32,531 bases of DNA from Myxococcales bacterium (GTDB taxonomy: Bacteria; Myxococcota_A; Polyangia; Nannocystales; Nannocystaceae). The stretch covers positions 1-32,531 of the forward strand of contig JAAZXR010000049.1 in the NCBI GenBank assembly GCA_014240065.1, read 5' to 3'. The position numbers and the translations under genes are program-made. Numbering within the stretch: the stretch's first letter is position 1; the number at the start of each line of letters is the position of its first letter. Positions 1 to 32,531 of the stretch are shown one piece after another. Below the pieces are notes generated by a model. The model ran no database searches and was not told the origin of the DNA. It saw only the letters and a program-made list of their open reading frames with translations.

Positions 1-128
1 CCATCACCATCACCGTCACCGGTCTCGCTCGCCGAGGGGTCTCCGTCTCCGCCGTCACTGTCGGCGCAGGCGCTCACAGTGAGTGGCAAAAGGAGCACAC
101 CCACAACGATCTTCCACCGAGACATCAT
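1..128 (-). CDS. Secreted lipoprotein, N-terminal part only (runs off the window)
   Basis: Reading leftward from two adjacent ATG codons (128 and 125), the frame gives a short basic n-region (MMSRWK), a hydrophobic stretch and a lipobox ending VSAC. Acidic Gly/Asp repeats (GDGDGDG) follow and run off the left edge. This is the layout of a lipoprotein with a flexible linker after the lipidated Cys, common in Nannocystis-type myxobacteria. Only 42 codons are visible, so the function of the mature domain cannot be read. The gene is divergent from the YfcC carrier, with a 245-nt shared upstream region in which I see no clear operator. Either ATG could be the true start. Confidence 0.7.
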   Translation of the reverse strand, partial: MMSRWKIVVGVLLLPLTVSACADSDGGDGDPSASETGDGDGD

Positions 129-359
129 GACCTGACTCTAGCGGTGGTCGATGGGCACTGTATCGCCATAAAATGAGAACCTCGCCAGAGATGGCCGGCC
201 GGAATCTTTTGGAGAGTCCAGGGAGGTTCTTTGGTATCCTGCGGGCGCTGCGGGGCACATTCGCAGGGACTCGTTGATTCGTTCTCCCTGCTCGCGAGGG
301 TGCTCCACTGTCTGTGGGGTGCGCGCCACCGCAACAATCACGGCCAAACGGCCGGCTCT

Positions 360-364
360 GAAGG
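360..364 (+). promoter_or_regulatory. Ribosome binding site of the YfcC-type carrier
   Basis: GAAGG lies 9 nt upstream of the ATG at 374. It supports that codon as the start. Confidence 0.6.
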
Positions 365-373
365 CCACGCTCG

Positions 374-1792
374 ATGCGCAAACTACAACCGCCCAACGTC
401 TTCGTACTCATTTTCACTATCCTTGTCCTCGTGGGCCTGATGACGTGGGTGCTCCCCGGCGGTGAGTACGCCAAGGAGGCCATGCAGACCGCCGCGGGCA
501 CCAAGCAGGTGGTGCTGCTCGGGGACGATGGCACGCCCATTTACACGGAGGTGGCTGCCGTGCGCCAAGGGCCTTGGGAGATCCTCAAGGCGCCCATACG
601 GGGCATGGAGCAGGCGGCGGACGTGGTGGCGTTTATCCTCTTGGTCGGCGGCGCCTTCGGGGTGCTCAGCGCCACCGGTGCCATCTTGGCAGCGATTCGA
701 TGGCTCACCGGCGTGGTCGGCGGGCGCGGCCGGTTCTTCATGATTCCCGTGTTGATGTTCACGTTTAGCTTGGGAGGCGCATTTTTCGGCATGGCCGAGG
801 AGGTCATCCCCTTCGTGCTCTTGACGGTGCCGCTCGCGGTGTCGCTGCGCTTCGACGTGACCACTGGCGTGGCCATCCCCTTTATCGGTTCCCAAGCCGG
901 GTTCGCGGCGGCGTTCGTGAACCCGTTCACGCTCGGCATCGCCAAGGGGATCACCGGGCAGCCGATCGACGAGGGCCAGGGCTACCGCATGATCTGTTGG
1001 GTCATCGTCACATCGGTGTGTGCCGCCGCGGTCTCATGGCACGCGTTTCGGGTGTCGCGAAATCCCGAGCACAGCCCCACGCCGGAGCTGGACGCTCGCT
1101 GGCGAGAGGAGTTCGACGCGCCCGCCGACGGCGAGGCAGACGGCCTGCGCCCGGTGCATGTGCTCGTGTTGGTCTGTTTCGCCGCGTCGATGGTGCTGCT
1201 GGCGGTGGGGGCCTTGCAGTGGGACTGGTACATCACCGAGCTGTCCGGCCTGTTCATCGGCATGGCCGTGTTGTGCGGCCTGGCTGGCAAGCTGCGCCCC
1301 GGGCAAATCGCCGACGCCTTCGTGGAGGGGGCCAAGGACCTGGTGGCGGCGGCGGTGCTCGTGGGGGTCGCCCGCGGCATCCTCGTAGTGGCCGAGGACG
1401 GCCGCATCATCGACACCATCTTGCACGGCATGGCCGGCGCGGTGGAGGGGCTCGGGCCGCTGTGGACCACCGAGTGCATGTTCGGCGTGCAGACGGTGAT
1501 CAACTTTTTTGTGCCCAGCGGGAGCGGGCAGGCGGCCTTGACCATGCCGGTGATGTCGCCGCTGGCGCAGATCGTCGGGGTGCACCAAGAGAACGCCATT
1601 TTGGCCTACCAGTTTGGCGACGGCTTCACCAACATGATCATCCCCACCAACGCGGTGCTTGTGGGCGTGTTGAGCATGGCGAAGATGGAGTACGGCACCT
1701 GGTTTCGCTGGATGATCAAGCTTCAGTTGTTCTTGTTTGCCCTGGGCATGGTGTTTTTGGCCTTGAGCCCCTTCCACGGCGTGGCTCCGTGA
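374..1792 (+). CDS. YfcC-family integral membrane carrier (DcuC/C4-dicarboxylate carrier superfamily)
   Basis: The 472-residue protein is almost entirely hydrophobic and has the YfcC-family pattern. It opens with PPNVFVLIFT and a first membrane helix ending in VLPGGEY. The C-terminal half holds the signature VPSGSGQAALTMP followed by FGDGFTNMIIPTNAVL. The length fits the family, with about 12 membrane segments expected in the inner membrane. Relatives are annotated as anaerobic C4-dicarboxylate carriers or as amino-acid/peptide-product exchangers, so the substrate cannot be fixed from sequence. The convergent neighbour is a peptide symporter, which makes a role in amino-acid or peptide handling attractive but unproven. 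The family call is firm and the substrate is unknown. Confidence 0.9.
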   Translation: MRKLQPPNVFVLIFTILVLVGLMTWVLPGGEYAKEAMQTAAGTKQVVLLGDDGTPIYTEVAAVRQGPWEILKAPIRGMEQAADVVAFILLVGGAFGVLSATGAILAAIRWLTGVVGGRGRFFMIPVLMFTFSLGGAFFGMAEEVIPFVLLTVPLAVSLRFDVTTGVAIPFIGSQAGFAAAFVNPFTLGIAKGITGQPIDEGQGYRMICWVIVTSVCAAAVSWHAFRVSRNPEHSPTPELDARWREEFDAPADGEADGLRPVHVLVLVCFAASMVLLAVGALQWDWYITELSGLFIGMAVLCGLAGKLRPGQIADAFVEGAKDLVAAAVLVGVARGILVVAEDGRIIDTILHGMAGAVEGLGPLWTTECMFGVQTVINFFVPSGSGQAALTMPVMSPLAQIVGVHQENAILAYQFGDGFTNMIIPTNAVLVGVLSMAKMEYGTWFRWMIKLQLFLFALGMVFLALSPFHGVAP

Positions 1793-1828
1793 CACATCTG
1801 CGGAGGTGACGCGCAGCCCAAAACGCGA

Positions 1829-1881
1829 CACGCCCCGTGGCCATGGGGCGACGGGGCGTGCGTGTCCCGCCGTGCGGCGGG
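1829..1881. terminator. Two GC-rich hairpins between convergent genes, likely bidirectional terminator region
   Basis: A 10-bp perfect stem (1829-1838 with 1851-1860, arms CACGCCCCGT and ACGGGGCGTG) is followed by a second stem, CCCGCC with GGCGGG (1866-1871 with 1876-1881). They lie between the stop of the carrier at 1792 and the stop of the peptide symporter at 1896. Neither stem has a T-tract, so efficient intrinsic termination is uncertain. Position and symmetry suggest a shared 3' end structure. Confidence 0.5.
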
Positions 1882-1895
1882 CGAGGAGGGCGCGG

Positions 1896-3392
1896 TTACT
1901 TCACGCCGTGCATCAGCTTGTTGATGAAGGGCGCCGCGATAAAGAACACCACCGCGAGCACCACACCCATGAGGAACAGCTGGTTGAACACCTCCGAATA
2001 GCCTTCGATGGAGCCGGCCGCAGCGCCGTGTGCACCACCGCCGGTGGCCACGGAGGCGATGAGTCCGGCGATGTAGTTGGCGCCGGCGATGGAGAGGAAC
2101 CACCCGCCCATGGCGAGGCCCGTCTCTTCGGGTTTCGCCAGCTTGGTCACCATGGACAGCCCGATGGGGGACAGGCACAGCTCCCCCGAGGTGTGGATGA
2201 AGTAGCAAAGCGCCAGCATGATCGCGGGGATCTTGCCGTCCCCGTCTTGGAGCTGGCCGATGGAGAACACCAGCACGTAAAAGCCCAACGCCACGAGCAC
2301 GAGGGCGATGGCGAACTTGCGCGGGATGGAGGGGTTTATCTTCTTCTTGTCGAGCGCGGGCCAGGCCAGGGCGAACAGCGGCGCGAGCAGCAAAATGAAG
2401 GTGGGGTTGGCCGACTGGAAGGCCGCGAAGTCGATGGTGAAGCCGCCGATGGTCAGGTCCACGTAGTCGCGGGCGAAGAAGTTGAGGGAGGAGCCCGCCT
2501 GCTCGAACAGGGACCAGAAGATCGCGTTGGCGATGAACAAAATGAGCATCGCGTAGTAGCGATGAAGCTGCACCTTGTTCGCCTTGAGGCCGCTGCGCAC
2601 GAAATAGCCGGCGAGGAACAGCAAGAGGCCGCCGAGGATGTACCCCAGGATTTCGCTCTTGCTCAAGAGCACGTACACGGGCGCGGCGAGCACGAGCCCG
2701 CCCACGAGCACGAGGCCCATCGAGCCGTAGCCCTCCTTGCCCTCGGGGGCCTTGCCCACGTGGCCGATCCATGACTTGAGCAGCTGAAAGACCATCAAGC
2801 CGAAGATCATGCCGATCCCGGCGGAGAAGAAGCCCCACTTGAGGCCGTAGGTCACGCCGATCCAGGTGGAGGTGATGAGCGGCGCGATAAGGGCGCCGGC
2901 GTTGATGCCCATATAGAAGATGGTGAAGCCCGAGTCGCGCCGGCTGTCGCCCGGCTCGTAGAGCTGGCCCACCATGGTGGAGATGTTGGGTTTGAACAGG
3001 CCGTTGCCCACCACCAAGAGCGCGAGCCCCATCAAGAAAGTGGTCAGATCGGGGGCGAGGAGCATGAACATGCCCGCGGCCATCATGGTGCCGCCGAGCA
3101 TGATGGAGCGTTGGTAGCCGAGGATCCGGTCGGCCACGTAGCCGCCGAGCAGGCCGGTCATGTAGACCATGGAGGTGTAGCCGCCGTAGGTGAGGCTGGC
3201 CTCGGACTCGGCGCCATCGCCGTGGTGGGCGAAGAAAGCCTGCGCCACGTGGACCGCGAGGATGGCGCGCATTCCGTAGTAGCAAAAGCGCTCCCAAAAC
3301 TCGCTCCCGAAGAGCATCCAAAGTCCGCGGGGATGGCCCCCAAGTTCACCGGGAGGGGGCGCGATCCATTCGTGCGTCTTTTCTTCAGCCAT
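1896..3392 (-). CDS. Proton-dependent oligopeptide transporter (POT/PTR2 family)
   Basis: This 498-residue major-facilitator protein has the POT hallmarks. The first helix carries the proton-coupling ExxER motif within EFWERFCYYG (residues 31-40). GGYVADRILGYQ follows helix 2 at about 83-94. The PTR2 signature FYMGINAG is at about 159-166. Length and about 12-14 hydrophobic segments match bacterial di/tripeptide symporters, which import small peptides driven by the proton gradient across the inner membrane. The ATG at 3392 gives MAEEKTHEW and a short cytosolic N-terminus, and no strong Shine-Dalgarno is visible. Import of peptides would suit a proteolytic predatory bacterium. The dtpT-like name would be a guess, so no symbol is given. 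Confidence 0.95.
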   Translation of the reverse strand: MAEEKTHEWIAPPPGELGGHPRGLWMLFGSEFWERFCYYGMRAILAVHVAQAFFAHHGDGAESEASLTYGGYTSMVYMTGLLGGYVADRILGYQRSIMLGGTMMAAGMFMLLAPDLTTFLMGLALLVVGNGLFKPNISTMVGQLYEPGDSRRDSGFTIFYMGINAGALIAPLITSTWIGVTYGLKWGFFSAGIGMIFGLMVFQLLKSWIGHVGKAPEGKEGYGSMGLVLVGGLVLAAPVYVLLSKSEILGYILGGLLLFLAGYFVRSGLKANKVQLHRYYAMLILFIANAIFWSLFEQAGSSLNFFARDYVDLTIGGFTIDFAAFQSANPTFILLLAPLFALAWPALDKKKINPSIPRKFAIALVLVALGFYVLVFSIGQLQDGDGKIPAIMLALCYFIHTSGELCLSPIGLSMVTKLAKPEETGLAMGGWFLSIAGANYIAGLIASVATGGGAHGAAAGSIEGYSEVFNQLFLMGVVLAVVFFIAAPFINKLMHGVK

Positions 3393-3558
3393 AAGCGCGG
3401 CGACGGTACCCGATGGGGTGAGACTGGGTCAACGACTTGGCGGGGAGGGAGGCTTTGCGCCGTGCAGGTGGTTGCGCGCTCTCGCAGAGGTGGTCGCGGC
3501 TGCGAGCGAAAGTGCTCGCGAGAACTTCGTTCGGCTCGTGAGCCGGAAGCCCGCGGCA

Positions 3559-3582
3559 CCGCGCGACTGCACGTGCGCGCGG
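3559..3582 (-). terminator. GC-rich hairpin just downstream of the propeller lipoprotein gene
   Basis: A 7-bp perfect stem, CCGCGCG at 3559-3565 with CGCGCGG at 3576-3582, has a 10-nt loop. It lies 10 nt past the stop codon of the minus-strand gene ending at 3592. No T-run follows, so this is only a candidate terminator or mRNA 3' end. Confidence 0.3.
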
Positions 3583-3591
3583 CTTGTGCCC

Positions 3592-5163
3592 CTAACGGAA
3601 GACGTTGGCGTAGAGGCTGGTGCGCGCGCCGTCGAACTGGATCCACGTGACGTAGGCGTTACCGTTGGCGTCCGTGGCCACCTGAGGTAGCTCGGCGTCG
3701 CCGGCGTCGTCGGTCTCGAGCGCCGTCGGGCCACTCCAGGATTTGGTGGCGGCGTCGAAGCGCTTGGCCCAGATATTTTGGACGATGCCGTCGCCTTGCG
3801 CCCACACGAACACGACGTTGTCGTTGGCGCCTACGCTGACTTGAGGATCCCACGCGTTCCCGGCGTCGTCGGTCTCGAGCAGCTCGGTGCGCCCCCACGT
3901 GCCGAGGAAGCTGCTGTAGCTGTTGAACCACACGTTGAAGCGCCCGTTGTCGTATTGCATCCAGGTGGCGAAGATGTCGCCCGTGTCGCTGATGGCTATT
4001 TGGGGTCGCGACGCGTCTCCGGCTTCGTCCTCGATCAGCGTGGGGACGCCCCACAGGAGGGTTGTCGTGTCAAACGTCCGCACCCAGATATTGTCATCTT
4101 CGCCGTCGTTTTGAGTCCAAATAATGACGGCGTCTCCGTTGGCGTTGGCGACGACTTGCGGAGCGCCCGTGGTGCCGGTGTCGTCGGTCTCGACGAGCTC
4201 GGGGAGCCCCCAGCTGTCTGTGGTCGTGTCGTAGCGGTTGGACCAAATATTGTTGCGCAGACCATCCCACTGGAACCACACGGCGATCGCGTTGCCAGCG
4301 CCGTCTGCTGCGATTTGGGGGAAGAACGCCGCGCCGATGTCGTCTTGCTCGATCAGCTCCGCGCCCAGCCATGTGCCCGTTCCGAGGTGGTAGCGGTTGG
4401 ACCATACGTTGAGGTTGCTCCCGCTCGTTTGGGTCCACACGGCGAAGGCGGTGCCGTTCCCCGCGGCGGCGATCTGAGGATTCGAGGCGTCGCCGGCGCT
4501 GTTGGTCTCCAGCTGCTCGACCGAGCCCCACGCGTCGGTCGTCGGATCATAACGGTTCGTGAGGGCGTCTTGCAGGGAGCCTCCGTTGCCTTGCTCCCAC
4601 ACGGCGACCGCGTCTCCACCGCTGGAGACGGTGACTTCAGGTTTGAAGGCGCCGCCCGCGTTGTCGAACTCGATCGGTTTGGCGTTGGCCCACGAGTTTG
4701 ACTCGGTGAGGTAGCGAATGGCGCCGATATGGGTGAGGGGGCTCCCGTCCGACTGGCTCCACACGACCACGGCGTTGCCGTCGGCGTCGCAGCTGATCTC
4801 TGGAGCGCTGGCGTTCCCGGCGTCGTCGAACTCGAGCAGCTCGGCGCCACGCCACATCTTGCCGGTGCACACGCCCGTCTCACACTGCTCGTCTTCGGCG
4901 CATCCGTTGTCGCACGCGCCGCAGTGCGCGAGGTCGATGTCCAGGTCGACGCACTCGCCGCCACACTCGACGAGGGGCTCCGTGCACATGACGCCCGTCT
5001 CGGTGCCAGTGTCCTCGTCGCCAGTGTCTTCCGCGAAGCCCGTGTCGGTGCCCGTGCCATCTCCGCTGGTGAAGGTGAGATTGTTGTCGCCGGGTTCGGA
5101 CGCTGTACAAGCGGCCGCGAATCCGCCCGCGAGCGCGCAGACCGCCAGTTGTTTGAAAGTCAT
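3592..5163 (-). CDS. Lipoprotein with a Cys-rich module and eight ~53-residue propeller-like repeats
   Basis: Translation from ATG 5163 gives 523 residues. MTFKQLAVCALAGG and the lipobox FAAAC form a lipoprotein signal, and a Thr/Gly/Asp linker follows. Upstream in-frame codons give no signal peptide, and AGGG lies about 8 nt before this ATG. Next is a six- to eight-Cys module (ECGGECVD...HCGACDNGC) of the Stig1-like type. The rest is eight tandem repeats of about 53 residues. Each runs W-x(3-5)-LxExDDAGxAxxPQVxxxxxGxAxxxWxQxDG-x(5)-IWxxRYDxxT, with the last ending at NVFR. The periodic W, GNA and WxQ pattern suggests one blade per repeat, so an eight-bladed beta-propeller on the cell surface. 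No catalytic motif is seen. A binding or adhesion role is inferred only from the fold. Confidence 0.85.
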   Translation of the reverse strand: MTFKQLAVCALAGGFAAACTASEPGDNNLTFTSGDGTGTDTGFAEDTGDEDTGTETGVMCTEPLVECGGECVDLDIDLAHCGACDNGCAEDEQCETGVCTGKMWRGAELLEFDDAGNASAPEISCDADGNAVVVWSQSDGSPLTHIGAIRYLTESNSWANAKPIEFDNAGGAFKPEVTVSSGGDAVAVWEQGNGGSLQDALTNRYDPTTDAWGSVEQLETNSAGDASNPQIAAAGNGTAFAVWTQTSGSNLNVWSNRYHLGTGTWLGAELIEQDDIGAAFFPQIAADGAGNAIAVWFQWDGLRNNIWSNRYDTTTDSWGLPELVETDDTGTTGAPQVVANANGDAVIIWTQNDGEDDNIWVRTFDTTTLLWGVPTLIEDEAGDASRPQIAISDTGDIFATWMQYDNGRFNVWFNSYSSFLGTWGRTELLETDDAGNAWDPQVSVGANDNVVFVWAQGDGIVQNIWAKRFDAATKSWSGPTALETDDAGDAELPQVATDANGNAYVTWIQFDGARTSLYANVFR

Positions 5164-5447
5164 GGGGTACCCTACGAGCCAAAGTTGAGCAGCGTCAATC
5201 GGGCGGGCGGTGTCAACGCCGCAGAGAATCGTGTGGATGCGACGGTTTCGCGGGAGAGGGCTCGCTCCGAAAATGCGCGAAATCAAGCGGCGTGTTCAGG
5301 TGGTGATGCTTCGGAAACGACGTTTGCGTGATCGGAATCGCCTGCCCGAGGGCCGCTTGCTGGCCGGGCCGGCGCGATCGTTGGTCCGGGGATCGGGCGC
5401 GCGAGCGTCACGAGCTCCCGACGGAGCCGGGGCGCTCGGAGGCGGGT

Positions 5448-6506
5448 TCATTGGGGCATGCACGACGCCCAGTTTGGAAACTCGACGCAAATCTCGCTTT
5501 GGGCGTCGCAACAATTACAATCGAATGGCGGCGGCTCAAAAACGCATGGGTCGTAGTCGGTTGTTCCATAGCAACAGGCCTCAAATCCCTCGCCGCAGGG
5601 GTCTTCGAACACGCATTCGTCGTTGACGCAGGTGTGATGGGCCGGGCATCCCGTGCAACCGCCGCCACAATAAGGTCCGCGGCATTCGAACAGCCAGGGG
5701 TAGGTGCCGCAGTTTGTGACCGAACAGACGCTGTACTCGGAGGCAGGTTCACAGGGCGTCCCCGAGACGGCGTCCCCGTCAAAACAGACTCCTTGTACAC
5801 AGGTCAGATCGTGGTTCTCCGGACCCCAATCCGGGCTGGATATTTTCGGAAATTCATCGTTGCAGTCCCTGTCGCACTCGCCGCAGTGCTCCCGCTCGTT
5901 CATCAGGTCGCGGCATCCAAGGTTGCTGCCGCAAAAGGCGAGCCCCAAACTCTCGCAGGCGTCCTCGCAGGCGCCGCCGTCACAAGGAATGCACTGCCCG
6001 CCGACACACGCGAGGTCGGCCGCGCAGTCGTTGCCGCAGGCACCACAGCTTGTGGGGCCTACGGAGAGATCCTCACACGAGAGGCTGTCGTCACACCAGG
6101 TCAGCTCCTCGCCGCAGTCGGCGGATTCACAGACGCCGTCCTGGCACGAGCCCTCGCCGCACTCGACGTCGCACCCGCCGCAGTGAGTGGCGTCCGTGAA
6201 GGGATCGACACACGATCCGTTGCACTCGATGAGCGGCGGGTCACAGCTGGTGGAATCGCCCGTGGTGTCGCCGGAATCGCCGGTGGCGCCCGTACCGGTG
6301 GCGCTGGCGTCGTCGCCGGAATCGCCGGAACCGCCTGTGACGCCGGTGCCGGTGGCGCTGGCGTCACCGCCGGAATCGCCTGTGACGCTGGTGCCGGTAA
6401 CGCTGGCGTCGTCGCCGGAGCCGCCGTACCCCTCGGCGGCGGTTTCTTCGGCGTCATCGTCGGCGCCGGTCTCAAAAACGCCCTGACAGCCCCACCTGGG
6501 CGCCAC
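5448..6506 (-). CDS. Cysteine-rich Stig1-like protein with repetitive linker; start uncertain, no signal peptide in frame
   Basis: The frame encodes a Gly/Asp/Ala/Thr repetitive stretch and then about 230 residues very rich in cysteine. Several modules follow the pattern CxGxCVD-x-HCGGCDxxC, as in SCVDPFTDATHCGGC, and the end reads CNCC...CMPQ. This is clearly real coding sequence of the secreted myxobacterial Cys-rich type. The problem is the 5' end. A mature-lipoprotein-like GCQGVFETGADDD is preceded in frame by no hydrophobic segment, because the upstream DNA encodes the C-terminus of the next gene in another frame. GTG 6506 is given as a minimal start; ATG 6626 or 6659 would only add non-hydrophobic residues. 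The gene may have lost its signal through a deletion, or contain a frameshift. Confidence 0.6.
   Translation of the reverse strand: MAPRWGCQGVFETGADDDAEETAAEGYGGSGDDASVTGTSVTGDSGGDASATGTGVTGGSGDSGDDASATGTGATGDSGDTTGDSTSCDPPLIECNGSCVDPFTDATHCGGCDVECGEGSCQDGVCESADCGEELTWCDDSLSCEDLSVGPTSCGACGNDCAADLACVGGQCIPCDGGACEDACESLGLAFCGSNLGCRDLMNEREHCGECDRDCNDEFPKISSPDWGPENHDLTCVQGVCFDGDAVSGTPCEPASEYSVCSVTNCGTYPWLFECRGPYCGGGCTGCPAHHTCVNDECVFEDPCGEGFEACCYGTTDYDPCVFEPPPFDCNCCDAQSEICVEFPNWASCMPQ
6282..6425. repeat. Three imperfect 45-54 nt tandem repeats encoding an Asp/Ala/Thr/Gly linker
   Basis: Copies lie at 6282-6335 (54 nt), 6336-6380 and 6381-6425 (45 nt each). They share the core GGTGCCGGTGGCGCTGGCGT with a few substitutions. 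On the minus strand they encode repeats of the form SGDDASATGTGVTGD, a flexible spacer between the N-terminus and the Cys modules of the surrounding gene. Confidence 0.8.
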
Positions 6507-7581
6507 CGTCTCGGGATGGACCCATATGGAATCGCACGAGAGGGCCTCGCGGTGAAGTGCCGTGGCTCGCAGTAGTCGGCGAAACCCAAACTCCCGAGCG
6601 CAGCGCTCGATCCGTGCGCAAGGCATCGCCGGCCATGAGCATGGCCGCGGCGCCACCAAAGATGCTCGTGGTCGAAATCTGACCCGGGAATGGTTGGATA
6701 TCCATGATGCCCAGGGAGATCAGTCCGACAGCGTTGGTGAGGCACAGGCCGTAGAGTACCCAGCCCGTCACGCGAATCCCTCGCGATCCCGGGAGTGCGA
6801 CCCCGCGTCGCGCGAGGTTGACGCGAGCCGAACGCCCGGCGGCGGCGGCGATCGGCGTGGACATCGCAAACGCCAGAGTCGCGGCGCCCCCAAGAGGTAA
6901 GGCCGGGATCCGTCCGCCATCGTCCGCGGTGAACTCGGCGGCCAAGCCGAGGGCCACGCCGAGCGACCCGAGCACGATGCCGGTGGTCGCGCCACCGCGT
7001 GCCCAGTTGGGGGCGGGGGGCAGCGGGGTCGGCGCGGCTCCGGTGGGGGCTGGTGCGGTCATGGGGGCCACCGCAGGTCCGGCGGATGTGGCCGCGGTCA
7101 TCGGCGCGGGTGGGGGTACGGGGGTGCGGCACGTGCCTCGCTCGCAGATTCGGTCTCCTTTGCACTGGGTGTCGTTGACGCACCCGGCGGGTGTGGAGGG
7201 GGCCGCGCAAACGCCACCGGTGCAGACCTCGGCTCCCGGGCACTCCGTATCCACCGTGCACGGTGATTCGATGTCGTCGTCCGACGGCGCGAGTCCGGAG
7301 ACCGCCTCCGGGGATCCTCTCGATGCGCTTGCGTCGGAGGCGAGGGTAGATGTCGAGGGCTCTGCCGCAGGCGTGTGCACGTGCGCGGTGTCGGTGGTGG
7401 TCTCAAGGTGTGCGTCGCCTACTCGATTGGCGACGCTCGCCGCTACGGGTGTTGAGGCGTGCGCGGGGGTGACGGGCCCGGCGAGCGACAGGGCAACCAC
7501 GGCGACACTCGCAAGCGATGGATGATGGAGCGAGCGCGCAGAGGTGCTCCGGCGGGATGACGATGGATGGACGAGTTTCAT
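6472..7581 (-). CDS. Exported protein with two Cys motifs and C-terminal membrane helices, unknown function
   Basis: From ATG 7581 the protein has 369 residues. A basic n-region (SSSRRSTSAR), a hydrophobic core and an AHA-ST cleavage-like site form a signal peptide. Two short Cys modules follow (CTVDTECPGAEVCTGGVC and CVNDTQCKGDRICERGTC), of the kind common in myxobacterial secreted proteins. A Pro/Ala-rich linker leads to three or four hydrophobic segments (GGATTGIVLGSLGVALGLA, WVLYGLCLTNAVGLISLG and others). The end, GLSGRF, is typical of a myxobacterial protein family with C-terminal helices. No Shine-Dalgarno is seen before ATG 7581, and an in-frame GTG at 7644 exists but would sit before the signal. 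The 3' end overlaps the frame of the following Cys-rich gene. Confidence 0.75.
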   Translation of the reverse strand: MKLVHPSSSRRSTSARSLHHPSLASVAVVALSLAGPVTPAHASTPVAASVANRVGDAHLETTTDTAHVHTPAAEPSTSTLASDASASRGSPEAVSGLAPSDDDIESPCTVDTECPGAEVCTGGVCAAPSTPAGCVNDTQCKGDRICERGTCRTPVPPPAPMTAATSAGPAVAPMTAPAPTGAAPTPLPPAPNWARGGATTGIVLGSLGVALGLAAEFTADDGGRIPALPLGGAATLAFAMSTPIAAAAGRSARVNLARRGVALPGSRGIRVTGWVLYGLCLTNAVGLISLGIMDIQPFPGQISTTSIFGGAAAMLMAGDALRTDRALRSGVWVSPTTASHGTSPRGPLVRFHMGPSRDGGAQVGLSGRF

Positions 7582-7684
7582 GGGAGGAACGGAACGATGG
7601 GGCGAGATGTTGGTGATTGAACGTGAGCGGCGGCAGGCGTCCACAGGGGATGGTCATGGCGCACGAAGTGTGGCGACGCTGGGA

Positions 7685-8098
7685 TCAGTTCGGCTCCCAC
7701 TCGAAGTCGTAGGTGCTCCAGGTCCCGTCGCCTTCGCACTCGAGCCGATCATCGGTGATGAGGTCACACTCCATCTCGAAGTCGAGCTCGCCACAGTTCC
7801 CTTCACAAGAGAGGTCGAGTTCGTAGCGGGCACCCTTCTCGATGACGCGCACGTCCACATCAAAGTCGGCGTAGTAGTAGCCGTCACCCTGGTAGAAATA
7901 GATCCGCGATTCGCCGCGCATGTCGGAATCGATTTCGAAGGTATTCTCACTATTGCCGATGGGGTCGGTAGATTCCCACCGGCCGATGATTGGGTCGGGG
8001 TCGTCCTCGCATCCGCTGACCAAGGGCAGCGACAACGCGAGTGCCGCGAGCACCAAGGACCGAGGTGTGATCGTATGGGGGGTTGAAGAGCAGTTCAT
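7685..8098 (-). CDS. Small lipoprotein, 137 residues, unknown function
   Basis: ATG 8098 is preceded by AAGGA about 9 nt upstream. The N-terminus has a basic region, a hydrophobic core (SLVLAALALSLPL) and the lipobox LVSGC. The mature part starts with an acidic EDDPDP spacer. It continues as a small beta-rich domain with a GRWES opening, aromatic strands (RIYFYQGDGYYYADF) and two Cys pairs (CEGNC, MECD...LECEGDG). GxW near the start recalls lipocalin-like small lipoproteins, but I cannot assign a family. It is divergent from the Ser/Thr kinase gene, with 191 nt between their starts. Confidence 0.8.
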   Translation of the reverse strand: MNCSSTPHTITPRSLVLAALALSLPLVSGCEDDPDPIIGRWESTDPIGNSENTFEIDSDMRGESRIYFYQGDGYYYADFDVDVRVIEKGARYELDLSCEGNCGELDFEMECDLITDDRLECEGDGTWSTYDFEWEPN

Positions 8099-8289
8099 TG
8101 GATTTTCCTTTCGTTGAGGTTTCGGGGGCGGGGTTCGTTGCTGGTAGTACGGCGCCGACCCGTTTCGATCCCACCGCCCCAAATATTTCTTGAGATCATC
8201 GAACCTCGCGGAAGACGCGCTCGTGATCGGTGGGGTGGGAGCATCGAGGCTTGCTCCCCCTGCGGTGGGTGCGAGATCCTCGGGTATCC

Positions 8290-11265
8290 ATGGATGACCG
8301 ACGGAACGAAGACGCTGACTACGTACTCAGCGGTACATTCACGGTCGCCGATCCGGGGAGTGACCGGGCCTCCGCGCTCGACGAACAGCAGGTGCGCGCT
8401 CGGGCGCGGGAGCAGCTGTTCGGCAGCCAGGAGGCATCTCCGCGCGTGGGGCGATTTGCCATTCTTGAGAAGCTGGGTGAGGGCGGAATGGGGGCGGTCT
8501 TCGCGGCCTACGACGCGAAACTCGATCGGCGGATCGCGGTGAAGATTCTTCGCGGTGCCGGGAACTCGAGCTCGGGCCACGAGCGCCTGCGCCGCGAAGC
8601 GCTGTCCCTCGGCAAGTTGAACCACCCCAACATCGTGGGAATCTACGACGTGGGCGAGTGGGATGGCGCGACCTTCCTCGCGATGGAGTTGGTGGATGGC
8701 GAGAGCCTCGACGCGTGGCTTCGAGCGCGTGCTCGCACGGAAACCGAGATTCTGGATGTCTTCGATCAGGCCGCGGGCGGACTGATCGCCGCCCACAACG
8801 CCGGCATCGTGCATCGGGATTTCAAGCCCGAAAATGTGATGGTCGACAAGGACGGTCGCGTTCGCGTTCTCGACTTCGGTATCGCTCGGATGGAAGACAG
8901 CGCGGCTAGCTTCGACGGACCACGCGGTGAGGCCACCGACGAGGATCTGGACATGGGCGAGGCGTCGGTGGCGAAGACATGGGCTTCGCAGGACAGCCTG
9001 ACGCGGACCGGCTCGCTCGTGGGGACCCCCGCCTACATGGCACCCGAGCAGGTGCGAGGGCGACCAAGTGACGCCCGGACCGATCAGTTCGCGTTTTGCA
9101 TATGCCTGTTTCAGGCGTTTCTAGGGAGGCGTCCGTTCACGGGGGATTCATTTGCGAAGCTCGCCGGGTCCATCGTCACTGACAGGCCGATGAGCACCAT
9201 CACCAAGAAAATCCCGACGGAGGTGAGGGAAGTCTTACGGCGTGGTCTGGAGAAGGATCCTGTCGACCGGTTTCCGTCGATGGAGGCGTTGTTGTCGACC
9301 CTTCGGCTTGGGAAGCGACGCAAACGTCGTCGGCGACGCGTCCAGGTTGTCGTCGCGACCCTCGGACTGCTCGCGATGATCGCCGGAGGCCGTCAGGTCT
9401 ATGAGCGCCGGGTGCTCGCAAAGTGTGCCTCCGATGCAGCGGTCATTCGCGTCGATTGGAACGATGCGCGCGCGGCACAGGTGCGCGAGGCGATGAAAAC
9501 GAACGGAAGGCCGTACGCGGAGCAGGTCGCCGGCAAGACGTTCCCGTGGATCGATGGCTGGGTTAACGCGTGGGAAGACACGAGCGCCACCGCGTGCCGG
9601 CAGCGAGAGTTGGACGGCCTCCTGGTGGGGGCGGACGCCATGAAATCCTCCGAGTGTTTGAGAGATGGCCGCGTCCAGCTTGAGGTCTTATTGACGGCGT
9701 TGGAAGATCCGCCTGACGAGCTCTTGCGCAACGCCACCCAGATCGCGTCGCGGCTTCCGGATCCCGACGCGTGCATCGATCGCGACAAGCTTGGCCTGCG
9801 GGTGGTCCCTCCGAAGGCCTACGAGGAGGAGTTGGTGCAGGCGCGGCGCGAGTTCGCAGCGATCTTCGAGGCGACGATGATGGGGACGTCCGAGCGAGCC
9901 AAGGAGCGGCTCACCGAGCTGCGATCCACGGCGGAGTCCCTTGGTGACGAGGTGCTCGCGGCGCGTATCGACATCGAGTTGGGTGCGCTGGCAGGTGCAG
10001 ACGCGAAGCATAGCGAGGCGCGCGAGTATCTAACGCGAGCATTCGAACTTGCCGGGCGCCATGACGCGCGCGCTGTGATGGCGGATGCGGCGCTGGCACT
10101 CGCGCTGCAGGTGGGTTCGAAGGAAGAGAACGCAGAGGTCGGACGCGTCTGGGAGCACGTGGCACGCGGGCTGATCGCCTCCATCGAGCGCGCGCCTGGA
10201 ACTCGCGCGTTACGACTGGCGGAGATCGGAGGGCAAATTTCCTTCTACGACGGCGACTACGAGCGTGCTGAGCGGGAGTTCGACGCGGCCATCGTCCTCG
10301 GCCGATCCCTCAAGGGACCGGAACATCCAGGGCTGATCCCCGTCTCAAACAACCGCGCGATGTCCATTCATCGCCACGGGAGGCATCAAGACGCGCTGGT
10401 AGCCGTGCAAGAGGTCGTCCGGCGGTACGAGGACGAATATGGACCCGAGCATCCCAAGGTCGCCTCGACGTTGGCGAATCTTGCGGCGATCTACAGCGCC
10501 CACGGAGACTACGAAGCAGGCGTTCGGGCGAGCCAGCGAGCGGTGGAGGTGTGGTCCGAGGCGCTCGGGCCGGAGCATTACCGGGTGCACAAGGCTCGCA
10601 CGACGCTCGCCGAAACCCTGTACGGGGCGGGACGCATCGAACAGGCCATCGAAGTGGGCAAGACGGCCATCGAAGGTATGAAGCGCGCCTCCGACGGTGC
10701 TCATCCCGCCATCGGCATCGGATGGATCAATCTCGCGACCGCGCAGCGTGCGGCGAACCGCATGGAGGACGCGGCCCACTCCTACGAGGAAGGGATCGCT
10801 TCGTTGCGAGCGTCGCTTCGCTCGACCCATCCAAATATCGGCATCGTGCTCAACAACTACGGCAATTTCCTCGCCGATCAGGGGCAGCTCGACCGCGCGG
10901 AGGACTTCTATGGACAATCGCTGAAAGTGTACGAGGAGGGGGTCGGGGCGGACCATCCGCTGGCTTCGTACCCGTGGAGCGGAATCTCGGATATTTCGAC
11001 CAGCCGAGGCGATTATGGGCGAGCGGTGAAGGCCGCGCGCAAGTCACTGGATATTCTAGAAGCGAGAAGCCAGAGCCCGATTAAGCTGGCGAAGGCGCGG
11101 TTTCGTCTGGCCAAGGCCCGTTGGAATGCGGCGCCCCGAGATCGAGACGAGCGGGCCGCAGCGCTCGCGCTCGGGGTCGCCGCGTGCGAGCAGCTGGGGA
11201 CGGTGGAGTCCCCCGAGGAGCTCATTGAAGAGTGCCGCCAGTGGCTTGAGCAGCGGCGCAACTGA
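8290..11265 (+). CDS. Transmembrane Ser/Thr protein kinase with TPR sensor half
   Basis: The 991-residue protein carries a complete Hanks-type kinase: glycine loop GEGGMGAV (63-70), lysine in AVKIL (K85), HRDFKPEN (175-182), DFG (195-197) and the APE motif within GTPAYMAPEQ (about 246-255). An insert between DFG and APE is acidic. A basic stretch (KRRKRRRRR) precedes one membrane helix at about 351-368. The C-terminal half, about 600 residues, ends in several TPR repeats of the long kinesin-light-chain-like type (EYGPEHPKVASTLANLA, THPNIGIVLNNYG). ATG 8290 was chosen because the upstream GTG 8230 adds 20 unlikely residues. The catalytic residues look intact, so an active kinase that phosphorylates Ser/Thr in partner proteins is expected. 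The adjacent ECF sigma factor is the obvious candidate substrate. Confidence 0.92.
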   Translation: MDDRRNEDADYVLSGTFTVADPGSDRASALDEQQVRARAREQLFGSQEASPRVGRFAILEKLGEGGMGAVFAAYDAKLDRRIAVKILRGAGNSSSGHERLRREALSLGKLNHPNIVGIYDVGEWDGATFLAMELVDGESLDAWLRARARTETEILDVFDQAAGGLIAAHNAGIVHRDFKPENVMVDKDGRVRVLDFGIARMEDSAASFDGPRGEATDEDLDMGEASVAKTWASQDSLTRTGSLVGTPAYMAPEQVRGRPSDARTDQFAFCICLFQAFLGRRPFTGDSFAKLAGSIVTDRPMSTITKKIPTEVREVLRRGLEKDPVDRFPSMEALLSTLRLGKRRKRRRRRVQVVVATLGLLAMIAGGRQVYERRVLAKCASDAAVIRVDWNDARAAQVREAMKTNGRPYAEQVAGKTFPWIDGWVNAWEDTSATACRQRELDGLLVGADAMKSSECLRDGRVQLEVLLTALEDPPDELLRNATQIASRLPDPDACIDRDKLGLRVVPPKAYEEELVQARREFAAIFEATMMGTSERAKERLTELRSTAESLGDEVLAARIDIELGALAGADAKHSEAREYLTRAFELAGRHDARAVMADAALALALQVGSKEENAEVGRVWEHVARGLIASIERAPGTRALRLAEIGGQISFYDGDYERAEREFDAAIVLGRSLKGPEHPGLIPVSNNRAMSIHRHGRHQDALVAVQEVVRRYEDEYGPEHPKVASTLANLAAIYSAHGDYEAGVRASQRAVEVWSEALGPEHYRVHKARTTLAETLYGAGRIEQAIEVGKTAIEGMKRASDGAHPAIGIGWINLATAQRAANRMEDAAHSYEEGIASLRASLRSTHPNIGIVLNNYGNFLADQGQLDRAEDFYGQSLKVYEEGVGADHPLASYPWSGISDISTSRGDYGRAVKAARKSLDILEARSQSPIKLAKARFRLAKARWNAAPRDRDERAAALALGVAACEQLGTVESPEELIEECRQWLEQRRN

Positions 11266-11349
11266 CGTGAACCGCGACGGACGACGTCCGGGGCCGTCCG
11301 CGCGAGGCCGGTGGTCGCGTGCCGCTCGTGAGGGTATGATGGGAAGGAA

Positions 11350-11985
11350 GTGAACGACTCCGAGCTCCTAAACAGGTGGATGGTGGGCGATGCTTCCGCT
11401 GGCGAGTTGTTGTTTGATCGTCACTTCCGCTCGCTTTATCGGTTCTTTCGGAACAAGACCACGGACGGGATCGACGATCTCGTCCAGGACACGATGCTCG
11501 CCTGTGTGAAGGGCAGGGATCGGTTTCGCGGGGATGCGAGCTTTCGGACCTACATGTTCGCGACCGCTCGCCGAATTCTCTTCCGCTTCATCGAAAAACG
11601 CCAGCGGACGCTGGGCAAGATCGACTTCGGGGTCACGAGTATCCAGGATCTTGGGCGCGGATTTGATCAGGTCATGGTCGAGCGTGGGGAGCAGCGGATC
11701 TTGCTCAAGGCGCTGCGTTGCATCCCCGTGGACTACCAGATCGCGCTCGAACTCTACTATTGGGAGGGCATGCGGGGCCCAGAGATCGCGACGGTGCTCG
11801 ACATCCCCGAGCCCACCGCTCGCAGTCGAATTCGGAGGGGACTCGAGCAGTTGCGTCGCGCCATCGACGACATTCACGAGTCGCCCGATGTCCTGGCGTC
11901 AACCATCGACAACCTCGAGCGTTGGGCGGCGTCGCTTCGAGAGTACATGGGGACCGGGCGCGACGCCCACGCCGGCAGCGAGTGA
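11350..11985 (+). CDS. ECF-type RNA polymerase sigma factor, partner of the upstream kinase
   Basis: The 211-residue protein has sigma region 2 (DRHFRSLYRFF then DDLVQDTMLAC at about 42-52, RFRGDASFRTYMFATARR) and region 4 with the HTH EIATVLDIPEPTARSRIRRG at about 145-164. There is no membrane segment and no anti-sigma gene next to it. It lies 84 nt downstream of the kinase gene on the same strand. In-frame sequence closes at a TGA ending at 11331, and GTG 11350 is the first usable start. The GGGAAGG just before it is unusually close. A roughly 35-residue C-terminal tail follows region 4. Kinase-controlled ECF factors are known in other bacteria (PknT/EcfP in Vibrio), so control by phosphorylation is a reasonable inference. 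Confidence 0.9.
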   Translation: MNDSELLNRWMVGDASAGELLFDRHFRSLYRFFRNKTTDGIDDLVQDTMLACVKGRDRFRGDASFRTYMFATARRILFRFIEKRQRTLGKIDFGVTSIQDLGRGFDQVMVERGEQRILLKALRCIPVDYQIALELYYWEGMRGPEIATVLDIPEPTARSRIRRGLEQLRRAIDDIHESPDVLASTIDNLERWAASLREYMGTGRDAHAGSE

Positions 11986-12016
11986 GCACGACCTGCCCGG
12001 AGGGGACCTTGGGCGG

Positions 12017-13630
12017 CTAGGCCCTCAAGCTCGCGGCGAGCAGGTCGCGCGCGCGCTCAAGGCCGATGGTGATGAGCAGGGTGCTGAGCTTGGGGCCCTT
12101 GGGGCGGCCGAGCACGAGGTCGTAGACCACGGGGAAGAAGTCGGCCCGCTTCATCTCGGTGCCCTCCGGCAGCGCCTTGATCACCTCGATGAGCGCGGGT
12201 TCCTCCATGTCGGGGCGCTCGGTGAGCGCGTCCACCAGCCGCCGCAACAAGACGCGCGCGTCGCCGTCCACGTCGCGCGTCACCGGCTCGGTGCGGATGC
12301 GGTAGCAAAACTCCTCAGGGGCGAAGTGCTCGATCCAGTGCCACACCCGGGCGGCGCGGCTCATGAATCGGGCGCGCTCCTCGTCGGTGTCGAGGGCGCC
12401 CGCGGCCACGTAGTGGTCGAGCGTGCGCTCGAGGTCGCCGTCGAAGATCTGTAGGGTCATGGACAGCGGGCGGAAGGAGAGGGTGCGCGGCATGACATCA
12501 CCGCTGGCGATTCGATGGCTCGTGGGGCTCGCGAGCTCGAGCGTGCGGCGCGCGGCGGCGCGCTTCTTGTCTTTCTTGCCCCCGTCGTCGGGCTGGTACG
12601 CGACGCGCACCGCGCTGTCGTAGTCCTCGTAGAGCTTGAGCACGTCGAGGTCAAACGAGATTTGAAACTCCGTGTTCGCGCGGTAGCTCGCGAAGATCCA
12701 GCGCAGCACCTCGGGCTCGTAGACCTTGAGACAGTCGGCCACGGTGACCGCGCCGCCGGCGGAGCTTGAGAGCTTGCCGCCGCCGCCCTTGATCCGCACG
12801 AAGTCGTAGGCCACGTACTCGGGGGCTTGGAAGTCGTACAACTTGGCGATTTCTTTGCCCGTGTCGTAGCTGCCGCCCGCGCTCGAGTGGTCTTTGCCGC
12901 CGGGCTCGAAGCACACTTTCTCGTAGGCCCAGCGCATGGGCCAGTCGATGCGCCACGGGAGTTTGATGTTGCCACCCTCGCGCAGGTCGGTCTCTCCTTC
13001 GTGCTCGCAGGCGCGGCAGCGGTGGCTCACGATCCAGTCACCGTCCCAGCAAAACGCGACGTCGTCGTGGCCGCAGCCGTCGCAAAACCCCGAGATCGGG
13101 AGCCAGTCCTCGGCGAGCGGCGTCTTGCGGTGCTCGTTGAGGATCTCGACGATCTTGTCTTTGTGCTGGAGCGCGGTGCGGATGCCCTGCGCGTAGTTGC
13201 CCGCGCGGTAGGACCGGCTCTGGCGGATGAACTCAGGCTCGATCCCGAGGGGCTCGAGGCTGTCTTGGAAGGCGTGGATATTGTGCGACGCGTAGCTGTC
13301 GTGCTCGCCGAACGGGTCGGGCACGTCGGCGATGCTGCGCCGCAGATGGCTCGTGAGCAGCGCTTGCTCGGGCATGTCCGCGGGGACCTTGCGGAACACG
13401 TCGAAGTCGTCCCACGAGTAGATGAACCGCACCTTCTTGCCGTGGGATTTAAGGGCGCGGGCGACGAGGTCCACGGTCATCACCTCGCGAAAGTTCCCCA
13501 CGTGCACGACGCCCGAGGGCGTGATGCCAGCGGCGACGACGTAGGTGTCGACGTCGGGGTGCGCGGAGATGGTCTTGCGCGCCGCCAGGTCTGCCCAGTG
13601 ACTGAGATATGGATCCGGAGGCCCGCCCAT
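12017..13630 (-). CDS. lysS: Lysine--tRNA ligase, class I
   Basis: This enzyme attaches lysine to tRNA-Lys in the cytosol. It is the class I type (Rossmann fold), unrelated to the class II LysRS of E. coli. Visible marks are the HIGH-like HVGN (about 43-46) in GITPSGVVHVGN, the KMSKS-like KLSSS at about 286-290 in IKGGGGKLSSSAGG, and four zinc-type Cys: C183/C186 (CDGC) and C205/C208 (CRAC). Length (537 residues from ATG 13630) is usual. A GTG at 13648 in frame could add six residues. The gene is divergent from the rRNA methyltransferase and converges with the sigma factor gene, with 31 nt between their stops. Confidence 0.95.
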   Translation of the reverse strand: MGGPPDPYLSHWADLAARKTISAHPDVDTYVVAAGITPSGVVHVGNFREVMTVDLVARALKSHGKKVRFIYSWDDFDVFRKVPADMPEQALLTSHLRRSIADVPDPFGEHDSYASHNIHAFQDSLEPLGIEPEFIRQSRSYRAGNYAQGIRTALQHKDKIVEILNEHRKTPLAEDWLPISGFCDGCGHDDVAFCWDGDWIVSHRCRACEHEGETDLREGGNIKLPWRIDWPMRWAYEKVCFEPGGKDHSSAGGSYDTGKEIAKLYDFQAPEYVAYDFVRIKGGGGKLSSSAGGAVTVADCLKVYEPEVLRWIFASYRANTEFQISFDLDVLKLYEDYDSAVRVAYQPDDGGKKDKKRAAARRTLELASPTSHRIASGDVMPRTLSFRPLSMTLQIFDGDLERTLDHYVAAGALDTDEERARFMSRAARVWHWIEHFAPEEFCYRIRTEPVTRDVDGDARVLLRRLVDALTERPDMEEPALIEVIKALPEGTEMKRADFFPVVYDLVLGRPKGPKLSTLLITIGLERARDLLAASLRA

Positions 13631-13743
13631 GACGGGGTTGTCGCCCACCCGGGCAGCGCGCGCAACTGTTATGCTCTATCCTCGACACGCGGCGTCTCAC
13701 GCCGCTGTCGTCCGCCTCCGACGAGGGGCGCCCACGAATCGCC

Positions 13744-14928
13744 ATGCCCGCCGCTGCTCCCACCTTGACCCTCAAAAAACCGGTGGAGCGCGTGGTGGCG
13801 CACGGGCACCCGTGGATTTACCGTGACGCGCTCGAACCCTTCGAGATCGCGCCGGGCAAGATCGCGACGGTCCTCGACCGGCAGGGGCGGTTCTTGGCGC
13901 GGGGGCTGGTGGAGCGCGGACCCATCGGCGTGCGGGTGTTCGTGCGGAGCGACGTGCCCCTCGACGACGCCCTCATCGCTCGTCGACTTGACGACGCCCT
14001 CGCCCTCCGTCGCGCCCACTGGCCCGCCGACACGACGGCGGTGCGGCTCGTGCACGGTGAGGGCGACCTGCTGCCCGGCGTGGTCGTGGATCTCTACGGC
14101 GCTGTCGCGGTGCTGCGGCTGGACGGGCAGGCCATCGAGCGGTTTCGCGGCGCGCTGGTGGCGACGCTGGCGCAGGCGCTCCCCGATCTCGGCGTGGAGA
14201 CCTTGCTCGAGCGCTCGGGGAGGGGAGACACGCGGCGGGTGCAGGCGTTGTGGGGCGCGCTCCCCGACGGGCTGGTGGAGGTGCGTGAGCACGGCATGCG
14301 CATGCCCGTCGATTTGATCGCGGGACAAAAGACCGGCTTGTTTTTGGACCACCGCGACGCGCGGTTGCGGGTGCGCGCTCTCGCCTCGGGGGCGCGGGTG
14401 GTGAACTTGTTCGGATACACCGGCGGATTCTCCATGGCGGCGGGGCTCGGCGGCGCCGCGCACGTGGACACGGTGGACGTCGCGGCGGGGGCCCTCGCCC
14501 TCGCGCGGGAGGGGTGGGCGCGCAACGGACTCGACGCCACCATGCACGAGGCCCACGCGGTGGATGTGGAGAAGTTCTTGAACGCCGCGAAGCAGCAGGG
14601 CACCTCGTGGGAGCTGGTCATCGCCGACCCGCCGAGCTTCGCGCCCAATGAGGCGGCCAAGCGCGGGGCGCTCAAGGCCTACCGCGCGCTGCATACGGCC
14701 TGCTTGTCGCGCGTGCGTGAGGGGGGCTTGTATCTCGGGGCCTCGTGCTCGAGTCACGTCCATCGGGAGGACTTCGACGCGACGATTCGGGAGGCGGCCC
14801 ACGCGGCGAAGGTGTCCGTGCAGGTGCTCGAGCGGTCAGGGGCGGGCTTCGATCATCCCGTGCCCGTGGGCTTCCCAGAGGGGGCATATCTCAAGTCCAC
14901 CCTGTGTCGGGTGTTGCGCCTGCGTTAG
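13744..14928 (+). CDS. RlmI-type 23S rRNA cytosine methyltransferase, PUA plus Rossmann domains
   Basis: The 394-residue protein has the family layout. An N-terminal PUA domain (LTLKKPVERVVAHGHPWIYRD, ending about 70) is followed by an SAM-dependent methyltransferase domain. Motifs are QKTGLFLDHRDAR (195-207), motif I NLFGYTGGFS (221-230), DPPSFA (295-300) and SCSSHVH (334-340). Family members such as E. coli RlmI make m5C1962 in 23S rRNA. Exact target specificity is inferred from family only, so no symbol is given. The start ATG 13744 places the PUA lysines correctly. A 113-nt divergent gap separates it from LysRS. Confidence 0.88.
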   Translation: MPAAAPTLTLKKPVERVVAHGHPWIYRDALEPFEIAPGKIATVLDRQGRFLARGLVERGPIGVRVFVRSDVPLDDALIARRLDDALALRRAHWPADTTAVRLVHGEGDLLPGVVVDLYGAVAVLRLDGQAIERFRGALVATLAQALPDLGVETLLERSGRGDTRRVQALWGALPDGLVEVREHGMRMPVDLIAGQKTGLFLDHRDARLRVRALASGARVVNLFGYTGGFSMAAGLGGAAHVDTVDVAAGALALAREGWARNGLDATMHEAHAVDVEKFLNAAKQQGTSWELVIADPPSFAPNEAAKRGALKAYRALHTACLSRVREGGLYLGASCSSHVHREDFDATIREAAHAAKVSVQVLERSGAGFDHPVPVGFPEGAYLKSTLCRVLRLR

Positions 14929-15002
14929 CCTCCCGCCCGGGCCCGCGCAGGCGGTCACGTTTTTGCGTGGGCCGTGTGCGTGGAGCGTGCTAGGTTCGCG
15001 CC

Positions 15003-15359
15003 GTGGTCGAACGAAACGTACTCCCCGATTCGCGGCGCAGCGAGGCCGTTCGCGCGCAGCTCGCTGGCTTCCACCCGGAGGTGGTCGGGCGGGTGCAAGC
15101 GGCCGTCGACTCACACGACGTGGTGGTGGTGGGCATGGCACAAAACCCCTTCGTGAAGAGGGCGCGTCGGGCCCTCGCCGACGCTAAAATCTCCTACGAG
15201 TACGTGGAGTACGGCGGCTACTTGTCGATGTGGAAGGAGCGCCTCGCGATCAAGCTGTGGAGCGGCTACCCCACCTACCCGCAGGTGTTCGTGAAGCAAG
15301 TTCTCATCGGCGGCTACCGCGAGCTTCAGGTCATGCTCGACGCGGGCGCGCTGCGCTAG
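15003..15359 (+). CDS. Glutaredoxin-like protein lacking every cysteine
   Basis: The 118-residue protein matches the monothiol glutaredoxin-like shape. It has a beta strand VVVVGMAQNPF, a helix, the KISYEYVEYG strand, LWSGYPTYPQVFVKQVLIGG (the usual TWPTFPQVFVxGxxIGG core) and a C-terminal helix with DAG. The active-site position that normally reads CGFS or CxxC is NPFVKRARRAL here. I count no cysteine anywhere in the protein, so thiol catalysis and cysteine-ligated Fe-S binding through the fold are excluded. Start is GTG 15003. The stop overlaps the convergent glycosyltransferase stop by 4 nt. Similar glutaredoxin-domain proteins with MxQNP are annotated in other proteobacteria, and their function is not known to me. 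Confidence 0.75.
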   Translation: MVERNVLPDSRRSEAVRAQLAGFHPEVVGRVQAAVDSHDVVVVGMAQNPFVKRARRALADAKISYEYVEYGGYLSMWKERLAIKLWSGYPTYPQVFVKQVLIGGYRELQVMLDAGALR

Positions 15360-16444
15360 GCGGCCTTCTCTATCCCAGCCGCGGCGCGATATGCGTCGAT
15401 CAACGAGGCGTCGGCGCGCATGTGATCGAAGGCGTGGTGCGAGGCCAGGCCTCGCGCGCGTCGACCCGCCTCGGTCCTCCACACGGGGTTGCGGAGGTTG
15501 CGACACACCTCGAGGGCTGCCCACGTGAGGTCTTGATCGAGGAAGGCCCCCGCCCCGGCGGCGCGCACCGTGTCGGTGACCCAACACTGAAACTCCGTCA
15601 TAATTGGCGTGCCCGCGGCGAGTGCTCGGAGACAAAATGGGATGCAGCCGATCCAGGGGTCGTCGCCCCCGTAGCTGAGGGCGAGGTCGGCGGCGCCGAG
15701 GAGGTCGTCGAGCTCGGGTCCATTCTCGGGGGAGAAAAACAGCAGCTGCGAGTCGGTCACGCCGAGGCGCCGCGCGGCTCTTCGCAGCTGCGGTCGCAAG
15801 GCCTCGGCGATCCACAGGGCCACGACCACCGCGGGGTCGCGGGAGGTGAGGTGGGACGCGAGCTTGACGGCGTACAGGTCGTCGCCGAACGCCCGAGAGC
15901 CGTCGCAGACCACGAGCGGACGGTGTCCGATCAGATCGTGCTGTCGGACCTTTCCGGGGTTGAGCGAGCCGGGGTGGACGCAGGTGTCTGCCACGAGGTG
16001 AAAGCTCGACGCGTCGCTTCGCGACGCCTGGTGTTCGCGCCGCAGCTCGGGAGATGGGACGATCACTGCGGACGGCATGAGCGCTTCGACGTAGTCGGGG
16101 AGGGGGGCGCTCCGGCGCACCTCAAATACGCGCGAGACGGGGTAACCAGCGAGCGCGCGACACACCAGGGCGAGCTCTGGGTCGTGGGGATCCTCAACGT
16201 GGATGACGTCAGGATCGAAGGAGTCGCTGATTCGCATCAATCGTCGGAGCAGCCGCTCCTCGCTGGGATCGTTCGCGGCGGCCTCGTACACCCCGGAGGT
16301 GTCCGGATCGTGTTGCAGCAAGACCGCGTGCCGATTGACGAGCATGGTCTCGACGTCGTGGGCCTCGAGCCGCGTGAGTTGTTGAATGAGGGGATCGAGT
16401 TGCCACGAGGGGGTGGCGGTGATGTGAAGCACGCGGACAGTCAC
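15356..16444 (-). CDS. GT-B fold glycosyltransferase
   Basis: The 362-residue protein begins VRVLHITATPSW, a GT-B N-terminal strand. It continues through an N-terminal domain with DPDVIHVEDPHDPELALVCRALAG (about 77-100) and a second domain with LVVCDGSRAFGDDLYAVKLASHL, VTDSQLLFFSPENGPELDDLLGAADLALSYGGDDPWIG and ALAAGTPIMTEFQCW. The ADLALxxG-xx-E/D-like stretch and ALAAGTPI are typical of family 4-type transferases. The likely role is addition of a sugar to a surface polysaccharide, lipid or protein, but donor and acceptor cannot be read. GTG 16444 is the first start after an in-frame TGA. Its tail overlaps that of the convergent glutaredoxin-like gene by 4 nt. No neighbouring polysaccharide genes are present. 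Confidence 0.75.
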   Translation of the reverse strand: MTVRVLHITATPSWQLDPLIQQLTRLEAHDVETMLVNRHAVLLQHDPDTSGVYEAAANDPSEERLLRRLMRISDSFDPDVIHVEDPHDPELALVCRALAGYPVSRVFEVRRSAPLPDYVEALMPSAVIVPSPELRREHQASRSDASSFHLVADTCVHPGSLNPGKVRQHDLIGHRPLVVCDGSRAFGDDLYAVKLASHLTSRDPAVVVALWIAEALRPQLRRAARRLGVTDSQLLFFSPENGPELDDLLGAADLALSYGGDDPWIGCIPFCLRALAAGTPIMTEFQCWVTDTVRAAGAGAFLDQDLTWAALEVCRNLRNPVWRTEAGRRARGLASHHAFDHMRADASLIDAYRAAAGIEKAA

Positions 16445-16586
16445 GGTTCAGATTTCGGCCACCGGGGGAGAGAACTTGACCGTATGCGCGACACATTTTT
16501 TCATCGGGTTCGCCGCTGGTGCGAAGGCGCCCCTGGCGCGGCGGCGTGAGACAGCGCCGTGGGGGGTGTAACTACATTTCCCGACC

Positions 16587-16611
16587 ACCGCGAGCACCGC
16601 GAGCACCGCGC
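16587..16611. repeat. Short 9-bp tandem repeat (ACCGCGAGC)
   Basis: Two full copies and one partial copy of ACCGCGAGC lie in the roughly 220-nt gap between the glycosyltransferase and the downstream lipoprotein gene. No other structure or gene is visible in this gap. Confidence 0.5.
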
Positions 16612-16664
16612 GCTTCGAACCGCGCAGTCAACGCGCGGGGGATCTCTACTGTCGTGCGACGCGC

Positions 16665-17510
16665 TTACTTGCAGCGGTTCTTTTCGAGGGTGATTTGCGG
16701 GCTCTCGAGCCGGTATTCGCTGGCGCCCGCCGCCTCGTATGCGGCGAGCGCGGCGGTCGCGAAGTCGCAGGCCTCGCTGCGGTCTCGCTTGAGCTCGGCG
16801 ACGACCGCGAGCCCCTCGTTCGCCATGCCGCGGACGATGTCGCGGCTGCTCACATTGAGCGCGAGCTCGTACAAGGGCCGCGCCTCATCAATTTTTTCAG
16901 GTCGCTCGATGCCCTCGCCGTCGTCGCTGTAGGCGGAGTTGAGCGTGGCCTCCGCGAGCCAAAGCGTCGCGAGCCCCTGCCAAGGGCCCTCCGATTCGGA
17001 GACGGCCCGAAAGCTCACGATCGAGGCTTCAAAATCTCCGAAGGCCTTGTGGACGGCGCCTTCGGCGAGGCTCGTGAGGCTGCGCGCGGCGGTGGCTTCG
17101 TCGGCGGCGGCCGCCTCGAGGCGCGCGGTCCACTGCTTCATCGATTCCAGGAGGTCGTCGCCATTCTCTGGGAGCAACACAGCGCAGTGCCCCACCACGA
17201 TCCAGCTGCTGACCAGCGTGCGGGCTGAGAGGGTCTCGTCGCTGTCTTCGATGGCCTCGTACAGGGGCTGCAACCGATTGAGGGCGGCCTGCGCGTCGCC
17301 GCCGAGCAGCGTCGTGATCGCGTCGTCGAGCGCCGCGGGCGCGGTCGCTTGGGGAGGGAGGGTCGGACGAACAGCCCCACTCGAGGTGGTGACCTTGGCG
17401 CCCTCGTCTGGGTTGACCGCCTCAGCGCTCTGTTCTTTTCGACAGCCGAGGGACAAGCTGAGCGCGAGGGAGGCCGAGAGCAACAACAAGGGAGAGCGTG
17501 GGGTGGTCAT
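16665..17510 (-). CDS. Lipoprotein of alpha-helical, TPR-like character, 281 residues
   Basis: ATG 17510 gives MTTPRSPLLLLSASLALS and the lipobox SLGC, a lipoprotein signal. The mature part begins with a short disordered segment and continues as Ala-rich helices, resembling TPR-like repeats (DDAITTLLGGDAQAALNRLQPLYEAIED, ATLWLAEATLNSAYSDDG, ARPLYELALNVSSRDIVRG). No enzyme motif is seen. It is the last gene of the minus-strand retropepsin operon, 46 nt behind the one-TM protein. It may serve as a periplasmic partner for the protease, which is inferred only from position. Confidence 0.8.
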   Translation of the reverse strand: MTTPRSPLLLLSASLALSLSLGCRKEQSAEAVNPDEGAKVTTSSGAVRPTLPPQATAPAALDDAITTLLGGDAQAALNRLQPLYEAIEDSDETLSARTLVSSWIVVGHCAVLLPENGDDLLESMKQWTARLEAAAADEATAARSLTSLAEGAVHKAFGDFEASIVSFRAVSESEGPWQGLATLWLAEATLNSAYSDDGEGIERPEKIDEARPLYELALNVSSRDIVRGMANEGLAVVAELKRDRSEACDFATAALAAYEAAGASEYRLESPQITLEKNRCK

Positions 17511-17556
17511 GGATGATTCTGCGGGGATGGGACGCAGCGAGCGCTGCGAGAGGTGG

Positions 17557-18216
17557 TTAGTTCTCCGGCTGCTGGCCGGCGTCGACCTCTCGTGAGGTCG
17601 TTTCAACGGCTGCTTCGAGCCGGCGAACTTGGACGGGGGTGTCCGCGCCAAGGGTCGCATAAACGCGGCTCGAACTGTGCGGGCTCTCGGTGAGTTTTGT
17701 CTCCGCCTCTTTGCGCGCCGTCCCTAGCACTTCGACCCGGTCTCCGACTCGCAGACAAATTCGTTCGTAGCGGGGCCCCGACTCTGGCGCCGCGATCACG
17801 CGCGCTTGGTCGAGATGCATGAGCGCCGCCTGTCCGGTCTCGTCGCCCACGAGGACGAGCTGCGCGGCGACCGCGGCGTCTCGCCCCTCGCCGGCTCGGT
17901 TAAAGTAGACGATGGGGTGGGTGTCACCACCGAGGGTCTCCGTGGCGGAGCGAATCACGCCTTCGATTTTGCTCGGCCCGTCGTTTAGCGCGGCGATGTC
18001 ACTGCGAACACACTTCGACATCCGGGCCACGTCGAGGTCGAAATCGAGTCGCCGGGTGCGCGATGTCTGTCGCGCGCCGGCGTGGCGCTTGAGCGCGGTC
18101 TGGCTCACCACGAGCACGCAGACGGCGACCAGCACCAGCAACGTGAGCTTGGTCCAGCTTCCGTCTGCGATCCATTCCACGTCGCCGTCGGCGGCGAGGA
18201 GCAAGGTGGCGATCAT
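17557..18216 (-). CDS. One-TM protein with a GIDE/OB-like domain
   Basis: The 219-residue protein starts at ATG 18216, whose first bases overlap the TGA of the upstream protease gene (ATGA, translation coupled). A strong GGGAGGT (18221-18227) precedes it. One membrane helix (KLTLLVLVAVCVLVV, about 23-37) is followed by a soluble domain. The stretch GPSKIEGVIRSATETLGGD, AQLVLVGDETGQAALMH and VGDRVEVLGTARKE has the order of conserved parts of a GIDE/OB-fold domain: an EGV strand, a long loop, then FxLxDxTG, then GDxVxVxG. The fit is suggestive, not proven. The function is unknown; it is probably a membrane partner of the retropepsin-like protein. Confidence 0.65.
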   Translation of the reverse strand: MIATLLLAADGDVEWIADGSWTKLTLLVLVAVCVLVVSQTALKRHAGARQTSRTRRLDFDLDVARMSKCVRSDIAALNDGPSKIEGVIRSATETLGGDTHPIVYFNRAGEGRDAAVAAQLVLVGDETGQAALMHLDQARVIAAPESGPRYERICLRVGDRVEVLGTARKEAETKLTESPHSSSRVYATLGADTPVQVRRLEAAVETTSREVDAGQQPEN

Positions 18217-19559
18217 CGCCACCTCCCTTGCTCAAGCGAGAGCACATATTCGACCTCTGGGCGCTCTCCCTCACGGAACACGCGCCCGCGCACCAGCGAT
18301 CGCGCGGTGCCTCTCGCGGGCAGATGGGAGATGCGAGATCCGAACAAGGTGGTGTCCGTGGTGAATTCTACGCGGGGCACGACGTCGTAGACGTCGCGAT
18401 GCGAGAGGTTCTCCACTTCGAGTGACCAGGAGATGTAGCCCTGGAACACCTCAGGGATCCCCGCGAGTCGCAGGTTGAGGATATGTCGAATGTCGAAGGC
18501 GCGATTGCCCGAGTTGTTGAAGTGCCGCGGGTCGAGGTGCATCTCCTGGCGCTGGTAGTCCATCTCTACGACGAAGTTTCGAGTCACGTTGAGGCCGAGG
18601 AGCCCCTCGGTGCGCTTGGAGCTGCAGTCTTCGCATACGGCGACGAGGACGCCGCGGATCGTCACGTCACCGAGGGTGAGCGCGTCGAGATACACCATGG
18701 GCGTCTTGGCGGGGCCTTTGGCGGTGTTGAAGGCTTGGGTGGGCGCGTCGGGGCGGACGTGGACACCGAGCTCCTCCGCGAGCGCGGGCGTGATCGTGGT
18801 GAAGGTCGCGCCCGTGTCAAAGAGATAGTCCACGGTTTTTTCACCGCTGGGACCGCGCAGGGTCGCCGGGATGGTGATGCCGGTGCCGTTGGGATCGAAC
18901 TGCACGTAGATGCCCTCCTGGGTCCCCTCGTCACCGCCGCCCCCGCGCAGCGCTCCGAGCGAGTCGCGATCTTTGGCGGCTTGGTCGGTGTCTCCGGTGC
19001 CCTCGGGATCGGGGCGCGCTTCGAGGTCCGGTGGGTCGGCGACGGGGATTTCGCGCCGTGGCACCGGCGCGCTCCGCGACGTGGACGGGGTGGCGGAGTC
19101 GGGCTCCGATGGGGGGGGGCTGACGCGGTCTGCGAGGTTCATGCCCCACGCCGAGACCACTTGTGCGCGGCGATCGCTGGTGCCTAGGCGCTCCATGGTG
19201 TCGAGCCCCAAACGACGCAGCGCCGAACCCACCGAGTCGGGGACGAGGATGATCGCGATGACGACCACGGCAGAGTTGAGCAGCGGGAACAGATTGAGGG
19301 CGGTGGGCAGCGCCTGGCTAGGCACCTTCGGGTGCTTCCACAGCGCGAGGATGACCGGGAATCCTACGCTCAAGACCAGGGGGAGCACCCACCGCGGCAA
19401 GAGGTTGGCATCGGAGCCGTTCAGCATATAGAGGAAGACAAAGCCGCCGCCGATCCCGAGCAGCGCGAGGGTCGTGAGCAGCGACCATCCGAGCGCATCG
19501 ACGAAGACTCTTCCTCGACTGCGTTTGCGCGGGCCAATGCTGGGGTGGTGCTGGGGCAC
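18213..19559 (-). CDS. Membrane-anchored retropepsin-like aspartic protease
   Basis: Start GTG 19559 was chosen because GGGGGAG lies 5 nt upstream. The resulting 448-residue protein begins with a short basic cytosolic region and then hydrophobic segments at about 22-46, 52-74 and 84-107. A long Pro/Ser/Asp-rich linker follows. From about residue 220 a retropepsin-like domain starts: YVQFDPNGTGITIPATLRGPS, the catalytic DTGA at 248-251, TITPALAEELG, and EGLLGLN at about 318-324. Such proteins work as dimers because each chain supplies one Asp. The remaining 120 residues form a beta-rich domain. The likely role is cleavage of a periplasmic or membrane protein. It is ATGA-coupled to the next gene. 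Confidence 0.85.
   Translation of the reverse strand: MPQHHPSIGPRKRSRGRVFVDALGWSLLTTLALLGIGGGFVFLYMLNGSDANLLPRWVLPLVLSVGFPVILALWKHPKVPSQALPTALNLFPLLNSAVVVIAIILVPDSVGSALRRLGLDTMERLGTSDRRAQVVSAWGMNLADRVSPPPSEPDSATPSTSRSAPVPRREIPVADPPDLEARPDPEGTGDTDQAAKDRDSLGALRGGGGDEGTQEGIYVQFDPNGTGITIPATLRGPSGEKTVDYLFDTGATFTTITPALAEELGVHVRPDAPTQAFNTAKGPAKTPMVYLDALTLGDVTIRGVLVAVCEDCSSKRTEGLLGLNVTRNFVVEMDYQRQEMHLDPRHFNNSGNRAFDIRHILNLRLAGIPEVFQGYISWSLEVENLSHRDVYDVVPRVEFTTDTTLFGSRISHLPARGTARSLVRGRVFREGERPEVEYVLSLEQGRWR
18221..18227 (-). promoter_or_regulatory. Shine-Dalgarno that sets the start of the one-TM protein
   Basis: GGGAGGT on the minus strand lies 4 nt before ATG 18216, inside the 3' end of the upstream gene. 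It prefers this ATG over GTG 18222, which would overlap the ribosome site. Confidence 0.7.
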
Positions 19560-19564
19560 AAAGA

Positions 19565-19571
19565 CTCCCCC
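19565..19571 (-). promoter_or_regulatory. Shine-Dalgarno that fixes the retropepsin start at GTG 19559
   Basis: GGGGGAG lies 5 nt upstream of GTG 19559. The in-frame alternative at 19646 has no comparable site and would add an unlikely N-terminus. Confidence 0.7.
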
Positions 19572-19647
19572 TGAATCTAGCACCGCTGCGCGTTGTCGAC
19601 AGCCGGGCGCCACCAATCGCATGTTCGTGCATGGCGCGGCGGCCATA

Positions 19648-21138
19648 TCACGCTGACGGTGGCGTCTCGCCGGACGCGCGCTGCGCTCGCGGCAGCACCA
19701 ATTTGAAGCACGCGCCGGAGCCTCCGCCAGCCTCGGGGTCGGGGGCGACGCAGCGGAGGTCGCCGTGAAGGCGCTCCGCGAGCCCGCGGCTCACCGCGAG
19801 GCCCAACCCAGAGCCTTGGCCCACCGGGCGGGTCGTGTAGAAGGGCTCAAAGATCCGATCTCGGAGCTCCTCTGGAACGCCCGGTCCGTGGTCAGTGATG
19901 AGGATTTGGACCTTGTCCGCGGCGGGATCGATGCGGACTCGGACGGGACGCGGCGAGGCGACGGACTCTCGACTCGCGAGGGCGGCGTTGATGAGCAGGT
20001 TCATGACGACCTGCTGGAAGACGCCCACATCGACCTCGATGCAGACATCGGAGCCAGACTCGACCGCGAACTCGATGCCGGCGGCGCGGCGATCCATGGA
20101 GACGAGCTCGACAGTCTTGAGCACCTCCTCTCGCACGTTGCACGGCTCTGGTTCAAATGCCCGGGGCCGGCTGTAGTCGAGGAGCTGGGCGACGATGTCT
20201 TGAATGCGCTCGGTCTGCTCCGACATTGTCTGTAGGATTTCTCGGTGTTGTCGCGCGACCCCTTCGCGAGGGTCGAGCAGGAACTCGACGTAGCCATGTA
20301 CGGCGGCGAGCGGGTTGCCCACCTCGTGCGCGACCCCGGCGGCGAGGCGTCCGACCGCCGCGAGCTGTTCGCTTCGACGCAGGGCCTCCGCCTGCCGCGC
20401 GTTCGCCTGGCGCTCGGTGTCGAGGCTGGTGATCATGGCGTTGAAGTCGTGCGCGAGGTTTTGGAACTCCGAAGGGCCGTCTTCAGGGATCGGGCTCTGG
20501 AGGTCCCCGTGCGCCACGCGTCGCGTCGCCTCTCGCAGCTGTCGCATCGGCCGGAGGATGTTGCCGTCGAGGAGGAAGTTGCCGGCGACGAGCATGAGGA
20601 AGATGATGCTGAGTGAGAGCCCGAGCATCTGGAGGATGACGGCGCTCTGAACCCACCTCTCGGGCGCGGCGGTGATGCGAAGGACGGGGCGGCGCGCTTG
20701 AGGGCTCCCGCCGAAGGTGGGCACGTGGGCGTTGAACACCAGCCGCTGCCCCAGGGTCGACGCCTCGGCATCGAGACCGTGCTGTCTTGACTGCGGTGGT
20801 TTCGTGGGGCCCTCGGCGCCGGCGCTGACGATGTGAGTCGCCCCGTGGGCGCCCACGAGGAACAGGTTGATGCTCCGAATTCCAAGCTGTGTGCTCACCG
20901 ACTGTTGCAGCAGGTCAGAGATGATCGCGCGATCATATTCTTCGGGTCCGTGGAAGTGATTCCCAACCAAAGACGCGACGGTGCGCGCGTAGATGTCGAG
21001 GCGCTCTACCTCTCGTTGGTCGTGTCGGTGCTTCGCCAGGGCTTGACTGACGAGCGAGAGCGACATGACGGCGAGCCCTACGAGCAGCGCGAGCGTGACG
21101 AGGAGCTCGATGCGGAGGCTCTGCGCGCGCTTAGGCAC
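19648..21138 (-). CDS. Membrane sensor histidine kinase with HAMP domain
   Basis: From GTG 21138 (GAGG 4 nt before it) the protein has 496 residues. Two membrane helices at about 8-32 and 167-190 flank a roughly 130-residue periplasmic sensor domain. A HAMP region (about 191-245) and a coiled segment lead to the dimerisation/phosphoacceptor box VAHEVGNPLAAVHGYVEFL with H271. The ATP-binding domain has the N-box NLLINAALAS, DHGPGVPEE, FEPFYTTRPVGQGSGLGLAV. No receiver domain and no adjacent response regulator are present, so the partner lies elsewhere. It overlaps the small CxxC protein gene by 8 nt and is probably co-transcribed with fur. Its signal is unknown; iron or redox state is a guess from the neighbours. 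Confidence 0.9.
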   Translation of the reverse strand: MPKRAQSLRIELLVTLALLVGLAVMSLSLVSQALAKHRHDQREVERLDIYARTVASLVGNHFHGPEEYDRAIISDLLQQSVSTQLGIRSINLFLVGAHGATHIVSAGAEGPTKPPQSRQHGLDAEASTLGQRLVFNAHVPTFGGSPQARRPVLRITAAPERWVQSAVILQMLGLSLSIIFLMLVAGNFLLDGNILRPMRQLREATRRVAHGDLQSPIPEDGPSEFQNLAHDFNAMITSLDTERQANARQAEALRRSEQLAAVGRLAAGVAHEVGNPLAAVHGYVEFLLDPREGVARQHREILQTMSEQTERIQDIVAQLLDYSRPRAFEPEPCNVREEVLKTVELVSMDRRAAGIEFAVESGSDVCIEVDVGVFQQVVMNLLINAALASRESVASPRPVRVRIDPAADKVQILITDHGPGVPEELRDRIFEPFYTTRPVGQGSGLGLAVSRGLAERLHGDLRCVAPDPEAGGGSGACFKLVLPRAQRASGETPPSA

Positions 21139-21328
21139 TGCCTCGCCCGAGCACCGTGAGAGAGGAGGAGCGGATCCCTCGACGTGAGGAGGGCGGAATC
21201 GAGGGCGCCGAGGTCGCTTCACAGCCGGCGCACCGGGGCTGGGTCATCCGCCGAAGATGCGCGGCGGCGGACCACGTCGCCAAGACGAGCGCGACGCCCG
21301 TGGCGACTTCATGCATGAGCGCGGTCAC
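21131..21328 (-). CDS. Small one-TM protein with CxxC, between fur and the histidine kinase
   Basis: GTG 21328 overlaps the TGA of fur (GTGA), and GGAGAGG lies about 10 nt before it. The 65-residue product has a membrane helix (HEVATGVALVLATWSAAAHLR, about 6-26), a basic cap and a CAGC motif at residues 33-36. It ends with a short Ser/Arg tail. The stop TAA overlaps the start of the kinase gene by 8 nt. One helix followed by a Cys pair recalls FeoB-associated Cys-rich membrane proteins, but those carry more Cys. The tight overlaps at both ends argue that the gene is real. Function is unknown; a metal-binding helper is an inference. Confidence 0.6.
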   Translation of the reverse strand: MTALMHEVATGVALVLATWSAAAHLRRMTQPRCAGCEATSAPSIPPSSRRGIRSSSLTVLGRGSA

Positions 21329-21852
21329 TGTGAGGCGGCCTCTCCGTCGCTCTCGTTCGAGATTTTCTCTGAGGGGCAAGAGCCCCCGCGGATCCCGCGC
21401 GCGCGCGGGCACATGCCGTAGAGTTCGAGCTTGTGGCGTACGAGGGTGAAGCCGAAGCTTCGCGCGACCTTGTCTTGCAGCCGCTCGATCTCGTCGTTCT
21501 CAAATTCGAGTACGTGGCCGCACTCCACACAGATCAGGTGGTCGTGGTGGGCTGTGTCCCCCGCGACTTCATAGACCCGAGACTCGTTCCCGAACCGTCG
21601 CTCGGCCGCGAGTCCGCATTCGGTGAGGAGCTTGAGCGTCCGGTACACCGTGGCATAGCCGAGCTTTGGGCTGTGCGATCGAGCGTGGGCCAACAGCTCG
21701 TCCACGTTCACGTGCCCCGACAGACCAAAAAACGTCTTGGCCACCACGTCCCGCTGCCGCGTGGAGCGGAGTTGTTTTTTTTCGAGATATTCGTGGAACT
21801 GCGTGAGCAGTCCGTCGATCTCGTTGGGCGCCAACTGATGCTCGGAGGCCAT
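21325..21852 (-). CDS. fur: Fur-family metal-responsive repressor
   Basis: The 175-residue protein has the Fur winged helix (TRQRDVVAKTFFGLSGHVNVDELL, then the recognition helix YATVYRTLKLLTECGLA at about 66-82). The metal/dimer domain follows, with AHHDHLICVECG (C108, C111) and further Cys at 148 and 159. H102, H103 and H105 fit the regulatory metal site. The extra tail GGSCPSEKISNESDGEAASQ is longer than usual. Fur proteins bind AT-rich palindromes under high Fe(II), but PerR, Zur and Nur share the same fold, so the metal is not certain. The start is ATG 21852; no strong ribosome site is visible. A perfect palindrome lies 41 nt upstream. Confidence 0.88.
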   Translation of the reverse strand: MASEHQLAPNEIDGLLTQFHEYLEKKQLRSTRQRDVVAKTFFGLSGHVNVDELLAHARSHSPKLGYATVYRTLKLLTECGLAAERRFGNESRVYEVAGDTAHHDHLICVECGHVLEFENDEIERLQDKVARSFGFTLVRHKLELYGMCPRARGIRGGSCPSEKISNESDGEAASQ

Positions 21853-21892
21853 TTAGGCACAGGCTAACCGCCAACACTCGGTCCCGGCAAGT

Positions 21893-21907
21893 GCTGACTG
21901 CGTCAGC
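21893..21907. promoter_or_regulatory. Perfect 6-3-6 palindrome in the fur/xseB divergent region
   Basis: GCTGAC-TGC-GTCAGC lies 41 nt upstream of the fur ATG and about 130 nt upstream of xseB. It is a perfect inverted repeat with a 3-nt spacer, as in many dimeric-repressor operators. It does not resemble the AT-rich Fur box. It could be an operator for fur, xseB or both, or it could arise by chance in GC-rich DNA. Confidence 0.4.
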
Positions 21908-22035
21908 GTTGAGGCGCCGTAAAATCAATGTTGGGGTCCGGCTAGGCCACATTCTAGGCCCTCGGGGTCGGAGGCCCGGCCACGTTGGGGCAGCCGTTGC
22001 GGGCGGCGGCGGCGGCCCCGTATACTCCCCGCTCC

Positions 22036-22329
22036 ATGGCCACCTCAAAGAAAGGAAGTCGCGCGCGCAAGGGCGCTTCACCGTCTCCAGCGGGCGACGC
22101 AGACGTCGAACCGCGGGTGGAGTCTCTCCTGGACGAGCTCGACACAGTCGTCGACGCGCTCGAAGAGGGCGACCTCCCCCTCGAAGAGGCGCTTGAGAGG
22201 TTCGAGCGCGGCGTGCAGCTGGCGAAGAAAAGCCACCGCGCGCTCGACGCGATGGAGCAACGCGTCGAGCGGTTGCTCGCGGATCGCGACGGGGTCGAGA
22301 CGGAGGAGATGGACGCGGGCGATGAGTGA
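22036..22329 (+). CDS. xseB: Exodeoxyribonuclease VII small subunit
   Basis: The 97-residue protein has a lysine-rich N-terminus and the XseB helical core VESLLDELDTVVDALEEGDLPLEEALERFERGVQLAKKS, followed by an acidic tail. With XseA it forms ExoVII, which degrades single-stranded DNA in the cytosol. No XseA is in the window. ATG 22036 gives the right length, and upstream in-frame codons add no family match. The stop overlaps the following ispA start by 8 nt, so the pair is translationally coupled; this xseB-ispA order is widespread in proteobacteria. Confidence 0.88.
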   Translation: MATSKKGSRARKGASPSPAGDADVEPRVESLLDELDTVVDALEEGDLPLEEALERFERGVQLAKKSHRALDAMEQRVERLLADRDGVETEEMDAGDE

Positions 22330-23173
22330 CGCGGGGGCGTGGATCGAAGACCGTCGCGCGATGGTGAACAGCGCGCTCACGAAGGCGCTTGAACTCCCCA
22401 GCGAGTCCGACCCTGGCGGGCTACGCGAGGCGATGCGGTACGCCGTGTTGCACGGGGGCAAACGCGTTCGCCCGCTCTTGGTGCTCGCGGCGTGTGAGGC
22501 GGCGGGCGGCACCCCAAAGATGGCGCTCCCCGCATGTTGCGCGTTGGAGATGGTGCACGCGTACTCGCTCGTGCACGACGACCTCCCGGCCATGGATGAC
22601 GACGCGGAGCGCCGCGGCCTCCCTACGGTCCACGTCGAATTTGGTGAGGCCAACGCGATCTTGGTGGGAGACGCGTTGTTGACGGAGGCGTTTCGGGTGC
22701 TCGCTCGCGGCGCGGTCGGAGTGGCACCGGCGGCGATGGCCGAGGCCGTCGTGCGGCTCGCGACACACGCGGGGATCGACGGCATGGTCGGCGGTCAAGC
22801 CCTCGACTTGGCGGCGGGACAAGATCTCGCCGACTTGGGGGAGCTCGAGCAGGTCCACGCGCTGAAGACGGGCGCTCTGTACGCTGCGGCGGGCGCGTTG
22901 GGGGCCTTGTGTGCGGGAGCGCCGACGGAGCAGGTGGCGCAACTTGAGGAGTTTGGGATGTCATTCGGAGTGGGCTTTCAGCACGCGGATGACGTCCTCG
23001 ACGATGATCAGCCCAAACTTCGCGCCCAGGCGAAGGAGCGGATGGAGATTTTGCTCGCGACCTGTGAGCAGATCACCGACACCTTCGGCGACCGGGGGGA
23101 GCCCCTGCGCGGCCTCACGGGTTGGCTCCGAGCGCGCGCACGGGATGCCGCCGCTGGCGCTCGATTCGAGTGA
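22322..23173 (+). CDS. ispA: Farnesyl diphosphate synthase-type prenyltransferase (IspA), short C-terminal half
   Basis: This makes prenyl diphosphates (normally C15 FPP) from IPP and DMAPP. The 283-residue protein shows GGKRVRP (45-51), the first Asp motif DDLPAMDDD (86-94) in the context YSLVHDDLPAMDDD with the two-residue insertion of bacterial FPP synthases, FGEANAILVGDALLTEAF, KTGAL (182-186) and the second Asp motif DDVLDD (223-228). After the second motif the usual 30-or-so residues with GDxxxxGK-x-TYP are missing: DDVLDD runs straight into QPKLRAQAKERM. This may affect IPP binding or product length. ATG 22322 overlaps xseB. Dxs, often next in this operon, is absent here. Confidence 0.88.
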   Translation: MSDAGAWIEDRRAMVNSALTKALELPSESDPGGLREAMRYAVLHGGKRVRPLLVLAACEAAGGTPKMALPACCALEMVHAYSLVHDDLPAMDDDAERRGLPTVHVEFGEANAILVGDALLTEAFRVLARGAVGVAPAAMAEAVVRLATHAGIDGMVGGQALDLAAGQDLADLGELEQVHALKTGALYAAAGALGALCAGAPTEQVAQLEEFGMSFGVGFQHADDVLDDDQPKLRAQAKERMEILLATCEQITDTFGDRGEPLRGLTGWLRARARDAAAGARFE

Positions 23174-23276
23174 AGACGCTCCCTGGAGTGGAATTGGACC
23201 AGGCGCCGGCGGTCGGTGCCCCGGCTCGTCGCTAAAAAATGCAACGAGGTTGCGAGGTTGGAGCGTGGCCCATACC

Positions 23277-24194
23277 ATGAGGAGCGTGCTGTCGTTTGGG
23301 AGAAAAAAACGCGTCGACTCAAAGACGCCAGAGACACCACAAGATGCGTACGTCGTGGTGTTGGCGGGTGATCGCATGGGCGAGACGTTCCGGATAGCGC
23401 CCGGTCAGACGGCCATCGGCCGCGGGATCCAGTCGGGGGTCCGTATCAACGACGACGGGATCTCACGGGTGCACGCGTATGTCGACAGCGACGGGCGACA
23501 GTATGTGCTCCGCGACGCGGGGTCGACCAACGGCACCTACGCCAACGGCGCTCAGGTGGAGAGCCACACCTTGTCCGACGGCGACAAAATACAGATCGGC
23601 TCGACGAGCGTCCTGCAATTTACCTTTGACCAAGACGTGCGCGCGCCCGCAGACGACAACCTCTACGGTGAGGCCAGCAAGGATCGCCTCACGGGGCTGT
23701 TTAACCGCGCATACTTCGAGAACCGGCTGGAGAGCGACGTGGCGTTCGCGTTGCGCCACGGAAAGGCGCTGGCGGTGATCTCCTTCAATCTCGACAACTT
23801 CCGGCAAGTGAATGACGCCCACGGCGTGGCGGTGGGAGACACCATCTTGCGTGATGTGGCGAACCGAGTGCGCGGCACGATCCGAGGAGAGGATATCTTC
23901 GCTCGCGTGGGTGGTGAAGACTTCGTGGTCATCTGCAGAGACGTGGACGCGACGCGGGCGGCGAACGCGGCGCAGCGTATCCGCGGGCTCATCGGGGAGA
24001 AGCCGTTCAGCATTGGGGGAGAGGGGCTCGCAGTCACCATCTCTCTCGGCGTCGCCGACCTCGGGATGCTGCCCTCGCCGAGCGGCGAGGCGCTGTACAT
24101 CGCGAGCGAGCGGGCGCTGGCCTCCGCAAAGACACAAGGGCGCAACCTCGCGTGCGTCTACGACCCTCAAGGCCAGCCAACCCGCCTCGTGTGA
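23277..24194 (+). CDS. FHA-GGDEF protein with degenerate catalytic motifs and intact I-site
   Basis: The 305-residue protein has an N-terminal FHA domain (VVLAGDRMGETFRIAPG; GRG 48-50; ISRVHA 62-67; STNGT 83-87), which binds phosphothreonine. A GGDEF domain starts with DRLTGLFNRAYF (136-147). The metal-binding part of the family, DxDxFKxxND, reads NLDNFRQVND (N171 replaces the first Asp). The signature reads GGEDF (212-216) instead of GGD/EEF. An allosteric I-site RxxD is present at 203-206 (RGED), five residues before GGEDF. This suggests c-di-GMP binding rather than synthesis. ATG 23277 is the best start. FHA-GGDEF proteins are known in Bdellovibrio (DgcB), where they are enzymes. Confidence 0.9.
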   Translation: MRSVLSFGRKKRVDSKTPETPQDAYVVVLAGDRMGETFRIAPGQTAIGRGIQSGVRINDDGISRVHAYVDSDGRQYVLRDAGSTNGTYANGAQVESHTLSDGDKIQIGSTSVLQFTFDQDVRAPADDNLYGEASKDRLTGLFNRAYFENRLESDVAFALRHGKALAVISFNLDNFRQVNDAHGVAVGDTILRDVANRVRGTIRGEDIFARVGGEDFVVICRDVDATRAANAAQRIRGLIGEKPFSIGGEGLAVTISLGVADLGMLPSPSGEALYIASERALASAKTQGRNLACVYDPQGQPTRLV

Positions 24195-26632
24195 TCGCAC
24201 CGTTGCCCGTTTTTCTCACCTCGCCGCGCCGCCCGCTCTCTGCCAAACGCCGAGGGTTCAAGAGCGGGCTCGCGCGCATGGTGAGCGGCGGCGTCGTGAC
24301 GCTGTCCTTGGGGGCGGGCTGCGAGCAAAAACCCGCTGTGTCGCTGCATCAAGGGACGGTGTCGAACGCCGACCTCGACCCCGCGGCTGAAGATCCTGGC
24401 AAGATCGAGGAGCTCTCGTCGCGTCCCGGGGAGTGGTTCGAGGACAGCCGCGGGGTGCAGGTCATCCGCGCTCGTCAACGTGGAGACAGCGCCGCGGCGA
24501 CGTCGGTGCTTCGCGAGATGTTGTCCTCTCCCGAGCTGTCCGCGCACGACCGCGCGGGCGCGCTCGTGTTGCTTGGGCGGGAGGCGATGGCGGCCGGGCG
24601 TTACGAAGAGGCGTCCACGTCATTTCAAGGCGCGGCCGCCTCGGAGGAGCTCAAGGCTGTTCGTTCAAGCCTCATCCTCTGGCAAGCGGACGCCGCGCTG
24701 CGCGGCGCCCAGCCGGAGAAAGCGAGGGCTGTGCTCGCGGAGGTCGCCGAGGTCGGGCTCACGCCGCCCCAAGCGTCGGAGCGCAGCCTGCTCTGGATGC
24801 GGGCCATGCAGCGGGCGGGGACCGAGGAGGAGGCGCGCGCCGCTCTCGAGCGCTTCATCGAACGGTATCCTGATCACGAGGCGAGGTTCGAGGCGCGGGA
24901 TGCACTGGCCGCCCGCTATGAGTCGAGCGACCCGGCGCGCGCCCGCGCGCTGTTCGAGAGCGTGGCGCTGGCGGTGCCGTTGAGCAGCTTCGCCGAGCGC
25001 GCCCGCGCCGGCTTGAAACGCCTCCAAAAGCGCCCAAAGGCCCGCCCTCCGGCGGCGGAGCGCAGGGCGTTTGAGCGAGAGATGAAGGTGGCGACCTTGG
25101 AGTCGGAGCTTTCCCGTCGGCGATATCGGCGCGTGGTGGAGGGATCCAAGCCCTTGCTCGAGAGCAAGAATTTGTCGAGACCGCAGCGGTGTCGAGTGGC
25201 GTACGCCAAGGCGAAGGCCATCTTCCGCCAGCGCAAGCGCGCCAAGGCGCGGGTTCCCTTCGACACCGCCGGGGTGGCGTGCGAGGCGGCCGGTGAGTGG
25301 AACCTGGTCGTCAAATCGCGGTACCAATCTGCGCGAGGGAGGTACGCCGCCGGAGAGTACGCGAAGGCGGCCGAGGCGTTTGAGGCGCTCGCCGCAGCCT
25401 TCCCTGAGCACTCCTACGCCGACGACGCCCTGTTGCTCGTTGGAGAGTCGTGGGTTTCGGCCAAAGAGACGCCTCGCGCCGAGGAGGCCTGGCGTCGGGC
25501 CATTACCCGTTATCCAGAAGGAGACATGCACGCGGAGCTCCAGCGGCGGCTGGTGCTCTCGGCGTTCACCACGGACGCTCCAGAGAGGGTGTTGCAAGTG
25601 GTGGAGGCCGCGCTCCCCGGGGCGAAGCCCGGAGCGCCAGCGACCGCGAAGCTGCACTACTTCAACGCGCGGGCGCTCGAGCTCCTCGGGCGCGACGAGG
25701 AGGCGCTCACCTCCTATTTCGCGGCCATCGACGCGGCGCCGATGTCGTATCCCTCGGCGCTCGCGCTCTCGCGGTTGCGAGAGCGGGGGCCCGAACCACT
25801 CGCGCGGGGACTGGCGCGACTTGAGGGCTCGCGCATCCAGCGGGCTCCGGGCGGGGGTGAGCGGTCGTCTCCCGCCGCTCCTCCGACGGCTGAAATTCCT
25901 GAGCGAGCGCAGGTGTTCGCCGCGCTCGGGTTGGGCGACGAGACCCTCGAGGCGCTTGAGCAGGCTGGCGTCGCCGGTTGGAGCAAGGCGCTGCTGCTGG
26001 CGCGCGCCGGGATGTATCGCGCGTCCCAGCGAACCCTCGCGTCGCTCGACCCGCAGTGGCGCGCCACCCCTCCTCGAGCGTCGGACAGCGAGCGATGGTC
26101 GGTCGCGCATCCGCGCCCGTTCCGCGACATCATCGAAGATGGAGAGTCGCGCGTCGCTGTCGCCCCATTTTTGGCCTACGCCGTGATGCAGACCGAGTCT
26201 CGCTTTGACCCCGGCGCCGTGTCGTGGGCCGGCGCTCGAGGGCTCGTGCAGCTGATGCCTGCGACCGCGAAGGACCTGGCGGCGCGGGCCAAAATTACGC
26301 TCGGGCCCGGCGACGTCCACGATCCGTCGATCAACTTGGAGCTGGGCATGCGGTATCTCGCCCGACTCACCGCTCGCTTCGGCGGTGGAAGGGGTGCCGA
26401 GGCGCTCGCTGTCCCGAGCTACAACGCGGGGGCGGGCGCGGTGGACCGCTGGATCAAGGAGCGAGGGGACTGGGAGTTCGACTTGTTCATTGAGGCGATC
26501 CCGTTCGACGAGACGCGAAAGTACGTGCAGTCTGTGCTCGGCAGGTGGATGGCCTATCGGTGGCTGTACGCCGAGGGGTCCCCGGAATCAAAGATCCCGT
26601 TCTTACCTCGGCGCCTGCCTTCGAAGCCGTAG
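24191..26632 (+). CDS. Slt-type lytic transglycosylase lipoprotein with TPR-like N-terminal region
   Basis: GTG 24191 overlaps the TGA of the FHA-GGDEF gene (GTGA). The 813-residue protein has a long basic n-region (RRPLSAKRRGFKSGLAR), a hydrophobic stretch and the lipobox SLGAGC. About 550 residues of Ala-rich helical, tetratricopeptide-like repeats follow (for example GRYEEASTSFQGAA and GEYAKAAEAFEALAAAFPEHSYADDALLLVG). At about 650-790 sits an SLT domain: AVMQTESRFDP with catalytic E669, GARGLVQLMPATA, NLELGMRYLARL, SYNAGAGAVDRW, ETRKYVQSVLGRW. These enzymes cut the MurNAc-GlcNAc bond and leave 1,6-anhydro-MurNAc. The alternative ATG 24278 would leave no charged n-region. Coupling to the FHA-GGDEF gene points to linked control of wall remodelling. 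Confidence 0.9.
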   Translation: MIAPLPVFLTSPRRPLSAKRRGFKSGLARMVSGGVVTLSLGAGCEQKPAVSLHQGTVSNADLDPAAEDPGKIEELSSRPGEWFEDSRGVQVIRARQRGDSAAATSVLREMLSSPELSAHDRAGALVLLGREAMAAGRYEEASTSFQGAAASEELKAVRSSLILWQADAALRGAQPEKARAVLAEVAEVGLTPPQASERSLLWMRAMQRAGTEEEARAALERFIERYPDHEARFEARDALAARYESSDPARARALFESVALAVPLSSFAERARAGLKRLQKRPKARPPAAERRAFEREMKVATLESELSRRRYRRVVEGSKPLLESKNLSRPQRCRVAYAKAKAIFRQRKRAKARVPFDTAGVACEAAGEWNLVVKSRYQSARGRYAAGEYAKAAEAFEALAAAFPEHSYADDALLLVGESWVSAKETPRAEEAWRRAITRYPEGDMHAELQRRLVLSAFTTDAPERVLQVVEAALPGAKPGAPATAKLHYFNARALELLGRDEEALTSYFAAIDAAPMSYPSALALSRLRERGPEPLARGLARLEGSRIQRAPGGGERSSPAAPPTAEIPERAQVFAALGLGDETLEALEQAGVAGWSKALLLARAGMYRASQRTLASLDPQWRATPPRASDSERWSVAHPRPFRDIIEDGESRVAVAPFLAYAVMQTESRFDPGAVSWAGARGLVQLMPATAKDLAARAKITLGPGDVHDPSINLELGMRYLARLTARFGGGRGAEALAVPSYNAGAGAVDRWIKERGDWEFDLFIEAIPFDETRKYVQSVLGRWMAYRWLYAEGSPESKIPFLPRRLPSKP

Positions 26633-26651
26633 CGCCCACGGACCCGGGCGA

Positions 26652-27476
26652 CTACGCCCGCTCGAGCTTCGACTCCGGGAGCGCGGCTTTTCGTTGTTCG
26701 CGCGAGAGCTTGCGCTCCATGGTGCGGATCTTCGCGGTGAAGAAGGCCTCCGCGCCGGCATAGAGCGAGACAAAGACCCATATGGGGCTGAGGTTCGCGA
26801 GCATGGCGAGGCTCCACACCGCGAAGACCAGCGAGGCGCGAGCGACGTCGCCGTTGAGCAGCTGGCCTGTCCCGGGGAGAAAAAAGCTCAGCAGCCCCGC
26901 GGTGACCGGCAGCCTCGGCTCGTCGAGCTCGCCGCGCTCTTCCAGGGCGAGCTCCTCGTTCTCGTCGTAGATGGCGAGGGCGGTCGGGTGTCCGAGATCG
27001 CGCGCCGCCGATTCGAACATGGATTCGAGCGCCTGCTTGCGCGAGGGTTCGACCTCGTAGCGCTCGAAGGCGTCGGGGACTTCGCGGAGCTCCCCGGCAG
27101 ACACGAGCGCGTCGATGGCCAGCTGGATGTCAGTCATCGGGTGGCCCAGTGACTCTTGGACGAAGTGCGGGGTCACGTAGCTCACCGAAGGGTCGGCGAG
27201 GAGGCCAAGGACCTGCGCGCCGAGGCTCGCGGTGCGCGGGCCCGCCCCCGTGTGCGCGCGCGCGTGACGGTCTCGGGGGGCCGTCGCGTGGGGTGCGTCA
27301 CTGTCCCAGCTCGTCCCTCCACGCCTCGCGTCTTGTGCCTCGGCGGGAGGCGCGGGTGCTCGGTCCTCCGAGGAGGCTCGCGTCGGTCGTTGTCCACTCC
27401 CAGGCATGTCCGCCCGGTGGCGACGGATTCGATAGCGCGCCCGCTGCGCGGCAGACATGGGTTTGTAGCGAGACAT
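26652..27476 (-). CDS. Membrane protein with winged-helix-like middle and TM hairpin, unknown function
   Basis: The 274-residue protein has a basic, Pro/Ala-rich disordered N-terminus (1-82) and a roughly 60-residue middle with QVLGLLADPSVSYVTPHFVQESLG and LAIDALVSAGELREV, a pattern like a winged helix. At about 188-245 a pair of hydrophobic segments opens with VTAGLLSFFLPGTGQLLNGD, resembling TM2-type or small DUF membrane domains with a GxGxxxxG turn. A basic C-terminus follows. ATG 27476 is the only clear start; MSAAQ at 27458 is an alternative. No Shine-Dalgarno is seen. The stop faces the transglycosylase stop at 19 nt. DNA or protein binding by the middle domain is only an inference. 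Confidence 0.7.
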   Translation of the reverse strand: MSRYKPMSAAQRARYRIRRHRADMPGSGQRPTRASSEDRAPAPPAEAQDARRGGTSWDSDAPHATAPRDRHARAHTGAGPRTASLGAQVLGLLADPSVSYVTPHFVQESLGHPMTDIQLAIDALVSAGELREVPDAFERYEVEPSRKQALESMFESAARDLGHPTALAIYDENEELALEERGELDEPRLPVTAGLLSFFLPGTGQLLNGDVARASLVFAVWSLAMLANLSPIWVFVSLYAGAEAFFTAKIRTMERKLSREQRKAALPESKLERA

Positions 27477-27631
27477 GACGATGGTGGAGGGGAGGGGCCG
27501 GTGCCCCTCGTGATGACTTCAGCGTAGCAAACTCCAGCCCCTGTCGGACAGTTTGGGGGTTCAATGGGGCGGGATCGGCGGCCCTCGACCTGCCACGAAC
27601 AGTTCAGGACGCGCCGCGAGAGGGCGTGTGT

Positions 27632-28462
27632 TCACACCTGAACGCCGAAGTCGCGGAGGGCCTCGTTGAGGCTGGTGCGTTGGTCCGTGCTCTGCTTGCG
27701 CTGCCCGATGATGAGCGCGCACGCTACTTGGTAGTCGCCAGCGGGGAAGGACTTGGTGCGGGTGCCGGGGATGACGACGGATCGGGCGGGGACGCGGCCT
27801 TTGTGGGTTACCGGCTCGGCACCGGAGACGTCGATGATCGGTGTGCTGGCGGTCAACACGACGTTGGCGCCCAGGACCACCTCGGGTTCGAGGTGGACGC
27901 CCTCGACCACGATGGCGCGCGAGCCCACGAAGCACCCATCCTCGATGATGACGGGGGTCGCGCCCGGGGGCTCGAGCACGCCGCCGATGCCGACACCCCC
28001 CGAGAGGTGGACGTCTGCGCCGATCTGCGCGCAGCTTCCCACGGTGGCCCAGGTGTCCACCATGGTGCGTGCGCCCACGTAGGCGCCGATATTGACGTAG
28101 CTGGGCATGAGCACCGCGCCGCGCTCGATGAACGCTCCGCGCCGAGCGACCGCAGGGGGCACGACGCGGACACCCGCGGCCTCAAAGTCTGTCTTGAGGG
28201 GAATCTTGTCGTGGTATTCGTAGGGACCGACCGACGTGGTCTCCATCTTGGCGACGCCGAAGTACAAGAGGATCGCTCGCTTCACCCACGCGTGGACGGA
28301 CCACGGGCCTTCCTCGCTCTGGCTCGCGACTCGCAAGGATCCGGCGTCGAGGCATGCGATGGTCTGTTCGACCGCGCCGCGAGTCTCGGCGTCTTCGAGG
28401 AGGGAGCGATCCGCATACGCAGCGTCGATGCGCGCTTCGAGGTCGGGCGTGGGCGAGGACAT
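27632..28462 (-). CDS. dapD: 2,3,4,5-tetrahydropyridine-2,6-dicarboxylate N-succinyltransferase
   Basis: DapD transfers succinyl from succinyl-CoA to tetrahydrodipicolinate in the succinylase branch of lysine and meso-diaminopimelate synthesis. The 276-residue protein (ATG 28462, AAGAGG close before it) matches DapD length. An N-terminal helical domain (EARIDAAYADR; WSVHAWVKRAILLYF) leads to a left-handed beta-helix of hexapeptide repeats (GAFIERGAVLMPSYVNIGAYVG, MVDTWATVGSCAQIG, SGGVGIGGVLEPPG, IIEDGCFVGSRAIVVEGV). The C-terminal lid includes SVVIPGTRTKSF. It acts in the cytosol and supplies DAP for peptidoglycan. An alternative GTG lies at 28477. Confidence 0.95.
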   Translation of the reverse strand: MSSPTPDLEARIDAAYADRSLLEDAETRGAVEQTIACLDAGSLRVASQSEEGPWSVHAWVKRAILLYFGVAKMETTSVGPYEYHDKIPLKTDFEAAGVRVVPPAVARRGAFIERGAVLMPSYVNIGAYVGARTMVDTWATVGSCAQIGADVHLSGGVGIGGVLEPPGATPVIIEDGCFVGSRAIVVEGVHLEPEVVLGANVVLTASTPIIDVSGAEPVTHKGRVPARSVVIPGTRTKSFPAGDYQVACALIIGQRKQSTDQRTSLNEALRDFGVQV

Positions 28463-28840
28463 GGCCTCTTGTTTCACGAGGTCGAGCGGCGATCAAGCGG
28501 CGGGCCCAGGTCCGGCGGTCGCGGTGGGGTCGGCGCGGTCCTGGCGCTGGTGATGGCGCTGGTGGAGGCTCGATGGGAGCGCTCGTCGGCGCGTGGACGT
28601 GGACGACGGCGTTCGCAACGCCGGACCCGCTCGCGCAGCATGCGGCGAATCGCCGATCGCGAGGCCGAGGTGGAATTGGCAGCGGTGACTAAAAATTATT
28701 TTGAGGTTCGCGCGTTGACCGCGTAGGTACGCTCATTGTGCGCGCATGTGGTCGCAGAACATAGATTGTCACCCTTCGGAATTGGCGGGCGACCTCGGGC
28801 CCACCCTCGCAGGTCGGGCGTGTCTCTCGGCCGGCTAAAT

Positions 28841-28871
28841 TCCCGATAAGCGCCATAATTCGGGAGTTTTT
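28841..28871 (+). terminator. Small hairpin with T5 tract
   Basis: TCCCGA (28841-28846) pairs with TCGGGA (28860-28865), loop 13 nt, followed by G and TTTTT at 28867-28871. It has intrinsic-terminator form on the plus strand, but no plus-strand gene precedes it. It could end a leader transcript or be part of an attenuation-like device for the downstream gene. Confidence 0.3.
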
Positions 28872-29085
28872 AGGAGAATTGGCGACAACGGTGGGAAGCT
28901 ACGAAGGGTGGTGGCCTATGGAGTTTAGAGCCGATGCAGTCAGGGTGCGCTCGAATCGCAGACTGCGGATCTGCCTGGGCCGTATGGAGATCGAGGTGGC
29001 CTATCTCGGTGGGGCGGTTTCGCACCGTGGCCCGTCGTGGTCACAGGTCTAGGAAAACTGTGCGGCTGAGAACACCGCCACTTGA

Positions 29086-29090
29086 TGGAG
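29086..29090 (+). promoter_or_regulatory. Ribosome binding site for the NtrC-like gene
   Basis: TGGAG lies 6 nt upstream of ATG 29097 and overlaps the alternative ATG at 29085. The site decides for ATG 29097. Confidence 0.6.
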
Positions 29091-29096
29091 TCCACA

Positions 29097-29990
29097 ATGA
29101 AACCCTCTCCGATGTCTATCCACGATGTGAATCCTGCCAACTCCTACAACGAGTCCATTGCGGAGGCCCGCCTGCGCACGCCGCCGCCCATTTTGATGGG
29201 TCATTCCCCCGCCGCCCGCCGCGTGCAGGCCATGATCCACCGCGCCGTGCGGACCAACCTGCCGGTGCTGGTGGTCGGCAAGTCGGGCACCGGCAAAGAG
29301 GTGGTCGCCCGGGTGCTGCATCACTTTGGCGGTGGAGAGGTCCCGAGCATCGAGGTGGTCTCGGCTTCCGAGCAGACCCGACTGGTGAGCCTCGGCGCCT
29401 TCACCTACGTCTCCAATCTCGAAGACCTCCCCATGGAGGAGCAAGCGCGCCTCCCGGCGCTCACGGGCCTCGGCCGGATCGTGCTTGGCACGCGGCTGTC
29501 CCCCGAGAGTGAGGAGGGCCGACGCCGGCTCCACCCGCAAATTGTCCGTTGGGCCAGCGGCGTCCGCATCGACCTGCCCACGCTCGCCGAGCGCATCGAA
29601 GATCTCGAGGGCCTCGCCATGCAGATCATCACCCGCACCCCGAGCCGACGGCCCGTGGGTGGCATCGCCGACAACGCCCTGGACTGCCTGCGCAGCTACA
29701 CCTGGCCCGGCAACGTGAGTGAGCTCGAGCAGGTCATCGTGCAAGCCGTCCACAACGGCGCCACCGAGCAGATCGAGCTTCGGGACCTCCCGGCGAACCT
29801 GCGGGTCCGCGAGGCGCACCAGGTCCGCGCCGAGTCCCCCGAGCGCCAGCTTTGTCTCGAAGAGGCGGAGAAGCAGGCCATCCGACGCGCGCTGCACTAC
29901 GCCCGCGGTAACAAGCGCAAGGCCGCCCGGCTGCTGCACATCGGCAAGACCACGCTGTACCGCAAGCTCAAAGCCTACGACCTCGAGTAG
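29097..29990 (+). CDS. Degenerate NtrC-like protein: AAA+ remnant with intact Fis-type HTH
   Basis: The 297-residue protein resembles a bacterial enhancer-binding protein that has lost its sigma-54 parts. Present are GHSPAARRVQ (35-44), Walker A GKSGTGKE (61-68), YTWPGNV (201-207) and the C-terminal Fis-type HTH (AIRRALHYARGNKRKAARLLHIGKTTLYRKLK, about 261-292). Missing or changed are the segment with GAFTGA (about 50 residues are absent after PSIEVVSA), the Walker B block usually LFLDE, which reads TYVSNLED (103-110), and the sensor II Arg, since GNVREL reads GNVSEL (206-211). No receiver or FHA domain precedes. It cannot activate sigma-54 polymerase by the classical route; a DNA-binding repressor or architectural role is inferred. 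A strong terminator follows. Confidence 0.8.
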   Translation: MKPSPMSIHDVNPANSYNESIAEARLRTPPPILMGHSPAARRVQAMIHRAVRTNLPVLVVGKSGTGKEVVARVLHHFGGGEVPSIEVVSASEQTRLVSLGAFTYVSNLEDLPMEEQARLPALTGLGRIVLGTRLSPESEEGRRRLHPQIVRWASGVRIDLPTLAERIEDLEGLAMQIITRTPSRRPVGGIADNALDCLRSYTWPGNVSELEQVIVQAVHNGATEQIELRDLPANLRVREAHQVRAESPERQLCLEEAEKQAIRRALHYARGNKRKAARLLHIGKTTLYRKLKAYDLE

Positions 29991-30011
29991 TCGTCATCAC
30001 ACTTCATCACG

Positions 30012-30040
30012 AAGGGCCGCTCCGTCAAGGGCGGCCTTTT
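30012..30040 (+). terminator. Intrinsic terminator of the NtrC-like gene
   Basis: A stem of about nine pairs, GGCCGC (30015-30020) with GCGGCC (30031-30036) extended by A-T and G-U pairs, has a 10-nt loop. It is followed by TTTT at 30037-30040. It lies 22 nt after the stop codon. Confidence 0.85.
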
Positions 30041-30059
30041 GTGTGGTGCGCGCGGCGGG

Positions 30060-32531
30060 CTAGTAGGGGCTGTAGATGAGGTAGGTCGCGCCGGCCTGAG
30101 TACCTTCACCCCATGAACTGATCAACAGATCCATCTTCCCATCGAGGTCCATGTCGCCCGCCGCCGACACCCGGCGGCCCGCATACGCGTTATCGCTGTC
30201 GCCCAAGAAGGCCGCGTCTGTCATGGCGCCGGTGTCGAAGGTGGCCCCGGGGTTGCTCCCCACCCCGGGAGTCTCGCTCATGATGGTGCTCCCCAAGAAG
30301 AGGTAGACTTTCCCACCGTTGGAGGAGCCCTGATCGTTGCCCGATGCACCGAGAAGCACGTCCGCCCGGCCGTCCCCGTCGACGTCACCCGGGATGGACA
30401 CGTCGCGGCCAAGCGTGTCCCCTACGGCTTCTGGGAGGAACGCATAGGAGGCTTGCGTTCCGAGGTTGAAGGTGGCGTCGGGGTTGGTTGCCACCCCCGG
30501 TGCCTGGAGTGCGATGGCGCTGCCCAATACGAGGTAGGCCTTGCCGGCGGCGGTGCCACCAGCATCGTCGTGCCACGCCCCGAACAGGAGGTCGGTGCGC
30601 CCGTCGTTGTCCACGTCCCCCGATGCCACCGAGGAGCCGCACTCTGCAATGGCGCTCTCACCGACGAAGGCGTAGGAGGCCTGGGTCCCGAGGTCGAAGG
30701 TGGCGCTCGCGTTGGTGGCGATGCCAGGGGACTCGGCGAGGATGGCGCTCCCGAGCATCACGTACGAGGTGCCTGGAAGTTGCGATGAGTCGTCGACACC
30801 GATGAGTATGTCGTCGTAGACGTCGCCGTCGAGGTTGCCCGCGGACGCGACGGCCCCTCCATTCATCTCGCCAGGTGGACCCACGAAGGCATAGTCGGCG
30901 TGGACGTCGAGATCGAAGCTGGTGCCGAGGGGCTGGGCGGTGATGGTGTCCGCCAAAAACAGGTAGGTTTTCCCGGCGTTCGCGCCGCCCTGATCGTTCC
31001 CGTACGCGCCGATGAGCACGTCGTCCCCGCCGGCGTTGTCCACGTTGCCCGCATAGGACGCACCGTGGCCCGAGTAGTTGTTGCCACCCGCAGAAGCCTG
31101 GAATGTGTAGCTGGCCTCGGTGTGGACGTCGAAGGTGGTTCCCACCGGCTGGGCGGTGATGGTACTCCCGAGCATGAGGTAGGTCGTGCCGGCGTTGTTG
31201 ATTCCGCCGGGATCCGCGAGCTCGGCGGCGAACAGCAGATCGTCTCGACCATCGTCGTCCACGTCACCTGCGGAGGCGATGCTGCCATAGGCGAGGGCGT
31301 CGTTCGCTGCGTTGCCCACAAAGCTGTAGCTGGCTTGGGTCGCAAGATCGAAGGAGGTCCCGGGGGGCTGCGCCGCGATGGCGCTGCCGAGCACCAGGTA
31401 GACCTTGCCTTCGTCCTCGGTCATCGAGAGGTCGCCGTCACTTCCTTCATCGTTGTAGGGGGCGCCGATGAGGATATCGGGGAGATCGTCGTTGTCGACA
31501 TCGCCCGCGGCCGCGATGGTCCAGCCGCTGCGATCATCCGCGTTCTCTCCCACGAATGATGTGCTGCCAAGGGGCCCCGTGTCGCTCGCAACGCATAGGC
31601 TGCAGGTGGAGGTCGGTCCGGTGTCACAAAACTCGCCGCCGGCCACGATGCCGTCGCCGCATGCTTCGGCGATGCAGAGGCTGGGCGTTGTCGGTGGAAC
31701 TTCGGAGCAGACCCAGCCCACGTCGATCGAGCACAAGGTGCAGCCGTCGGTGTCGGTGGCGTTGCCGTCGTCGCAGGCCTCGTCGGTGGCCCTCGCGCCG
31801 TCGCCGCAGGTGCTGGTACAGACGCTTGTCGTGCCGAGTCCGCCGACACAGTCGTACCCAAAGTTCTCGATGCAGCTGTTGGAGCAGCCGTTGGTGTCGT
31901 CGCCATCACCGTCATCGCACGCCTCCTGGGGGTCGCGAATGCCGTCGTCACAGACGCCGCAGTCCGACAGATCCCACTGGCACGTGGCCGGGGTGTTGCA
32001 GATCGCCGTGCCGCTGTCGTAGGAGCTGCCGAGGGAGGCGTTGAGGCTCAGGCACGTGGGCATGCCAGAGGCTCCGTCGCATTCCTCGACCGGCGCGTCC
32101 ACGTTGAAGTCGCCGCAGTAGGGGGCCAAGGCGAGGCAGTCGGAGTTGCAGCCGCCGTAGCTGCCGTCGTTGACGCCGTCGTCGCAGGCCTCGGGACCGT
32201 TGGGGGTCCCGTCGCCGCAATAGGGGCCCAAGACCAGGCAGTCGGGGTTGCAGCCGCCGTAGCTGCCGTCGTTGACGCCGTCGTCGCAGGCCTCGTTGGA
32301 TTGCTCGATGCCGTCGCCGCACGAGCCGGTGACGGAGAGGCAGTCGGCGGCGCAGTAGTCGCCGTCGGCGGTGTTGCCGTCGTCGCAGGCCTCGGAGAGG
32401 CCGTCGACGCCGTCGCCGCAGGTGTTGGCGGTGCAGTTGGCGAGGCAGTCGGAGGCGTTGGTGCCGTTGACGCCCGTGCCGTCGTCGCAGGCCTCGGAGA
32501 GGCCGTCGACGCCGTCGCCGCAGGTGTTGGC
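30060..32531 (-). CDS. Large secreted protein: DUF4215-type Cys repeats plus seven FG-GAP blades (partial, N-terminus beyond the window)
   Basis: The frame is open to the right edge (824 codons visible, including the stop). The upstream part is tandem Cys repeats of the form CGDG-x-EACDDG-x-DGC-x-C, the DUF4215 pattern common in myxobacteria. After about 330 residues there are seven FG-GAP-type repeats of about 70 residues. Each has a SYxFVG opening, AGDVDxDGxxDLLxGA (Ca-binding DxDxDG loop) and a GKxYLxLGS strand, and the last ends IYSPY. Seven blades would close an integrin-alpha-like propeller. The likely role is cell-surface or matrix binding that needs Ca2+. No anchor is seen at the visible C-terminus; the signal peptide lies outside. 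Confidence 0.9.
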   Translation of the reverse strand, partial: ANTCGDGVDGLSEACDDGTGVNGTNASDCLANCTANTCGDGVDGLSEACDDGNTADGDYCAADCLSVTGSCGDGIEQSNEACDDGVNDGSYGGCNPDCLVLGPYCGDGTPNGPEACDDGVNDGSYGGCNSDCLALAPYCGDFNVDAPVEECDGASGMPTCLSLNASLGSSYDSGTAICNTPATCQWDLSDCGVCDDGIRDPQEACDDGDGDDTNGCSNSCIENFGYDCVGGLGTTSVCTSTCGDGARATDEACDDGNATDTDGCTLCSIDVGWVCSEVPPTTPSLCIAEACGDGIVAGGEFCDTGPTSTCSLCVASDTGPLGSTSFVGENADDRSGWTIAAAGDVDNDDLPDILIGAPYNDEGSDGDLSMTEDEGKVYLVLGSAIAAQPPGTSFDLATQASYSFVGNAANDALAYGSIASAGDVDDDGRDDLLFAAELADPGGINNAGTTYLMLGSTITAQPVGTTFDVHTEASYTFQASAGGNNYSGHGASYAGNVDNAGGDDVLIGAYGNDQGGANAGKTYLFLADTITAQPLGTSFDLDVHADYAFVGPPGEMNGGAVASAGNLDGDVYDDILIGVDDSSQLPGTSYVMLGSAILAESPGIATNASATFDLGTQASYAFVGESAIAECGSSVASGDVDNDGRTDLLFGAWHDDAGGTAAGKAYLVLGSAIALQAPGVATNPDATFNLGTQASYAFLPEAVGDTLGRDVSIPGDVDGDGRADVLLGASGNDQGSSNGGKVYLFLGSTIMSETPGVGSNPGATFDTGAMTDAAFLGDSDNAYAGRRVSAAGDMDLDGKMDLLISSWGEGTQAGATYLIYSPY
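32131..32531. repeat. 102-nt period tandem repeats in the DUF4215-type region
   Basis: Near-identical blocks recur every 102 nt. The block at 32375-32429 is identical over 55 nt to 32477-32531. The segment around 32135-32195 matches that around 32237-32297 with one or two changes. Each unit encodes 34 residues with six Cys positions. The array continues past the right edge. Confidence 0.85.

Follow-up and report, generated by a model that had tools for sequence, protein, structure and literature searches.

Locus and conserved gene order

The window, a stretch of 32,531 nucleotides, belongs to a 4.7 Mb genome of the family Nannocystaceae (G000). Near its right end lies a coding sequence of 297 amino acids (29097..29990, + strand) that encodes a pseudo-ATPase relative of sigma-54 enhancer-binding proteins, made of an AAA+ core, a lid and a Fis-type helix-turn-helix (HTH), without a sensory domain. 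The bounds of the open reading frame are exact (ATG at 29097, TAG at 29990). A GGAG ribosome site is found 8 nt 5' of the ATG, and a hairpin followed by a U-rich tail, UUUUGUGU, starts 18 nt past the stop codon (30008..30042, + strand). Detected by folding and pattern scan, this hairpin is stable (minimum free energy −28.2 kcal/mol, z −4.8) and is a probable intrinsic terminator. A previous reading made from the DNA letters alone (hereafter, the sequence-only reading) had described a clean ribosome site and a terminator, and both were recovered. Alignment within the genus delimits an upstream block of about 100 bp (28997..29096, + strand) with 2 differences between the genus's two species, while the DNA farther upstream has diverged; this block, which includes the GGAG, is a probable promoter or leader region.

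The left-hand neighbors are an FHA-GGDEF diguanylate cyclase gene (22911-24194, + strand), which overlaps a gene for a TPR/SLT lytic transglycosylase (slt; 24152-26632, + strand) and forms with it a pair kept in several genera; a gene whose product, of unknown function, has no match in Pfam or NCBIfam (26652-27476, − strand), adjoins dapD in most of the family and shows about 50% identity between genera; and dapD (27632..28477, − strand), a conserved neighbor upstream of the regulator gene that encodes tetrahydrodipicolinate N-succinyltransferase according to profile searches. This order, closed by the regulator gene on the opposite strand, is shared by several genera. The right-hand gene order is not conserved across genera.

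When the regions upstream of the regulator gene were searched for promoters, three genera (g5, g10 and g11; 6 genomes in all) yielded a sigma-70-like element, TTGC-N19-AATAG (TTGCnn-N17-AATAGn), 46-54 bp 5' of the start codon, with a frequency of 0-0.0004 in shuffled sequences. No sigma-70-like promoter was found upstream of the gene in the window's own genus. A sigma-54 promoter driving the gene was rejected, as none of the −24/−12 matches in 15 upstream regions was better than those in shuffles.

Loss of ATPase and sigma-54 determinants

Pfam analysis of the 297-residue protein yielded three consecutive matches: Sigma54_activ_2 (residues 34-163), AAA_lid_14 (165-245) and HTH_8 (254-294). The first 32 residues, ahead of the AAA+ core, have no Pfam match, and AlphaFold confidence (pLDDT) is low over residues 1-17. 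Hence, the lack of a receiver domain previously noticed extends to the lack of any recognizable N-terminal domain. The model, built on a 17-sequence alignment, has a mean pLDDT of 83.6, and its top Foldseek matches are canonical activators (NtrX, ZraR, LuxO, FleQ and NtrC1).

The AAA+ core (residues 33-163; 29193..29585, + strand) is a reduced one. Its Pfam model, PF14532, is matched end to end in 130 residues, compared with 149-171 in most other copies of the genome. Alignment with canonical activators indicated that about 30 residues including GAFTGA (loop L1) are absent, and that the pre-sensor-1 loop L2, about 15 residues long, is likewise deleted. In the AlphaFold model, strands are formed by residues 86-89, 102-106 and 127-132; the second and third strands are separated by 12 residues, and only 3 residues lead from the next helix to the fourth strand. 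Such short spacing agrees with the loss of L1 and L2. The profile search and structure prediction proposed in the sequence-only reading thus coincide in an AAA+, lid and Fis-type HTH fold from which both loops are gone.

The remaining catalytic motifs were then compared. The Walker A motif reads GKSGTGKE (residues 61-68; 29277..29300, + strand). At the Walker B strand (FTYVSNLED, residues 102-110; 29400..29426, + strand), where canonical activators have xLFLDE, the window protein has FTYVS-N, with Ser106-Asn107 in place of Asp-Glu; the strand itself is retained in the model. In the lid (residues 165-245; 29589..29831, + strand), sensor II has the sequence WPGNVSEL where WPGNVREL would be canonical, so that Ser208 occupies the position of the Arg. 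The arginine-finger segment is also altered (LHPQIVRWA versus the canonical FRxDLYYRL); R151, invariant in the 17 members of the family, could fill an arginine-finger position, to judge from the alignment. The Fis-type HTH (residues 253-297; 29853..29987, + strand) is kept. Altogether, L1, L2, the Walker B Asp-Glu pair and the sensor II Arg are absent, and Walker A and the HTH are the hallmarks of enhancer-binding proteins that the window copy preserves. These results bear out what had been read directly from the sequence concerning GAFTGA, Walker B, sensor II and the HTH, as well as the prediction that the protein would be unable to work as a normal sigma-54 activator.

Conservation of the losses across Nannocystaceae

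The gene is present, once per genome, in 17 of 29 Nannocystaceae genomes and in 8 of 12 genera, including Paraliomyxa miuraensis, Enhygromyxa salina and Plesiocystis pacifica. The orthologues show 36-99% identity. None of the 17 has GAFTGA, L2, the Walker B Asp-Glu pair or the sensor II Arg, so that orthologues bearing a complete GAFTGA and Walker B, which according to the sequence-only reading would have revealed a sequencing error or local decay, were looked for and not found. At the Walker B positions, Asp is replaced by S, A or G, and Glu by N, D, P, R or F; the sensor II position is occupied by S, D, T or A in all members. Because the 16 other orthologues share the losses of the window copy, these can be attributed neither to chance nor to sequencing error.

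Walker A has followed a different course. The P-loop glycines (G61, G64 and G66) are invariant, but the surrounding residues vary (GKSGTGKE, GAKGSGKE, GPAGTGKE and GATGTGRE), and the Lys, kept in 14/17, is replaced by Arg in L006 and L010, the two members from genus g8 (Paraliomyxa), and by Thr in the Plesiocystis copy (L017). The motif had been described as intact, which is correct for the window copy but not for the family.

The gene is under purifying selection, with a within-genus Ka/Ks of 0.015 and values of 0.045-0.205 for the other pairs (eight pairs in total), an indication that the gene is functional. Within the genus, the window protein shows 99% identity, compared with 91% for DapD, 91% for the FHA-GGDEF protein and 77% for the transglycosylase.

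To locate the constraint, two canonical activators encoded in the same genomes, each with 12-14 orthologues, were used as a reference. Overall pairwise identity is similar in the window family (79.6%) and in the canonical activators (78.3% and 72.8%). In the HTH, the most conserved part of the window family, pairwise identity reaches 96.0%, versus 88.6% and 82.3%. In both canonical activators, neither the Walker B Asp-Glu pair nor the sensor II Arg varies, and every orthologue has a motif of the GAFTGA type (GAFTGA/GSFTGA or GAFTDA). As read from these alignments, selection in the window family protects DNA binding rather than ATP use. However, constraints imposed by protein-protein contacts could also account for the conservation of the HTH.

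Related proteins without GAFTGA

A contig scan for relatives was seeded by HTH patterns. Among the matches listed, 64 of 68 more distant relatives carried GAFTGA-like motifs. The window genome encodes at least three further activator relatives without GAFTGA. One of them, L116 (G000:C33:55741-56658), keeps LFLDD at Walker B as well as a receiver domain, while L118 (G000:C98:19769-20611) and L122 (G000:C180:119124-119987) lack the Walker B Asp-Glu pair too.

In a class-level search in which the best 10 candidates per genome were scored, a short-form relative that has lost both GAFTGA and Walker B was detected in Polyangia family f11 (G094; L145, 6858-7688). This copy keeps an LFG segment ahead of the deletion and appears to represent an intermediate stage. 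A GAF-domain relative with the same two losses was found in family f12 (G137; L146, 2440-3297).

Outside the Polyangia, an AcoR-like regulator encoded on a Rhodococcus plasmid (WP_326603216.1) shows 32.6% identity over residues 33-297 with no difference in length. It shares with the window protein the trimmed AAA+ core (no GAFTGA, no L2), the loss of the Walker B Asp-Glu pair and the Fis-type HTH; it differs in having 524 residues, a long N-terminal regulatory part and a host belonging to Actinomycetota. Actinomycetota as a group are not known to possess sigma-54. The existence of similar reductions in other Polyangia and in Rhodococcus plasmids indicates that this kind of protein is known and recurrent. 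The novelty here lies in a member that is strongly conserved, has no sensor and is pseudo-enzymatic throughout. No paper on the window protein family was found in the open-access literature.

Other database resemblances are partial. The short AAA+ form of PF14532, exemplified by PDB 3n70 ('Transport activator'), is matched over the entire domain. The NCBIfam model for PgtA (NF047793) aligns in one stretch (residues 33-297) with 52.2 bits, far below the equivalog cut-off of 650 bits; unlike the window protein, PgtA is a two-component response regulator. Canonical NtrC-type activators such as NtrC1, ZraR and PspF have the same fold and domain order but differ in possessing GAFTGA, L2, the Walker B Asp-Glu pair, sensor II and arginine fingers.

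A probable regulator independent of sigma-54

Since every part needed for the sigma-54 job has been lost, the window protein is most likely an ordinary promoter-bound regulator. Judging from the comparisons above, it is probably a sequence-specific transcription factor that works independently of sigma-54 on a pseudo-ATPase scaffold, an estimate that covers the nucleotide-switched version considered below. "A regulator of another type" had been one of the options in the sequence-only reading; the losses in 17/17 members, the selection detected and the conservation of the HTH now make it the best-supported one. The protein would descend from a sigma-54 enhancer-binding ancestor. Its HTH would bind operator DNA, presumably as a dimer, and the AAA+ core and lid, incapable of ATP hydrolysis or sigma-54 contact, might serve as a scaffold for dimerization or for contact with a protein or ligand. 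It may act at ordinary promoters, presumably of the sigma-70 type, either as a repressor or as a recruiter; candidate sites are its own promoter and those of neighboring genes.

Precedents exist of GAFTGA-less relatives that act at sigma-70 promoters: TyrR, DhaR and HupR (PMC3162934), and the NtrC proteins of R. capsulatus and Caulobacter together with VpsR (PMC10274813). All resemble the window protein in that they combine an AAA+ core, a lid and a Fis-type HTH and have a missing or damaged GAFTGA. The reduction goes further in the window protein than in the TyrR/HupR/VpsR type: L2, the Walker B Asp-Glu pair and the sensor II Arg are missing as well, and it has no sensory domain, whereas those relatives carry an N-terminal regulatory domain.

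One variant is a sigma-70 regulator whose P-loop binds ATP without hydrolysis, binding being the switch that controls oligomerization on DNA. The analogy is R. capsulatus NtrC, in which ATP binding rather than hydrolysis matters, while Caulobacter NtrC needs both (PMC10274813). The invariant glycines and the Lys of most members would permit such a switch, and nucleotide binding, put forward as a possibility in the sequence-only reading, retains some room there. As a family-wide function it is doubtful because the Walker A Lys drifts, and the variable surroundings of the P-loop and the loss of Walker B and of the sensor II Arg also speak against it. We thus regard the switch as unlikely.

A broader role, as a global regulator specific to Nannocystaceae, seems quite unlikely: the protein would either silence sigma-54 promoters by occupying enhancers or behave as a Fis-like architectural factor at many sites. 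If true, it would carry greater weight for these little-studied predatory bacteria.

A competitor at enhancer sites had also been contemplated in the sequence-only reading; such a dominant-negative protein would take the enhancer sites of a canonical activator or enter its rings and thereby block sigma-54 transcription. The window genome encodes a full rpoN (contig C169), canonical activators with GAFTGA and some 16 further AAA+ genes of the activator-like kind. The protein retains the AAA+ fold and a Fis-type HTH whose recognition helix, KTTLYRKL, occurs very commonly. However, the closest paralogous HTH found matches in 24/46 residues and belongs to L116, which itself lacks GAFTGA; hence, no canonical partner with a common site was found. 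Furthermore, the ring-interface elements (arginine-finger segment and Walker B) are altered, and the gene is conserved in a block with dapD rather than adjoining any activator gene. Competition is therefore very unlikely. The presence of rpoN also indicates that the loss of motifs does not simply reflect loss of sigma-54 from the genome. A second, partial match to the sigma-54 DNA-binding domain, with an in-frame TAG, is located at G000:C158:25575-25838.

By analogy with FleQ, which binds c-di-GMP in its ATP pocket via R144, R185 and R334 (PMC10723142), the empty pocket of the window protein might accommodate c-di-GMP. The conserved synteny with the FHA-GGDEF cyclase gene and the presence of Arg at the R185 and R334 positions fit this idea, but AAA+ activators in general often have Arg at those two positions, the window family has other residues in place of R144, and the cyclase gene lies four genes off in a context of its own. 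A c-di-GMP-responsive regulator is thus highly improbable. Finally, a decaying gene or an assembly error, which the joint loss of several motifs might evoke, is refuted by 16 independent orthologues with identical losses and no stops, by the low Ka/Ks and by the conserved synteny, in agreement with the earlier view that the gene is not decayed.

An enhancer-binding-protein fold has therefore been retained under strong selection despite the loss of both sigma-54 contact loops and of the whole ATPase site, in an organism that still has rpoN and canonical activators. Such genes should not be annotated as sigma-54 regulators, and they provide a compact natural test of the role of the AAA+ scaffold without ATP.

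Variation in the neighboring genes

The immediate surroundings of the regulator gene were compared among genera. dapD is its direct divergent neighbor in three genera, namely that of the window, g7 and g8. In g4, g5, g10 and g11, a gene of unknown function sits between both, and in Plesiocystis the regulator gene has been relocated; dapD was thus discarded as a fixed divergent partner. The intervening gene, which is divergent (− strand) and encodes about 250 residues (L102, L101, L027, L029, L022, L024, L023, L030 and L105), has no Pfam match in its L102 copy. It could be a direct target of the regulator. The idea that a canonical activator takes over this locus in genera lacking the gene was also rejected, as the dapD flank of G009 and G013 is occupied by an ABC-F-like ATPase gene.

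Downstream, on the same strand, several genera have a gene for a DUF3516 DEAD-box helicase of about 880-900 residues (L022 11124-13817, L023, L025 and L027). The window genome has no comparable helicase (best match 26%, 30 bits); an operon partnership is therefore not obligate. In the window, the regulator gene is followed by a gene (30060-32531, − strand) for a large protein that combines FG-GAP repeats with Cys-rich repeats of the myxobacterial type; this gene extends beyond the window and, among the genomes compared, is found at that place in the window genus only.
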